Positions 1 through 56,867 of a stretch of 56,867 nucleotides of DNA are shown here, piece by piece; position 1 is the stretch's first letter; every line of letters starts with the position of its first letter. This DNA comes from a virus. Under the pieces are notes generated by a model. It searched no databases, was not told the DNA's origin, and saw nothing but the letters and a program-made list of their open reading frames with translations. The stretch spans positions 1 through 56,867 of IMG/VR virus record IMGVR_UViG_3300031774_000017, one strand, 5' to 3'. The position numbers were made by a program, and so were the translations under genes.

Positions 1-79
1 TATTTATTTTCCATACTTTTTTTATTTATTATATTATCTTTTATTTATATAATTAGTAACGTATTTTTATATTTTATTT

Positions 80-286
80 TTAATATAATATATTTGAATT
101 TATATTATTTTTATTTATAAAACTTAAACCTTTATAATTAAATTCTACTATATTATTATCTTTTATATAATTTTTAATATTTAGTAAATCATTTATTTTA
201 AAACCTATAAATGTTTTATTTTTTATTTTTAATTTTTTAGTATTTAATATTTTAGTTGTATAATGTTTAGTATATAATTTTTGCAT
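80..286 (-). CDS. Uncertain small AT-rich ORF (68 aa)
   Basis: An open frame of 68 codons in the AT-rich leader, very rich in Lys, Asn and Ile. Its ATG follows an A/T-rich leader like those of accepted genes here. The middle part (LKIKNKTFIGFKINDLLNIK) looks somewhat protein-like, but in sequence this AT-rich Lys/Asn/Ile codons arise by chance and nothing in it is recognisable. It lies between the two GTAACGTAT repeats and is isolated from other genes. It could be a small leftward early gene or chance. Confidence 0.25.
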   Translation of the reverse strand: MQKLYTKHYTTKILNTKKLKIKNKTFIGFKINDLLNIKNYIKDNNIVEFNYKGLSFINKNNINSNILY

Positions 287-432
287 ATTATTATTTTTTA
301 TTTAATTTTTATATTTTATTTTTTTTATTTTATTTTAAATATTTTATTTTATATTTATTTTTTTAATTTATTATATTATCTATTTTATATATAGTTTGTA
401 ACGTATATTTATAAATTATATTAAAATTATTA

Positions 433-444
433 TATATTCAACAA
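433..444 (+). repeat. 12-base direct repeat, copy 1 (TATATTCAACAA)
   Basis: TATATTCAACAA occurs here and again at 727-738, both in the leader. This copy also forms the left arm of an imperfect inverted repeat with CATATTGAATAT further right. The distinctive CAACAA core in otherwise simple AT sequence is why chance is less likely. Protein-binding or origin iteron is an inference. Confidence 0.4.
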
Positions 445-726
445 ATATGTCACATATTGAATATTTTGCACTATAATATAATATATACTAAATATAATTT
501 AAAATATATTTAAATATTATATATTTACTAAATATAATATAATTTATATAAAGTAAATAATATTAAATATTAATTATTAATGAAAATAAGTACATATATA
601 GTTGGAAATTACATTATTTGTAATAAAAATGTATATTTACCAATATATTAACAATATATAAGTATATTTATTAAATATAATACAAAGTATTGATTATTAA
701 GTTATTATATTAATAATACATTGTAA

Positions 727-738
727 TATATTCAACAA
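727..738 (+). repeat. 12-base direct repeat, copy 2 (TATATTCAACAA)
   Basis: Second copy of the 12-mer at 433-444. It is followed by ATATATAG and then by ACATTGTATATAATTC, a rough inverted match, so both copies lie in short dyad-like settings. The function is unknown. Confidence 0.4.
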
Positions 739-848
739 TATATAGAAAACATTGTATATAATTCAAAAAAATGTACGTTTTATTGTCAAATATGGGGTGT
801 TTTATAAAATGACTTTCATAATTGACTGGCAATCAAGTACATATGTGT

Positions 849-867
849 GAACCCAAAGGTTCTTTTT
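849..867 (+). terminator. Small terminator-like hairpin upstream of first gene
   Basis: GAACC (849-853), loop CAAA, GGTTC (858-862), then TTTTT (863-867) form a compact rho-independent terminator shape on the + strand, about 60 bases before the first rightward gene. It could stop transcription entering from the left or act as an attenuator. The stem is only 5 bp, so efficiency is uncertain. Confidence 0.45.
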
Positions 868-927
868 ACGCAATACTTTAATTTAATTGAATCAACTATT
901 TATTAAATAACATTAAAGACAGTGTTT

Positions 928-1287
928 ATGTTAGAATTTGGTTACGATGATACCATGAATCAACGACGTCCGAACTCACTCACAGGTACACCCCTTATGA
1001 AGCGATCTAAGCCGCCTGCCCCTTCCAAGAAGAAATCGCTAGGCTACTATAATAAAGCCAATAAGACCGGCACGGGTGCTAAAGCAGGTGGAGGTATGAG
1101 TCAAAAGGGCGTCAACAAATACAAGAAAGATAATCCTGGTAGTAAGCTTAAGACTGCGGTTACCACGCCGCCAAGTAAATTAAAGAAAGGCAGCAAAGCC
1201 GCTAAACGCAGAAAATCGTTTTGTGCTAGATCTAAGAGTTGGACCTCAGAAAGAGGTAGAGCAGCTAGAAGACGTTGGAACTGTTAA
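928..1287 (+). CDS. Small basic Cys-containing phage protein (119 aa)
   Basis: First gene of the rightward block. I take the ATG at 928; an in-frame GTG at 922 is less likely. The protein is strongly basic, with a Gly/Lys central part (KAGGGMSQKGVNKYKKDNPG), then KLKTAVTTPPSKLKKGSKAA and a conserved-looking KRRKSFCARSKSW near the C terminus. Proteins with this pattern recur in marine phages, from memory and without a known function. The charge suggests nucleic-acid binding, which is inference. It is more GC-rich than the leader or the following genes. It belongs with the similar basic proteins at 3543, 3707 and 3855. Confidence 0.75.
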   Translation: MLEFGYDDTMNQRRPNSLTGTPLMKRSKPPAPSKKKSLGYYNKANKTGTGAKAGGGMSQKGVNKYKKDNPGSKLKTAVTTPPSKLKKGSKAAKRRKSFCARSKSWTSERGRAARRRWNC

Positions 1288-1294
1288 AAAAAAA

Positions 1295-1525
1295 ATGAAA
1301 AAAATAATTGTTATCTTACTGTTAATTATAAGTTACTCCTGTGCTTCCATCAAAGGCCAGGCATATATAGATGTTAATGAAAATATGGATTTTGAACCAA
1401 ATGAAGATGTTAGATTCAGAACTAGGTTTAAAGTCGGTTATAAAATATATATAGGAGAAAAGAAAACATTGTTTGAAAAAAAGAAAAAGCAAAATGAATA
1501 TAGGATACCCGGATACAAAAAATAA
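1295..1525 (+). CDS. Small putative lipoprotein (76 aa)
   Basis: The ATG at 1295 begins MKKIIVILLLIISYSCASIK, a Lys-Lys start, a short hydrophobic core and a Cys that could be lipidated. The lipobox (ISYSC) departs from the usual LAGC type, but Bacteroidetes and phage lipoproteins are often loose. The mature part is about 60 residues and charged, ending EYRIPGYKK. The next gene overlaps it by 32 bases. A phage lipoprotein here could be a spanin-like outer-membrane subunit or a superinfection-exclusion factor. Neither is shown by the sequence. Confidence 0.55.
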   Translation: MKKIIVILLLIISYSCASIKGQAYIDVNENMDFEPNEDVRFRTRFKVGYKIYIGEKKTLFEKKKKQNEYRIPGYKK

Positions 1526-1751
1526 AAAAGGAAGCGGTGGGCCTTTACTTAATACTAACCCTCCTGGAGAAGCTGTAGCACAGGGAATGATTTCAGGTAT
1601 GGCACCTATGATTCCAATAAAACCTAACTTGTTCAAAAAAGAGGGATTAAAAACCACTATTAAGGATAAGACACGTAAAAAACCAAATGTGCCTCCTAGA
1701 ATGAATTATAATTTGGACGTAAGAAAAACGCCAACAATAAGACAAACATAG
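1494..1751 (+). CDS. Hypothetical basic protein (85 aa)
   Basis: The ATG at 1494 gives MNIGYPDTKNKKGSGGPLLN. A TTG further upstream in the frame is unlikely. It overlaps the preceding lipoprotein-like gene by 32 bases and ends just before the 1754 gene. It is Lys- and Pro-rich with a central hydrophobic stretch (GMISGMAPMIPI) that is too short for a sure membrane span. No family is recognised. The tight spacing puts it in the same transcript as its neighbours. Confidence 0.55.
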   Translation: MNIGYPDTKNKKGSGGPLLNTNPPGEAVAQGMISGMAPMIPIKPNLFKKEGLKTTIKDKTRKKPNVPPRMNYNLDVRKTPTIRQT

Positions 1752-1753
1752 TT

Positions 1754-2449
1754 ATGCCTAAATTTCAAGAAAATACAGGATTTAAATTACCAGGAGTAGG
1801 ATCCAAAGAGATAGACACCCCGGGGGTATTTAGAAAAGAGCAGGGTGTAGAAGATGTTGGTTACTGTAAATGTACAGAGCCACATATGATGCCCAAGGGA
1901 TCTAGCCCACTTCTAAAGTCTACCTTTGACTCAGTTGTCCCTGATTACTACAGAACATCGTACACTCGTACTAGCTGGCCAGTTAAGAAAGGAGCTAAGT
2001 CAGAAACTAAGACTGCTAACCCAGGAGAGATAGAAACCACAGGTGGTGATCCAGGTAAAGATAAAGGTGATGGTAGAAGTAATGTGGAACAAACTGTAAA
2101 TATCTACGGTTATGGTGGCGGTAAAGAACCAAAAGATTATTTTAGCAAATTTCTTAATAACAATACAACAAATACTACTCCAAAAGATACAAGTACATCT
2201 AGCAATATAAATAGAGAAAAAGTAACTACAGCTACACCTGGTAAAAGTATGAAACAAGCATACGCTGATGCGTTAAGACTTGGTTATAGAGATGCAGATG
2301 AAAGCTTTGAGGATTATTCAGCAAGAGCTAAAAAAGATAAAAATTACGGAAAAGGTGGTGGTTCATCTACTAAATATTATGTAAATGGTAAGGAAGTAAG
2401 TAAAAAAGCTTACGATGATGCCGCACCTGGAACTAAATATAAATTATAA
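1754..2449 (+). CDS. Hypothetical low-complexity protein (231 aa)
   Basis: It starts MPKFQENTGFKLPG two bases after the previous stop. The N-terminal third has a Cys pair (GYCKCTEP, about residues 37-42). The middle is Thr/Asn/Gly-rich and probably disordered. The C-terminal part has SMKQAYADALRLGYRDADES and a KYYVNGKEVSKKAYDDA segment, a form often found as a short repeated unit in phage proteins. It ends in TAATG, so its stop overlaps the next start. No known function. A virion or packaging-associated role is only suggested by context. Confidence 0.65.
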   Translation: MPKFQENTGFKLPGVGSKEIDTPGVFRKEQGVEDVGYCKCTEPHMMPKGSSPLLKSTFDSVVPDYYRTSYTRTSWPVKKGAKSETKTANPGEIETTGGDPGKDKGDGRSNVEQTVNIYGYGGGKEPKDYFSKFLNNNTTNTTPKDTSTSSNINREKVTTATPGKSMKQAYADALRLGYRDADESFEDYSARAKKDKNYGKGGGSSTKYYVNGKEVSKKAYDDAAPGTKYKL

Positions 2450-3045
2450 TGGCTAAAAAAGAAACAATAACAGAAATAAGAGAAAAGCCAGGAATGTCCA
2501 ACGCTGGTAAATATAAAAATGTAAAAGCAAAAGACTTTTGTGGACCAAACGGAACCTACCCTGTCAATACACTCAAAAGAGCAAAAGCTGCACTAAGCTA
2601 TTCAAAATTTGCTTCTGACCCCGGTGATATAGTAAGTTGTGTAAATAAAAAATATCCAGAGCTTGCTAAGAAAGAATCTGATGACAAAAAGAAAAAAGCT
2701 CCTCTTGCTTATGGATCAGGCCCTTTATTTAATAAACCTCCAAAGTATAAAAAAGGTGATCTTATAGATGAAACAGATCACGAAGAAGGTAAGTATACTA
2801 CTACAAATAAAAAAAGACCTGGTAATCAGTATAATGTTGAAAACATAAGTGCAATTAAAGAAGATGATAAAGGTCAATATATGGTTAGTTTAGACGAAGA
2901 TGAATTTGGTGATAGCGGTAAAAAGAAACGTGTAACTAACTACGATCAAGGTCCTAATGCAGTAAGAGATACATTAAGACCTGCAAAAGGAAAAGTTTTT
3001 CGAAAAATTACAAAAAATAAATATAACAACAAACCAAAAGCGTAA
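2449..3045 (+). CDS. Hypothetical protein with DFCGP-type phage motif (198 aa)
   Basis: It overlaps the preceding stop as TAATG. Residues about 28-70 contain KDFCGPNGTYPVNTLKRAKA followed by a conserved-looking stretch ending CVNKKYPEL. This resembles the DFAGP...FPI...HARAAL segment seen near the ends of many phage head and tail proteins, recognised from memory. The remainder is Lys/Asp-rich and likely disordered, with another patch at VSLDEDEFGDSGKKKRV. The motif supports a virion-associated role, but no catalytic residues are apparent. Confidence 0.65.
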   Translation: MAKKETITEIREKPGMSNAGKYKNVKAKDFCGPNGTYPVNTLKRAKAALSYSKFASDPGDIVSCVNKKYPELAKKESDDKKKKAPLAYGSGPLFNKPPKYKKGDLIDETDHEEGKYTTTNKKRPGNQYNVENISAIKEDDKGQYMVSLDEDEFGDSGKKKRVTNYDQGPNAVRDTLRPAKGKVFRKITKNKYNNKPKA

Positions 3046-3048
3046 GTC

Positions 3049-3174
3049 ATGGGAAAAGATAAGAAAGAACACAAAGAAGAAGTAAAAGTTGAAAAAGTAA
3101 AAGTTGATTTAGTAACCCGTCCAGGCGGTGGAGTTACAGTAGACAACAAAAAAACCAGCAGAAGATTTAAGTAA
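3049..3174 (+). CDS. Tiny charged protein (41 aa)
   Basis: An ATG three bases after the preceding stop opens a 41-codon frame, MGKDKKEHKEEVKVEKVKVD, ending VTVDNKKTSRRFK. The Lys/Glu/Val alternation is unlike random AT-rich sequence. Spacing and A/T-rich start context match neighbours, so it is probably a real small gene. It is followed by a 66-base non-coding gap with no clear structure. No function can be assigned. Confidence 0.5.
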   Translation: MGKDKKEHKEEVKVEKVKVDLVTRPGGGVTVDNKKTSRRFK

Positions 3175-3240
3175 ATTAAAACCCTCCAGAGTCTAGGGTA
3201 CAGCAAAGACTCACATATTAACCAATTAAACCGAAATATT

Positions 3241-3543
3241 ATGACATATTTATATTATAATTACAGAACTTGGAACAACAGTCAAACTGAACCACAAATA
3301 CCAGAAGAGACTATAAAGATGTGGGAACGCGTTGCTAAAAAAAGCAACTGGCGTATAGTTGAACTACCAAATGGTTATTTTCAAACTGAATGTCTTGGTA
3401 CACAAAAAGAAGGACAGTGGGAAGATGTAACCCGTAGAGAAACTATTGAAGGTGCAGAGCGCGCAATTGATTCTTCCATCGAACATTATAAAAAGAAACT
3501 TAAGGCACTCCAAGGCCCTAAGGTTGTTAAAACATTTAAATAA
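3241..3543 (+). CDS. Conserved phage hypothetical protein (100 aa)
   Basis: It starts MTYLYYNYRTWNNSQTEPQI. The centre (NWRIVELPNGYFQTECLG) and the helical C-terminal half (TIEGAERAIDSSIEHYKKKL) form a small alpha/beta-looking domain. The WRIVELPNGYFQTE signature is one I associate with unannotated marine phage proteins. It is preceded by a 66-base gap and followed directly (TAATG) by the basic protein at 3543. No function known. Confidence 0.65.
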   Translation: MTYLYYNYRTWNNSQTEPQIPEETIKMWERVAKKSNWRIVELPNGYFQTECLGTQKEGQWEDVTRRETIEGAERAIDSSIEHYKKKLKALQGPKVVKTFK

Positions 3544-3707
3544 TGGCTTTAAGAAGAAAAAAAAGTGCAAAAAAGAAATCAGGCTCTAAAAAAGATGCTT
3601 GTTATTATAGCGTAAAGGCGAGGTACGATGTTTTTCCATCGGCCTACGCCTCTGGCGCAATTGCTAAATGTCGTAAACGTGGCGGTCCTAAAAGAAAGAA
3701 AAAGTAA
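3543..3707 (+). CDS. Basic Cys-containing mini-protein, KARYDVFPSAYASG type (54 aa)
   Basis: It begins inside TAATG at the end of the previous gene. The sequence is a Lys/Arg N terminus, then KKDACYYSVKARYDVFPSAY, then ASGAIAKCRKRGGPKRKKK. The core is a pattern that recurs in marine phages, from memory. Two Cys residues (20 and 42) and extreme basic charge suggest nucleic acid or metal binding. It is followed by another TAATG overlap into the next mini-gene. Confidence 0.7.
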   Translation: MALRRKKSAKKKSGSKKDACYYSVKARYDVFPSAYASGAIAKCRKRGGPKRKKK

Positions 3708-3874
3708 TGGCAGGAAAAAAAGTTAAAGCTCCTGCAGGTTTTCACTGGATGAAAAAAGGTAATAATTATACTTTAATGAAACATTCAGGTAAATTTGTAC
3801 CACATAAAGGAGCATCTTTACATGCCACATTTAATATACAAAAAGTACATAAAGGTGGCAGTAAGAAAAACTAA
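3707..3874 (+). CDS. Basic mini-protein, HWMKKGNNYTLMKH type (55 aa)
   Basis: It overlaps the preceding stop (TAATG). It reads MAGKKVKAPAGFHWMKKGNN followed by YTLMKHSGKFVPHKGASLHA and a basic tail. The spacing of HWM, LMKH and PHKGAS looks like a small conserved fold. It is rich in His and Lys. No function known. Its place among other tiny basic proteins in one overlapping run suggests they are made and used together. Confidence 0.65.
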   Translation: MAGKKVKAPAGFHWMKKGNNYTLMKHSGKFVPHKGASLHATFNIQKVHKGGSKKN

Positions 3875-4151
3875 AAAGGGATTAGCACTTAAACGTTGGT
3901 TTAAAGAAAAGTGGACCGACGAAAAAGGTAATGTGTGCGGTTCTACCAAAAATAAAAAAACAAAAAAATGCCGACCCTCTAAAAGAGTATCAGGTAAAAC
4001 AGTTAAAACTTGGGGTGAAATGTCTTCTTCAGAAAAGAAGCGGGCTGTTGCTGAAAAAAAGAGAGTTGGTATGGGAAGGAAGACTTCTCAAATAAGAAAA
4101 AAAACTACAAAAGCAAAAAAGAATGGCCCTACCAAAAAACGGCGTAGCTAA
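3855..4151 (+). CDS. Basic phage protein, DUF5872-like (98 aa)
   Basis: I choose the GTG at 3855 because it gives MAVRKTKKGLALKRWFKEKW, the conserved beginning of this type of protein. An upstream ATG at 3795 would add 20 poorly matching residues inside the preceding gene. Further conserved parts are CRPSKRVSGKTVKTWGEMSS and EKKRAV. It resembles the family I recall as DUF5872; the number is not checked. The C-terminal tail is almost all Lys/Arg/Thr. It overlaps the previous gene by 20 bases and the next by 29. Confidence 0.65.
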   Translation: MAVRKTKKGLALKRWFKEKWTDEKGNVCGSTKNKKTKKCRPSKRVSGKTVKTWGEMSSSEKKRAVAEKKRVGMGRKTSQIRKKTTKAKKNGPTKKRRS

Positions 4152-4536
4152 AGAAATCCGCTCATATGCGGGCAGTTTATTTGTATTCCTATTTGTTATA
4201 GGTATTATTATTACATTATTGCAATTCCCAGTATTAGAATCTAATAAGGAAGTTGTTATGATGCTCATAGGAACAATAGCTGCAAGTATACCTATAATAA
4301 TAAGTAGCATCACTGGTACAAAACCAGATGATATTGAATCACTTAAAGCTACAATAGATAAAAAAGAAAACCATATTGAAACACTTGTTGGTGAAAAAGA
4401 TCGTCTAGAAGGTATGGTGATTAACTTACAGAAAGAAATGTTAAAAAACCAAGACGATATAATGGATAAAATTATTTTAAAAGCAGCTATGGACTTTGAT
4501 GATAGAAACGCAAGCTGTAAATGTAAAAACAACTAA
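4123..4536 (+). CDS. Two-helix membrane protein with coiled coil (137 aa)
   Basis: Residues about 17-35 (AGSLFVFLFVIGIIITLLQF) and 45-65 (VMMLIGTIAASIPIIISSIT) are clear membrane segments. The rest (about 70-137) is a charged helical region with heptad-like spacing (IDKKENHIETLVGEKDRLEG) ending in CKCKNN. Two helices plus a coiled coil suit a holin, spanin-like or inner-membrane anchor protein. A better holin candidate lies at 20806. Start MALPKNGV overlaps the preceding gene by 29 bases. Confidence 0.6.
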   Translation: MALPKNGVAKEIRSYAGSLFVFLFVIGIIITLLQFPVLESNKEVVMMLIGTIAASIPIIISSITGTKPDDIESLKATIDKKENHIETLVGEKDRLEGMVINLQKEMLKNQDDIMDKIILKAAMDFDDRNASCKCKNN

Positions 4537-4539
4537 ATT

Positions 4540-5106
4540 ATGAAAGATACAAAAATTACTAAAAAAAATGTAGGTGCGGCTATCAGAGATGATAAAGCTC
4601 ATATGGATTATTTAAAAAGAGATATAAACTATGATGCTAAGCATGGCCACAGTGATATTAATATGACTGCTGATGAAAAACATATTTCAAAATTAGCAGG
4701 AGATGTAAGAGCTGATGGTAGCTTTTTATCTAAGCATTACAGTCATAATAGAGTATTTTCTCACGGTGGACCTGGAATGTTTAAAGATAGCTACGGTGGT
4801 GAATCTGTAGAATTAAAAGATCAAATGAGCCCTGCGGCTATGTATGATAAAAGTCCTGTAAAGGCTACTGAAGAATTTAAAGAAACTATAGCTGAAAGTG
4901 ATGCAAATGATGGATTCAAAGAAGCAATTGCGGCCACTGAAACTACTCCAGCTAAAATGATGGATAGTAACCCTGTTCTATATGTAGATGGCACTCCAGC
5001 TTACTATATGACACCTATAAAAGATGTAGAAGGTGAAGGTGAAAAAATTACTAAAAGACAAGGACCTGAAAGTAAATTTAACCCCAGCGGTACACTTAAA
5101 AAATAA
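4540..5106 (+). CDS. Hypothetical protein (188 aa)
   Basis: It starts MKDTKITKKNVGAAIRDDKA shortly after the membrane protein gene. The N-terminal half is rich in Asp, His and Lys and includes DEKHISKLAGDVRADGSFLS; the C-terminal half is acidic and less ordered, with a possible beta segment (NPVLYVDGTPAYYMTPIKDV). No family is recognised. Its stop is immediately followed by the structured element at 5107, so that element could lie in its 3' untranslated region or in the leader of the next gene. Confidence 0.6.
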   Translation: MKDTKITKKNVGAAIRDDKAHMDYLKRDINYDAKHGHSDINMTADEKHISKLAGDVRADGSFLSKHYSHNRVFSHGGPGMFKDSYGGESVELKDQMSPAAMYDKSPVKATEEFKETIAESDANDGFKEAIAATETTPAKMMDSNPVLYVDGTPAYYMTPIKDVEGEGEKITKRQGPESKFNPSGTLKK

Positions 5107-5182
5107 GCCACGGATAAAAATCTGAACGGTTACGTAGACTAAACATACAAAAAACCGTGATGACGATTACATCCCCTGTGGC
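5107..5182 (+). ncRNA. 76-nt structured element, tRNA/tmRNA-like cloverleaf
   Basis: Three nested helices can be drawn by eye. A 7-bp closing stem pairs GCCACGG (5107-5113) with CTGTGGC (5176-5182). An inner 6-bp stem pairs ACGGTT (5126-5131) with AACCGT (5153-5158). A 4-bp stem GATG/CATC (5159-5162 and 5170-5173) has a 7-base loop ACGATTA. This gives an acceptor-like stem, no D arm, a long anticodon-position arm and a T-arm-like hairpin in 76 nt. The large loop contains GTAGACTAAACAT, similar to a motif I recall near the 3' part of tmRNA. There is no encoded CCA and the T loop is not canonical. It could be an ssrA-derived remnant or a leader regulatory RNA. Confidence 0.4.
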
Positions 5183-5198
5183 ATAATATATATAATAT

Positions 5199-5822
5199 AT
5201 GTTTGGATTAGGAAATAGAAAAGAAAGACTCCAAAGAAGGGAAGAAAGACTTACCAGAAGAATTGATAGTGCTGAAGACGAAGAAAAAAAAAGAAGACTT
5301 GAAGAGCGCAGACAAAATGTAAACAGAAAGAAAAAGGAAGCGGCATTTGATGACTATTACAAATCTTTAGAAGAAAATTATAAAGGAAGTAAAAATAATC
5401 CTTTTAATTATACTATGCCTAAAGATGCATTAGAAGTAATAGAAGGAGAGGAAAGTAGTCCTGTTGGTTATATGATGGTTGGTGCTAAAGTAAAAGGATC
5501 TAGTCCTAATCAAGCTTTTTCTATGAAAGATCATAATACTATAACAAATTTGCAAGGTGACAATAAAGTAAATTCTGAAGGCACATTTAGAACTAACTCT
5601 CAAAATATTTATGCAAGTTTTGATAGCCCTATCGCTTTTAGGGGTATGAATGCTGCATTTAAAAAAGATTCAGGTCCTACGCAAGGAATGTGGTCTTTAA
5701 AAATGGGTGATAGAATAACTCAGCAAAATGCACAAGGATTACAAAACGCTTCAACTGCGCTGTCAATGGCAACCGACGTTGCAAAAATGTTTGTGCCAGG
5801 CGGAGCTTTTGGCAAAAAATAA
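5199..5822 (+). CDS. Hypothetical protein with basic coiled-coil N terminus (207 aa)
   Basis: It starts MFGLGNRKERLQRREERLTR. Residues about 7-50 form a long charged helix, probably a coiled coil. The central part (about 75-165) looks beta-rich (PVGYMMVGAKVKGSSPNQAF and AFRGMNAAFKKD). The C terminus (ALSMATDVAKMFVPGGAFGK) is weakly hydrophobic. Its leader contains the structured element at 5107-5182. It is the last gene before groEL. It could be virion-associated, but no family is recognised. Confidence 0.6.
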   Translation: MFGLGNRKERLQRREERLTRRIDSAEDEEKKRRLEERRQNVNRKKKEAAFDDYYKSLEENYKGSKNNPFNYTMPKDALEVIEGEESSPVGYMMVGAKVKGSSPNQAFSMKDHNTITNLQGDNKVNSEGTFRTNSQNIYASFDSPIAFRGMNAAFKKDSGPTQGMWSLKMGDRITQQNAQGLQNASTALSMATDVAKMFVPGGAFGKK

Positions 5823-5834
5823 AATATAATATAA

Positions 5835-5854
5835 TTTAATTTAATTTAATTTAA
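5835..5854 (+). repeat. Four tandem TTTAA pentamers at the groEL start
   Basis: TTTAA is repeated four times without interruption (5835-5854), the last copy ending on the A of the groEL ATG. It replaces any Shine-Dalgarno sequence. A/T-rich leaders are typical of translation initiation in Bacteroidetes. A tandem pentamer can change copy number by slippage and alter spacing, so it could tune chaperonin output. That regulatory role is inference. Confidence 0.5.
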
Positions 5855-7440
5855 TGGCACAATTTGGGGGGCCTAAGTTAGTGAAAGAACTGCACTTTGA
5901 TGACAAAGCTAAGTTAAAACTAACAAGAGGTATAAATAAAATAGCAAATTCTGTAGGGTCAACACTGGGGCCAAGCGGAAGAACAGTAGTAATAGAAGAT
6001 GACTTTGGTAATCCACATGTAACTAAAGATGGAGTTACTGTTGCAAATTCAATAATGTTAAAAAATCCAGTAGAAAATTTAGGTGTTGCTATGATGAAAC
6101 AAGCAGCACAGCAAACAGCTAATATAGCCGGAGATGGCACCACCACCTCTATAGTGCTAGCTCAGGCTATAATCGGCTGTTATAAAGAACAAAATGGTGC
6201 AGATTTTTCTTTTAGAGATATAAGAAGTGGTATTGATAAATACAAAACTCACATCCTTAAAATTTTAGAAGATAAATCAATTAAGATAACTGAAGACAGA
6301 TTAAACGATGTTTCTACTATATCCGCTAATAATGATAAAGTATTAGGTAAATTAATAGCAGATGCATTTCGAGAAGCTGGGGATAATGGTATAGTAGCTA
6401 TGGAAACATCACCTACGAGTGAAACATATGTTGATACTGTTGAAGGTACTAAACTTAATTCAACTTATAGAACGCATCATTTTTACACTAATAAGGAAAA
6501 AGAAGTTTCTGAGTTAGATAATCCATTGGTGTTTATAAGTGCATCGGATATTCCTAATGTCAGAAAAATTCAAGACATCCTGGAGTACGCTATTAAGTCT
6601 AATCGTAGCATACTCCTTATTGCTCCACTTGAGTCGCAGCCGTTAACAGCTCTAGCGATGAATATGGTGAAAGGCAATATTAAGGTCAATGTAATAGATC
6701 CACCTAGCTTTGGACTTAAGCGAAAGGATATTCTCGAAGATCTAGCATTGCTTGTCGGGGCTCAAGTATTTGACGAAAGCCTTGGGGATTCGATTGACTC
6801 AATCACCCCTGACCTGTTAGGAGAAGCAGATAAAGCTATCTCGGATAAAGACGGAACTGTGCTCGTCATAAAAGAAAAATCAAAAGAAGCACAAGAACGC
6901 ATAGAATATTTAAAAACTGCGCTTGAAAAAGAAGATCATCACGTTTTAACTAAACATTTAAATGATCGTCTTGCTTTACTCTGTGGTGGTGTATCTATAA
7001 TATATGTAGGTGCAGATACAGATGTAGAGTTAAAAGAAAAACAAGACAGAGTAGATGATGCAATTCATGCTGTTAAAGCTGCTAGAAAAGAAGGTATATT
7101 ACCCGGTGGCGGATCAGCACTTGCTTTTGCAAGTAAAATGGATTGGGAGATGAAACTTAATCAAGGCGAATTAAAAGGAGTCGAAATATTAAAAGATTCT
7201 CTTATAACACCATATACAAAAATATTAGCTAACAGTGGATATGACGCAAAAAATTATTCAAGCTTTCCTAACTGGGGTTGGGGTCTTGATGTTACCTGCG
7301 GATGTATTAAAAAAGATTTAATAGATAAAGGTATTATTGATCCACTTCTTGTTACTAAGACTGCGTTAAATAATGCAATATCTGTTGCAACTACTATATT
7401 ATCAACCGATTGTGTAATTTCAAATGTTAGAGAAGAATGA
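5854..7440 (+). CDS. groEL: GroEL-type chaperonin (528 aa)
   Basis: ATP-driven group I chaperonin subunit, expected to form a cytoplasmic ring that folds phage proteins with the GroES encoded next to it. Hallmarks include TLGPSGRTVVI (about 37-47), TKDGVTVA (57-64), the ATP-binding GDGTTTSIVLA (93-103; Asp94 matches E. coli Asp87), RVDDAIHA containing the catalytic-Asp position, and GILPGGGSAL. Length is near the cellular norm (about 548), but the Gly-Gly-Met tail is absent; it ends NVREE. The apical-domain region (about 6541-6870) uses more GC-rich codons than the rest. The final ATGA overlaps groES. An ancient viral chaperonin is the likely origin. The identification is secure. Confidence 0.97.
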   Translation: MAQFGGPKLVKELHFDDKAKLKLTRGINKIANSVGSTLGPSGRTVVIEDDFGNPHVTKDGVTVANSIMLKNPVENLGVAMMKQAAQQTANIAGDGTTTSIVLAQAIIGCYKEQNGADFSFRDIRSGIDKYKTHILKILEDKSIKITEDRLNDVSTISANNDKVLGKLIADAFREAGDNGIVAMETSPTSETYVDTVEGTKLNSTYRTHHFYTNKEKEVSELDNPLVFISASDIPNVRKIQDILEYAIKSNRSILLIAPLESQPLTALAMNMVKGNIKVNVIDPPSFGLKRKDILEDLALLVGAQVFDESLGDSIDSITPDLLGEADKAISDKDGTVLVIKEKSKEAQERIEYLKTALEKEDHHVLTKHLNDRLALLCGGVSIIYVGADTDVELKEKQDRVDDAIHAVKAARKEGILPGGGSALAFASKMDWEMKLNQGELKGVEILKDSLITPYTKILANSGYDAKNYSSFPNWGWGLDVTCGCIKKDLIDKGIIDPLLVTKTALNNAISVATTILSTDCVISNVREE

Positions 7441-7691
7441 AAGCAATAGGTAATTTTATAGTTATTGATGAAATAAATGAGCCACTTACAAAAACTGCAG
7501 GTGGCTTAGAGTTAACAGATAAACTAAAAGAAGATATAAGATACAGAAAAGGTAAAATTATATCTTCAGGGCCTGATTTACTTAAAAAAGACCAAGTAAT
7601 ACTTTTTGATAGAGTTGCAGGTTTTCCTGTAGAATATGAAAGCTATGTTTACAAAGTAATTAGTCTTCGAGATGTTATAGCAATAATATAA
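7437..7691 (+). CDS. groES: GroES-type co-chaperonin (84 aa)
   Basis: Lid for the GroEL ring. It starts MKAIGNFIVIDEI, corresponding to the GroES opening strand. TKTAGGLELTDKL is the mobile-loop region whose hydrophobic triplet (here LEL) docks on GroEL. GKIISSG, DQVILFDRVAGFPVEY and VISLRDVIAII follow the co-chaperonin core to its C terminus. At 84 residues it is shorter than bacterial GroES (about 97), mainly in the roof-hairpin area, a feature also known for T4 Gp31. It overlaps groEL by ATGA and its stop overlaps the next start, so the genes are translationally coupled. Confidence 0.9.
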   Translation: MKAIGNFIVIDEINEPLTKTAGGLELTDKLKEDIRYRKGKIISSGPDLLKKDQVILFDRVAGFPVEYESYVYKVISLRDVIAII

Positions 7692-8140
7692 TGGATCGAA
7701 CAGATTTTTTAGAACGGGGTGAACTTAAAATAGATTTTCTTAAATACTACAGATTAGTTTCTAGATGGGCAGCTAAAAATAATGATTTAAAAATTGCTGA
7801 TTTAGAACTTTTATTTTATTTAGATCCTATTACTTATTTTACTATAAACGATTTTAAAGATGGCACAATATATTATTCGTGGGATAAAGCAAGGTTTTAC
7901 AGACTTCAAAGAGACGGTTGGATTACTAAGGTTCATCTTGGGAAAGGGCGTTCTGGAGATCACAATAAATATAAAGTAAGCCAAAAAGGTAAATTACTTA
8001 TTAATAAAATATATCGTATTTTAATTGGCAAAGAAGATATACCATCTTCAGCAAGACGAAATAAGGTAATGCAAAGAAAAACTTATATAGACAAAGTATA
8101 TAGCCAAGCTATAAAAAAATTCAACAAAAAAAATATTTAA
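7691..8140 (+). CDS. Winged-helix-like DNA-binding protein (149 aa)
   Basis: It begins on the last base of the GroES stop (TAATG). Residues about 50-115 read as a winged-helix domain: helices around KIADLELLFYLDP and TINDFKD, recognition-type helix SWDKARFYRLQRDGWITKV, then wing strands KYKVSQKGKLLI. The C-terminal tail is basic (RRNKVMQRKTYIDK). Such proteins occur in marine phages without assigned role. It might regulate late transcription or act in DNA handling. Its coupling to groES may be only operon economy. Confidence 0.55.
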   Translation: MDRTDFLERGELKIDFLKYYRLVSRWAAKNNDLKIADLELLFYLDPITYFTINDFKDGTIYYSWDKARFYRLQRDGWITKVHLGKGRSGDHNKYKVSQKGKLLINKIYRILIGKEDIPSSARRNKVMQRKTYIDKVYSQAIKKFNKKNI

Positions 8141-8143
8141 AAA

Positions 8144-8719
8144 ATGGCAATAAGAACTATAACAACCACTGTTGATCCACTTAATGGACAGACTATTAAT
8201 ACTATAACTGGGTTAACGGCTAGTGATACAATTATAGGCACAGTACTTAGAAAGAATATGTGTATTGGTGCATTTAAATACACTGATCAAACATTTTCAT
8301 TAAGTGTTCCAGATGGAAACGTAAATACCTTTACTATACCAAATACAGGTGCAGCAGGTTTACCTCCGGCAAATACAACTTTATTACCAGGAACGGTAAG
8401 TATAGTAGCTAATGGTGCAAATTTCGTTGAAGGGGTAGACTTTACAATTGGTGGTACAGGTAATAGAGTAATTAGTTTTACAAGTACTTATACAGGAAGC
8501 GGTAAAGTAACAACAATAACATTTGATTACTATGATTCCAATGCAGCGAACTTATCATACGATACTAAAGTATTTCCAGATAACTGTAGAGCTACTGCTA
8601 ACTTAGACGGTTATGACATTATATTATGGAATAACGGATTACAATCACAAGAAGTAAAAGCTGGAGTTACTTCAGGTACAGTAAATGCAGTAGTAGAAGC
8701 ATTAATAACAGATCAATAA
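8144..8719 (+). CDS. Putative tail-fibre or virion protein (191 aa)
   Basis: It opens the tail-fibre cassette three bases after the previous stop. The sequence is Thr/Asn/Gly-rich with a beta pattern throughout (VNTFTIPNTG, VEGVDFTIGGTGNRVISFTS, KVTTITFDYYD). Composition and location fit a small fibre or baseplate-type virion protein. There is no enzyme motif. The end is separated by an A-rich 11-base spacer from the mini-gene at 8731. Confidence 0.55.
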   Translation: MAIRTITTTVDPLNGQTINTITGLTASDTIIGTVLRKNMCIGAFKYTDQTFSLSVPDGNVNTFTIPNTGAAGLPPANTTLLPGTVSIVANGANFVEGVDFTIGGTGNRVISFTSTYTGSGKVTTITFDYYDSNAANLSYDTKVFPDNCRATANLDGYDIILWNNGLQSQEVKAGVTSGTVNAVVEALITDQ

Positions 8720-8730
8720 AAAAAAATAAA

Positions 8731-8880
8731 ATGGCAAAAAATACTGGAACAAGATTACATATGGTAGAAACTTTACCCGGTGTAACAATACAACAAGCAA
8801 ACGTAAAAAATCCTAATCAATCCTTACCTATTACTTGTAAAGTAAAAATGAGTGCAGGTGGGACTAAATTAAAAAAATAA
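8731..8880 (+). CDS. Mini-protein within fibre cassette (49 aa)
   Basis: The ATG at 8731 opens MAKNTGTRLHMVETLPGVTI and a further 29 residues (ending MSAGGTKLKK). It fills the gap between two fibre genes with spacing and start context typical of the region (AAAATAAAATGGC). It is too short to classify. It could be a fibre accessory peptide. Confidence 0.5.
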   Translation: MAKNTGTRLHMVETLPGVTIQQANVKNPNQSLPITCKVKMSAGGTKLKK

Positions 8881-8881
8881 G

Positions 8882-11005
8882 ATGGCAAAAATCAGTACAT
8901 ATACTATAGACTCTACAATAGAAGGAGATGATAAACTATTAGGTACTGACTCTGCATCCACCTCAGCATTAGCAACTAGGAATTATACAATAGATAGTTT
9001 AAAAGCATATATTAATGGTAATCAGCCTGGTAATATTACAGATGAAATACCATTAGGATTTTTTCTATCTGTAAATAGAGAAGGTACCGCATATGAAAGA
9101 GCTTTAGTTAGAACTTTAGCTGGATCTACATTAAATAATGTGGTATTAAAAAGTGCTACCGTTAATACAGGGTGTGATGTATTTCTTAATACATTAGGAT
9201 CAGGTCAAGTATTTTTAATAATAAGAGATTATAACAACGGGCAATTTGCTGTTGATTATGATTTAGCAGATTTTGCAACTAATTCAGCAACATGGTCTGG
9301 TACAGTTGGTGGTAATCCACATTCAGGTACAATTACATCATTTAATGCACCGGATTTTTCAAATGCAAGTCCAGAGCCTAACTCATCACAATATGTAACA
9401 GTTGGTGGTAACAAATATACAGATTGGTGTTTTAATGTAACACTGGGTTCAGGACAAACATATACAGGTGGGCAAGTAGCTTTTACAGAATTTACATTTC
9501 TTACAGGTTCTACACAAATTGAAACACAAGCTATTGGTACTTTAAAGATTACTAGAAATTTAGAAGTGCCTGATGGTGATGTAACAATAGGTACACAATC
9601 ACCTTTAACAGACCCTAGAAATTTAACTGTATATGGTGATATACAATTACCAACCTCTGAAAGCAGGATAAAATTTGGAGGTAGTACAAACAATGTTTTA
9701 ATGAGTACCGATGGTAATGATCTTACGGTATCTGGTACTGGTACTGGTAAAAATTTAGTTACAAATTCAACTAGATTTACTCAAGACATTGTAAAAGATA
9801 CAAATGCTACATCTACAGATGGTAGAACTATTATGGGTCAAAATACCTTTACTGCTATCAACACAGATGGAACTAGAGGTGTTCTTTCAAACTCAGGTGT
9901 ACAATTACAAGATTCAAGTGGTAATGCTTTATCACAACAGCAAGTATCTGGTAATGCAACACAAGGAGGATTAACAAATCAAGGATATTTAACTTCACTT
10001 AAAGTAGATAATAATTGGTTTCAACTACCAGCACTTAGCTCAGGTGTAGCGGAAGCTTTGCCTGGACTTAGCGAAACTTTAGCTGGACCAACAGGCACAA
10101 TAACTACAGGCCGTTTCTTTTACGGTATTCAAAATGCTGCAGGAGCTTTATTTCAAACAGCATCTTCACCTGCTAGTTTAACTACAGGGGAATCTATCGG
10201 TGCTAATATAACTTCAATAACCGTCGCGTCTGGTAATAGGACAGATTTTGATTCATTGTTTAGTAATATACCAGCGGGTCAAAAATTATATTTTGTTGAA
10301 AGTACATATACAACTCCTTTTCCTTCTGCAGGTGGTCAAATACTTGATCAATCTGTAAATATATATTTGGTGGTTTCATATGATACAGGTACATATATTG
10401 CAACATTTGGTAGACAAGGATATGGTACTTTAAATGTATCTACAAGTACATTTAATATAGATTCAGAAACTGTAAAATTAAATACTATACCACAAGCTTC
10501 TAAATCTAATTATTTATTTTATGATACCGCAACTAAAGCAGTATCTCATAATTCTTTGAATATATTAGCTTCAGCTAATGGTGCAACATATGATTACGGT
10601 GGTAATGTAGATGTTCCAGTAACTTCTATAACTTTTGAAAATCTTCAAATTACAGCACCTGCCAATGGACAAGTTGTATTAAAACAAGGTTATTATTATG
10701 GAGGTGCATATACAAATAGTTTTGTAGCTGTGGACTGGTATCATTATATTTTAGATAATATATCTGCTGATAAAACAGTAACTTTACCAGTGGGTGCTGC
10801 TTGTAGTAGTATTAGATTTACAAATATGTCTTCACTAAATTCAAGTGGAGTATATACACCTTCATCTTTTACGTGGACAATAAACCCAAATGGGTCAGAA
10901 AAAATAATGAGATCTACATCACTTGTGCTTGATGAATCAACAGCTTCATTTGAGCTGTTTTATTCAGATGCAAGTAATGGTTGGATCGTAAATGGAATAA
11001 GCTAA
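8882..11005 (+). CDS. Large tail fibre protein (707 aa)
   Basis: Residues about 1-45 (STYTIDSTIEGDDKLLGTD and following DSLKAYI) form a short N-terminal module shared with the 232-aa protein at 13675. It is probably the virion-attachment end. The remainder is beta-rich, low in charged residues and rich in Thr/Ser/Asn/Gly, typical of trimeric fibres. A segment with DGDVTIGT.SPLTDPRNLTV and ESRIKFGGSTNNVLMSTDGN (about 235-285) resembles fibre-stalk repeats that precede intramolecular chaperone domains. The C terminus (SFELFYSDASNGWIVNGIS) resembles endings of T7-type phage fibres. Its stop overlaps the next start. Confidence 0.8.
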   Translation: MAKISTYTIDSTIEGDDKLLGTDSASTSALATRNYTIDSLKAYINGNQPGNITDEIPLGFFLSVNREGTAYERALVRTLAGSTLNNVVLKSATVNTGCDVFLNTLGSGQVFLIIRDYNNGQFAVDYDLADFATNSATWSGTVGGNPHSGTITSFNAPDFSNASPEPNSSQYVTVGGNKYTDWCFNVTLGSGQTYTGGQVAFTEFTFLTGSTQIETQAIGTLKITRNLEVPDGDVTIGTQSPLTDPRNLTVYGDIQLPTSESRIKFGGSTNNVLMSTDGNDLTVSGTGTGKNLVTNSTRFTQDIVKDTNATSTDGRTIMGQNTFTAINTDGTRGVLSNSGVQLQDSSGNALSQQQVSGNATQGGLTNQGYLTSLKVDNNWFQLPALSSGVAEALPGLSETLAGPTGTITTGRFFYGIQNAAGALFQTASSPASLTTGESIGANITSITVASGNRTDFDSLFSNIPAGQKLYFVESTYTTPFPSAGGQILDQSVNIYLVVSYDTGTYIATFGRQGYGTLNVSTSTFNIDSETVKLNTIPQASKSNYLFYDTATKAVSHNSLNILASANGATYDYGGNVDVPVTSITFENLQITAPANGQVVLKQGYYYGGAYTNSFVAVDWYHYILDNISADKTVTLPVGAACSSIRFTNMSSLNSSGVYTPSSFTWTINPNGSEKIMRSTSLVLDESTASFELFYSDASNGWIVNGIS

Positions 11006-11322
11006 TGGGACTAACAATAGATATGCCAACTGCTGGCCTTTTAGGAATAACTAATGCCGCAACAGCTAATATAATAAATACAACCGCTACATTAACAAAA
11101 AGTTCTGTTAATATATTACAAGGTAGTGTAAATTATACTATAACGTTTCCTTCTTCTAATTTATCAGCTGGTGATGAAATAGTACTTAAAAAATTAGGTA
11201 CTGCTACAGTTACTGTTGCAAGTACATTAATAGAAGGAACAAATCAAACAATAACAATAACTAACAATCAACCAATAAGATGTTTGTACGTAAACAATAC
11301 TTTTGGATGGGTAATAACTTAA
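11005..11322 (+). CDS. Tail-fibre-associated beta protein (105 aa)
   Basis: I use the ATG at 11005 (TAATG overlap with the fibre gene); an in-frame TTG upstream is unlikely. The sequence is strongly beta-patterned (VNYTITFPSSNLSAGDEIVL, ATVTVASTLIEGTNQTITIT) and ends CLYVNNTFGWVIT, an ending like that of fibre C-terminal domains. It probably caps or accompanies the preceding fibre. This is inferred from coupling and composition. Confidence 0.6.
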   Translation: MGLTIDMPTAGLLGITNAATANIINTTATLTKSSVNILQGSVNYTITFPSSNLSAGDEIVLKKLGTATVTVASTLIEGTNQTITITNNQPIRCLYVNNTFGWVIT

Positions 11323-11326
11323 GGCC

Positions 11327-11539
11327 ATGCCAGATATAAAAACTTTTTATCCGGGTGCTACAGCTAGTAACCCTATAAACAATTCTACAGATGCTGTAAA
11401 TTCAACTACAGCTACAACAGCAACAAATGTTGATGATCAAAATTCTGCTAATAATATTAAAGTATGGGCAGGAACTAAAGTTCAATATGATGCTGTAAAT
11501 CCAAAAGATGCAAATACTCTTTACTTAGCAACAGAATAA
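11327..11539 (+). CDS. Short upper-tail-fibre-type protein (70 aa)
   Basis: A Thr/Asn-rich N terminus is followed by VWAGTKVQYDAVNPKDANTLYLATE. The GT..QYDA...D..TLY..T pattern is a small folded motif common in phage upper-tail-fibre and receptor-binding proteins. Here it is intact and terminal. The gene at 12415 has the same motif split by an insertion. Likely a structural adaptor in the fibre. Confidence 0.6.
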   Translation: MPDIKTFYPGATASNPINNSTDAVNSTTATTATNVDDQNSANNIKVWAGTKVQYDAVNPKDANTLYLATE

Positions 11540-11541
11540 TT

Positions 11542-12402
11542 ATGGCAATATATTTAGGAACAAACAATTTAGCGGGAATTGGAGGAGGAGGCCAGCAAGA
11601 TAACAATGGTACTATAACACCTTTACCTTATCCAGACATATCACAAATGCCTGTAGTGGCTTTTACATATGGTTCAGTAGCTGCATCTTTAAGTAATCAA
11701 GCGGCACTTACATCTGTATCAGGAAATATAATTGATAATACTTCTTCAAATTATTTTACGCATACAACTCCAGCTACAAATGCTGCGGTAACAAATCAAG
11801 ATGTATTAAACATAAGCAATGCTAATGGCGGAGCATTAACAAGTTTAATTATATCTTCAAATCAAGCTGTAACTGGAAATAGTAATAATTCAGGAACACA
11901 AGCTCTTAGTGTGGATGTTATTATAGATGGTACAACAACTACTTTTGTAGTACCAAGAAAAGGAGCTTATGCTAATAGTTCTTATACTGCATATGGTACT
12001 ATGTGGTGCGGTTTTGGTGGATATAATTTAATAGCACTTGGTGGCAAAAGAGAATATGCAGGAGGTAGCTCAGCTTATGCTTATGCTTATACTACATATA
12101 GTCCTACTTATCAAACCCTGCCTGATTTAGGATGGGTTGGAACTACAGGAGGAAATACAGTAACTTTTAATAATAGTAATAATAATTTAATACATGTTAC
12201 TAAAGCAGATGCTACCGGTGGTTTGAATTCAAGTGCAGATACTAATTTTAGATATGTTCAACTTCCTGTAAAAACACATTTTGGACTTGGATTACCTTGG
12301 TTAAAATTTAATAGTACACTTCAAATAAGATATTCTAGAGCCGTGGATTCTTGGACAAATCCTGGAAGTGCTATATTCTATGGACAGAAATTTACTTTTT
12401 AA
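11542..12402 (+). CDS. Putative tail-fibre or receptor-binding protein (286 aa)
   Basis: It starts MAIYLGTNNLAGIGGGGQQD. It is poor in charge and rich in Asn, Thr and Tyr, with a run of Tyr/Ala (SSAYAYAYTTYSPTYQ, about residues 177-192) and beta strands to the end (STLQIRYSRAVDSW and GSAIFYGQKFTF). The look is that of a secreted-type beta-rich virion tip protein. It is flanked by the two GTxxQYDA-motif proteins, which suggests the three genes form a unit. No sequence family is recognised with confidence. Confidence 0.55.
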   Translation: MAIYLGTNNLAGIGGGGQQDNNGTITPLPYPDISQMPVVAFTYGSVAASLSNQAALTSVSGNIIDNTSSNYFTHTTPATNAAVTNQDVLNISNANGGALTSLIISSNQAVTGNSNNSGTQALSVDVIIDGTTTTFVVPRKGAYANSSYTAYGTMWCGFGGYNLIALGGKREYAGGSSAYAYAYTTYSPTYQTLPDLGWVGTTGGNTVTFNNSNNNLIHVTKADATGGLNSSADTNFRYVQLPVKTHFGLGLPWLKFNSTLQIRYSRAVDSWTNPGSAIFYGQKFTF

Positions 12403-12414
12403 AATAAAAACATA

Positions 12415-12804
12415 ATGGCAAATATAACAAATATAATTGGGGGCCAACCATATCTAGATGCCGCAACAGGCAACATGAAGAACAAACTTCTAAATTTTTG
12501 GAAAGGTACACAAGCACAATATGATGCATTAAAACAAACAGCAGCAACTACTGCTAGTAATCCTGCAGCTGTATCTAGTGTAGATTTTACAGTTACAAGT
12601 TCTTCAGCTTTTACAGTTGGAGATATTGTATATGTTACAGGTACAGCACCGGGAAATACTACAAGAACACAAGGAACAGTTAGTAGTATACCTGATGCAA
12701 CAAGTGTTGTAGTTGGTTTTACACCTGCTTATACTTCTGCATCTAGTACTGGTTATCAAATTGATTTGTATGACCCTAAAACATTTTATATAATAACAGC
12801 TTAA
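12415..12804 (+). CDS. Upper-tail-fibre-type protein with inserted domain (129 aa)
   Basis: It begins MANITNIIGGQPYLDAATGN. FWKGTQAQYDAL (about residues 29-40) is the first half of the GTxxQYDA...D..T.Y..T motif. The second half, YDPKTFYIITA, does not come until the last residues. Between them lie about 75 residues of Thr/Ser/Val-rich beta sequence (VDFTVTSSSAFTVGDIVYVT). The 11327 product has the motif uninterrupted, so this gene seems to have gained a beta-barrel-like insert. Confidence 0.6.
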   Translation: MANITNIIGGQPYLDAATGNMKNKLLNFWKGTQAQYDALKQTAATTASNPAAVSSVDFTVTSSSAFTVGDIVYVTGTAPGNTTRTQGTVSSIPDATSVVVGFTPAYTSASSTGYQIDLYDPKTFYIITA

Positions 12805-12805
12805 T

Positions 12806-13669
12806 ATGCCAACAAATGTAGGTTCAGAAGCACTTTCCGCTTTAAAAGTAGGCGAGTCAACAGTATCTAAAGCATATGTTGGTCATAATCAAATATTTCC
12901 AAATAGTACAGAAATAACGGCATTACAAATGGTTAGTGCACATTCAGCAAATTTTAATACTAGTTCTACTGGTGCTTTCCCAAATTCTGGGTCATCTGGT
13001 CAAGGAGTTAGTGGGGGATACTTGCCTAGAATTAATGTAACTGGAGAAATAGGATCTCAGTTTTCAATTGTTGGTACTAGTAATGGTAGCTGGGCAAACG
13101 GTTCATTTTCTTCAGGTATATATACATTAGTAACATCACCTCAAGGATTTGGATTTGATAGTGCAGCTAATCCTGGAATTGGTAGTATTCCGAGTAATAA
13201 CAATTGTGATGATCCTCAAAGAAATGTAACATTTACAGTAACCCCGGAAGGAAGCACTGTGTTTGCGGGTGGTGTAAATGGAGCTTTAACTTTACCTCAA
13301 GATCCAGGGCTTGTAACTAGTAATTATACAGCTAGCCCTTTAAGTATAGATTGTTCATTAACAACCCCATTAGCTTCATCTAAAACAACTATAGGAAGTA
13401 CAGTATATTGGGTACAAGGTGCTTCTTGGAATATAACTTGGAGTTTTGGAGGAACGTATGTAACAAATGCTTCTTTAAGTGCTTTTGGTAGTGGTACATT
13501 TGGTGGTACAACACCTTCAGGTACTTCAGGAAGTGGAACAGCTACTTGGACACAAACTTCTTCTCAATTATCACAAGTAACATTTTCTATATATGTTAAT
13601 TCAAGTGGTTGTAATAATGCTACTAACTCTCCAGCACAAGTAACTAGACTTGGAGGACAAACTCCTTAA
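12806..13669 (+). CDS. Putative tail protein with VGxxxVSKAYVG motif (287 aa)
   Basis: The N terminus ALKVGESTVSKAYVGHNQIF (about residues 11-30) is a short motif common at the start of phage tail and host-specificity proteins, as recalled. The rest is Ser/Thr/Gly-rich, low in charge, with likely Ig-like or beta-sandwich parts (NVTFTVTPEGSTVFAGGVNG) and a central Cys (DCSL). It ends in SPAQVTRLGGQTP. Likely a fibre subunit or adhesin. The exact role is unknown. Confidence 0.55.
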   Translation: MPTNVGSEALSALKVGESTVSKAYVGHNQIFPNSTEITALQMVSAHSANFNTSSTGAFPNSGSSGQGVSGGYLPRINVTGEIGSQFSIVGTSNGSWANGSFSSGIYTLVTSPQGFGFDSAANPGIGSIPSNNNCDDPQRNVTFTVTPEGSTVFAGGVNGALTLPQDPGLVTSNYTASPLSIDCSLTTPLASSKTTIGSTVYWVQGASWNITWSFGGTYVTNASLSAFGSGTFGGTTPSGTSGSGTATWTQTSSQLSQVTFSIYVNSSGCNNATNSPAQVTRLGGQTP

Positions 13670-13674
13670 AATAA

Positions 13675-14373
13675 ATGGCAAGAATAAAACTATATCCAAA
13701 AGATACATCAATAACAGGTGGAGATAAACTTGTTGGAACAGACGTTGCTGGTGACAATGTAACCAAGAACTTTCAGATAGAAGATCTTGCTCAATACTTT
13801 GAACAAACTGGTAATACTTTATTTCAATATAATTTTGCAGGAAAATATAGTAATGAAACTATATCTTCTGGACAATATAGATACCAAGTTGATCCTTCTG
13901 CACCAACTATTTATGGATGGGCTAATATAACAGGTATAGCGATAAGTAGATACAATAGGAACGGTGAAGATGTTACACCAATGATTCCTCTGTTAGTTAA
14001 TCAAATAATAAAAATTACAGATATAGCAACCTCAGCTAGTTTAGGTTATGGCTTATATCAGGTAACATCATCAACATCTTTAAGCAGCGGAGGTGCATAC
14101 TTATTAACACTTACTTTAAAAGGAGCTTCCAGTGATGTTGACAATGGTATTATATCAATAGCACCGTTTGGAGTTGAAGGATATGAATATACTTTTACTC
14201 AAAGCGCTGCAGCTTCAACATGGACAATAACACATAATTTAGGAAGATTTCCTAGTGTTTCTACTGTTGATTCAGCTGGTAGTATAATAAATGGTGCAGT
14301 AACTTATACAAATGAAAATGTAATAACCGTTGTGTTTACATCGGCAACAAGTGGAAAAGCATACTTAAACTAA
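13675..14373 (+). CDS. Tail fibre protein with shared N-terminal module (232 aa)
   Basis: The first 40 residues (IKLYPKDTSITGGDKLVGTD and IEDLAQYF) match the N-terminal module of the 707-aa fibre at 8882, suggesting both attach at the same virion site. The C-terminal part (about 175-232; TWTITHNLGRFPSVSTVD and ENVITVVFTSATSGKAYLN) is a fibre-tip-type beta domain found in many phages. A related version ends the 335-aa protein downstream. It probably makes a short fibre. Confidence 0.7.
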   Translation: MARIKLYPKDTSITGGDKLVGTDVAGDNVTKNFQIEDLAQYFEQTGNTLFQYNFAGKYSNETISSGQYRYQVDPSAPTIYGWANITGIAISRYNRNGEDVTPMIPLLVNQIIKITDIATSASLGYGLYQVTSSTSLSSGGAYLLTLTLKGASSDVDNGIISIAPFGVEGYEYTFTQSAAASTWTITHNLGRFPSVSTVDSAGSIINGAVTYTNENVITVVFTSATSGKAYLN

Positions 14374-14379
14374 TAAAAA

Positions 14380-15387
14380 ATGGCAATAAAATATTTAAAC
14401 AATCTTGATTTAAACAAGAATCAGCTACAAAATGCTGTTATACAAGTACTTGGTACTGCGCCTTCAAATCCTGTTTCAGGTCAAATATATTATAATTCAT
14501 CGGACAATTTAGTATATTATTATAATGGTACTTCTTTTAAATCATTTTCAGGTGATATAGAGTCAATAACTACAAGTACAGCAAACCAATTATTAATAAC
14601 TAATGATACAGGGCCAATACCAAGTTTAGCTATTGTTACAGGTTCAGTTGTAAATAGTGGTACTGCTTTAGCTACAGGCGATCAAATATATGATTTTGTA
14701 ATTGGAACTCCTATAAGTTCATTAGCTACAGCTACTGCTGATGTTGATCTTGGTAGTAATAAATTAATTAATGTTACAGACCCAGCAGCAGCACAAGATG
14801 CAGCAACTAAAGCATATGTAGATGCAGCTGTAGTTGGTGGTTTAACATATAAAGGCGGTTATAATGCTTCTACAAATTCACCAGATTTAGATACAGGTAG
14901 TAATATAGCTGTAACACAAGGAGATACATATACTGTTACTGCTGATGGTACATTTTTTACTGAACAAGTTAGAATAGGTGACTTTTTAATTGCTGAAGAA
15001 GACATGGCCGCCTCAGGTGGTAGTGCTTTATCAAAATGGACTGTAGTACAAAGTAATATAGATTTAGCAACAGCTGCAGCAACTGATGGTGCAACAGTAA
15101 AAGGTATTTCAGGTTATGATTCAGCAGATTTTTCAGTAAATGCAAATGGCTGGGTACAATTAGCAACAAAACAATTTGCGGCATCAATTGGTGATGGTAC
15201 AAATACAAGTTATACAGTAACTCATAATTTAGGTTCTTTAGATGTAATAGTACAATTATATGATGTATCTTCAAATGATACTGTAATTGCAGATATTGTA
15301 AGAACATCAACTAATGTTGTAACAGTTAGTTTTTCTGTAGCACCTACAACAAATGATATTAGAGTACTTATACAAAAAATAGGATAA
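14380..15387 (+). CDS. Tail fibre protein (335 aa)
   Basis: The N terminus (MAIKYLNNLDLNKNQLQNAV) and VSGQIYYNSSDNLVYYYNGT form a recurring fibre pattern. DPAAAQDAATKAYVDAAVVG (about 137-156) is the common coiled stalk motif of phage fibres. The C-terminal domain (SYTVTHNLGSLDVIVQLYD, TNVVTVSFSVAPTTNDIRVL) is related to the end of the preceding 232-aa protein. Beta content and low charge fit a trimeric fibre. It is part of the same run with six-base spacing on each side. Confidence 0.8.
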   Translation: MAIKYLNNLDLNKNQLQNAVIQVLGTAPSNPVSGQIYYNSSDNLVYYYNGTSFKSFSGDIESITTSTANQLLITNDTGPIPSLAIVTGSVVNSGTALATGDQIYDFVIGTPISSLATATADVDLGSNKLINVTDPAAAQDAATKAYVDAAVVGGLTYKGGYNASTNSPDLDTGSNIAVTQGDTYTVTADGTFFTEQVRIGDFLIAEEDMAASGGSALSKWTVVQSNIDLATAAATDGATVKGISGYDSADFSVNANGWVQLATKQFAASIGDGTNTSYTVTHNLGSLDVIVQLYDVSSNDTVIADIVRTSTNVVTVSFSVAPTTNDIRVLIQKIG

Positions 15388-15397
15388 TAAATAATAT

Positions 15398-17791
15398 ATG
15401 GGTATTAAGTTTCAATCACCGATAGATCTTTCGGCACATAGAGCTATACGATATAATAGCGCTGCCCAGACTTTAGTAGTTACAGTCGCAACTAAAACTG
15501 CAGCTCACCCAGAATATGGAAATGGAAGTACAGATGGTTATGTTGTAGATGGTATTGAAGGTCCTTATTTAGAATTTACACCTGGTAATACATATAAGTT
15601 CGATCAATCGGATAATTCAAATAGCAATCATCCACTTAGATTTTATGAAGATGCTGCAAAAACAACAGCATATACCACAGGTGTAACAACTAATGGTGTA
15701 CCTGGACAATCAGGTGCTTATACCCAAATAGTACCAACAACTTCTGTACCTCCCATATTATATTATCAATGTAGTAGTCATTCCTTAATGGGAAGTTACG
15801 TTAAATTTGGTACAGGATCACAGGGTGATACATATACATTAAGTGCTAGCCAAGATGGCGATAATGTTGATATATTATTAGATGCAGGTACTGGTACTGA
15901 TTCAACTGTACAATTAACAGCTGGTTCAAATGTAACACTTACTAGAAACAATGCTCAAGAAGTAACTATTGCTGCATCAGGAGGTGGTGGTGGCACAGGT
16001 ACAGTAAGTGTACAAAAAAATGTATACACTGGTAATGGTTCAACAACAACATTTAATACAAGTACAGCTATTGTTAATGAAAATAATGTACAGGTATATA
16101 TAGATGGTGTTTATCAATCTAAAGATAATTATACTACAAGTGGAAGTACAGTTACAATGGCAACTGCTCCTGGAAATGGTACATCTGTTGAGCTTATTCA
16201 TTTTATTACTTTAAGTGGTAATGTTGTAGCGGTCGATACTTTTAATGCTAATGGTGTAACAACTACTTTTAATCTTACTTTATCTGTTAGTGATAAAAAC
16301 AATACTCAAGTATATATAGACGGTGTTTATCAAGATAAATCCACATACTCAGTTAATGGTAGTAATATAACTTTTTCCCCAGCCCCTGGTAATGGAGCTA
16401 AAGTAGAAGTAGTACAATTAAAACCTTCAACTTCATCAACTGGTATAAATTCAAATGTTTTTACAGGAACCGGAAGTGCTGTTGATTTTACATTATCACA
16501 ATCACTTACAAATGAAAATAATACATTTGTATTTATACAAGGTGTATATCAAGAAAAATCAACATATTCTATAGCAGGTACAACTTTAACATTTAGTACT
16601 GCACCTCAAAATGGTTATAGTATTGAAGTAATGGCTTTTGATAGTATAACAATTGGTAATCAATCTAGTCCTGGCACTGATTGGCAAACCGCTATAAAAA
16701 CTTCAAATTTTACAGCTGCTGCTGGAGATGGATACTTTGTTAATACAACTTCAAGTTCAGTAACTGTCACTTTACCTACACCTCCTACTGTTGGGAATGA
16801 GGTAGTAATACAAGACTATGCTGGAACATTTGATACTAATGAATTAATATTAGTTAGTAGTGATAAAATACAAGGTAGAGACACTAATGCTAAGTGTATT
16901 ATTGAAAATGCAACTGTAAGATTAATATATCAAGATACAACTCAAGGTTGGACTGCAGATAATATAGTAGATATTCCTCTTACACGAACTGCAAACTTTT
17001 TAGTTGTAGCCGGTGGCGGTGGTGCCGGAAGAAATGACACATACTACGGTGGTGGTGGTGGTGGTGGAGGTTTTAGATCTTCAACAGACGGTAGAGGAGG
17101 AGGACAATCTTCTGATACAGCATTACAATTAACACCATCAACTAATTATACTGTAACTGTAGGTGGTGGTGGTGCAGAAGGTACAAGTGGTACAGATAAA
17201 GGAACTACAGGTTCAGATTCTGTTTTTGGTACTATAACTTCTAAAGGTGGAGGTGGTGCTGGTGCTTATGATGCAACAGGTAACGCTTTAGATGGTGGCT
17301 CCGGTGGTGGAGGTGGTGGTAATGACCAAGCAAATACAGGGGGTAGTGCTTTAACTTCTCCTGCTATATCAGGATATGATGGTGGTGATGTTGCTGCAGG
17401 ATCTGGTGAAGGTGGTGCTGGTGGTGGTGGTGCTGGTAGTGCTGGTGTAAATGCAACTACTACAAGTGGGACAAATGGAGGAGCTGCAAAAGCTGCAACT
17501 ATTACAGGCTCTACTGTATATTATGCTGCCGGTGGTGGTGGTAAAAGAGGTTGGCAAGGAAGTCATGGATCTGCAGGCTCAAACGCAGTTGGAGGTGCTA
17601 ACTCTGGTGATGGAGGTACTCCACCTGGAGCTACTTCTGCTGCAAACGGTCAATCAGGTAAAGTAATATTAAAATATGACAGTTCTTACACACTTACAAT
17701 TGGTGCAGGATTAACCAGTTCAACTGCTACATCTGGTTCTGATAAAATAACAACATTTACAGCAGGAACAGGAAATATATCAATTAATTAA
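15398..17791 (+). CDS. Multidomain adhesin: cupredoxin-like, three repeats, Gly-rich tip (797 aa)
   Basis: Likely receptor-binding fibre. Residues about 60-140 resemble a cupredoxin domain with NHPLRF (His78) and YYQCSSHSLMG (Cys125, His128, Met131), the His/Cys/His/Met set of a type 1 copper site. Residues about 208-417 are three tandem beta repeats of about 70 residues, each with a form of VYIDGVYQ.K..Y and T.APGNG. From about 530, FLVVAGGGGAG opens a Gly-rich domain with long Gly runs, like phage gp38-type adhesins. It ends TFTAGTGNISIN, nearly the same as the 328-aa adhesin. Copper binding is a prediction. Confidence 0.8.
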   Translation: MGIKFQSPIDLSAHRAIRYNSAAQTLVVTVATKTAAHPEYGNGSTDGYVVDGIEGPYLEFTPGNTYKFDQSDNSNSNHPLRFYEDAAKTTAYTTGVTTNGVPGQSGAYTQIVPTTSVPPILYYQCSSHSLMGSYVKFGTGSQGDTYTLSASQDGDNVDILLDAGTGTDSTVQLTAGSNVTLTRNNAQEVTIAASGGGGGTGTVSVQKNVYTGNGSTTTFNTSTAIVNENNVQVYIDGVYQSKDNYTTSGSTVTMATAPGNGTSVELIHFITLSGNVVAVDTFNANGVTTTFNLTLSVSDKNNTQVYIDGVYQDKSTYSVNGSNITFSPAPGNGAKVEVVQLKPSTSSTGINSNVFTGTGSAVDFTLSQSLTNENNTFVFIQGVYQEKSTYSIAGTTLTFSTAPQNGYSIEVMAFDSITIGNQSSPGTDWQTAIKTSNFTAAAGDGYFVNTTSSSVTVTLPTPPTVGNEVVIQDYAGTFDTNELILVSSDKIQGRDTNAKCIIENATVRLIYQDTTQGWTADNIVDIPLTRTANFLVVAGGGGAGRNDTYYGGGGGGGGFRSSTDGRGGGQSSDTALQLTPSTNYTVTVGGGGAEGTSGTDKGTTGSDSVFGTITSKGGGGAGAYDATGNALDGGSGGGGGGNDQANTGGSALTSPAISGYDGGDVAAGSGEGGAGGGGAGSAGVNATTTSGTNGGAAKAATITGSTVYYAAGGGGKRGWQGSHGSAGSNAVGGANSGDGGTPPGATSAANGQSGKVILKYDSSYTLTIGAGLTSSTATSGSDKITTFTAGTGNISIN
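17048..17065 (+). repeat. In-frame GGT microsatellite in adhesin Gly run
   Basis: Six uninterrupted GGT codons (17048-17065) followed by GGA GGT encode eight Gly in a row. Slippage here would change glycine number without breaking the frame, so it could vary adhesin tip geometry. Similar but shorter GGT/GGC tracts occur in the two other Gly-rich adhesins. Confidence 0.55.
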
Positions 17792-17796
17792 TAATT

Positions 17797-18171
17797 ATGG
17801 GACATTACGCTTTTTTAAATATGCAAAATATCGTTACTGAAGTAATAACAGGTAAAGACGAAACTGATGGTCCTACAAACTGGGAAATACATTATGGCAA
17901 TCTTCGTGAACAAGTTTGTAAAAGAACATCATATAATACTTTAGGTGGGGTGCACTCACAAGGAGAAACTCCTTTTAGAAAAAATTATGCAGGAATTGGG
18001 TACACTTATGATTTTGGTAGAGATGCTTTTATTCCACCTAAGCCATTCCCTAGTTGGACACTAGATTCAAATACATGCTTATGGGTAGCCCCTGTGGAAA
18101 TGCCATCTGATGGTAAATTATACACATGGGACGAAGAAAATCAAATTTGGGTAGAAGATGGCACAAACTAA
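17797..18171 (+). CDS. Adhesin partner/chaperone-like protein, copy 1 (124 aa)
   Basis: Paralogue of the 125-aa product at 20427. Shared parts are FRKNYAGIGYTYD..RDAFIPPKP, SW.L...TC.W.AP and YTWDEENQ.W at the end. This family is very common beside fibre genes in marine phages and is often suspected to be a fibre chaperone or tip subunit. This copy lacks the central segment (FLDSLFG...) seen in the other. It lies between two Gly-rich adhesin genes and overlaps the second by 14 bases. Confidence 0.7.
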   Translation: MGHYAFLNMQNIVTEVITGKDETDGPTNWEIHYGNLREQVCKRTSYNTLGGVHSQGETPFRKNYAGIGYTYDFGRDAFIPPKPFPSWTLDSNTCLWVAPVEMPSDGKLYTWDEENQIWVEDGTN

Positions 18172-19144
18172 AGTAAAATATCCAGGTTTAATAGATTTTG
18201 AAACTGTAGACTGCGAATATTTAGTCGTTGCAGGTGGTGGCGGTGCTAGTGTAAATAGAGGTACAGGTGGTGGCGGAGCAGGAGGTTTAAGAACTGCTTT
18301 TGGATCAACATCTGGTGGTGGTGCTAGTGCTGAAACTAATTTAACTCTTGATTTAAGTACAAATTATACAGTAACCGTTGGAGGTGGAGGTGCTGCTGCA
18401 GCTAGTAATGCTGCTGCTGGCGGTAATGGTTCTAATTCTGTATTTAGTACAATAACCTCTACTGGTGGTGGAGGTGGGCCCTCGGGTAGTTCAACAGGCG
18501 GTAATAATGGTGGTTCTGGTAGTGGAGGTGGTTCCGTGTCAAGCACTAAACATGCACCCGGTTCAGGAACTGCTAATCAAGGATATGCGGGTGGAGTTTA
18601 TACTGCTCCCGGAGGAAATGATGAAGGTGGCGGTGGAGGTGGCGGTGCTGGTGCAGTCGGTAGTGCAGGTACAACAATAGGTGGTAATGCATATGGTGGG
18701 GCCGGTGGTGTAGGCTTAGCTGTAAATATATTAAATACTACAAATGCAGGAACAGCATCTGTTGGTGAAGTAAATGGCGGTTCAGTATTTTTTGCCGGCG
18801 GTGGCGGTGGTGGATTTATGGATTACGGTCAAACCATTCCTTCAAATAGAGGTGGTGATGGTGGTACAGGCGGCGGCGGTAATGGTGGTGGTGGTCCATC
18901 ATCAATAACATTTGCAGCAGCAGCAGGAACCGTAAACACAGGAGGTGCTGCAGGTGGTGCTGGAGCTAATGTTAGTACTGGTTCAAAAGCAGGAGGCTCA
19001 GGTGTTGTAATATTAAGATACCCTTCAAGCTTTACATTAACAGCAGGAGCAGGATTAACACAATCATCAGGATCTCCTTTTACAGAAAGTGGATCTAAAA
19101 TATCTGTATTTACAGCAGGAACAGGAAATATATCATTTTCTTAA
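18158..19144 (+). CDS. Gly-rich adhesin (328 aa)
   Basis: It overlaps the upstream gene by 14 bases. After a short N terminus, YLVVAGGGGASVNRGTGGGG begins a Gly-rich body with many GGGG runs spaced by short variable segments, followed by a C-terminal cap SGVVILRYPSSFTLTAGAGL and FTAGTGNISFS. The layout (Gly-rich sandwich, variable loops, cap) resembles the C-terminal part of the 797-aa protein and T4-type gp38 adhesins with polyglycine-II folds. It lacks the cupredoxin and repeat domains. Probably a separate receptor-binding tip. Confidence 0.75.
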   Translation: MAQTKVKYPGLIDFETVDCEYLVVAGGGGASVNRGTGGGGAGGLRTAFGSTSGGGASAETNLTLDLSTNYTVTVGGGGAAAASNAAAGGNGSNSVFSTITSTGGGGGPSGSSTGGNNGGSGSGGGSVSSTKHAPGSGTANQGYAGGVYTAPGGNDEGGGGGGGAGAVGSAGTTIGGNAYGGAGGVGLAVNILNTTNAGTASVGEVNGGSVFFAGGGGGGFMDYGQTIPSNRGGDGGTGGGGNGGGGPSSITFAAAAGTVNTGGAAGGAGANVSTGSKAGGSGVVILRYPSSFTLTAGAGLTQSSGSPFTESGSKISVFTAGTGNISFS

Positions 19145-19154
19145 AAAATAAAAA

Positions 19155-19535
19155 ATGGCATTAACAAAAGTAACACATAACGTTTTATCAAATAGGTATA
19201 CAGCAAGTGTGGCAATATCAACATTAACTGGCACAGTATCTTTTAATTGTGCTAATGGTTCTGTATTTAAATTAAGTGGTGATTTAACTGGAGCATATAC
19301 TATTAGTTTAACTGGATATGTAAAAGGTCAAATAATGACTATATATCCTTTAAAAGCTCAATCAATTACATTAGCTGCACAAGGAAGTAGTACAAATACT
19401 TTTAATAAAATTGGTGGAGTAGATTATGACAATACAGGTTACAATATTTTACAAATAGAATGCGTAGATGATTCTTCTACAGATCCAGTATTTATGTATA
19501 GTATAGCAACATATGTAAGTGATAATACTCCTTAA
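19155..19535 (+). CDS. Tail-fibre-associated protein (126 aa)
   Basis: It starts MALTKVTHNVLSNRYTAS, an N-terminal form repeatedly seen in marine phage fibre proteins. The rest is beta-patterned (TGTVSFNCANGSVFKLSG, GQIMTIYPLKAQSITLAAQG) and ends with FMYSIATYVSDN. It lies between two Gly-rich adhesin genes. It could be a small fibre joint or tip. No catalytic motif seen. Confidence 0.6.
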   Translation: MALTKVTHNVLSNRYTASVAISTLTGTVSFNCANGSVFKLSGDLTGAYTISLTGYVKGQIMTIYPLKAQSITLAAQGSSTNTFNKIGGVDYDNTGYNILQIECVDDSSTDPVFMYSIATYVSDNTP

Positions 19536-19537
19536 AC

Positions 19538-20425
19538 ATGTTAAGAAGAAAAATTTTAGCTCCAAGATCTTACGCTCCCTCAGGATATACATTTAATTTT
19601 CTTATGGTAGCAGGTGGTGCTGGAGGTGGTGGTGGTGCTACAAATGCTGGAGGTGGTGGTGGCGGTGGCGCTGGCGCAGCGTATGAAGCAACAAGCGGTA
19701 CAATAGCAGTAGGAACAGTATTAGGAATAACAATAGGTGCTGGTAGTGCTGGAGGTCCAAATAGTTATACAAATGGATTAACATCAAATGGAGGAGATAC
19801 TGTTATTACAAATATTGATGGAAGTGGCGGTAATTATACTGTGGATGGTGGTGGTGGCGCTGCAACAGGAAATCAAGGACCTGCTGGTGGAAACGGAGGC
19901 TGTGGTGGAGGTGGTCATGCAAATTTTGGTGGTGGCTCTGCTACAGGATTATCTGCTGGCGGAAGCGGAGGTACAGGAACAGGTGTAGTAAATTCCGGCG
20001 GTGGTGGTGGTGACGGAGGAAACGGTGGCAATGGTGGTAGTGGCACTTATAGTACAGGTGGTGCTGGGGGTGTTGGTACCCAAAGTAGTATTACAGGAAC
20101 AGCGCTTTATTATGCAGGTGGTGGCGGTGGTGGCGGTTATTATACTGCAGGTGTAGCATCTGGAGGTTCTAGTGTAGGCGGAAATTCAGGTGGACAAATG
20201 AGTCAACCAACTGCTGGTACAGTTAATACCGGTAGTGGGGGTGGTGGTAGAAACAACTGGAATAATCCAGGTGTTGGAGCATCCGGAGCATCAGGTGTTG
20301 TTGTTTTAAAAATACCAGATGCAAACTATTCAGGTACAACCACCGGTAGCCCTACTGTAGATACTTCAAGTGTAAGTGGGTTTACAATTTTAAAATATAC
20401 CGGTAGCGGTAGTTATACAGCTTAA
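19538..20425 (+). CDS. Gly-rich adhesin (295 aa)
   Basis: Third Gly-rich adhesin of the cassette. It has FNFLMVAGGAGGGGGATNAG at the entrance to the Gly-rich domain, dense Gly runs to about residue 245, then SGVVVLKIPDANYSGTTTG and a cap that differs from the other two (FTILKYTGSGSYTA). This differing end suggests divergence in partner or receptor. It is followed one base later by the second partner gene. Likely a host-recognition tip protein. Confidence 0.75.
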   Translation: MLRRKILAPRSYAPSGYTFNFLMVAGGAGGGGGATNAGGGGGGGAGAAYEATSGTIAVGTVLGITIGAGSAGGPNSYTNGLTSNGGDTVITNIDGSGGNYTVDGGGGAATGNQGPAGGNGGCGGGGHANFGGGSATGLSAGGSGGTGTGVVNSGGGGGDGGNGGNGGSGTYSTGGAGGVGTQSSITGTALYYAGGGGGGGYYTAGVASGGSSVGGNSGGQMSQPTAGTVNTGSGGGGRNNWNNPGVGASGASGVVVLKIPDANYSGTTTGSPTVDTSSVSGFTILKYTGSGSYTA

Positions 20426-20426
20426 T

Positions 20427-20804
20427 ATGGCACATTTTGCAAAAATTAATTCAAATAATATTGTTGAAATAGTACATGTAGTAAACAATGAAGTTATTAA
20501 AAAAGAAGATGGTACAGAAGATGAATCAAAAGGTAAAGAATTTTTAGATTCATTATTTGGTTCTGCTACATGGGTACAAACTTCTTATAATAATAACTTT
20601 AGAAAAAATTATGCTGGAGTTGGTTATACATATGATATTACACGAGATGCTTTTATACCACCCAAACCTCATGATTCGTGGGTTTTAAATGAAAATACAT
20701 GCCAATGGGAAGCTCCTATAGAATTTCCTGATGTAAATAATAGGTATAATTGGAATGAAGAAAATCAAGAATGGGATTATGTAGGCCCTGCTTTATTTGA
20801 ATAA
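20427..20804 (+). CDS. Adhesin partner/chaperone-like protein, copy 2 (125 aa)
   Basis: Full-length relative of the 17797 gene. It starts MAHFAKINSNNIVEIVHVVN, then FLDSLFGSATWVQTSYN, FRKNYAGVGYTYDITRDAFI and PHDSWVLNENTCQWEAPIEF. The family is widespread near fibre genes of marine phages. A folding-helper or tip-subunit role is supposed from that neighbourhood. Two copies, each just after a Gly-rich adhesin, argue for specific pairing. Confidence 0.7.
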   Translation: MAHFAKINSNNIVEIVHVVNNEVIKKEDGTEDESKGKEFLDSLFGSATWVQTSYNNNFRKNYAGVGYTYDITRDAFIPPKPHDSWVLNENTCQWEAPIEFPDVNNRYNWNEENQEWDYVGPALFE

Positions 20805-20805
20805 T

Positions 20806-21216
20806 ATGAAAAAAAAATTTAAAGATACTGTAGTTGGAAAATTTTTATTAAATAAAATTCCAACTGTAGTTGGATCAATAGCTAGTGGTACACCAGCTGG
20901 CAGTATTATAGAAGCTATAATAGGTAGCAGTGAAATGTCTGATGGCGATAAAGAAATTGCATTAGAAAAACTAAAACTTGAAAGAGCTGAAATAGATGGA
21001 ACAACAGAAAGATGGGTTGCAGATGCCAGCTCAGGAGCGTGGCTTGCGGCTAATGTTCGTCCATTAACATTAATATTTTTAACAGTAAGCTATGTAATTG
21101 GGTGGTACTTAGGTTATCCACTTGATTCAATAACCGGTTTATTAACAATAGTAATCGGAGGCTATTTCGGATCACGAGGTGTTGAGAAAGTCTTTGGAAA
21201 CAAAATGCACAAATAA
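20806..21216 (+). CDS. Holin, GTA/3-TM type (136 aa)
   Basis: I use the ATG at 20806. Residues about 60-75 (TTERWVADASSGAWLAANVR) lead into two strong membrane helices (PLTLIFLTVSYVIGWYLGY and ITGLLTIVIGGYFGSRGVEK), a layout typical of the GTA/phage holin family with a membrane-active N-terminal helix. It should make the inner-membrane lesions that start lysis. It is placed directly before a small membrane peptide and an M15 peptidase, which completes a lysis cassette. Confidence 0.8.
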   Translation: MKKKFKDTVVGKFLLNKIPTVVGSIASGTPAGSIIEAIIGSSEMSDGDKEIALEKLKLERAEIDGTTERWVADASSGAWLAANVRPLTLIFLTVSYVIGWYLGYPLDSITGLLTIVIGGYFGSRGVEKVFGNKMHK

Positions 21217-21217
21217 A

Positions 21218-21367
21218 ATGCAAGACTTAAGAATTTATGGTATAAGTTTAGGAGGCTTCACCTTTTCTATAATGCCAGATATAAATCCGCTGCTACAAAC
21301 AGTAGTATTATTATTAACTATAATATATACCATAATAGGTATAAAAAACAAATTAAATAATAAATAA
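21218..21367 (+). CDS. Small single-span membrane peptide (49 aa)
   Basis: The ATG at 21218 follows the holin stop by one base. Residues about 23-42 (LLQTVVLLLTIIYTIIGI) form one membrane helix, with a basic C terminus (KNKLNNK). Sited between holin and endolysin, it may be an antiholin or a second holin component. Similar tiny genes occupy this slot in other marine phages, from memory. Confidence 0.6.
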   Translation: MQDLRIYGISLGGFTFSIMPDINPLLQTVVLLLTIIYTIIGIKNKLNNK

Positions 21368-21368
21368 A

Positions 21369-21719
21369 ATGCCTTTAAAATACTTTAATGAATCTGAATT
21401 TAATCAGTATAAAATGATGGATAAAAAGCTTCTTAAAATGCTAGATGATTTACGAGAAGCTTATGGATCACCTATAAAAATTACATCTAGTTATAGAAGT
21501 CCGGATCATCCAATAGAAGCAAAGAAAAAAGCACCAGGTGAACATGCTTACGGTGCTGCTGTTGATATTGCAAGTATTGGTGGTGAAACAACATTTAAAT
21601 TAGTTAAAGCTGCTATGGACGTCGGCTTTACAAGAATAGGAGTTAGTAGAAAAAATAATTTTGTTCATGTGGGTATCGGTTACCCGGATGCTCCACCTAT
21701 AACTCTTTGGACATATTAA
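21369..21719 (+). CDS. Peptidase M15 endolysin (116 aa)
   Basis: Zinc peptidase predicted to cut peptidoglycan peptide cross-bridges at lysis. It has ITSSYRSPDHP (38-48), EHAYGAAVDIA (58-68) and NFVHVGI (97-103). His59, Asp66 and His100 are the expected zinc ligands of the M15A/D-Ala-D-Ala carboxypeptidase-like fold. The 116-aa length is typical of the single-domain form. It lacks a signal peptide, so it relies on the holin for access. It starts one base after the small membrane peptide gene. Confidence 0.88.
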   Translation: MPLKYFNESEFNQYKMMDKKLLKMLDDLREAYGSPIKITSSYRSPDHPIEAKKKAPGEHAYGAAVDIASIGGETTFKLVKAAMDVGFTRIGVSRKNNFVHVGIGYPDAPPITLWTY

Positions 21720-21729
21720 ATAAAATTAA

Positions 21730-21951
21730 ATGGCAAAATTAATTAGAAAAATTAGTATTGGCACTGATTATAAAAATGAAGCAATGCATTACTCTGTAGG
21801 CCAAGAAGTTTATGGAGGACATACAATTTGTGACATTTTAGAAGAAGAAGGTGCCTATAAAATTTATATTACAAAAAATAAAGAAGTATTACCGTGGAAA
21901 CACTTTAATGGTAATATGGCTGTATCTGTTGAATATAACTTAGATTATTAA
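21730..21951 (+). CDS. Conserved phage hypothetical protein (73 aa)
   Basis: It starts MAKLIRKISIGTDYKNEAMH and contains VGQEVYGGHTICDILEEEGA and KEVLPWKHFNGNMAVSVEYN. The family is one I recall in marine phages near packaging genes, with no function. It looks like a small beta protein. Its stop overlaps the next start (TAATG), so it is coupled to the co-chaperonin-like gene. Confidence 0.65.
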   Translation: MAKLIRKISIGTDYKNEAMHYSVGQEVYGGHTICDILEEEGAYKIYITKNKEVLPWKHFNGNMAVSVEYNLDY

Positions 21952-22541
21952 TGCAATCTTTATTTGAATATATTATATCTACTGAAAATCGCTACAACAA
22001 CATTATTGATGTTGAGGGTAAGGAATTAGTCGTTAATACAGAAGTTACTGAAAGAGATTATATGTTTGTTAATCGTATAGGTAAAATAGTAAAGTTACCA
22101 TTATATAATAATTCAGAACTAAAAGAAAACGATGAAGTTATTGTGCATCATAATGTTTTTAGAAGATGGATTGATGTAGAAGGAATTCAAAAAAATTCTT
22201 CAAGCTTTTTAAATGAAAATGAATATTTAGTTTCTGAGGATCAAATATTTGCTTATAAAAGAAATAATAAATGGAAAAGTTTACCTAATTTTTGTTTTGT
22301 AAAACCTTTATATAAAAAAAATAAATGGGCTCTTAAAACAGACGAAAATCTTTTAGGTATACTTACATATAGTAATAGTAAATTAAACCAATTAGGAGTG
22401 TCTATTGGAGACGTGGTGGGCTTTACACCTGATTCAGAATATGAGTTTAATATTGAAGGAGAAAAATTATATCGTATTTTTTCACATCACATAACAATAA
22501 AATATGGAACAAAAGAGAGACAAGGTTATATTAGCTGCTGA
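21951..22541 (+). CDS. Possible GroES-like fold protein (196 aa)
   Basis: Two segments look like tandem GroES-type beta barrels. Residues about 42-105 run RIGKIVKLPLYNNSELKEND, EVIVHHNVFRRWID and EYLVSEDQIFAYK. Residues about 133-190 run LLGILTYSNSKLNQLGVSIG, DVVGFTPDSEYEFNI and LYRIFSHHITIKYG. The order G.(V/I), GD/ND-x-V, then a late hydrophobic strand copies the co-chaperonin core, but no mobile loop is obvious. The true GroES is at 7437, far away. It could be a second co-chaperonin, a virion barrel protein or an unrelated fold. Confidence 0.45.
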   Translation: MQSLFEYIISTENRYNNIIDVEGKELVVNTEVTERDYMFVNRIGKIVKLPLYNNSELKENDEVIVHHNVFRRWIDVEGIQKNSSSFLNENEYLVSEDQIFAYKRNNKWKSLPNFCFVKPLYKKNKWALKTDENLLGILTYSNSKLNQLGVSIGDVVGFTPDSEYEFNIEGEKLYRIFSHHITIKYGTKERQGYISC

Positions 22542-22752
22542 AAAAGCTTTATTAGAACTTGAAAAAGTAATCAGACAAAATATAGATCTTAATGAACTTG
22601 ATCCTGAAAAAGCTAAAACTGCAGCACAAGCTAAATGGGTTGCAATTGAAGATTCTTTAAAAATTATAGATAAAATTGAAGAAATATCTGATAAGAAAAA
22701 AGATAACAAAAAATCAAAAGCTTTTTTGGGTGTTGAAAATAGAATTAAATAA
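22504..22752 (+). CDS. Candidate small terminase subunit (82 aa)
   Basis: It overlaps the upstream gene by 38 bases and its stop overlaps the TerL start (TAATG). The protein is all-helical in appearance (KVILAAEKALLELEKVIRQN, EKAKTAAQAKWVAIEDSLKI) with a basic C terminus. It has no clear helix-turn-helix. Position directly before TerL and size are the only grounds for calling it the DNA-recognition subunit. Confidence 0.45.
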   Translation: MEQKRDKVILAAEKALLELEKVIRQNIDLNELDPEKAKTAAQAKWVAIEDSLKIIDKIEEISDKKKDNKKSKAFLGVENRIK

Positions 22753-24986
22753 TGTATAAACAAACTTTATATAAAATACATACAGATCATTTAGATAAAA
22801 AATATACCAAAAATTTAAATAAAAATAAAAAATTTAAATATGGATATAATAGTGATTTAGATTGTGTTATTATTAGTAAGGATGGTACATTAGGTGATAT
22901 ATATGAAATACAAGGTCTTAAGGTAGGTATACCTCAAACCCCTAAAAAAATACACGGTAAAGATTTAAAAAAAGAAAAACAAGTATTTATAAGAAGGGAA
23001 AGACCACAATCGTTAACAAGAATAAAAACATTATATGATTTTCAAAGCTATACTGAAGATATTAAAGACCAATATTATAGTTACATCGATAATGAGTTTA
23101 ATTATCGTAATGATGGTTATTGGTTCATGTGCAACGGTACCCCGTGCTACCTTACAGGATCGCACTATATTTATCTCAACTGGACTAAAATCGATGTGGG
23201 CTCCCCAGACTTTCGACATGCAAACAGGATATTTTTCTACTTTTGGGAAGCATGCAAGGCTGATAGCAGATGCTATGGGATGTGCTACCTTAAGAATAGA
23301 CGGTCTGGTTTCTCCTTTATGGCGTCATCAGAATGTGTTCATCAGGCTACAACTTCAAAAGACTCTAGGTTTGGGATCTTATCTAAGAGTGGAGCAGACG
23401 CTAAGAAGATGTTCACGGATAAGGTGGTCCCAATCTCAACTAATTACCCGTTCTTTTTTAAACCAATACAGGATGGTATGGAACGCCCAAAGACGGAACT
23501 CTCGTACAAAGTACCATCAAGAAGGCTCACGAGGAATACGATACGAGCCACCAGCCCCGCCTCCTCTGAGATACAGGACGGATTGGACACCACAATTGAC
23601 TGGAAGAACACGGGGGACAATTCATACGACGGGGAGAAATTACAACTCCTCATCCACGACGAATCGGGTAAATGGGAGAGGCCGGACAACATCCTCAATA
23701 ACTGGAGGGTTACAAAAACGTGCCTCCGCCTCGGGGCGAAAGTAGTTGGCAAATGTATGATGGGATCCACTTCTAATGCGTTAGACAAAGGTGGTGATAA
23801 ATTTAAAAAATTATATTATAATTCAGATGTTACAAATAGAAATCGCAATGGCCAGACTACAAGTGGATTATACTCTTTGTTCATACCTATGGAATGGGGT
23901 TTCGAAGGATTTATTGATAAGTATGGATACCCTGTCTTCGATACTCCATCAGAACCGGTTGAAGGAATTGATGGCGAACTCATATATACGGGAGTCCTTG
24001 AACACTGGGAAAATGAAGTTGAGGGGCTAAAAAAAGACAGCGATGCTTTAAATGAATATTATAGACAATTTCCAAGATCAGAAAAGCATGCATTTAGAGA
24101 TGAAACTTTAAATTCTTTATTTAATTTAACTAAAATTTATGAACAAATAGATTATAATGAAGAAATGGAATTTAAAGGTCATGTAGTAAGAGGTGCTTTT
24201 TCATGGCAAAATGGTATAAAAGATACTAAAGTAATATGGACACCAACACAAAATGGTAGATTTAAAATATCGTGGATACCACCAGACCAATTACAAAATA
24301 ATGTTATTGAAAAAAATGGTATAAAATATCCTGGTAATGATGGATTGGGTGCTTTTGGGTGCGATCCTTATGATATATCAGGAACAGTTGGGGGTGGAGG
24401 ATCAAATGGATCTTTACATGGATTAACCACTTTTACAATGACTAGTGACGTACCTAATACAAAATTCTTTTTAGAGTACGTAGCAAGACCTCAAACAGCT
24501 GAAATATTTTTTGAAGATGTTTTAATGGCATGCATATTTTATAGTATGCCTATATTGATTGAAAACAATAAACCAAGATTATTATATCATTTAAAAAGAA
24601 GAGGGTATAGGGGTTTTTCTATGAATAGACCTGATAAATTAAAAGGTGCTTTATCTAAAACTGAATTAGAATTAGGTGGTATACCTAATAGTTCTGAAGA
24701 TATTAAACAAGCACATGCATCTGCTATTGAATCGTACATTGAAGAATATATTGGACGAAATGACGATTCATATGGTAATATGTATTTTCAAAGAACATTA
24801 GAAGACTGGGCAAGATTTGATATTTCACGCAGAACATCTTTTGATGCATCTATAAGTAGTGGTTTAGCCATAATGGCTTGTAGAAAACATTTATATAAAC
24901 CAAGCTCAGATAGAACAGTTAAAAAATTAGATTTTGAATTTTCACGATACAAAAATGAAGGGTATCAAAGCGAGTTAATAAAATAA
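22752..24986 (+). CDS. terL: Terminase large subunit (744 aa)
   Basis: Packaging motor ATPase and headful or end-forming nuclease. The Walker A region is KNRRSGFSFMAS (181-192), a degenerate P-loop typical of some podovirus terminases. Walker B with catalytic Glu is LQLLIHDESG (298-306; Asp303, Glu304). GAFGCDPYDI (533-542; Asp538) likely opens the RNase H-like nuclease. Length and order next to the portal fit. The segment 23110-23790, covering the ATPase motifs, is much more GC-rich than the rest of the gene, and this creates spurious open frames on both strands. The assignment is strong from motifs plus context. Confidence 0.88.
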   Translation: MYKQTLYKIHTDHLDKKYTKNLNKNKKFKYGYNSDLDCVIISKDGTLGDIYEIQGLKVGIPQTPKKIHGKDLKKEKQVFIRRERPQSLTRIKTLYDFQSYTEDIKDQYYSYIDNEFNYRNDGYWFMCNGTPCYLTGSHYIYLNWTKIDVGSPDFRHANRIFFYFWEACKADSRCYGMCYLKNRRSGFSFMASSECVHQATTSKDSRFGILSKSGADAKKMFTDKVVPISTNYPFFFKPIQDGMERPKTELSYKVPSRRLTRNTIRATSPASSEIQDGLDTTIDWKNTGDNSYDGEKLQLLIHDESGKWERPDNILNNWRVTKTCLRLGAKVVGKCMMGSTSNALDKGGDKFKKLYYNSDVTNRNRNGQTTSGLYSLFIPMEWGFEGFIDKYGYPVFDTPSEPVEGIDGELIYTGVLEHWENEVEGLKKDSDALNEYYRQFPRSEKHAFRDETLNSLFNLTKIYEQIDYNEEMEFKGHVVRGAFSWQNGIKDTKVIWTPTQNGRFKISWIPPDQLQNNVIEKNGIKYPGNDGLGAFGCDPYDISGTVGGGGSNGSLHGLTTFTMTSDVPNTKFFLEYVARPQTAEIFFEDVLMACIFYSMPILIENNKPRLLYHLKRRGYRGFSMNRPDKLKGALSKTELELGGIPNSSEDIKQAHASAIESYIEEYIGRNDDSYGNMYFQRTLEDWARFDISRRTSFDASISSGLAIMACRKHLYKPSSDRTVKKLDFEFSRYKNEGYQSELIK

Positions 24987-24988
24987 GT

Positions 24989-27436
24989 ATGGCAAAATTA
25001 AAAGGAAAAGTTTTAACACAATTTCCAAGTCAAGCAGTTTCCGATGCAGAAAAACAAACTAAAAAGTATGGATTATCTGTAGGAAGAGCTATTGAACAAG
25101 AGTGGTTCAATAAGGATAATAATGGCATAGGGAAATTCTATAATTCTAGACAAGAAGCTCATAGGCTAAGATTATATGCTCGTGGAGAACAATCAATTAG
25201 AAAATACAAAGATGAGTTTGCAATTAATGGTGACTTATCTTATCTTAATTTAGATTGGAAACCAGTTCCAATTGTACCTAAATTTGTAGATTTAGTTGTA
25301 AATGGAATGCAAGATAGATTATTTCATATTAAAGCAGTTGGTCAAGATGATATTTCAACAGGTAAAAGAACTAAATTTGTTAATGATGTACAACAAGATT
25401 TAAATACAGCTAATCTATTATTAAATATAGAACAAAAATTAGGTGTATCTGCTAGAAATTTTGCCGTAAATGATTTACCTGCAAATACAGAAGAATTAGA
25501 ATTATATATGCAGCTTAATTATAAGCAAGGTATTGAAATAGCTGAAGAAGAAGCTATTAATAATATTTTTAAAGCAAATAAATATAATGAAACTAAAAAA
25601 CGTATTGATTATGATTTAACTGTATTAGGAATTGGTGCTGCTAAGCACACTTTCAATAATACAGATGGTGTAGTAGTTAAATATGTTGATCCAGCTAATT
25701 TAGTTTATTCATATACTGATGATCCTAATTTTGAAGATTGTTATTATTTTGGAGAAGTTAAATGCATAAAAGTTAATGAACTTAAAAAAGAATTTCCAGG
25801 ATTACCTAATGAAGAAATTGAAACTCTTGTTAGTCAAAGTTCAAGATTTAATGATTACAATGATCCCAATCATAATTTTTATAATCAAAGTGAGTTAGCT
25901 GCTAAAAATACATTAAATGTGCTTTACTTTAATTGGAAAACATGGGAAAATGATGTTTACAAAATAAAGGAAGTACCTACTGGCGGTAGTAAAGCTATTC
26001 CAAAAGATGACACATTTAATCCACCTAAAGATAAACGAACTAGATTTGAAAAAGTAAAGCAAACAAGAGAAGTTGTTTATGAAGGTGTATTAGTATTAGG
26101 ATCTGATCATCTTTTAAAGTGGCAAAAAGCTACAAATATGATAAGACCTACTAGCAATATAAATAAAGTAATGATGAATTATGTTGTTAGTGCTCCTAGA
26201 ATGTATAAAGGTAATATTACTTCTTTAGTTTCAAAAATGACACCATATGCTGATTTAATACAGCTAACACATTTAAAATTACAACAAGCTATACAGAGAA
26301 TGACACCTTCTGGTGTATATGTTGATGCTGATGGTCTTGCTGAAATTGATTTAGGTAATGGTACAAATTATAATCCACAAGAAGCTTTAAATATGTACTT
26401 TCAAACAGGATCTATAATTGGTAGATCTTTAACCATGGAAGGGGAAAGAAATAATGGAGCTATACCTATTCAAGAATTACCAGGTGGTGGTGGTAATCAA
26501 ATACAAGTATTAATTGGTGCTTATAATCAATATATACAAATGATAAGAGATACAACTGGTTTAAATGAAGCAAGAGATGCTGCAGATCCAGATCAATATT
26601 CTCTTGTAGGTGTACAAAAATTAGCAGCAGCAAATAGTAATGTTGCAACAAGACATATACTGCATTCTAGCATGTTTATTACCACTTGCTTAGCTGAGGC
26701 TATTTCATTAAGATTTAAAGATGTATTAGAATATCATCCTACTAAAGATATGTTTATAGATTCTATAGGCCAATTTTCTGTGGGTTCTTTAGAAGAATTA
26801 AATAATCTTAATTTACATAACTTTGGTATATTCTTAGAATTAGAGCCTGATGAAAATGAAAAACAATTATTAGAAAATAATATACAAGTTGCATTATCAA
26901 AAGATAGTATCCATTTAGAAGATGCTATTGATATTAGAGAAGTAAAAAATTTAAAATTAGCTAATCAATTATTAAAATTTAGAAGACTTCAAAAACAAGC
27001 TACAGATCAAGTGCAAGCTCAAGCTGCATCACGAGCACAAGCAGAAGCACAAGGACAAGCACAAATACAAATTGAAGAAGCAAAAGCACAATCTGAACAA
27101 GTAAAAACAGATTCTAAAATTCAATTATCTACAGCTGAAAATGAAATGTCTATTAGAAAAATGGAAATTGAAACAAGAGCTAAAAAAGAACTTATGCAAT
27201 ATGAATTTAATTTAAATGTTCAACTTAAGGAACTTGAACTAAAATCACAAATGGAGTTAGCAAATAGAAGTAATCAGTCAATGTTACAACGTGAGCTTAT
27301 AAGAGAAGATGTAAAACTTAAAACATCTGGTCGATTAAGTGGCGCTCCAAATACAGATAATCCTACAAAGGATTTTGAATCTAAAGGTAATGATACTTTA
27401 GGTGGCTTTGACACAGGACGTTTTGAAGCGTCTTAA
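24989..27436 (+). CDS. Portal protein (815 aa)
   Basis: Dodecameric head-vertex channel for DNA. It follows terL by two bases. The N-terminal half (HRLRLYARGEQSIRKYKDEF, WKPVPIVPKFVDLVVNGMQD) and VVVKYVDPANLVYSYTDDPN (about 228-247) look like the crAss-like/Bacteroidetes podovirus portal. Residues about 660-780 are a long Gln/Ala/Glu-rich coiled coil (AQAEAQGQAQIQIEEAKAQ), probably the barrel inside the head. It ends GNDTLGGFDTGRFEAS. Size, order and composition support the call. Confidence 0.8.
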   Translation: MAKLKGKVLTQFPSQAVSDAEKQTKKYGLSVGRAIEQEWFNKDNNGIGKFYNSRQEAHRLRLYARGEQSIRKYKDEFAINGDLSYLNLDWKPVPIVPKFVDLVVNGMQDRLFHIKAVGQDDISTGKRTKFVNDVQQDLNTANLLLNIEQKLGVSARNFAVNDLPANTEELELYMQLNYKQGIEIAEEEAINNIFKANKYNETKKRIDYDLTVLGIGAAKHTFNNTDGVVVKYVDPANLVYSYTDDPNFEDCYYFGEVKCIKVNELKKEFPGLPNEEIETLVSQSSRFNDYNDPNHNFYNQSELAAKNTLNVLYFNWKTWENDVYKIKEVPTGGSKAIPKDDTFNPPKDKRTRFEKVKQTREVVYEGVLVLGSDHLLKWQKATNMIRPTSNINKVMMNYVVSAPRMYKGNITSLVSKMTPYADLIQLTHLKLQQAIQRMTPSGVYVDADGLAEIDLGNGTNYNPQEALNMYFQTGSIIGRSLTMEGERNNGAIPIQELPGGGGNQIQVLIGAYNQYIQMIRDTTGLNEARDAADPDQYSLVGVQKLAAANSNVATRHILHSSMFITTCLAEAISLRFKDVLEYHPTKDMFIDSIGQFSVGSLEELNNLNLHNFGIFLELEPDENEKQLLENNIQVALSKDSIHLEDAIDIREVKNLKLANQLLKFRRLQKQATDQVQAQAASRAQAEAQGQAQIQIEEAKAQSEQVKTDSKIQLSTAENEMSIRKMEIETRAKKELMQYEFNLNVQLKELELKSQMELANRSNQSMLQRELIREDVKLKTSGRLSGAPNTDNPTKDFESKGNDTLGGFDTGRFEAS

Positions 27437-27467
27437 TATTTAAACAATTATTTTATTATATACAATT

Positions 27468-28781
27468 ATGGCAAAAGAAAAAACACAAGATTCATCTATA
27501 GAAGTTAAAGATATAGGTGAAATTAATCCTGAAACAGTAACACCTGCTAAAAAAGAAGCTGCAGTTTTACAAAAAGCAGTTGATGAAGGTAAGGTAGCCC
27601 CTGAATATGGATTACAAGAAGATGGAGTTTATAAAGTTAATTTAGATAAACCTCCCGTTCCTAAAGAGGAAATAAAAGAAGAAGTTAAAAAGGAAACAAA
27701 AGAGGAAACAAAAGATGCCGTTCAAGAGCAAGAAACAGGAAACATTCCTGAAGATAAATTATCCGACAATATACAAAAAGTGGAGGAAGAAGTACGGGCT
27801 GTTCAAGAACCGGAAATAAAAGAAGAAACTTCAGAATCTCCTTTAGAATTAGTTAATGATGAGAAAGATAACATTGACGAGAAACGAATGGATGGAAAGC
27901 CTCAAGCTACCAAACCCATATCGGAACAAAAAGAAATATTACAGGAAGAAAAAACACAAGAACTTCCTGAAGGAATAGATAAACTTGTACAGTTTATGCA
28001 AGAAACTGGAGGAACAGTAGAAGATTATGCAAAACTAAATAGAGACTATTCTAAAATAGATAACGTAAGTCTTATAAAAGAATATTACGAATACACTAAA
28101 CCACATCTAAATCAAGAAGATATTCAATTTTTAATGGATAAAAAATTTGCTTATGATGTGGAGGCGGATGACCCGTCTGACGTAAAAGCTAAGCAATTAG
28201 CTTTTAAAGAAGAAGTATTTAATGCACAAGAACTTCTAAGAACAACTAAGGATAAATATTATAATGATCTTAAGTTAAAATCAAAACAAAATAATATTCC
28301 TAAAGAGTACGAAGAAGCTATAAATTTTTATAATACTTCTAAGCAATTTGAAGAACAAAATAACTTAGCCAAAGAAAGTTTTTTAAAAGAAACTAAAAAA
28401 GTTTTTAACGAAGAATTCAAAGGTTTTGATTTTAAGGTAGGAGAAAACAAATATCGATTTAAGATAGATAATCCCGGTAAAGTTAAAGAGTCTCAATCAG
28501 ATATATCTAATTTTTTAAATCTGTTTACAGATGAAAAAGGTGGCATGCAAAACATGCAAGGATATCATAAAGCTTTATTTACTGCACAAAATGCGGATAA
28601 AATAGCAAATCACTTTTATGAGCAAGGCCGTGCTGATGCAATAAAAGAATCTGCTAGAAAAGCTAAAAATATAAATATGGATCCAAGGCAAGAAGGTGCT
28701 ACTATAACATCTAATAGTGGAGATAGGATTAGAGTTGTTTCTGGAGATTCGTCTGATAAGTTGCGAATTAAATGGAAATAG
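27468..28781 (+). CDS. Putative scaffolding protein (437 aa)
   Basis: It lies between portal and major capsid genes, the usual scaffold position. The first 170 residues are highly acidic and Lys/Glu-rich (EEIKEEVKKETKEETKDAVQ), likely disordered. The central and C-terminal parts are helical (DYAKLNRDYSKIDNVSLIKE, FKEEVFNAQELLRTTKDKYY). The C-terminal 40 residues are basic (RIRVVSGDSSDKLRIKWK), as in scaffolds that bind coat protein. No scaffold family is recognised by sequence, so this rests on position and composition. Confidence 0.65.
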   Translation: MAKEKTQDSSIEVKDIGEINPETVTPAKKEAAVLQKAVDEGKVAPEYGLQEDGVYKVNLDKPPVPKEEIKEEVKKETKEETKDAVQEQETGNIPEDKLSDNIQKVEEEVRAVQEPEIKEETSESPLELVNDEKDNIDEKRMDGKPQATKPISEQKEILQEEKTQELPEGIDKLVQFMQETGGTVEDYAKLNRDYSKIDNVSLIKEYYEYTKPHLNQEDIQFLMDKKFAYDVEADDPSDVKAKQLAFKEEVFNAQELLRTTKDKYYNDLKLKSKQNNIPKEYEEAINFYNTSKQFEEQNNLAKESFLKETKKVFNEEFKGFDFKVGENKYRFKIDNPGKVKESQSDISNFLNLFTDEKGGMQNMQGYHKALFTAQNADKIANHFYEQGRADAIKESARKAKNINMDPRQEGATITSNSGDRIRVVSGDSSDKLRIKWK

Positions 28782-28803
28782 TTTAACTTAAAATCAAAAC
28801 ATT

Positions 28804-30399
28804 ATGGCTTTTACAAGCGGAATTCCGGCTGCATTACAACCGACTCAAACAAAGACGTTGTACTCCGGAAACTACATTGATTTCACAAATACAAATTTTG
28901 ATCAATGGACACAACAATTTTTACCAGATGTATACGAAAAAGAAGTTGAAAGATATGGAAACAGATCAATCGGTTCTTTCTTACGTATGGTATCTGCGGA
29001 GATGCCTTCTACTTCAGACCAAATTATTTGGACTGAGCAAGGCAGATTACATACTAGATATGTAAATGTAATTCCAAGAGGAACTGCGGGCGCTATGCCT
29101 GTTGCTGGTGGTGGACAAGCGGTTATCGCTGCTGCTGGAGCATCAGGTGGTGTACTTAACTTTGAAGTACCAACTACGCAACCTGCAAGTTTAGGAGTTA
29201 GCCCAGCTACTCAAACACAACAAGTTAACTTTAAAATAGGACAAACTGTAATGGTTCAAGTTCAAACAAATGCTACTTCAGCAGTTGGTGGAACTGGCGC
29301 TGTTATTAAAGGAGTTTGTACTAATGTTGGAGTTGGTGGTGGTGGTACTACTGGTGGTCAAATGTTCCAAATCCAAGCTTATGAAGCTCACGGTGGAGTA
29401 TTAGCTGCTGAAAGAGTAACTGCAATTTGCTATGGATCTGAATTTGCTAAAGGTACAGGAAACTTTACCGATAGCTTAGACCCAGGGTTTGCTACATTTA
29501 CTAACTCACCAATTATATTAAAAGAAAACTATCAAATCAGTGGATCTGACACAGCTCAGATTGGTTGGATTGAAGTTACTTCTGAAAATGGTGCTAGTGG
29601 ATATTTATGGTATATAAAGTCTGAACATGAAGTACGACTTAGATGGGAAGACTGGTTAGAAATGTCAATGGTTGAAGGTGTTAAATACACTGCTGGAGGT
29701 GCTGCAATTACATTAGGTACTTTCGGTGGACCATTAGCTGCTCAAAATGCAAGAGGTACTGAAGGATTCTTTTCTGCATTAGAATCAAGAGGAAACGTTT
29801 ATACTGGATTTGGTGGCCAAGCTGCTGCTGGTGCAGGTAACGGTGGACTTACAGATTTTGATGCTGTACTTAAGCAATTAGACAAGCAGGGATCAATTGA
29901 AGAAAATATGCTTTTCTTAAACAGAGAGCTATCTTTAGAAATTGATGACATTCTTGCAATGCAAAATGGTAATTATGCTGCTGCTGCTGGGCATTCTAAA
30001 GGTACTTCTTATGGAGTATTTAACAACAGTGCAGACATGGCTCTTAATTTAGGGTTTACTGGATATAGAAGAGGTTCTTATGACTTTTACAAAACTGACT
30101 GGAAATACTTAAATGACTGGTCAACTCGTGGAGGTTTTGGTGATGTTGAAGGCGTATTAGTTCCTGCTGGAACTTCTACTGTTTATGATCAACAATTAGG
30201 TCAAAACATCAAAAGACCATTCTTACACATCAGATATAGAGCATCAGAAACTGAGAACAGAAAAAACAAATCTTGGATTACAGGATCTGTTGGAACTGAT
30301 TCACCAAGTTCTGATATCGATATCATGAAAGTAAATTACTTAAGTGAAAGATGTCTTATCACTCAAGCTGCTAATAATTTCGTATTATTTAAAGCTTAA
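28804..30399 (+). CDS. Major capsid protein (531 aa)
   Basis: Main head shell protein, presumably HK97 fold. It follows the scaffold-like gene and uses a restricted codon set, consistent with high expression. Features include YGNRSIGSFLRMVSAEMPST (about 51-70), SENGASGYLWYIKSEHEVRL and RWEDWLEMSMVEGVKY. Length (531) and order match capsid proteins of crAss-like and marine Bacteroidetes podoviruses. A UUCG-capped terminator hairpin follows its stop, isolating its transcript from downstream genes. Confidence 0.85.
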   Translation: MAFTSGIPAALQPTQTKTLYSGNYIDFTNTNFDQWTQQFLPDVYEKEVERYGNRSIGSFLRMVSAEMPSTSDQIIWTEQGRLHTRYVNVIPRGTAGAMPVAGGGQAVIAAAGASGGVLNFEVPTTQPASLGVSPATQTQQVNFKIGQTVMVQVQTNATSAVGGTGAVIKGVCTNVGVGGGGTTGGQMFQIQAYEAHGGVLAAERVTAICYGSEFAKGTGNFTDSLDPGFATFTNSPIILKENYQISGSDTAQIGWIEVTSENGASGYLWYIKSEHEVRLRWEDWLEMSMVEGVKYTAGGAAITLGTFGGPLAAQNARGTEGFFSALESRGNVYTGFGGQAAAGAGNGGLTDFDAVLKQLDKQGSIEENMLFLNRELSLEIDDILAMQNGNYAAAAGHSKGTSYGVFNNSADMALNLGFTGYRRGSYDFYKTDWKYLNDWSTRGGFGDVEGVLVPAGTSTVYDQQLGQNIKRPFLHIRYRASETENRKNKSWITGSVGTDSPSSDIDIMKVNYLSERCLITQAANNFVLFKA

Positions 30400-30407
30400 T
30401 TTTAACT

Positions 30408-30441
30408 ATAGGATACGGGCTCTTCGGAGCCCTATATCCTT
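30408..30441 (+). terminator. Strong UUCG-capped hairpin after capsid gene
   Basis: GGGCTC (30417-30422), loop TTCG (30423-30426) and GAGCCC (30427-30432) are extended by AGGATA (30410-30415) pairing with TATCCT (30435-30440), then followed by TATTTTATATTA. A long stem with a stabilising UUCG tetraloop nine bases after the capsid stop is a transcription terminator and/or an mRNA 3'-end stabiliser. Partial read-through would set capsid mRNA above its downstream neighbours. Confidence 0.8.
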
Positions 30442-30459
30442 ATTTTATATTATTTTATT

Positions 30460-31239
30460 ATGACAACACAAACAAAACCAAGAAGTTCTGTAACCGAAAT
30501 GGAAAAAAATTGGGTATATAAAGACAGAACTTATGTATTAACAGGACAATATGCACCTGTATCTTATACAATACAAACAAAACATACTCCTCGTAAACCA
30601 TTAATGTGGTTTGATGAAGGGTTAAAAATGAATAGAGAAATAAGATTAGCAAATAATCAAAAGTCTTTATTTGTAGATGAACAAGAAGGATTTGTTACAT
30701 TAACTCATGTAATGTTTCAAGATGGAACACTTATGGTTCCTCGTTCAGAAGTATCTATGCAAAAACTTTTATCTATTTATCATCCTTTAAAAGATAAAAA
30801 ATGGACTGAAGTTGATACTGCTAAAAAAGCTGCAGATGAAATTGATACTTTAGAATTTGAATTAGAAGCATTAACATTAGTAAAAGAGTTAGATATAGAA
30901 CATTTAGAAGCTATTATGAGAACTGAATTAGGTAGTGCAGTTGCTTCTATGTCATCTAAAGAATTAAAACGTGACGCTTATAAATTTGCACAACGTGAAC
31001 CTGCTTTATTTATAGAATTATCAGAAGATGAAGATATTAAATTAAGAAATTTAGCTAATAGAGCGGTCGAACAAGGCATAATTAATTTAACTGAAGATAA
31101 TACAGTATTTAAATTTGCAAACGGCAAAAAAATAATTACTGTACCATTTGATCAACATCCTTATGGAGCATTAGCTCAGTATTTTAAAACTGACGATGGC
31201 GTAGATCTAATGAAATCATTAGTTAAAAAGCTCAACTAA
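30460..31239 (+). CDS. Conserved virion-region protein (259 aa)
   Basis: It sits between two hairpins, so it may be its own small transcription unit. The N-terminal half has SYTIQTKHTPRKPLMWFDEG and SLFVDEQEGFVTLTHVMFQD, followed by LLSIYHPLKDKKW. The C-terminal half is helical and acidic. The pattern is conserved after the capsid gene in marine Bacteroidetes-type podoviruses, from memory. It could be a decoration or head-completion protein. No enzymatic motif is seen. Confidence 0.6.
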   Translation: MTTQTKPRSSVTEMEKNWVYKDRTYVLTGQYAPVSYTIQTKHTPRKPLMWFDEGLKMNREIRLANNQKSLFVDEQEGFVTLTHVMFQDGTLMVPRSEVSMQKLLSIYHPLKDKKWTEVDTAKKAADEIDTLEFELEALTLVKELDIEHLEAIMRTELGSAVASMSSKELKRDAYKFAQREPALFIELSEDEDIKLRNLANRAVEQGIINLTEDNTVFKFANGKKIITVPFDQHPYGALAQYFKTDDGVDLMKSLVKKLN

Positions 31240-31248
31240 GCTTATAGG

Positions 31249-31275
31249 ATATAGGGCGAGAAATCAGCCCTATAT
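31249..31275 (+). terminator. Hairpin after the 259-aa gene
   Basis: ATATAGGGC (31249-31257) pairs perfectly with GCCCTATAT (31267-31275) around the loop GAGAAATCA; TCACTAATTATAATAAC follows. Its stem bases resemble those of the hairpin after the capsid gene (GGATA...GGGC and GCCC...TATAT), suggesting a common origin or shared factor. The lack of a clean U-run makes an mRNA-processing or stabilising role as plausible as termination. Confidence 0.65.
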
Positions 31276-31298
31276 TCACTAATTATAATAACATATAA

Positions 31299-32015
31299 AT
31301 GATTAATATTAACAACGTATATCAAACAGTTCTTATTTTAGCAAATAAAGATAACAGAGGATATATTACACCTGATGAGTTTAATAGAATGGCTGATCAA
31401 GCACAAAACGAAGTATTTGAAGCATATTTCGCAAGAGATGCATCTTATCAAGCGGCTGGTGGAATTCAAAGTGATTTTTCAAATCCTGTATCTAATATTG
31501 CTGAAAGAGTAAATTTGTTTTATAAAAGTGCTACACCAACTATTTCAAATGATATTTTTCCATACCCAGATGATTTAAGACAATTAGGTGTGGTTAGTGT
31601 AGATGAAAGGGTTGCAGATAAAGTTACTCATGAGCATGTTAAATATATTAATCTTTCCCCCTTAACTTATCCCGTTAAAACACAACCAGTATATACTGTA
31701 AATGCAACAGGTATAACAGTATATCCTACAACTGTTACAACGGGGGTTAGAATGGAATACTTAAAAAATCCAACAAGACCAAAATGGGGATATGTATTAC
31801 AAGGTACTATACCTTATTATGATAGCACTCAATTTGATCCTTCAACGGATAGTTATGATACACCGGCAAAATCTTATAATTTTGAATTAGATTCATCTGA
31901 ATTTCCAGAATTAGTTGTAACAATATTAGGTTATGCTGGATTAACAATTAAGCAAGGTGATGTAACAGGATTTGCACAAGGCAGAGAAGTACAATTTCAA
32001 CAAACTGAACAATAA
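31299..32015 (+). CDS. Putative head-tail connector (238 aa)
   Basis: The N-terminal helix-rich part (YITPDEFNRMADQAQNEVFE, about 23-42) and C-terminal GVRMEYLKNPTRPKWGYV and SSEFPELVVTILGYAGLTIK resemble connector or adaptor proteins of crAss-like podoviruses. It ends in TAATG overlap with the next connector-like gene. Order after capsid and before the hub supports a ring protein at the portal. Specific family not assigned. Confidence 0.6.
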   Translation: MININNVYQTVLILANKDNRGYITPDEFNRMADQAQNEVFEAYFARDASYQAAGGIQSDFSNPVSNIAERVNLFYKSATPTISNDIFPYPDDLRQLGVVSVDERVADKVTHEHVKYINLSPLTYPVKTQPVYTVNATGITVYPTTVTTGVRMEYLKNPTRPKWGYVLQGTIPYYDSTQFDPSTDSYDTPAKSYNFELDSSEFPELVVTILGYAGLTIKQGDVTGFAQGREVQFQQTEQ

Positions 32016-32938
32016 TGGCAATATCAAGAAAACCTTTAGACGTAGATAATTATTCTGCATTAGACGGCGGTAATGGTACCGCTGTGCCGGGTTACTACAG
32101 AAGAACCAATTTAAATGATATAATTAATAATTTTATGGTAGCTTATGTAGGTGATGATAAAATTCTTAATAAAGTACCTCGATATGAAGTTGCATTTTGG
32201 GGTCAAAAAGCAGTTCAAGAATTTAGTTATGATGTATTTCATTCTGAAAAAGCAATTGAAATACAATTAAGTTCTTTACGCCAAATGTCTTTACCCTCTG
32301 ATTATGTAAACTATGTAAGATTATCTTATACAGATAAGTCTGGTATTGAAAGAACAATTTTACCTAGCGGTACAACTCACGCAAATCAAGGCGTAGCACA
32401 AGATGAAAATTATCATTATCTTTATGATCAAGAAGGTAATGTAATTTACGCACAAGAATCTGAAACTATACAAAGATGGCAAAATGCAGAAAACCATGTA
32501 GACACCGAAGAAGCTTTAAATTATTATAGTGGATATTATGATTTTGATGATTTTGGATATTATGGCCGTAGGTACGGATCAACACCACAATTTCAAAATA
32601 CAAATGGAAGCTTTGTGTTAGATTTAGATGCCGGCCAAATTTATTTTGATTCAGTAATTCCTCAAAATACTTATGTTACATTAAGATATATATCTGATGG
32701 GTTAGGTAATAATGGTGATTTTGATAATGTATTTGTACCTAAAATGGCTGAAGATGCTGTTATGTCAACTATATTATATAATTTATCTAAAATAAGAACA
32801 AGAGCAAGCGGAGCTGCGGGTCTTTATAAACAAGAAGCAGCTGCTAAAATGCGAAATGCTAAGATTAGATTATCTAATATGAAAGTACAAGAAATGACTA
32901 ATATTTTCCGTAATAAAGCTAAGTGGATTAAACATTAA
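32015..32938 (+). CDS. Putative tail ring/adaptor protein (307 aa)
   Basis: It is coupled to the preceding gene by TAATG. Main features are LNDIINNFMVAYVGDDKILN, AFWGQKAVQEFSYDVFHSEK and SLRQMSLPSDYVNYVRLSYT (about 86-105), a beta-rich centre, then a C-terminal helix (AGLYKQEAAAKMRNAKIRLS). The QKAVQEFSYDV...LPSDYVNYVRL pattern is one I associate with the second ring or tail-tube adaptor of Bacteroidetes podoviruses. A Tyr/Asp/Gly loop (YYSGYYDFDDFGYYGRRYG) sits in the middle. Function inferred from position. Confidence 0.65.
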   Translation: MAISRKPLDVDNYSALDGGNGTAVPGYYRRTNLNDIINNFMVAYVGDDKILNKVPRYEVAFWGQKAVQEFSYDVFHSEKAIEIQLSSLRQMSLPSDYVNYVRLSYTDKSGIERTILPSGTTHANQGVAQDENYHYLYDQEGNVIYAQESETIQRWQNAENHVDTEEALNYYSGYYDFDDFGYYGRRYGSTPQFQNTNGSFVLDLDAGQIYFDSVIPQNTYVTLRYISDGLGNNGDFDNVFVPKMAEDAVMSTILYNLSKIRTRASGAAGLYKQEAAAKMRNAKIRLSNMKVQEMTNIFRNKAKWIKH

Positions 32939-32947
32939 TATAATTTT

Positions 32948-35900
32948 ATGCCAGAAATAAAAAGAGCGTTTAATGTCGGCAAAATGAGCCGAGATTTAGA
33001 TGAAAGAATAGTACCGGCAGGAGAATATCGAGAAGGCTTAAATATAAATATAGGTCAATCAGAAAGTTCTGATGTAGGGGCTATAGAAAATTTATTAGGT
33101 AATAAGCTTGTTACTGTTACCGGATTAACAGGTGGAACTTGTATTGGGTATGTAAGTGATTCTAATTCTGAAAAAATATATTTCTTTGTAACCACTAACT
33201 CTATATATAATGAAACTAATACAGGTAATCATGGTATATTTGAATATGATCAAAAAACAAATCAAACTACTGGATTATTAGTTTCTCCACAATTAAACTT
33301 TCACACATCATATCCCATTACTGGAGTTAATATTGTTGATGATCTTTTATTTTTTACTGATAATAGAAATGCTCCAAGAAAAATTAATGTTGTTACAGCA
33401 AGAAATAATACAACTTATTATGGGGCAGCAGTAGATATTGATAATTTAATTTCTGTATGTAAGTTTGCACCTTATGAATCACCAACTCTTGTTACAGCAA
33501 CAAAGGAATCAAGTATTTCTTCTAACTTTATGCAAAATAAGTTAATAAGATTTTCTTATAGATGGCAATTTGAAGATAATGAATATAGTACTTTAGCTCC
33601 ATTTACACCTATTTGTTTTTCAAGATTAAATGAAACAGATACTATAAATACTAGCTTAAGCGATTTTGGTGAAATAGAAACTTTTGTTAATGCAATTAAT
33701 CAAGTACAATTACAAGTTCCTACACCTGTAGGTTATGGTATAAAAAATGTAGAGTTAATATATAAAGAGTCAGGAAGTCCTTCCTTATATGTTGTTCAAG
33801 ATCAAGAGGTTACAACTGAGCCATTTGTAAACTTTACATATTCATCAACTGATCCATTTAGAACATTACCATCTGATCAGTTAACAAGAGTATACGATGC
33901 TGTTCCTATAAAAGCACAATCACAAGAAGTTGCTGGAGGTAGATTAGTTTATGGTAATTTTTTACAAAACTTTGATATACCAAATATAGCTTTTTCTGTA
34001 GAAAGAACAGGCGAAACATCTGCAAGAAATACTGTTTTAACAAATCAATCTGTTAAATCAAGAAGAACTTATCAAGTAGGTATTGTATTAGCCGATAAAT
34101 TTGGTAGACAATCACCGGTTATATTATCAAGTTCTGGAACAGACACAGTTTTTGTAGATCCAAACACTGGTGATTCCAGTAGTACTACAGCATTTAATGC
34201 TTTAAGAATTACTTTTACTGATACAACTCAAATACCTAGCTGGGCATATTCATATAGAGTTGTTGTAAAACAAAGAGAACAAGAATATTATAATTGGATT
34301 TCAGTTGTTTCAGGTGCAAATACAGTAAAAAGATTAGGTGACAGTATAAATAAAATACCAAGAGATCAAGATGCGGTTATACCACCTAGTACATCAGCAA
34401 CTATTTCACCTTGTGATGTTTCTGTATTTCCTAAATTTTTAAATAATGGTAACGTATATACAACACCACAAGCAAATTTAACAAAAGTACAATCAATTGG
34501 CAACCCTTCAGGTGATGCTTTAGTTACTACTTTAGATAATGCAGGTAATGCCGTTACATCTGGATTATGTGTTTTTGAGACTGAACCTGTTACAACTGAA
34601 TTAGATATATTTTATGAAACCGCAACTGGTGGTTTAGTTAATGAAATACCTAATCAAGCAATTGATATAGACTTTTTTAATTGTATATTGTTATCTTTTG
34701 ATGTAGTACCTAATGCACACATTGAAGTGAACCGCATTAGGGCTGGTTTTAATGAACCTTTTTTTGATGTAGGTGTAAAAGCATTTGCAGTAAAAGAAAA
34801 CTTCACACAGGAGAGAAGATTTAATAGCTTAATTCATTCAAGTGGACTACTTAATTCAAGAACTGGTATAAATTATATTAATCAATTTAATGATTCAGCC
34901 GGTGGATTAACAATATCTCTTGACCCATTAAATGGATCTATACAAAAACTTTTTGCAGACGATACAAAAATAAATATATTTCAAGAAGATAAAGTTTCTT
35001 TTTCTCCTATTGATAAAGATTTTATTTATTCAGCAGAAGGTGGGGCTATGCCTGTAACTAGTAATACACAATTTTTAGGTACAGTGGCTGCTTATCCAGG
35101 TTTATATGGTATTTCAAAAGATCCTCAATCTTTTACATCCTATGGATTTTCACAATATTTTACAGATAAAAATAGAGGAGCAGTTTTAAGATTAAGACAA
35201 AATCAAATACAAGAAATTTCACAAGTTGGAATGGCTGACTTTTTTAGAGATGCTTTAAAACAATCTACATCTGTTATTGGTTCTTATGATGAATATAGTA
35301 AAATATATGAATTAACATTAGTTGGTTCTGGGTTTGACAGTAATGAAGATACGAATGTTGCAACTGCTTCCGACGGTTATTTAACTGTAGCTTTTGATGA
35401 TAGATCTTCAGGTTGGACAAGTTTTAGATCGTTTAAACAAGAGGGTGGATTATCTTTAAATAATAATTATTATACTTTTAATGGTGGTCAGATGTGGCAA
35501 CACCATAATGATACAGTAACTAGAAATAATTTTTATAATGCTGGAACTGCTGAATCATATGTAATACCTATATTTAATGATGCACCATCTTTAGTAAAAC
35601 AATTTAATACATTAAGCTATGAAGGTGATAGTGGATGGCAGTTAGATTATATTGAAACAGATATTGATAGCTGTGGGGTATTACCGGTAACAGCTAATAC
35701 ATTTAATACAACTTTACAATTATCCGGAGCAGCACCTAATTCTATTTTTAATGGTGCTAATACAGTAACAGCTAAGCCAACAGTGAATGTTACCTGGGCT
35801 ATATTTGTATCACCACTTAGTTCACAATTTAAATTTAATAATGTTAACGATGTGGTATTAACACCTGCAGCTGGAAGTAATTTAATTGTTAATAATCCAA

Positions 35901-36925
35901 CAGCTATAACAGATCTTGATGCAGGTGGTAAATTAGTATTTTTAATACAGCATACTACAGGTAATTCTGATACTGTTCAAACTTTAAATATAACAGGTAA
36001 TGGTGCAGCTCTTGCATTTACTGTTGCTTTATTAACTGTAAATACAATTGATACAATTGCGTTTTCTGCATTAACGCCAGCATCACAAGTATTTAATAAT
36101 GCTGGTCCAAATAATATAGTATTCTCTACAGCAGCATTTAGTAATTATTATATAGATCAAACTAATATAACTATAAATACAACTAATATGCCTGCTTCAA
36201 CAAATGTGGGTACACCTACAAATGCTAGAAACGGTGATAATTTAACTTATACTATTCCAGTAACAGTACCAACCTTAGCAACCGCTGGTATTATTACAGT
36301 TGGTGGAACAGCTACATTAAAACCACAGCTTACTTGGGCTGTTATAGGTTCTCCTGGTGTCTTAGCAACACCGTCTGGGACTCTTGCTGGTACAGCATAC
36401 TATATTTCACCTTTTGATGCAATTACTAGAAGGTTTGCAACTATTACTTATACAGTAAGTGCAACAACAAAAGTTTTATTATTAGATGCTTATAGCGCTA
36501 CTTATAATGTAGCTAATACTATAATAACAAAAACTCAATCCAACCAAGATGGTGTTTTAGTTTTAAATGTTCAATTACCAGTTATAATGTCTGACACTAC
36601 AGCTACAGCTACAATTACAGGAGCTGGAGAAGTAACAGCAACACTTGGTGCTGTACCCGCAACACAAGCATTAAATGCAGGAGGAACTGTTGTAACTATA
36701 AGTAATACATGGACCGTTGATATTAGTATTACCCCTAGTATTTCTTGGTTAAAAATAAATGGTGTATTTGGAGTTGGTATAGCAGACCCAACACAAACAT
36801 TCACTATAAGTGCTGATCCTAATACAACTGGAAGTTCTAGATCAGGAACTGTTGTTATAGCAACTACTAATACAAGAGTAACAGGAATAAGCTCTCATGC
36901 AATAACCGTAACACAAGCAGGATAA
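32948..36925 (+). CDS. Tail hub/stabilisation protein with C-terminal BACON domain (1325 aa)
   Basis: Main tail component just after the connectors. The N terminus (FNVGKMSRDLDERIVPAGEY) and GAIENLLGNKLV resemble the P22 gp10-like tail-stabilisation proteins of crAss-like phages, with a beta-propeller-like body (about 60-900). The C-terminal third is a string of beta domains. Residues about 1254-1325 (SISWLKI, then GSSRSGTVVIATTN and ITVTQAG) match the BACON pattern, a Bacteroidetes-associated carbohydrate-binding Ig-like domain also found in crAssphage tails. It could touch host glycans at adsorption. The stop overlaps the next start (TAATG). Confidence 0.78.
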   Translation: MPEIKRAFNVGKMSRDLDERIVPAGEYREGLNINIGQSESSDVGAIENLLGNKLVTVTGLTGGTCIGYVSDSNSEKIYFFVTTNSIYNETNTGNHGIFEYDQKTNQTTGLLVSPQLNFHTSYPITGVNIVDDLLFFTDNRNAPRKINVVTARNNTTYYGAAVDIDNLISVCKFAPYESPTLVTATKESSISSNFMQNKLIRFSYRWQFEDNEYSTLAPFTPICFSRLNETDTINTSLSDFGEIETFVNAINQVQLQVPTPVGYGIKNVELIYKESGSPSLYVVQDQEVTTEPFVNFTYSSTDPFRTLPSDQLTRVYDAVPIKAQSQEVAGGRLVYGNFLQNFDIPNIAFSVERTGETSARNTVLTNQSVKSRRTYQVGIVLADKFGRQSPVILSSSGTDTVFVDPNTGDSSSTTAFNALRITFTDTTQIPSWAYSYRVVVKQREQEYYNWISVVSGANTVKRLGDSINKIPRDQDAVIPPSTSATISPCDVSVFPKFLNNGNVYTTPQANLTKVQSIGNPSGDALVTTLDNAGNAVTSGLCVFETEPVTTELDIFYETATGGLVNEIPNQAIDIDFFNCILLSFDVVPNAHIEVNRIRAGFNEPFFDVGVKAFAVKENFTQERRFNSLIHSSGLLNSRTGINYINQFNDSAGGLTISLDPLNGSIQKLFADDTKINIFQEDKVSFSPIDKDFIYSAEGGAMPVTSNTQFLGTVAAYPGLYGISKDPQSFTSYGFSQYFTDKNRGAVLRLRQNQIQEISQVGMADFFRDALKQSTSVIGSYDEYSKIYELTLVGSGFDSNEDTNVATASDGYLTVAFDDRSSGWTSFRSFKQEGGLSLNNNYYTFNGGQMWQHHNDTVTRNNFYNAGTAESYVIPIFNDAPSLVKQFNTLSYEGDSGWQLDYIETDIDSCGVLPVTANTFNTTLQLSGAAPNSIFNGANTVTAKPTVNVTWAIFVSPLSSQFKFNNVNDVVLTPAAGSNLIVNNPTAITDLDAGGKLVFLIQHTTGNSDTVQTLNITGNGAALAFTVALLTVNTIDTIAFSALTPASQVFNNAGPNNIVFSTAAFSNYYIDQTNITINTTNMPASTNVGTPTNARNGDNLTYTIPVTVPTLATAGIITVGGTATLKPQLTWAVIGSPGVLATPSGTLAGTAYYISPFDAITRRFATITYTVSATTKVLLLDAYSATYNVANTIITKTQSNQDGVLVLNVQLPVIMSDTTATATITGAGEVTATLGAVPATQALNAGGTVVTISNTWTVDISITPSISWLKINGVFGVGIADPTQTFTISADPNTTGSSRSGTVVIATTNTRVTGISSHAITVTQAG

Positions 36926-37164
36926 TGGCAAACTTAGTAACATTTCCTTTTCAAAATAAAGAAGGAAAATATTTTGCACCTATTAGTTGTTCAGAACCAG
37001 ATTACATTGTTGTAAATGGAACTATACAAGCTAATGGAGACAAAATAACAAGTGGATTAAAAGGAGCATATGCTACTGTTAAATTAACTTTACCAGTAGC
37101 TAATGCTTCTACAAAAAAAGAACTTTTTGCTTTAAATACTTTAGCAGTAAATTCTTCAAGTTAA
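36925..37164 (+). CDS. Small virion-region protein (79 aa)
   Basis: It overlaps the stop of the tail hub by TAATG. The sequence is beta-patterned (NLVTFPFQNKEGKYFAPISC, DYIVVNGTIQANGDKITSG) with low charge. Close coupling to the hub suggests an accessory virion subunit. No family recognised. Confidence 0.55.
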   Translation: MANLVTFPFQNKEGKYFAPISCSEPDYIVVNGTIQANGDKITSGLKGAYATVKLTLPVANASTKKELFALNTLAVNSSS

Positions 37165-37188
37165 ATACAATCAATTAAATTTTATTTT

Positions 37189-37638
37189 ATGTTAAGAGTA
37201 AGAAAATTATTAGAATCAGATTGGAAATTTTTACCAACCTGGTGGGACAAATATGATCAAGAACCTTGGATTCATACAGAAAATTTTAGAGATATTATGC
37301 CTGGATCTTTTTTAATAGGCCAATACAATACTAAAAGAGCTGGATTAGGTGGCTTTATGGTGTGTAAAGATAATCATCCAATTGCGGCAATGTGGCTTGG
37401 ATTAACAAATTCACATTGTGCATTACCAACTGCCGCAATATCAGATCCTGATTATAGAGATACAGACAGAAAAGAAGCTATACAATTATTAGTAAATTTT
37501 GTTACAGATTTTGCTAAAGATTTAGGATTTAAATATTCATTTGGCTGGGCTCAAGAAGGGTACATGCTTGATTATTATTTAAATGCAGGATATGAAAAAT
37601 GGGATAAACCATCTTATGAACTCATAAAAAAATTATAA
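37189..37638 (+). CDS. GNAT-like acetyltransferase-type protein (149 aa)
   Basis: The profile is MLRVRKLLESDWKFLPTWWD, then GLGGFMVCKDNHPIAAMWLG (strands beta2-4), ISDPDYRDTDRKEAIQLLVN (acetyl-CoA loop and helix region) and the ending YMLDYYLNAGYEKWDKPSYE. The N-(F/Y)-x-x-x-G-(F/Y)-type end and overall order fit a GNAT fold, but the acetyl-CoA Q/RxxGxG/A loop is degenerate (DYRDTDRK). In related podoviruses a protein of this kind lies beside internal virion genes. It may be structural or modify virion proteins. Confidence 0.6.
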   Translation: MLRVRKLLESDWKFLPTWWDKYDQEPWIHTENFRDIMPGSFLIGQYNTKRAGLGGFMVCKDNHPIAAMWLGLTNSHCALPTAAISDPDYRDTDRKEAIQLLVNFVTDFAKDLGFKYSFGWAQEGYMLDYYLNAGYEKWDKPSYELIKKL

Positions 37639-38766
37639 ATGGGAGGAAAAAAGAAACGAAATAGATACGCTGGTAGACAAGCTTTAGCAAACCAAGAAGG
37701 TATATTAGCTGATCAAGCTGCAGCTCAAGAATTATATGATGCAGACCTTTCAGCATTAAGAGATGCTAGTCAGGTAACTGATTTTTATGAAAATTTAAAT
37801 TTTTCATCTATTGATCCTGACTCAATGCGAAAAGCGGAATTGGACGAGATGAAATTAGGTACTTTAGGTGCACAAAGAGTAGCTAATGTTGAAGGATACG
37901 ATGCTGCTCAAACAAATGTAGCTGGCCTTGCTAGAGGCGCTGATACTGGGTTAAGTAATGTATTTAATAATCTGCAAGTTTCAACAGCAGGTGCTGAACT
38001 TGAAGCTCAAGAAGCAGACCAAGCATTAGCTGCTTCTCAAGATATGATGATGCAAATGGGCGGAGGTGGTGGTGCTACAGCCTTAGCACAGCAGGCTGCA
38101 AGATCAAAAGCTGGTATTAGAGCTAGTATTGATCAGCAAGTAAAAGCTAATGAAATGATGAGAGCTCAAGGTGAGCAATCTTTACAAAGAGATTTACTTG
38201 CACAAGGAAATTTAGCTTCTCAATTTGATTTAGGCCAAGCACAATTTAATGTAGGACAAGACAATAGAGCAAGGCAATTTAGTGCACAAGCAAGAAATCA
38301 AGCTGAAATGTTTAATGCAGGACAAGCTAATCAAATGAATTTAACTAAGTTTGGTGCAGAAAATAGAATGAATCAATTCAATGCTGCAGCTGCTAATAAT
38401 GCTTTTGCAAATCAAGCTAATGCAATAAATCAATCTATTGCTAAAAATGCTGAAATGCAAAATCAATTTAATTTAGCTCAAGCAGGTGGAAGACTTACAA
38501 CACAATCAAGCCAATACGATGCTTTAATGGGTATACAAGAAATATCCCAAGCACAATTAAATGATGCAGATAGAAGAGCTGGCGAAAACCAAGCCACTAT
38601 AGATGTTGCTAGAATGTCTGGTATGAATAAAGATGGTAGTTATACTAAAAAATGGTATGAAAAATTAGGTAATACTGTTGGGAAAGCAGCACTTATTGGA
38701 ACTGGAGCCGCTTTTGGTGGAATTGGTGGTGCACTAATTGCTAATGAAGCATTAAAAAAAGGATAA
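37639..38766 (+). CDS. Candidate internal/ejected virion protein (375 aa)
   Basis: It begins one base after the acetyltransferase-like stop. After a basic start (MGGKKKRNRYAGRQALANQE) most of the protein is Ala/Gln/Asn-rich helix, with repeated short units such as RQFSAQARNQAEMFNAGQAN and NQFNAAAANNAFANQANAIN, typical of long coiled coils. It ends with a Gly-rich hydrophobic stretch (AALIGTGAAFGGIGGALIAN, about 348-367) that could insert in a membrane. This suits a DNA-ejection channel protein. Inferred from composition and location. Confidence 0.6.
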   Translation: MGGKKKRNRYAGRQALANQEGILADQAAAQELYDADLSALRDASQVTDFYENLNFSSIDPDSMRKAELDEMKLGTLGAQRVANVEGYDAAQTNVAGLARGADTGLSNVFNNLQVSTAGAELEAQEADQALAASQDMMMQMGGGGGATALAQQAARSKAGIRASIDQQVKANEMMRAQGEQSLQRDLLAQGNLASQFDLGQAQFNVGQDNRARQFSAQARNQAEMFNAGQANQMNLTKFGAENRMNQFNAAAANNAFANQANAINQSIAKNAEMQNQFNLAQAGGRLTTQSSQYDALMGIQEISQAQLNDADRRAGENQATIDVARMSGMNKDGSYTKKWYEKLGNTVGKAALIGTGAAFGGIGGALIANEALKKG

Positions 38767-38775
38767 TTAAAAAGT

Positions 38776-39897
38776 ATGAAAAATTATAATCCTCAACAAA
38801 TTACTAAATTAAATCCTGAGCAACAAGCTATTAGGGATTTTAGAAATATGGAATACCAGCGTAAGTATGGTATTAAATCCGAAGATAGAGTTAATCAAAA
38901 TTCTCCAAGTCCACAGGGTGTGTTTAGAACACAACTACAAGGTATAGCTAGACAAATAGTAGAAAAAGCAAGTGATCTTACTAATAAAAAGAAAAAAGGA
39001 GAAATAGATAACTATAAATATGCAGCAGATATGGCTGTTATAGATAATACAGTTAATGAACTGGGTGCTTTCTCTGTGGGTGCTGAAAAAGCTATGGCTG
39101 ATTACAATGAAAACTTAAAAGCTGGATTGTTATCATATGGTATGGATCAATATGATGAAGGTGTATTGCAAGGGTTAAGCAAAGGTACTGTTGGTTTAAA
39201 TATGGATAAAAACAATAGAGTTCATTTAACAGGTAAAGCTATTAATCCTTTAAAGGGTGAATTTGATGTAAGTATATATGATGTAAATAATATACCAGCA
39301 CCTGTTCCTAAAATTAAACCTATTAATCTTTCATTAGATCCATTAGCTGCTGGTTTAGGTTTAGATGATAATGGTGAACCTAAGTTAAAGGTAGACCAAA
39401 ATGGAAATAAAATGTATGATACAGGTGATTATTCTGAACATGCAAAGGAAGTATTAGACTTTTCTATGAATGCTTTAGATACTTTAGGTACTAATGGTGT
39501 AAGATCTTATTTAGCAGATCATATGCAAATGCCTCAAAGTCAAGTTAAAATGTTAATGGAAGACAAAGCTTATACAGATCCAACTGGAATGGAATGGGAT
39601 AATAGAGGTACAGCTGAAGCTTTTGCTAGTATATCTGAATACATAGGTAATAAATATAATAGGGTACAAAGACCTCATCCTGATACAATTTCTAAATTAG
39701 CTAAAGAAAAAGCTAATAAGATTGCAAGTGAAAAAGGTATATCACCTGAAGAGGTTTCTTTTTCTGAAGCATTAGGTATACAAGAACAAATGCCTATGCA
39801 GCCTAGTCAACCTACTGAAGAGGTTGTTATGGCGGAAGAAGAGCAATCTCCTGAAGGAAAATTTACTGTTGATGCTTTAATTAAAAAATATTCTTAA
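38776..39897 (+). CDS. Candidate internal virion protein (373 aa)
   Basis: It starts MKNYNPQQITKLNPEQQAIR. The helical N-terminal half (FRTQLQGIARQIVEKASDLT) is followed by a mixed central part with YDVNNIPAPVPKIKPINLSL and a Pro/Gln/Glu-rich C terminus. Its last base is shared with the ATG of the giant gene (TAATG), implying that the two are made together. Probably packaged with it. No family recognised. Confidence 0.55.
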   Translation: MKNYNPQQITKLNPEQQAIRDFRNMEYQRKYGIKSEDRVNQNSPSPQGVFRTQLQGIARQIVEKASDLTNKKKKGEIDNYKYAADMAVIDNTVNELGAFSVGAEKAMADYNENLKAGLLSYGMDQYDEGVLQGLSKGTVGLNMDKNNRVHLTGKAINPLKGEFDVSIYDVNNIPAPVPKIKPINLSLDPLAAGLGLDDNGEPKLKVDQNGNKMYDTGDYSEHAKEVLDFSMNALDTLGTNGVRSYLADHMQMPQSQVKMLMEDKAYTDPTGMEWDNRGTAEAFASISEYIGNKYNRVQRPHPDTISKLAKEKANKIASEKGISPEEVSFSEALGIQEQMPMQPSQPTEEVVMAEEEQSPEGKFTVDALIKKYS

Positions 39898-42800
39898 TGA
39901 ATAAAACTCCTTTAAAACAAATTGATGAAATAGAAGAGGTTTCTGTTTCTGAAAGCACTCCTCCTGAATGTGGGGAAGGTTTTGTATATGATGAGGCTGA
40001 GGGTAAATGTGTGCCTATTAAAAAAGAAGAAGAAAAAATTGAACCTGCTAAAATTGAAAAAGACACTAAGGAAAAAGAAAAAATTGCATCTACTTTTGTA
40101 ACTGATGAAGACGGTAAACCTAAAATAATACGTAAAACAATTACGCCTAAAAGTTTAAGAGTAGGTTCTAAAAGCCCAACTGTAAAAGAATATGATGAAT
40201 GGTTTGAAGAAAATCCTGATGTTACTCAAATTGAAATAGACCAAAAAAAAGAAGAATTAGGTTTACCTATTGATAATACTTTTGAAGCATTAGCAAGAAG
40301 AAGGAACGAAGCTAAAGAAATAAAACTAAATGAAGTTGTTGTAAGTGCCGGAGAAAAAAGAACTGATAAGGGGTTTTATCCTAATACTCCAGAAGGACGA
40401 GAATTACAAACCCAGCAACAACAAGAAAATGCAATTGATAATGCCTATGATGAAGCTGATAGAAATATTCTTAAAGGTTTCAATGATATGGCTGGTATTA
40501 ATGCTTTTAGAAACCAAGATTTTAATAATTTATCAATAGATGAGTATCAAGCAGGATATGATAATTTAGTAAATAACAAAATTCCAGAAACAAGGAATAA
40601 GTTATTACAACCTATACAAGATAAATTTGTAGAGGCTATTATTGCAAATAATAAACCAGATTTTGATAAATATGAATCTGATACTTTTGATAAGTATAAT
40701 CTCTCAGGAATGCAAAATAATATTGCTGAGGCTTTTTATAAAGAAAATAAAGGTTTAATAAATAATGTAGAATTACAATTATTAAAAGACTCAGGAATAC
40801 CATTAACTATAGGAGATGATGGAAAAACATATTTAGCTGTTGATCCTAATGGAGAAAATACTAAAGCTAGACTAGTTGAAGTAAACAATAAATTAAATAA
40901 AATTATTAATGAGCAACTCCAAAAAACTTATAACTTAAATCCTGAATATGCTGAGGCCTCTATAAAAGCTCAACAAGAAATTGATGATTATAAAAATAAA
41001 ATTATCAATGACCAATTAGAAAAAAATTATTACTTCAAAAGATCTCAAAAAAGAGTTGATGAGCATATAAAAAATCAATTAGAATTTATTGAAAATAAAA
41101 GAGAAGAAGAAGAGTATGGAAGTGGCTTTACAGGAGAAGTAAATAAATGGCGAAAGCTTACTATGCCTTCTATGGTTGAAGATACAAATACTGGATTTTT
41201 AAAAAATGAGCAAGAAAATTTAAAGAAAGAACAAAAAAGACTTCAAACTTTAGATCCAAACTCAACTGTATATAAAACAATAGATTCTCCAGCTGCTCCA
41301 GGAATGAAAACCTCTATACCTATAAAAGTTGAAGAAAGATTAGCTGAAATTAATAGAGAAATAGAAGCTAATGATAAAGAATTAGTTGATGGATTAATTA
41401 ACAGTGTTCAATATCAAAAAGAATTAGCATTGTTTGATAGGCCAGAATTATTTGATAAAGATGGTATTACCCTTAAAGATCTTAAAAGTGTCGTAGGTGA
41501 ACAAGCATTAAATGTATTTGGAAGTATATTTTCATTAGGTATGTATACCGCCTCAATGGAAGGTACTGCTGTTATGAGAAATACATTAGCTACACAGGCT
41601 GCTAAAGATATGGGTATTTCATTGGAAAAATTTAATAGATTACCAGCAAAAGATCAAGCAGAAGCTATGGCTAATGTTGAGGATGCTAAATTAGGTACTG
41701 CTCTTGCAGTAGGTTTAGGGGCAGGCTCATTGGATTTACTTAGTACATTAACTGGGGCTAAAGCTGTTGTGGCTGCAATGCCTCGTGGTTTAATCCGTGC
41801 TTTTATAAGAGATGGTGCTTTATCTCCTTCAACATTAAAAGTTGCTGGTAACACCGTAAGAGAAGGTGTTAAAACTGTAGGTACGGCAGTTGCTTGGGAA
41901 GTTCCAACTGAAGTTGGCCAAGATATAATATCTAACATAGGAACACGTTATGCTACAGGCGAAGGTAATATTATGCCTGATTCAAGAGATTTAGATGAAC
42001 TTATAGGTCAAACAGCCTTATCAACAATTTTATTAGTAGGTGGTGGTTTAAGCGTTAAAAACAATGCACAGCTATTATTTAATTTTAAAAAAGATAGAGA
42101 TGGTTATATTAAATCTATTGATAATTTAAATAAAGAATATACTTTTCAAAAGAATCAAATTAACAAAGGGTTAGATCCATTTAATAATAATAAAGAATTA
42201 AAAACAAATGGAGCTAAAAGTTTAGCATTAAAAAAATTAGAAAATAATTTTAATTTAGGACTTGAACAATTAGAAAATGCTAATACTTTTATTAATGATA
42301 GTAAATTAAAAGATTTAACAGGTAGAAGATCTGAAATAGTATATGAAAAATATATTGCAAATCAAAAATTAATTAAAGAAGGTATTAAAGCTCAAATAAA
42401 TCTTAACACAGTTAAAGAAGATAGCAGCTCTACTCAAGAAGATATAAATACCGCCCAAGCAGATTTAGATTTTGTAAATGAAAACATAGAAAAAAATGAA
42501 AGAAATATTTTAGCACAAAGAGCTATTGACGTAGCTAATAAAAAAAATAAAGATATTGAAAACAGTATAGTGCTTGATGAAGATAGTGACTATGACGGAG
42601 TTATCTTTACAGAAAAAGAAACTAATAAAGATCTTGAAGAATATTTGCTAGAAAATTATGGTAAAGATAGAGTAAAACAAAATGATATACAACAATTACT
42701 TAAAGGAGAGGTAACAGGTCTTAAATTAGTAAAAAAAGATGATAAGGGTAAAACATATTTAGAATCTGTAGGTAGTATAGAAAATATTACAAATAACATA

Positions 42801-45800
42801 GAAAAAACTGGGGATGTAGCAGCTGCAAATTATAAAAAGCATGAAGGCCTCCATATGATTACAGATGCTTTATCTTTTACCGAAGGTAATAAAATTCGTA
42901 ATGAAGTTATGAATGAGCTTAAAGATTCTACAGATCCTAAAATGAAGCAGGCTTATAACAACGTTAAAGAGAGAATGCAAGGCTATAAAGGATTTTATAA
43001 GGGTAAAGATAGAAATACAAAGCTAATGAATGAATTTTTTACAGCTTTAAATGATTCTTTATTTGATGCAGAAATTAGAGATTTAAGTTTAAATGATAAA
43101 ACTATTTTACAAAAAATTGGTGACATATTTACTTTTACTGCTTCAAATAAAACACCAATAGATTTTAATAGAATGACTCCTTCTAATGCTTTAGAATTTA
43201 TTAAAACATATGGAGATTCTCAAGGTACACAGTTTAAAGCTATAAAAGGTAAAAGTAAAGTAGAAACTTTAGCGAGTAAACCTGTTAAACAAAAATTATT
43301 TCAGGCTATACAAAGTCTTGTGCCTGAAGATATTAATACCAAGGAAGATTATCAAAAGTTTTTAAGTAATCCTAGGCAGTTTAATCCTCTCTATAATTCT
43401 ATAACGCAACAAGATGGAGCTATAAATAATTATATAAAAGGAATAGCTACTAGTCCTGAGGAATTTCAATTAATGGTTGAAAATGTTCAAGATAGAGTAT
43501 TAGCTTTTAATCCTGAAGCAGAAAGAAAAGATGGTGGCGTGGTTGGAATAGATGCTTTCGTAGAAAGAATTATGTCTGATACTAGATTTGGTAAATTAGA
43601 TGCTAGAAAAAAATTATTTGAAGAAGGTGAAAAAACAAAAGTTCAAGATAAAATTGATAAACCAGAAGCTAGACAAATAAAAGCTGAAGAAAAAATTGAA
43701 CCTCAAAGACAAGTAAATTTAGTATTACCAAAAGAAATTAAAGATGCTGCAGAGGTAAGCATTGAACCTGCTGTACTTGCTGGTGAAAAAGCTATTAAAG
43801 ATTTACCAGCTAATGCTACAATAAAACAAAGACAAAGAAAAGTAAATCAAGCTGTTAATAAAATTGTAAAAAATAGAATAGATACAGCAATTAAAAAAGG
43901 ATTATTAAATAAGAAAAACTTTCCTAACTTTATAGATAAAAACTGGGAAGCTATAGGCAATGCTTATCTTAATAACACAGATATAACACAATTAAAAAAG
44001 CCTAACCAACTAGAAACCAAAGAGATATTACAAGATTGGATTGATAATGGTTTTACAAAAGAAGATGTTACAGAGTTTTTTAATGACCCATCTCTTTCAC
44101 CTCAAGCTAGAAGTGATAGAAAAAATGTTGGTTTAGTTAGAGCACTTAACACTGAAATAGTTAATGAAGCGAAGGTTGAACTTGCAAAAAAAGATCCTAA
44201 AACAGCTGCTGACTTTAAAGCTAAAACAGGATTTGCTTTAGCTAGTAAGCCTTTAAATCGAAAAACTCGTACTTATTTAAGTAATAATCCGAATGCTCCC
44301 CAATTTTTAGGATATAATAATGTTAAAGAATTATTAAAAGCTAACGGGGAATCATTGCCTGTTTTAAATACTGTTGACGGTATTAAAAAGTTTTATACAG
44401 ATGTAGAGCCTTTAGTATTATTATTGCCTAAAAAAATAGCTTTAAAAAAGGGTTTATATAGAGGAAGTGCTAGAGGTGTATTTGGTAAAGCTATAACTGA
44501 TAAAAGAGAAGGTAAGCCGGGTGCAACAAAAGAAAGTATAAAAAAATATAAAGACTTAGTAAAAACTTGGGATACTGAACAAGCAAAATTATTTGAAAAA
44601 ATTAAAAATAATCCAAATCAGCCTGAGTTTTTTGGTGCGGCAGGTAATGGTGCATCTTCAGTATATATAGATACATGGGGAAGAACCGTTGATGAAATTA
44701 CTAAAAATAAAAAAAAGGGTCAAGCTGCTAATGTTAGAAATATGGCTATTCATAAACAAACATGGGCTCCTATTTATAATGCTGTAAAAAATGATCCTAA
44801 AAAATATTTATCAGTAGCTGCACAAATAGTTTCAGCTTCAGCAGATACTGCTGCAAATTGGCATAGATTAGGTGCAGAGATGGTAGCTTATTCTAAAGAT
44901 TTATCTTCAGGCGTTAGATATGAACATGCAATGCCTGCTAAAGCTGCATATTTAGCTTTATTAGATAGTGCAGCAAAAGGTGTACCTTTTGATATTGCTT
45001 ATCCTGCTGTTACAAAAAATTATAAAGTAATTGCTTTAGCTAAGGTTGATGATGACAAGCTAACCGGCCCTTATAAATCAGGGATGGGAAAAGATTGGAA
45101 TTTTTATGATAATAGTTGGCTTGAAAGATATTTTAATCCTACAGTAGCTGCTATTGATGGAGGTATTGATCCTACAAGTATAGTTTATTTTAACGGTCAA
45201 ACTGTTCAAGATATTTTTAAAGTAAATAACAATGGCCTACAAAATAAAGCATTAGCTAGTAAACCTGTGCAAAAACCAACACTTGATACAGACTTTAATA
45301 AAATGCTTGAAAGAACTAAAGGCATTAAAGCTGAAGCTGTATATTCTGAAGCTAGAGCAATTAAGTTAGGTGCTACAAAAGGTTGGCAAGCATTTGTTCC
45401 ATATTCTAATGAAGATTATATGGGCCTTGTATACCCAACCCTTGGTAAAGGTAAACAAGGTGATGCTGATTTAAAATGGTGGACAGATAATGTTATGAAT
45501 CCTTATAATCAAGGTATTCAAAATTATGAAACTGCTAAAGAGGCAGCAATGCAAGAATGGAAACAATTAAAGAAAAAATTAGTAGAAAATCTTCCTATTG
45601 TAGATAAAATTACGGGTATTTTAAAAAAGAAAGCTGTTAGAGGTTTTACAAATGAAGAAGCTGTAAGAGTTTATATTTGGGATAATCAAAATATGACTCC
45701 TGATAATTTAGCAAAAAAAGATATAAAAGAAATAAAAAAATATATTAATAAAAACCCTAAATTAAAAGCTTTTGCAAATCAATTACAAACTCTAATACCT

Positions 45801-47684
45801 GACGGTTACCCTCAACCAACTCCTGGTTGGTTAGTAGGGAATATATCTACTGATTTAATTAATGAAATAAATACAGTAACACGTAAAGAATATTTAAAGC
45901 CTTGGAGAGAAGCAATTGATTTAATATATACTAAAGATAATGTAAATAAATTAAGAGCAACTTTTGGTGATAAATATGTTGAAGCTTTAGATGATGTTAT
46001 TTATAGAATGGATACAGGAAGAAACAGACCAACAGGTGCAAATAGAGTTACTAACTTATGGCTTAATTGGCTTAATAACTCTGTAGGTACAACAATGTTC
46101 TTTAACCAGCGATCTGCTTTATTACAAACTATTTCTTCAATTAATTTTCTTAATTGGACAGATAATAATCCAATAATGGCTGCTAAAGCTTTTGGCAATC
46201 AAAAACAATATTGGAAAGATTTTGCAACTTTATTTAATTCAGATTTTTTAAAACAAAGAAGATCTGGCTTAAAAACAGATGTTAGTGCAGATGAAATTGC
46301 TGCAACAGCGGCAACATCTAATAATAAAGCTAGAGCTGCTTTAAATGAAATACTTAAAGCTGGATTTATAGGTACACAAATTGCAGATAGTTTTGCTATT
46401 GCTAGTGGTGGTGCTACTTTTTATAGAAATAGAATAGATAAATATAAAAAAGAAGGGTTTAGTCAAAAAGAAGCTGAAGAAAAAGCATTTTTTGATTTTA
46501 GAAATATTGCAATTGAGTCACAACAATCATCTGATCCGTCAAGAATTAGTATGCAACAATCTAGTCAATTAGGACGTATTATATTGTCTTATGCAAACAC
46601 ACCGGTACAATATGCAAGATTAATAAAAAAGGCTGCCAGTGATCTTAAGAATGGACGAGGAGATGCTAAAACAAACGTTTCTAAGATACTTTATTATGGT
46701 GCTCTTCAAAATGTTATATTTACCGCATTACAAAGTGCTTTATTTGGCATTATGTTTGATGATGAAGATGAAGAAGTTGGTGAAAAAGAAGCTCAATTTA
46801 AACAAGAAAGAAAAGAAGGTGCATCTTTAAGAATAGTTAATGGTATAGTTGATACAATGCTTAGGGGTAGTGGCGTTGGTGGTGCTTTTGTAGCAATGTT
46901 AAAAAATGTTCTTTTAGAAATTGATAGACAAAGAAATAAGACTAGACCAGATTTTACATATGCTGCGAATAAAGTATTTTCATTTTCACCTGTAATTGAT
47001 ACTAAATTTAGAAAAGCATTATCAGCTGCTAGAAAGTTTACATATAAACAAGAACTTCAAAAAATGTATGATCGAGGAGTTGCTATAGATAACCCTGCAT
47101 TATTAGCAGCAGGTGAAGTTGCTTCTTCTTTTGCTAATATTCCTGCAGATAGAGTTGTTAAAAAATTAAATAACTTAAAAACTGCAACAGAAGAAGAAAC
47201 TAAAGCATGGCAATCAGCGGCCTTAGTTTGGGGATATGGAGAATGGGAACTTGGTATACAAGCAAGAAAAACAGATGAAGCAAGAGCTAAAGCTAAAAAA
47301 GAAAAAGCTAAAACAAAAGAATTAAAAAAAGATATAAAAAAATTACAAAAAAAAGTTGATAAAGAAACAAAAAGCCCTGTTAAAGATAAAGCTGGGAGAA
47401 TATTAGGAAGAGCAAATAAAGACGGAAGTATTGAAGTTGCTCCTGGATTATCACCTGAAAAGAAAGCTGAAGTTATAAGACATGAAAAGTTGCATCAAAA
47501 AGAAATGCAAAACGGAAGTAATGCTTTTACAAGTGGTGGTAAGTTAGATTATAATAATGATTTTGTTTTTTATGGCAAAAAAAAATATCCCAGAAAAAAC
47601 GGCAAAATTAAAGATAATAATAAATGGAAACCTGAAGGTGATCATTCTTTACCTTGGGAAGTATTTGCACATAAACACGATTAA
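39897..47684 (+). CDS. Giant internal virion protein, 2595 aa, two HExxH motifs
   Basis: This single gene covers 7.8 kb. The N terminus has CGEGFVYDEAEGKCVPIKKE. Hydrophobic stretches lie near 540-640 (LGTALAVGLGAGSLDLLSTL) and 705-720. Two zinc-metallopeptidase-like motifs are visible: KKHEGLHMI (His982-His986) and IRHEKLHQK (His2529-His2533). An LASKP unit recurs at 1125, 1448 and 1786. The C-terminal third (about 1790-2400) is helical with aromatic motifs, for example TTMFFNQRSALLQTISSINF. It resembles the giant ejection-type or polyvalent proteins of podoviruses. Likely injected with DNA, perhaps self-processed. Only its structural setting is well supported. Confidence 0.75.
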   Translation: MNKTPLKQIDEIEEVSVSESTPPECGEGFVYDEAEGKCVPIKKEEEKIEPAKIEKDTKEKEKIASTFVTDEDGKPKIIRKTITPKSLRVGSKSPTVKEYDEWFEENPDVTQIEIDQKKEELGLPIDNTFEALARRRNEAKEIKLNEVVVSAGEKRTDKGFYPNTPEGRELQTQQQQENAIDNAYDEADRNILKGFNDMAGINAFRNQDFNNLSIDEYQAGYDNLVNNKIPETRNKLLQPIQDKFVEAIIANNKPDFDKYESDTFDKYNLSGMQNNIAEAFYKENKGLINNVELQLLKDSGIPLTIGDDGKTYLAVDPNGENTKARLVEVNNKLNKIINEQLQKTYNLNPEYAEASIKAQQEIDDYKNKIINDQLEKNYYFKRSQKRVDEHIKNQLEFIENKREEEEYGSGFTGEVNKWRKLTMPSMVEDTNTGFLKNEQENLKKEQKRLQTLDPNSTVYKTIDSPAAPGMKTSIPIKVEERLAEINREIEANDKELVDGLINSVQYQKELALFDRPELFDKDGITLKDLKSVVGEQALNVFGSIFSLGMYTASMEGTAVMRNTLATQAAKDMGISLEKFNRLPAKDQAEAMANVEDAKLGTALAVGLGAGSLDLLSTLTGAKAVVAAMPRGLIRAFIRDGALSPSTLKVAGNTVREGVKTVGTAVAWEVPTEVGQDIISNIGTRYATGEGNIMPDSRDLDELIGQTALSTILLVGGGLSVKNNAQLLFNFKKDRDGYIKSIDNLNKEYTFQKNQINKGLDPFNNNKELKTNGAKSLALKKLENNFNLGLEQLENANTFINDSKLKDLTGRRSEIVYEKYIANQKLIKEGIKAQINLNTVKEDSSSTQEDINTAQADLDFVNENIEKNERNILAQRAIDVANKKNKDIENSIVLDEDSDYDGVIFTEKETNKDLEEYLLENYGKDRVKQNDIQQLLKGEVTGLKLVKKDDKGKTYLESVGSIENITNNIEKTGDVAAANYKKHEGLHMITDALSFTEGNKIRNEVMNELKDSTDPKMKQAYNNVKERMQGYKGFYKGKDRNTKLMNEFFTALNDSLFDAEIRDLSLNDKTILQKIGDIFTFTASNKTPIDFNRMTPSNALEFIKTYGDSQGTQFKAIKGKSKVETLASKPVKQKLFQAIQSLVPEDINTKEDYQKFLSNPRQFNPLYNSITQQDGAINNYIKGIATSPEEFQLMVENVQDRVLAFNPEAERKDGGVVGIDAFVERIMSDTRFGKLDARKKLFEEGEKTKVQDKIDKPEARQIKAEEKIEPQRQVNLVLPKEIKDAAEVSIEPAVLAGEKAIKDLPANATIKQRQRKVNQAVNKIVKNRIDTAIKKGLLNKKNFPNFIDKNWEAIGNAYLNNTDITQLKKPNQLETKEILQDWIDNGFTKEDVTEFFNDPSLSPQARSDRKNVGLVRALNTEIVNEAKVELAKKDPKTAADFKAKTGFALASKPLNRKTRTYLSNNPNAPQFLGYNNVKELLKANGESLPVLNTVDGIKKFYTDVEPLVLLLPKKIALKKGLYRGSARGVFGKAITDKREGKPGATKESIKKYKDLVKTWDTEQAKLFEKIKNNPNQPEFFGAAGNGASSVYIDTWGRTVDEITKNKKKGQAANVRNMAIHKQTWAPIYNAVKNDPKKYLSVAAQIVSASADTAANWHRLGAEMVAYSKDLSSGVRYEHAMPAKAAYLALLDSAAKGVPFDIAYPAVTKNYKVIALAKVDDDKLTGPYKSGMGKDWNFYDNSWLERYFNPTVAAIDGGIDPTSIVYFNGQTVQDIFKVNNNGLQNKALASKPVQKPTLDTDFNKMLERTKGIKAEAVYSEARAIKLGATKGWQAFVPYSNEDYMGLVYPTLGKGKQGDADLKWWTDNVMNPYNQGIQNYETAKEAAMQEWKQLKKKLVENLPIVDKITGILKKKAVRGFTNEEAVRVYIWDNQNMTPDNLAKKDIKEIKKYINKNPKLKAFANQLQTLIPDGYPQPTPGWLVGNISTDLINEINTVTRKEYLKPWREAIDLIYTKDNVNKLRATFGDKYVEALDDVIYRMDTGRNRPTGANRVTNLWLNWLNNSVGTTMFFNQRSALLQTISSINFLNWTDNNPIMAAKAFGNQKQYWKDFATLFNSDFLKQRRSGLKTDVSADEIAATAATSNNKARAALNEILKAGFIGTQIADSFAIASGGATFYRNRIDKYKKEGFSQKEAEEKAFFDFRNIAIESQQSSDPSRISMQQSSQLGRIILSYANTPVQYARLIKKAASDLKNGRGDAKTNVSKILYYGALQNVIFTALQSALFGIMFDDEDEEVGEKEAQFKQERKEGASLRIVNGIVDTMLRGSGVGGAFVAMLKNVLLEIDRQRNKTRPDFTYAANKVFSFSPVIDTKFRKALSAARKFTYKQELQKMYDRGVAIDNPALLAAGEVASSFANIPADRVVKKLNNLKTATEEETKAWQSAALVWGYGEWELGIQARKTDEARAKAKKEKAKTKELKKDIKKLQKKVDKETKSPVKDKAGRILGRANKDGSIEVAPGLSPEKKAEVIRHEKLHQKEMQNGSNAFTSGGKLDYNNDFVFYGKKKYPRKNGKIKDNNKWKPEGDHSLPWEVFAHKHD

Positions 47685-47694
47685 AATAAATAAT

Positions 47695-47922
47695 ATGAGT
47701 AAAGAAAGTTATTTTAAAAATACAGAAAAAACATCAAGAAATAAACCGTTAAATTCTAGTGCTATTAATGATGCTATGGAGGTTATGAAACAATCTAAAG
47801 AAGATGCTTTGGTTGCTAATACTAAAAACATATATCAACAGGTATCACCTCAGAATGATAATAGTCAATTAAATAAATATTTATATCCGCCATATACAAC
47901 AGATAAAAAAGGTATGGCATAA
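47695..47922 (+). CDS. Small hypothetical protein, last of + block (75 aa)
   Basis: The ATG at 47695 follows an AAATAATATG leader 10 bases after the giant gene. It reads MSKESYFKNTEKTSRNKPLN with a short helix (SAINDAMEVMKQSKEDALVA) and a Tyr/Pro tail. It is the last rightward gene; the shared terminator starts three bases after its stop. No function recognised. Confidence 0.6.
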   Translation: MSKESYFKNTEKTSRNKPLNSSAINDAMEVMKQSKEDALVANTKNIYQQVSPQNDNSQLNKYLYPPYTTDKKGMA

Positions 47923-47924
47923 AA

Positions 47925-47958
47925 AAAAGGGATGTTACTTAGCTGTAGCATCCCTTTT
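47925..47958. terminator. Bidirectional terminator between convergent gene blocks
   Basis: AAAAGGGATG (47925-47934) pairs with CATCCCTTTT (47949-47958); TAC/GTA adds pairs inside around TTAGCT. The stem is flanked by A-run on the left and T-run on the right, so it works as an intrinsic terminator in both directions. It sits between the end of the + strand block (47922) and the end of the - strand block (47964). Confidence 0.9.
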
Positions 47959-47963
47959 ATTAT

Positions 47964-48173
47964 TTAAAATATTAAACCAATTAGCAAACCAACTACTGGG
48001 CCTAATATAGACCATAGTTCTAAAAATCTAATTTTCTTAAGTTCTTTATTAGTAAAAACATTATCTTTAGTATCTAAAATAACGTCTCCGGCTTTTTGTT
48101 GAACTTTTGCTAATTCATCTTCTAAATCCAAAATTCTTTTTTTTGCATCCGCAAATGTAAATCTTTTTCCCAT
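47964..48173 (-). CDS. Small tail-anchored membrane protein (69 aa)
   Basis: Last gene of the leftward block. It has a charged helical N-terminal region (MGKRFTFADAKKRILDLEDE, likely coiled coil) and a single C-terminal membrane helix (LWSILGPVVGLLIGLIF). This is a tail-anchor arrangement. It is separated from nrdA by 14 bases. Function unknown. A membrane tether or exclusion role would be speculation. Confidence 0.6.
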   Translation of the reverse strand: MGKRFTFADAKKRILDLEDELAKVQQKAGDVILDTKDNVFTNKELKKIRFLELWSILGPVVGLLIGLIF

Positions 48174-48187
48174 ATTATTAATTTATA

Positions 48188-49930
48188 TTAACCATCGCAG
48201 CTTAAACAATTAGGATCCATAGCTGCTGCGGCTATATCTCCTCTCAGTACAGACTCAGTACGCATATAATACAAGGTTTTTATACCATGCTTCCATGCTT
48301 CCATATGCACTTGATTTATCCACCTAGGAATAGCTTCCGAAGGAAAAGCAAGATTAAGTGATACTGATTGATCAATATAATCTTGTCTTATACCTGCCTG
48401 CCTAACTAACTCTAGTTGATTTATTTCTTTAAACGTTTTGAACACGTTTTTGACTGGCTCTCCATCTTCTTGGTTAAGCCTTCCTCTTTCATCATAATAC
48501 CATCCATTGAAGGCATCAATTGCTTGGACAGATCCACCATCGGCAAGAATCTGATCCCATGTATCTTTGTTATCAATCCCAATTTTTCTTAATACTTTTT
48601 TAAGTTCATTATTCTTTCTAATAAAAGTACCTTTAGCAGATTGCTCTGTAAATACATTTGCTGCCCAAGGTTCAATACCAGGTGACACATTACCTGCTAA
48701 TTTAGAGTTACTTACAGTTGGTGCTATAGCGCGAAGATGTGTATTTCTAAACCCTGTACCTACACACCATAATGGTTCACCATATATTTCAGCAAGTGCT
48801 CTTGAAGCACGTTCAGTTTCAATTTTAATTTTTGAAAATATTTCACGTGTTTTAAATTGTGCTAATAAACTTTCATAAGCAATACCTCTTTTTTGCAATA
48901 AGCTATGCCAACCTAATACACCTAATCCTACAGCTCTTCCCTTTTCAGCAGATCTTACTGCATTTTCAAAACCTTTCATGTTTTTAGCTTTTTGAATAAA
49001 TTCCTCAAGAACGCCATCTAAAAACCACGTAGCATCATATATAAGATTTGTGTTTTTCCATTCATCATATTTATCTAAGTTAACAGAAGATAAGCAGCAT
49101 ACAAAACTATGTGATTCATCAGTATGCAATACTATTTCACTGCATATGTTAGTCATATGAACTTTTAAACTATTTTTCTTATATGCTTCTGGATTAGCTT
49201 TGTTTGTATTTCCTTTAAATAAGATATAAGGTTCTCCAGTTGCTTTACGTTTTTGTATAAGCTTTGACCATTTTTTTCTTGCTTCGGGATTTCCGAGCTC
49301 AAGCTTTCGCATAAACTTATCGCCAACGACAGCACACTGGTGCAAGTTAAGTGATTGTCTATTGACATCTCCTTTAGGCTCTCTAATTTCAAGCCACTCC
49401 TCAAAATCGTCGTGTTCAATATTGATGTTAACGCTTGCAGCTCCTCTTCTAACGGAACCCTGATTGGTTGCGAGTATAGTTGAGTCATATATTTTGCAAA
49501 AAGGGACAACACCGTCTGAAGTTCCATTACCTGTAATTTTAGCTCCGGCAGGACGAATCATATTAACTCCGATACCTACACCCCCGCCGTGTTTTGCAAG
49601 TAACATCATTTCTAAATTTTTATTACCAATGTCCTGTATACTATCAGAAACATCAATACCAAAACAAGATATAGGTAAACCTCTGTCTGCACCTGTATTA
49701 GAAAGTACAGGAGAAGCTAAACATAACCATCCCTTCCATATATAATCAAAAAATTTATCTGCAAGTTCTGGTTTATATAAACGTTTTGCTACAGTTTTAG
49801 CAACACGCATATACGCATCACGAGGTGATTCACCATTTATAAGATAACCACCTGAAATAGTTTTTTTATAAACCTCATTATCACCCCATGAAGGGTAATC
49901 TTTACCTTTAACCCAATCGTTATTCCACAT
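48188..49930 (-). CDS. nrdA: Ribonucleotide reductase class I large subunit (580 aa)
   Basis: Reduces ribonucleotides to deoxyribonucleotides with NrdB. Key residues are visible: ISCFGI (Cys89), NICSEI (Asn261, Cys263, Glu265), CCLSSVNL (Cys279), the radical-relay pair YYMRT (Tyr554-Tyr555) and C-terminal redox CLSC (Cys575, Cys578). At 580 aa it is shorter than the usual 750 or more and starts within the barrel region, so the N-terminal ATP cone that allows dATP shut-off is missing. Two stretches (about 48420-48570 and 49250-49580) are more GC-rich than their surroundings. It is transcribed after nrdB and a zinc-ribbon gene. Confidence 0.95.
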   Translation of the reverse strand: MWNNDWVKGKDYPSWGDNEVYKKTISGGYLINGESPRDAYMRVAKTVAKRLYKPELADKFFDYIWKGWLCLASPVLSNTGADRGLPISCFGIDVSDSIQDIGNKNLEMMLLAKHGGGVGIGVNMIRPAGAKITGNGTSDGVVPFCKIYDSTILATNQGSVRRGAASVNINIEHDDFEEWLEIREPKGDVNRQSLNLHQCAVVGDKFMRKLELGNPEARKKWSKLIQKRKATGEPYILFKGNTNKANPEAYKKNSLKVHMTNICSEIVLHTDESHSFVCCLSSVNLDKYDEWKNTNLIYDATWFLDGVLEEFIQKAKNMKGFENAVRSAEKGRAVGLGVLGWHSLLQKRGIAYESLLAQFKTREIFSKIKIETERASRALAEIYGEPLWCVGTGFRNTHLRAIAPTVSNSKLAGNVSPGIEPWAANVFTEQSAKGTFIRKNNELKKVLRKIGIDNKDTWDQILADGGSVQAIDAFNGWYYDERGRLNQEDGEPVKNVFKTFKEINQLELVRQAGIRQDYIDQSVSLNLAFPSEAIPRWINQVHMEAWKHGIKTLYYMRTESVLRGDIAAAAMDPNCLSCDG

Positions 49931-50276
49931 TTAAATAATATATTAAGTATCCTATTGATACGTTTAAATTAACTAATACTAAGTTCCATTGTTTTGCAAC
50001 CCATACTTGAGGTATAGATAGTATGCCTCCTATAATATAAGTCATAACACCTATACTTTCATATGTTAATAAATATGGTGACATCATAATAAAGGCTGTA
50101 CCCATATAACCTAACCTGTTTGCAATTCTTTCTTTTGCTGTAAGTCTTCTATCTTGAACTAATAACCTTATAAAAGATCTTTTCCACCTAAACTCACATC
50201 TTATACAGGTTTTTTTACCTAAGTGCTTAAACTTATGATCTTTTTTCTTTTTTTTACAAACATTACAAACTCTCAT
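49920..50276 (-). CDS. Zinc-ribbon plus membrane protein between nrdB and nrdA (118 aa)
   Basis: CNVC (4-7) and CIRC (24-27) form a small zinc ribbon. The C-terminal half (about 55-118) has two to three membrane helices (GYMGTAFIMMSPYLLTYESI, GVMTYIIGGILSIPQVWVAK, LNVSIGYLIYYL). The start directly abuts the nrdB stop, and the end overlaps nrdA by 11 bases, so all three are co-translated. The pairing of ribbon and membrane parts is unusual. It may be a fusion. Function unknown. Confidence 0.65.
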   Translation of the reverse strand: MRVCNVCKKKKKDHKFKHLGKKTCIRCEFRWKRSFIRLLVQDRRLTAKERIANRLGYMGTAFIMMSPYLLTYESIGVMTYIIGGILSIPQVWVAKQWNLVLVNLNVSIGYLIYYLNVE

Positions 50277-51245
50277 TTACCAAATATCTTCAAAGTCTTC
50301 ACCTTCATTAGCTTTCGAATAATCAGTCGGCCTAATAGAAAAGAAATCAGTATGAGTGTGCCCCCCGGTAAGATGGTAGAACCAGTCCAAATCACTCGCT
50401 CCAGCTTCGTCATATTCAAAGTATTTCCCGCTGTTTGAGTAACCGAGCTCAACAATTTTTTCGTTAAGACGTTTCCTGATAAATTGTTTAAGGTTATAAG
50501 ATTTGAGGTTTTCAATATCTCCTTGTTCAAACATTTTATCAATATATCTTTCTTCTGCTTTAAGCATTGTTTTTGCTGCTTTAATAACGTGTTCATAACA
50601 ATCATCTTGTAATCCTTTAGTTTCTTTACACATATGTCTAAATAACTGACATCCCATTTTAGAATGTAGTGATTCATCTCTTACACTCCATTTCATCTGT
50701 TGGCCAATGCCTTTGAGCAAATTACGCAACTGAAAGCTATATAGCACAGCAAAAGCGGAATAGAGACTAACACCTTCTGCAAATGCAGAAAATACAGCGA
50801 GAGACCTGCCAATCCCAATAGGGTTGTTACCAGAGTAACTAACAAGATTATCGAAGCGCTGGGCCGTGGCGGGTTCGTGTAAGAATGCTTCGAAATTTTC
50901 GAGTCCGAGTGTTTCATTTAAATAAGAATATGCTACTGCGTGAATTGTTTCTTGTGAGCCAAACATCATGGCCATCTGTTGGATTTCATATTTAGGAAAC
51001 CACGATACAACTTTTTGGGTCCAATAATCAGAAACCGCACATTCCGTTTGTGCAAATCCCAAAAGTATATTTCCAACCAAGTTCTTTTCTCCTTTGGTAA
51101 GTTTTTCATTCCAATCTTTGACATCACCTGACATTGGTATCTCTGTATGAAGCCAAAAAGCTTGTGCTTGTTTAAGCCAACCTTCTGTATAATATTCTGG
51201 ATATTCAAAAGGTTTATAAGGTATTCTTTCATCAAACAGTCCCAT
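50277..51245 (-). CDS. nrdB: Ribonucleotide reductase class I small subunit (322 aa)
   Basis: Di-iron radical subunit for NrdA. Ligands and the radical Tyr can be placed: Glu68 (FAQTECAVSDYW), Glu99 and His102 (QETIHAVAY), Tyr106 (the E. coli Tyr122 position), Glu157 (FAEGVSLY), Glu191 and His194 (RDESLHSK). This fits a conventional Tyr-bearing class Ia-type enzyme. The C terminus (EGEDFEDIW) is the acidic aromatic tail used to dock on NrdA. It overlaps the upstream 69-aa gene by 14 bases. Parts of the gene (about 50280-50480, 50690-50900) have raised GC. Confidence 0.95.
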   Translation of the reverse strand: MGLFDERIPYKPFEYPEYYTEGWLKQAQAFWLHTEIPMSGDVKDWNEKLTKGEKNLVGNILLGFAQTECAVSDYWTQKVVSWFPKYEIQQMAMMFGSQETIHAVAYSYLNETLGLENFEAFLHEPATAQRFDNLVSYSGNNPIGIGRSLAVFSAFAEGVSLYSAFAVLYSFQLRNLLKGIGQQMKWSVRDESLHSKMGCQLFRHMCKETKGLQDDCYEHVIKAAKTMLKAEERYIDKMFEQGDIENLKSYNLKQFIRKRLNEKIVELGYSNSGKYFEYDEAGASDLDWFYHLTGGHTHTDFFSIRPTDYSKANEGEDFEDIW

Positions 51246-51441
51246 CTTTAGATTCTTCTTTTTTAGTTAATTCTTCTTTTAATTTTTCTATAGCTTTTTC
51301 GTAATCAGGAAATTTTTTTACCAATTGCATTGTACCTATAGATAAGTCGCGTAAATTTGTTAATTCTTGAATTACTTTATTTAAAGCTGCTCCTAATGAT
51401 TCAACTTTATTACGCATTTCTATTAATTTACTTTCCTTCAT
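51232..51441 (-). CDS. Small coiled-coil protein (69 aa)
   Basis: Almost entirely helical with heptad pattern (KLIEMRNKVESLGAALNKVI, YEKAIEKLKEELTKKEESKD). The start overlaps the 71-aa gene before it by 14 bases, and its end overlaps nrdB by 14. Operon membership with nucleotide-metabolism genes is clear. No function known. Likely an oligomeric adaptor. Confidence 0.6.
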   Translation of the reverse strand: MKESKLIEMRNKVESLGAALNKVIQELTNLRDLSIGTMQLVKKFPDYEKAIEKLKEELTKKEESKDGTV

Positions 51442-51643
51442 TAAAATATTTATTTAATGTTTTAATTCTATCATCTGCATCAACTAACATTTGTAATGCT
51501 TGCTCTGCATTTTTATAGTAATCATCAGTTGAATGATCGCCTATACCAGCAGCTTTATTACTTAATAGATCTAAACTAAGTAATGCTTTGGTTTTATCTG
51601 CTTCAGCAGATTTTAATAACATTTCATATAAGTGTAAGTACAT
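51428..51643 (-). CDS. Small helical protein (71 aa)
   Basis: It starts MYLHLYEMLLKSAEADKTKA; the rest is helical (NKAAGIGDHSTDDYYKNAEQ, LQMLVDADDRIKTLNKYF). It overlaps neighbours at both ends (20 and 14 bases), so it is part of the tightly packed mini-gene run. It resembles unannotated marine phage proteins, from memory. Function unknown. Confidence 0.6.
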   Translation of the reverse strand: MYLHLYEMLLKSAEADKTKALLSLDLLSNKAAGIGDHSTDDYYKNAEQALQMLVDADDRIKTLNKYFNEGK

Positions 51644-51839
51644 CTTTACTAAGTATTATAGGACTTGCATCCTGGTTATTTTTAACTTCAATATGCGTTT
51701 CTTTAATAGAAACAATAGGTTCAATAGGTTCCATTATTCTTCTAATAACTTTACCATTTTGGTCTCTAATTACTTTCTTTTTAGAAAATAATCGTTTATA
51801 ATTTTTTAAAACGTATTCTTTTATTTTCTCTTCATTCAT
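51624..51839 (-). CDS. Small basic protein (71 aa)
   Basis: The basic N-terminal helix (MNEEKIKEYVLKNYKRLFSK) and beta segment (KVIRDQNGKVIRRIMEPIEP) are followed by a hydrophilic C terminus. It overlaps the 47-aa gene by 8 bases at its start and the next gene by 20 at its end. Unrecognised. Confidence 0.55.
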   Translation of the reverse strand: MNEEKIKEYVLKNYKRLFSKKKVIRDQNGKVIRRIMEPIEPIVSIKETHIEVKNNQDASPIILSKDVLTLI

Positions 51840-51975
51840 AATGTAATGTTAAACAAATTTCTACAAAAGGAAAATATAATACATGCTCAGAAAACTTTTC
51901 TTCTGGATAACTTCTTATACCTATTAATACCCCAGGATATAATCCAATACTAATCTCCCAACCTTCTATATTCAT
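51832..51975 (-). CDS. Mini-protein WEISIGLYPG type (47 aa)
   Basis: Begins MNIEGWEISIGLYPGVLIGI and continues through RSYPEEKFSEHVLYFPFVEI to CLTLHYE. The WEISIGLYPG...HVLYLPF-type pattern is a small conserved protein I recall from other marine phages. It overlaps the next gene by 8 bases and the 41-aa gene before it by 26 bases, in a different frame. Function unknown. Confidence 0.65.
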   Translation of the reverse strand: MNIEGWEISIGLYPGVLIGIRSYPEEKFSEHVLYFPFVEICLTLHYE

Positions 51976-52075
51976 TTAAATAATAATTTAGCATTTTCAT
52001 ATGATGGGTTATTCTTTCTCTGTAATGTTCAGGTAGTGTAAATTCCGTGTTTTCCGTGGATTCTAATAATGTCAT
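51950..52075 (-). CDS. Overlapping mini-protein HYRERITHHMKMLNYYL type (41 aa)
   Basis: The ATG at 52075 opens MTLLESTENTEFTLPEHYRE followed by RITHHMKMLNYYLNEYRRLGD. The EHY(R/K)(E/D)RI.HHM.MLNYYL pattern is a helical mini-protein found in other marine phages, as recalled. It overlaps the 74-aa gene by 47 bases and the 47-aa gene by 26 bases in other frames, so it would be easy to miss. The sequence is too protein-like for chance. Confidence 0.6.
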   Translation of the reverse strand: MTLLESTENTEFTLPEHYRERITHHMKMLNYYLNEYRRLGD

Positions 52076-52253
52076 TATATTTTATAATTTTATTATTTAA
52101 TAATTTTTTAATGTCTTTATCTAATAATCTTTTTGCATACATTACACGCGCTTCTTTCGCCTTCTTTCTTTGATCAACGTTATCGTCCGATCTACTTCCT
52201 TTTGATTTTGCGGCTTGTAAAGCGTCTTTCCAATTTTGTTTTTCGTAAGCCAT
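52029..52253 (-). CDS. Hypothetical basic protein (74 aa)
   Basis: It starts MAYEKQNWKDALQAAKSKGS, is helical and basic (KKAKEARVMYAKRLLDKDIK) and ends GKHGIYTT. It overlaps the endonuclease gene upstream by 112 bases and the 41-aa gene downstream by 47 bases. The long overlap with the endonuclease gene is unusual, but both frames look protein-like. Function unknown. Confidence 0.55.
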   Translation of the reverse strand: MAYEKQNWKDALQAAKSKGSRSDDNVDQRKKAKEARVMYAKRLLDKDIKKLLNNKIIKYNDIIRIHGKHGIYTT

Positions 52254-52600
52254 AATTTAAATAATTTCCACCTTAAAGGAAAAGATTCATTTGGTCTGCC
52301 TTTGCATTCTATAATATAATCTTTACCAATAAAATCTGGTGTATATTTTATACCTAATATTTTTTTATCTCCTCTATTAATATATTCTCCTTTACTATTA
52401 GCTTGTTTTTCATAACTTGTATTACAAAAATGAAATGATTTTATTATTTCAAAAGTTTCATTTTCATAGCCTTCAAACAATTTATCTTTTTTTAAAGCCA
52501 TGTAAGTATATCTTTCAAGTCCTGACGCAAAATTAATACCATCATAAGATATTTTTTTAGCTTGCACAGGACCTCTTTTTTTACTCCTACGTTTTACCAT
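52142..52600 (-). CDS. T7 endonuclease I-like PD-(D/E)xK nuclease (152 aa)
   Basis: Predicted to cut branched DNA (resolvase) and help to break down host DNA. GLERYTYMAL (Glu29), KYTPDFI (Asp89) and IIECKGR (Glu98, Lys100) have the E...D...ExK pattern and spacing of phage endonuclease I. The basic N terminus (MVKRRSKKRG) suits DNA binding. It lies directly after the 91-aa pyrophosphatase-like gene and its 3' end shares 112 bases with the next gene. The exact family (endonuclease I or a DUF1064-like nuclease) is unconfirmed. Confidence 0.75.
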   Translation of the reverse strand: MVKRRSKKRGPVQAKKISYDGINFASGLERYTYMALKKDKLFEGYENETFEIIKSFHFCNTSYEKQANSKGEYINRGDKKILGIKYTPDFIGKDYIIECKGRPNESFPLRWKLFKLWLTKNKIGKTLYKPQNQKEVDRTITLIKERRRKKRV

Positions 52601-52601
52601 T

Positions 52602-52877
52602 TTAATATGTTACATCCCAGTTTTTATCTGTAGTGTCTGATGTCCAACTAGATTCAGGGTATTTACTTAGTTTCTTATCTTCTTCGATTAGAACAGCTCT
52701 AATTTTTTCAATATAATTAGCGGCATCCATAAGTTCTTCTTGTAAATGATTAAGCCATGTGTCTAGCGTTTGATCATCTTTATCTAAACCAACACCATAC
52801 TTTTTATAGCCTGCTTCAGCACGTTTTTGAATCTTTTCAATTACGCGATTAATTATTTTGTCGTTTACTTTACTCAT
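52602..52877 (-). CDS. MazG/NTP-pyrophosphatase-like small protein (91 aa)
   Basis: The centre KKYGVGLDKDDQTLDTWLNH (about 21-40) is followed by LQEELMDAANYIEKI (41-55). The EEL.DA..Y part matches the first metal-binding helix of all-alpha NTP pyrophosphatases. The rest is too short to complete that fold alone, so it might work as a multimer or be a degenerate relative. It overlaps the GIY-YIG/MazG gene by 8 bases. A role in NTP clean-up is plausible but unproven. Confidence 0.55.
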   Translation of the reverse strand: MSKVNDKIINRVIEKIQKRAEAGYKKYGVGLDKDDQTLDTWLNHLQEELMDAANYIEKIRAVLIEEDKKLSKYPESSWTSDTTDKNWDVTY

Positions 52878-53634
52878 CTTTTACAAATGTTCCGTTAACC
52901 ATTTTACCTGTTCTTTTAGATATTACATTAAATGATTCATCAATGCACTCCTCAATTTTAAATCCTTCTAACTCTGAAAGATTAGCAAGTACTATTACCA
53001 TATCACCAATAGCATCTTTTATTTCAGGTTTATTTTGTTTTAATAATGCTTGTGCAAGTTCACCTGCTTCTTCCATTAATTTAATATATTGAGTTTTACT
53101 ATCACCTTTTTGATAAAGATTACGTTGTTTAGCCCACTCTCTTATTTTATTAAATGAAGATATATTATCTTTAACAAATTCTTTTGTAAATGCTTTATTA
53201 TATATATAACAAGTTGAAGGACCAAATTGACTTGATTGTACATTTTGTAATATCCATTCTATATAATCTTCATTTGTTAATTTAAAATTACCTTCTGGTA
53301 ATTCTAATTCAATACCTTTTAAAAATTCAGCATTAATATCTTGCGGTGATATTTTAAATGTTGTGGTTGCTTTTGATGAGCTATGTTTATTCATTTTTTT
53401 ATTAAATAAATCTTTATATAATTTATAATCTTGTTTATAATTTAATTCTTTTTGTAAATTCCATTCAGCTTTTGATGCTTTATCTATATCATCTGTTTCA
53501 TATAATATATCATATTCACCAGGCTTATAGCCTTGTTCTTTTTCAACACGCTTTTTAATATTAGTTGTACAACCAATTTTAATTCCTGGTATATGATATA
53601 TTTTGTATTTACCTGATTTTAATTTTAATGCCAT
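52870..53634 (-). CDS. GIY-YIG-like and MazG-like fusion protein (254 aa)
   Basis: Residues about 9-65 look like a GIY-YIG/T5orf172-type nuclease domain: YKIYHIPGIKIGCTTNIKKR (GIY as KIY, YIG as KIG, Arg29) and AEWNLQKEL with a candidate catalytic Glu. Residues about 163-250 are a MazG-type all-alpha NTP pyrophosphohydrolase with YIKLMEEAGELAQALLK (Glu188, Glu189, Glu192) and PEIKDAIGDMVIVLANL (Glu204, Asp207, Asp211). Joining nuclease and nucleotide hydrolase suggests nucleotide recycling or cutting linked to pool control. The first motif is degenerate. It follows the thymidylate-synthase-family gene by 10 bases. Confidence 0.72.
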   Translation of the reverse strand: MALKLKSGKYKIYHIPGIKIGCTTNIKKRVEKEQGYKPGEYDILYETDDIDKASKAEWNLQKELNYKQDYKLYKDLFNKKMNKHSSSKATTTFKISPQDINAEFLKGIELELPEGNFKLTNEDYIEWILQNVQSSQFGPSTCYIYNKAFTKEFVKDNISSFNKIREWAKQRNLYQKGDSKTQYIKLMEEAGELAQALLKQNKPEIKDAIGDMVIVLANLSELEGFKIEECIDESFNVISKRTGKMVNGTFVKDE

Positions 53635-53644
53635 ATTTATATAT

Positions 53645-54481
53645 TTAATTACCTACAGACAACGGAGCTTTAATAGCTGGATGTGGATTGTAGTTTATTA
53701 TTCTTACATGTTTATGTTTAGGTATAAATAGTTTTTTATAACTCCATTTTGTTGATTCAACTCTAATACCCTTGTCTAACTCTAATTGTGGTAAAGCTTT
53801 TGAAGTTCTTTCAAGTTGTATGGTAGCTTGTTTTAAATGATTATTATACAAATGACAATCACCTAAATTACCAATTAATTGACCTGCTTTCATATTCGCA
53901 CCTTTAGCTAACATTTCAAGAAGTAAACCGTACATTGCTATGTCATAAGGTAAACCTAAAAATACATCTGCTGATCTTTGTTGCCACATTAAATCTATTT
54001 GGTTATCTCTACAATATACTTGAAAGTTATAATGACAAGGAGGAAGAACCATATCAGAGAGGTCACCTGGATTCCAAGCATTAACCATGAGCCTCCTCGA
54101 GCTTGCATTTTCCCTGATGTTTCTAACCAGTGAAGCCAATTGATCAACACCGTTAGAATTACGCCATTGATAACCATAAACCTTACCCAAAGTCCCGTCT
54201 GTTCTACCAGATCTTCTGTAATCATCATCCCAATATTTAACCTTATGCTTATGTAAATAAGCAATGTCAGTTTTACCTCTAAGTATCCAAATAAGTTCGG
54301 TAAGTGCATGATTAAAAAATACTTTTTTAGTTGTTAACAAAGGAAAACCTAAAGACATATTATGTTTTATAGTTTTACCAAATACAGATAAAGTACCTGT
54401 ACCAGTTCTATCTTGCTTAGGTTTACCACTATATAATATACTACCTAATAAACCTAAATATTGTTCTTCTATATTAATCAT
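53645..54481 (-). CDS. thyA: Thymidylate-synthase family enzyme, possibly dCMP-specific (278 aa)
   Basis: The fold and active site of ThyA are clear: QDRTGTGT (Arg25), SSRRLMV (129-130), nucleophile LPPCHYN (Cys149), QQRSADVFLGLPYDIA (168-182) and GDCHLYNNH. Asp180 stands where E. coli ThyA has Asn177 (GLPFNIA). Asp at this site marks T4-type dCMP hydroxymethylase and lets the enzyme take dCMP instead of dUMP. So it may methylate or hydroxymethylate dCMP. The gene is next to two pyrophosphatase-like genes that could supply dCMP. The part at about 54040-54240 is GC-raised. Family certain; substrate inferred. Confidence 0.93.
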   Translation of the reverse strand: MINIEEQYLGLLGSILYSGKPKQDRTGTGTLSVFGKTIKHNMSLGFPLLTTKKVFFNHALTELIWILRGKTDIAYLHKHKVKYWDDDYRRSGRTDGTLGKVYGYQWRNSNGVDQLASLVRNIRENASSRRLMVNAWNPGDLSDMVLPPCHYNFQVYCRDNQIDLMWQQRSADVFLGLPYDIAMYGLLLEMLAKGANMKAGQLIGNLGDCHLYNNHLKQATIQLERTSKALPQLELDKGIRVESTKWSYKKLFIPKHKHVRIINYNPHPAIKAPLSVGN

Positions 54482-54759
54482 TGTTTTTCATAATAATATT
54501 TACACATATTGTAATATTCAAGCCATATTGTATTTTTATCATATATATGAGGTGCATAATATATTTTTTCACCTTTTTTATATGAACCCAATGCAATTGC
54601 TATTTTCCATTTACCCGGTTCATTATTAATACCATAAGGCGATATTCTTATATTATTATTTATACAATATTGTTGCCATTTTGTTTGGTCACGAGATGCG
54701 GTATGTGGTGGCATTTTATATGCATCTTTTTTCTTTTTACCTACTAACCCGCTTCCCAT
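54478..54759 (-). CDS. Hypothetical protein between helicase and ThyA homologue (93 aa)
   Basis: It begins MGSGLVGKKKKDAYKMPPHT and has SRDQTKWQQYCINNNIRISP and GKWKIAIALGSYKKGEKIYY, then a Tyr-rich end. A small alpha/beta protein is likely. It overlaps the primase-helicase gene by 16 bases and the ThyA-family gene by 4 (ATGA). It may bind DNA (basic N terminus), but no family is recognised. Confidence 0.6.
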   Translation of the reverse strand: MGSGLVGKKKKDAYKMPPHTASRDQTKWQQYCINNNIRISPYGINNEPGKWKIAIALGSYKKGEKIYYAPHIYDKNTIWLEYYNMCKYYYEKQ

Positions 54760-56453
54760 GGCATTATTTCATTTGATACATCAAATACTGGTATATAATT
54801 ACCACTAGTATGATCCCATTTAAAATGAGCTTCAGCTTGATTTTCACCTAAGTTTTGAAACTTTACTTTTAACACTTTAACTTTAACAGTTTTTTTATTA
54901 TAATCACGATGCACAAGTAACCCATGATAGGAAGCGTCGTACCATTCTCCACCTCCTTTAATATTGTACATATTTGGTTCATCAATTGTTCCATCTTCTT
55001 TTTTATACATTTTAGTTGGGTGTGCTACAACTATAACTAATACATCATGCTTTTTAGCAAACGCTTCTATACGTGTTAAATATTCCATAGTTGCATCAGG
55101 TATACTCATATTAGCAGATCCATTCATTTTTATTTTATTATATGGATCAATAACTAGACATTTAATACCTTTACGCTTTACAAGTTCAGCACCTTTTTGT
55201 AATACAGCGTCTAAATCATATCTTTCATTTTCAATAAAATAAAAGTTATCATTTACAACTTCTGTTACTTCATTCCATTTATCAGAGTTTATATCTGCTT
55301 TTGATGGCATCCAGTCACCAATTTTACGCATTAATTTGTGTGCATGTAAAAATGTTGGCTTATTTTCTGGTGAAGCAAATGCTGTTTTCCAACCATATTT
55401 TAAGTTGTATCCAACCACCATTCTATCAACAAAATCAGACTTACCGCTAGAAGGCACGCCTGTGACGGTAATAAATTGTCCGGTATAAGTTGAAAATATG
55501 CTGTCAAAATTATCAAGGCCAATTTGATAGCCAGGTTTAAATCCTTCATGAATAAATTCTTGTAATTCTTCTGTTATATCATTTAATGTAACTACATTCT
55601 CTAAAGGAACAGGATTAGCTTCATCAACAAGACGCTTAAGCATGCTACTGCTGTGCCCCAACATATATTCATTAGCATCTTTGAAGTCGCTAAAACTAAT
55701 TGTATAGCAGACTTCTGCTCCAAAACGTCTAATGAGTTCTTGTTGTAAATTTTGTCCAGCTTCATCTCCATCGACTGCGATAATAATTTTGGATTTGTCT
55801 TCAAAATATTCAATGCAGTTATCGAGGTAATCAAGATTAAGGCGATTAAGAGTAGCTCCGTTCGGAACACTAACCACAGAGTTGACTTTAGATTCCATAA
55901 AAGATAAAGCATCCATTTCTCCTTCCACAATAACCACGTAATCATGCCCAATTGTACTATCAATATTATAAAATATTTTTTCTGCTCCTTTAACAAGCTT
56001 AAAGTTTTTTCTACCATCTCTATATTTTACATTTATTAAATCATTATTTATAAAATAATTAAATTGTATTGTATTTTCTTTTTTACTTGTTTGAGGCATC
56101 CATTCCTCACCTTCAGTTATTTTAGCTTTTATTAATGTTGATTGAGATATACCTCTCGATTCAAACCATTTAACAGCTTTATCACTGAGTAATACATTAT
56201 TTTTCCATTCAGGTTTAATATAGGTTTTGTCTATATTACCTTTTCTTTTATATGTATGTAATTGAAATACAGTATCACAATTCATACAAGTTCCGAGACC
56301 ACGCTCCCAATCGTACATAGCACATTTAGCTTTACGATTCTGTGGTTTACGATTAGCAGAGCAAAGAGGGCATATACCCTCTTGCTTGCCAACCTCTAAT
56401 TTATGTTGATTGAATGTATCAATCTGAAAACCATTAATCTCGGTAGTGTTCAT
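54744..56453 (-). CDS. Primase-helicase, T7 gp4/Twinkle type (569 aa)
   Basis: Bifunctional replication enzyme. The zinc ribbon has CPLC (28-31) and CMNC (56-59), followed by TOPRIM motifs VIVEGEMDAL (174-183) and VDGDEAG (227-233). The RecA-like helicase has Walker A GVPSSGKS (332-339), Walker B CLVIDPYN (432-439; Asp436) and AHPTKM (477-482). So both priming and unwinding sites appear intact. Length equals T7 gp4 (566). The stop overlaps the next gene by 16 bases and the start overlaps SSB by 1. Islands around 55420-55540, 55610-55930 and 56270-56400 have raised GC. Confidence 0.93.
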   Translation of the reverse strand: MNTTEINGFQIDTFNQHKLEVGKQEGICPLCSANRKPQNRKAKCAMYDWERGLGTCMNCDTVFQLHTYKRKGNIDKTYIKPEWKNNVLLSDKAVKWFESRGISQSTLIKAKITEGEEWMPQTSKKENTIQFNYFINNDLINVKYRDGRKNFKLVKGAEKIFYNIDSTIGHDYVVIVEGEMDALSFMESKVNSVVSVPNGATLNRLNLDYLDNCIEYFEDKSKIIIAVDGDEAGQNLQQELIRRFGAEVCYTISFSDFKDANEYMLGHSSSMLKRLVDEANPVPLENVVTLNDITEELQEFIHEGFKPGYQIGLDNFDSIFSTYTGQFITVTGVPSSGKSDFVDRMVVGYNLKYGWKTAFASPENKPTFLHAHKLMRKIGDWMPSKADINSDKWNEVTEVVNDNFYFIENERYDLDAVLQKGAELVKRKGIKCLVIDPYNKIKMNGSANMSIPDATMEYLTRIEAFAKKHDVLVIVVAHPTKMYKKEDGTIDEPNMYNIKGGGEWYDASYHGLLVHRDYNKKTVKVKVLKVKFQNLGENQAEAHFKWDHTSGNYIPVFDVSNEIMPWEAG

Positions 56454-56764
56454 TAAAACGGTAAGTCTGGTTCGTTAGTCTTAGCTTTAGGTTGAAATGC
56501 TGGCGGTGCAGCAGCACTTGTAGCACTGTCTACGTTTTGGCCATCTGTCCAAACAACTTTAACATTTCCTAAATATTGTTTGTCTGCTTTCATTTCCCTT
56601 TCTTCTTTACTTTGTTCAGTCATAATATAACCTGAATCACCGTATTCACCGACTTCGTTATTAATAACAACAGTAACCGGATAGTATTTACCTTTCTTAC
56701 CTTCATAAATTTTATCTTTATTTATTTTAGATAAGTTTATATTGCCAGATATTATACTTGCCAT
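56453..56764 (-). CDS. ssb: Single-stranded DNA-binding protein (103 aa)
   Basis: A small beta-rich protein (YYPVTVVINNEVGEYGDSGY, NVKVVWTDGQN) with an Ala/Pro linker and the acidic hydrophobic tail NEPDLPF. This tail is the partner-binding signature of SSB proteins (usually DDDIPF), used to recruit replication enzymes. It starts the visible replication run and directly precedes primase-helicase. It is shorter than bacterial SSB (about 178). OB fold predicted from pattern, not proved. Confidence 0.75.
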   Translation of the reverse strand: MASIISGNINLSKINKDKIYEGKKGKYYPVTVVINNEVGEYGDSGYIMTEQSKEEREMKADKQYLGNVKVVWTDGQNVDSATSAAAPPAFQPKAKTNEPDLPF

Positions 56765-56766
56765 TC

Positions 56767-56867
56767 TAGTATGTATTTATGTTAGCAAACATTCTTCTAA
56801 GTTGAGCTTTAGTAGCACCAGTTACTCTTCTTAAATTATCAACTGCTTTTACATGCGATTGATTAGA
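56767..56867 (-). CDS. Partial gene at right edge (C-terminal end only)
   Basis: The - strand frame entering from the right edge reads SNQSHVKAVDNLRRVTGATK then AQLRRMFANINTY and stops at 56769-56767 (TAG), two bases before the SSB start. Only the last 33 residues are visible, a basic helical tail. As the gene preceding SSB it should belong to the replication operon. The polymerase or an accessory factor may be encoded further right. Confidence 0.55.

Follow-up and report, generated by a model that had tools for sequence, protein, structure and literature searches.

The stretch of viral DNA analysed here (56,867 bp, virus record IMGVR_UViG_3300031774_000017, hereafter the window) encodes a homologue of thymidylate synthase (TS) that carries an aspartate where TS has an asparagine, and we put the chance at roughly 60% that this TS-fold enzyme uses dCMP to make 5-methyl-dCMP, that a MazG-type neighbour feeds dCMP to it, that 5-methylcytosine (5mC) enters the phage DNA and that the enzyme gene is an exchangeable cassette. 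The gene is part of a compact minus-strand block that also encodes a primase-helicase, a 93-aa protein, a T5orf172-MazG fusion, a 91-aa protein, a DUF1064 protein and both ribonucleotide reductase subunits (Table 1).

Table 1. The TS homologue, its key codons and the surrounding gene block (window coordinates)
Feature	Position	Strand	Basis
Primase-helicase (Toprim + DnaB-like), bounding the exchangeable slot upstream	54744..56453	-	profiles, primase tree
93-aa conserved protein between primase-helicase and TS homologue	54478..54759	-	ORF, conservation
Asp-type thymidylate synthase homologue, 278 aa, predicted dCMP C5-methylase	53645..54481	-	ORF, PF00303, alignment, predicted fold
Codon TGT of catalytic Cys149; next residue, His150, TS-like	54035..54037	-	alignment
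Codon GAC of Asp180 (E. coli TS Asn177, T4 dCMP hydroxymethylase Asp179)	53942..53944	-	alignment
T5orf172 (GIY-YIG-like) + MazG/PRA-PH all-alpha NTP pyrophosphohydrolase fusion; putative dCTP to dCMP	52870..53634	-	profiles, motif, fold
91-aa conserved protein, same block	52602..52877	-	conservation
DUF1064 / Holliday-junction-resolvase-like endonuclease, same block	52142..52600	-	profile, conservation
Ribonucleotide reductase small subunit, same block	50277..51245	-	profile
Ribonucleotide reductase large subunit, same block	48188..49930	-	profile

The host of this uncultured phage is probably a member of the Bacteroidota, since the terminase nearest to that of the window belongs to the uncultured podovirus MW202828 (63%) and further near terminases to Flavobacterium, Cellulophaga, Tenacibaculum and Maribacter phages, and since the window has GroEL and GroES-like genes, as does the Flavobacterium elemo phage examined. 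The phage-encoded GroEL and GroES-like protein are found at positions 5854-7440 and 21951-22541 of the window. MW202828.1 also holds a gene annotated as FAD-dependent thymidylate synthase (ThyX, 58958-59632), which was not found in 26 records carrying the window's type of enzyme (window-type records).

That the homologue belongs to the TS superfamily is established by a full-length profile match, its catalytic cysteine and its fold: the open reading frame starts with ATG and matches PF00303 with an E-value of 5e-89 over profile positions 1-266 of 266, Cys149 aligns with C146 of E. coli TS and C148 of T4 dCMP hydroxymethylase, and the predicted structure (mean pLDDT 93.1) superposes on M. tuberculosis ThyA with a VIA-align Z-score of 37.2 and an rmsd of 1.3 over 258 residues, while a fold search against viral models found nothing beyond TS. 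The switch of substrate that accompanies the change from Asn to Asp in TS is textbook knowledge, and a sequence-only reading of this DNA had placed Asp180 at the asparagine site. The alignment bears this out, as Asp180 sits in the segment GLPYDIA and is without any gap the true equivalent of N177 of E. coli TS and D179 of the T4 enzyme. The window enzyme consequently has at position 177 not the asparagine of dUMP-specific thymidylate synthases but the aspartate of the dCMP-specific members of the superfamily. Furthermore, aspartate is found here in all of the 80 closest viral relatives in IMG/VR (58-71% identity), whereas asparagine occupies the position in 77 of the 80 closest bacterial and archaeal matches, the other three (L087-L089) being phage-like contigs of the Asp clade that were binned with MAGs and carry Asp, and likewise in 10/10 of the closest sampled TS from cultured phages or phage records (about 41-46% identity). 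In the TS tree the Asp clade makes up one side of a branch with an SH-aLRT of 96, but the outgroup, T4 dCMP hydroxymethylase, sits on a very long branch and does not fix the place of the clade relative to canonical TS. Outside the clade, two scans yielded Asp in just two contigs among 112 further viral TS (L254:3001-3807 and L282:2974-3972), apparently through independent Asn-to-Asp changes; a DHFR gene lies near the former, and genes for dCMP deaminase and dUTPase lie near the latter.

The claim that all other catalytic residues are kept holds for R25, E62, W84, Y102, R129, R130, C149, H150, R169, S170, D172, H210 and Y212, but fails for Trp83 of E. coli TS, which controls solvent access and in place of which the window enzyme has a loop with an insertion and without tryptophan. 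With the exception of Trp83, the TS catalytic residues checked are invariant throughout the window clade, including His150, the counterpart of which is threonine in T4 dCMP hydroxymethylase and, in most alignments, proline in Xp12-like enzymes; the Leu163 of E. coli TS is moreover replaced by tryptophan in every member. With its remaining catalytic residues, tail and fold so TS-like, and as the single TS-family gene per genome in the apparent absence of ThyX, the enzyme might be taken for an ordinary thymidylate synthase that converts dUMP to dTMP and merely tolerates aspartate. We find this quite improbable, however, since the aspartate is invariant over deep divergence at a site where Asn is otherwise near-universal, since Asn-to-Asp changes move TS towards dCMP (PMC8670742), and since the enzyme shares its genomic slot with hydroxymethylases, as described below. 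A second TS or a ThyX that might free the window gene for another role was also considered and dropped: no second PF00303 gene was found in window-type or hydroxymethylase-type records, save copies at record ends, and ThyX was found in 0/26 window-type records, which may be incomplete. The invariant Asp, the adjoining MazG-type gene and the T4/MilA-type hydroxymethylases that take the place of the enzyme in sister phages together strongly support dCMP as the predicted substrate, and the dCMP specificity proposed in the sequence-only reading is to this extent well founded.

As to the product, published marks of hydroxymethylases are an acidic residue at Cys-3, Ser or Thr two positions before the active-site Tyr and the absence of the C-terminal TS tail, and the D145N change alone already abolishes formation of 5-hydroxymethyl-dCMP (Park et al., PMC6400193). 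The window enzyme differs in all three respects: it has Leu146 at Cys-3 (Leu in 83/83 of the clade) and Lys100 two before Tyr102 (a position held by Pro or Lys in 78/80 relatives and by Ser in 1/80), and it has the tail HPAIKAPLSVGN (IKAPLSV), the strict TS tail motif being matched by 75 of the 84 window-clade ORFs and the remaining nine being close variants. According to work cited in PMC8670742, a single Asn-to-Asp change at the 177 site converts TS to a dCMP methylase. The features of an N229D-like dCMP methylase, namely Asp at 177, Leu at C-3, His147 and the C-terminal lid, are all present in the window enzyme. Among the L. casei TS chains matched by phmmer in the PDB, 1njc, the N229D mutant, came first with 216.3 bits, ahead of the wild type with 213.8. 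Since the TS tail, Leu146 and His150 are kept and the hydroxymethylase residues are absent, the likeliest interpretation of the window enzyme is that of a natural equivalent of the engineered N229D dCMP methylase, with 5-methyl-dCMP as its probable product; of the two products allowed by the sequence-only reading, 5-hydroxymethyl-dCMP has become the less likely with all three signatures missing, and 5-methyl-dCMP fits better.

It could nonetheless be argued that the enzyme is a dCMP-specific hydroxymethylase, in which water and not hydride adds to the exocyclic methylene to give 5-hydroxymethyl-dCMP and DNA containing 5-hydroxymethylcytosine (5hmC). T4/MilA-type enzymes fill the same slot by the same MazG gene in sister phages, and were the product constant through the swaps, the window enzyme might represent an unusually built hydroxymethylase. 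In addition, without an equivalent of Trp83 the active site could be accessible to water, a phage DHFR was not found although a hydride-transfer enzyme would tax DHFR, and a carbamoyltransferase, of a class with known activity on 5hmC (PMC8670742), is encoded by one relative. The acidic residue at C-3, the Ser/Thr-x-Tyr and the loss of the tail (the marks of PMC6400193) are however all missing in the clade, and the carbamoyltransferase occurs in 1/26 window-type records and 0/24 hydroxymethylase-type records and lies far from the cassette beside an O-fucosyltransferase-like gene, so that hydroxymethylation seems unlikely, though it is the main rival reading. The gene in question (L298:5387-6871 in G034) encodes a full O-carbamoyltransferase (PF02543 and PF16861) and also neighbours a 181-aa gene; a role in decorating 5hmC was rejected on account of its solitary occurrence and its position.

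The gene that starts 10 bp after the TS gene in the window encodes a MazG/PRA-PH all-alpha NTP pyrophosphohydrolase, as judged by a PF03819 match of 30.1 bits (cut-off 22) and by the motif KLMEEAGEL...EIKDAIGD (EExxE...ExxD). It may act on dCTP; its fold gives a Z-score of 9.8 to MazG-like proteins and one of 8.1-8.6, thus no higher, to the mouse and human dCTPases. MazG is found in 82/84 window-clade members, the other two being contigs that end before its position, and is the next gene after the TS homologue in 67 of the 82 and slightly further downstream in the others. At L065:10785-11339 and 11 other loci a CAP-superfamily (PF00188) gene lies between the two. In essentially all members T5orf172 is fused to MazG (250-296 aa if complete), and this part of the fusion may perhaps bind DNA or cut unmodified DNA. 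PRA-PH and TS domains likewise co-occur in modified-cytosine contigs (PMC8670742), but it should also be mentioned that a MazG/PRA-PH-like gene is found in a related phage without an Asp-type TS, which counts against our overall reading.

The slot itself was surveyed by anchoring on its neighbours, the primase-helicase and MazG, thereby avoiding bias from a TS query, and an Asp-type TS-superfamily enzyme was found between both neighbours in 114/114 loci, comprising 67 window-type enzymes, 45 T4/MilA-type hydroxymethylases and two of a third type, where some contigs were found by both scans and at least six contigs, at least mostly window-type, are counted twice, so that the independent cases are somewhat fewer. 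The hydroxymethylase type is short, mostly 213-235 aa (for example L386:3337-3996, L305:3835-4476, L413:3025-3666 and about 47 more loci), has DTPC in 50/50, SNYG in 49/50 and both Thr149 and Asp179 in 50/50, lacks the TS tail, and finds its best PDB matches in the CMP hydroxymethylase MilA (7e-17) and T4 dCMP hydroxymethylase (5e-13), above any TS. Its nearest cultured relatives are found in Bacteroides phages such as BF486P2 (47%), where they are annotated as deoxycytidylate 5-hydroxymethyltransferase. The third type (L304:4304-5086 and L326:1685-2467) shares about 41-43% identity with the window enzyme and combines Asp at 177 with Tyr at 147 and the sequence LPCCY, in which a Cys precedes the catalytic one.

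In a tree of the adjacent primase at least 10 switches between the two main enzyme types are required, at least five of which are forced by strongly supported branches. The DNA of the window-type locus L013 and the hydroxymethylase-type locus L413 is 88.7% identical up to the enzyme and unalignable across it, with 75% identity in MazG and 86-90% beyond, and the window terminase shares 80.9% identity with the terminase of a hydroxymethylase-type phage, as opposed to 64-75% with those of five window-type phages. Given these switches, flanks and terminase identities, the enzyme has been exchanged in place among phages with a common core genome, and the locus looks like a cytosine-modification cassette. 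5-Hydroxymethyl-dCMP cannot become dTMP, and the alternation with hydroxymethylases is therefore the best argument we have that the slot serves cytosine modification and not dTTP supply. This speaks against a detour to thymidylate, in which dCMP would be converted to 5-methyl-dCMP and by a deaminase to dTMP, the gene mainly feeding dTTP and the DNA being normal. Such a route is suggested by the title of an article on Xp12 (Kuo et al., 1982), which announces a new thymidylate biosynthesis, by the nearby dCMP deaminase genes of Xp12 relatives and of the Asp-type virus contig L282, and by the ThyX of MW202828, the nearest terminase relative. Besides the replacement by hydroxymethylases, however, dCMP deaminase is found in none of 26 window-type (possibly incomplete) and 24 hydroxymethylase-type records, and we regard the detour as very unlikely.

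The sequence-only reading had also suggested a search past the right edge of the window for a dNMP kinase and a glucosyl- or other transferase, but neither a T4-type dNMP kinase nor a conserved transferase was found in 26 relatives. The genes upstream of the slot in relatives encode an Erf annealing protein, a PDDEXK exonuclease, in some cases DNA ligase, and DnaA-like proteins, and a T4-like pathway in this region was rejected, since neither a dNMP kinase nor a C5-methyltransferase is among them. In the 26 window-type records, which may be incomplete, T4-type dNMP kinase (DNMK), C5-methyltransferase and DHFR were likewise not found, and a comparison of five phages against five gave no base-decorating enzyme among the families specific to hydroxymethylase-type phages. 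That phage dNMP kinase, DHFR and dCMP deaminase were not found in the 26 window-type records counts against our overall reading.

From sequence, alignment, predicted fold, conservation, gene order and swaps we infer the substrate, the product, the role of MazG, the virion base and its protective effect as follows. Asp180, the site being invariant and experimentally well understood, would read and protonate N3 of cytosine and so select dCMP over dUMP. Cys149 would attack C6, the carbon would come from methylene-tetrahydrofolate, and hydride transfer would most likely end the reaction to give 5-methyl-dCMP. The MazG-type neighbour would most likely convert dCTP to dCMP, thereby both feeding the enzyme and depleting normal dCTP. 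Host kinases and the host DNA polymerase would then place 5-methylcytosine in the phage DNA, where it may guard against cytosine-sensitive host nucleases, so that modified virion DNA would provide escape from restriction.

Like the engineered N229D (L. casei) and N177D (E. coli) TS, the window enzyme has Asp in a TS-type site together with the His and the C-terminal lid, but it is natural, phage-encoded, about 42-45% identical to the TS of E. coli and M. tuberculosis, and its clade features L163W, S180M, F176Y and the loss of Trp83. The cytosines of phage Xp12 are all 5-methylcytosine (PMC9206674), and its relative DLP4 served as stand-in for 5mC phages of the Xp12 type. The TS homologue of DLP4 shares with the window enzyme the Asp at 177, the GLPYD motif and an adjoining nucleotide pyrophosphohydrolase gene; Xp12-type enzymes are however 25% identical to the window enzyme, lack both His147 (mostly Pro) and the TS tail, have Asn at C-3, and are accompanied by dCMP deaminase and DHFR genes, neither of which was found around the window enzyme. 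That the TS homologue makes 5mC in Xp12 has itself been deduced from the chemistry of the phage. T4 gp42 and MilA likewise combine the TS fold with Asp for cytosine, and proteins of their type occupy the slot in sister phages, but their Asp at C-3, Ser-x-Tyr and Thr149 are absent from the window enzyme, in which the TS tail is present. Finally, Asp at 177 and co-occurrence of TS and PRA-PH marked modified-cytosine contigs from sewage and coastal samples (MetaGPA, PMC8670742), and the window phage has both, although position 147, the second marker there, remains His in the window enzyme and the window has no carbamoyltransferase.

The Asn/Asp marker and its association with modified-cytosine viral contigs are thus already published (PMC8670742). 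As far as the open-access literature searched shows, it is new that a canonical-looking TS occurs naturally in the N177D state in a large phage family from mostly aquatic settings, as is the repeated in-place exchange of such a TS with T4-type hydroxymethylases. To our knowledge few 5mC phages are known, and these rest on divergent enzymes. At the critical residue the natural TS of the window differs family-wide from its canonical counterparts, and yet it would keep TS chemistry; together with the hydroxymethylase-type enzymes it provides a natural pair in which to study why some members of the TS superfamily add methyl and others hydroxymethyl. The alternation in the slot furthermore makes it testable whether phages switch the chemistry of their DNA modification to follow Type IV and modification-dependent defences of the host. 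We consider the odds about even that cassettes for dCMP C5-methylase and for dCMP hydroxymethylase repeatedly replace each other in a dedicated slot of this phage family, so that near-identical phages carry 5mC or 5hmC and presumably escape changing modification-dependent host defences; if true, this would amount to a switching of DNA chemistry akin to antigenic variation.
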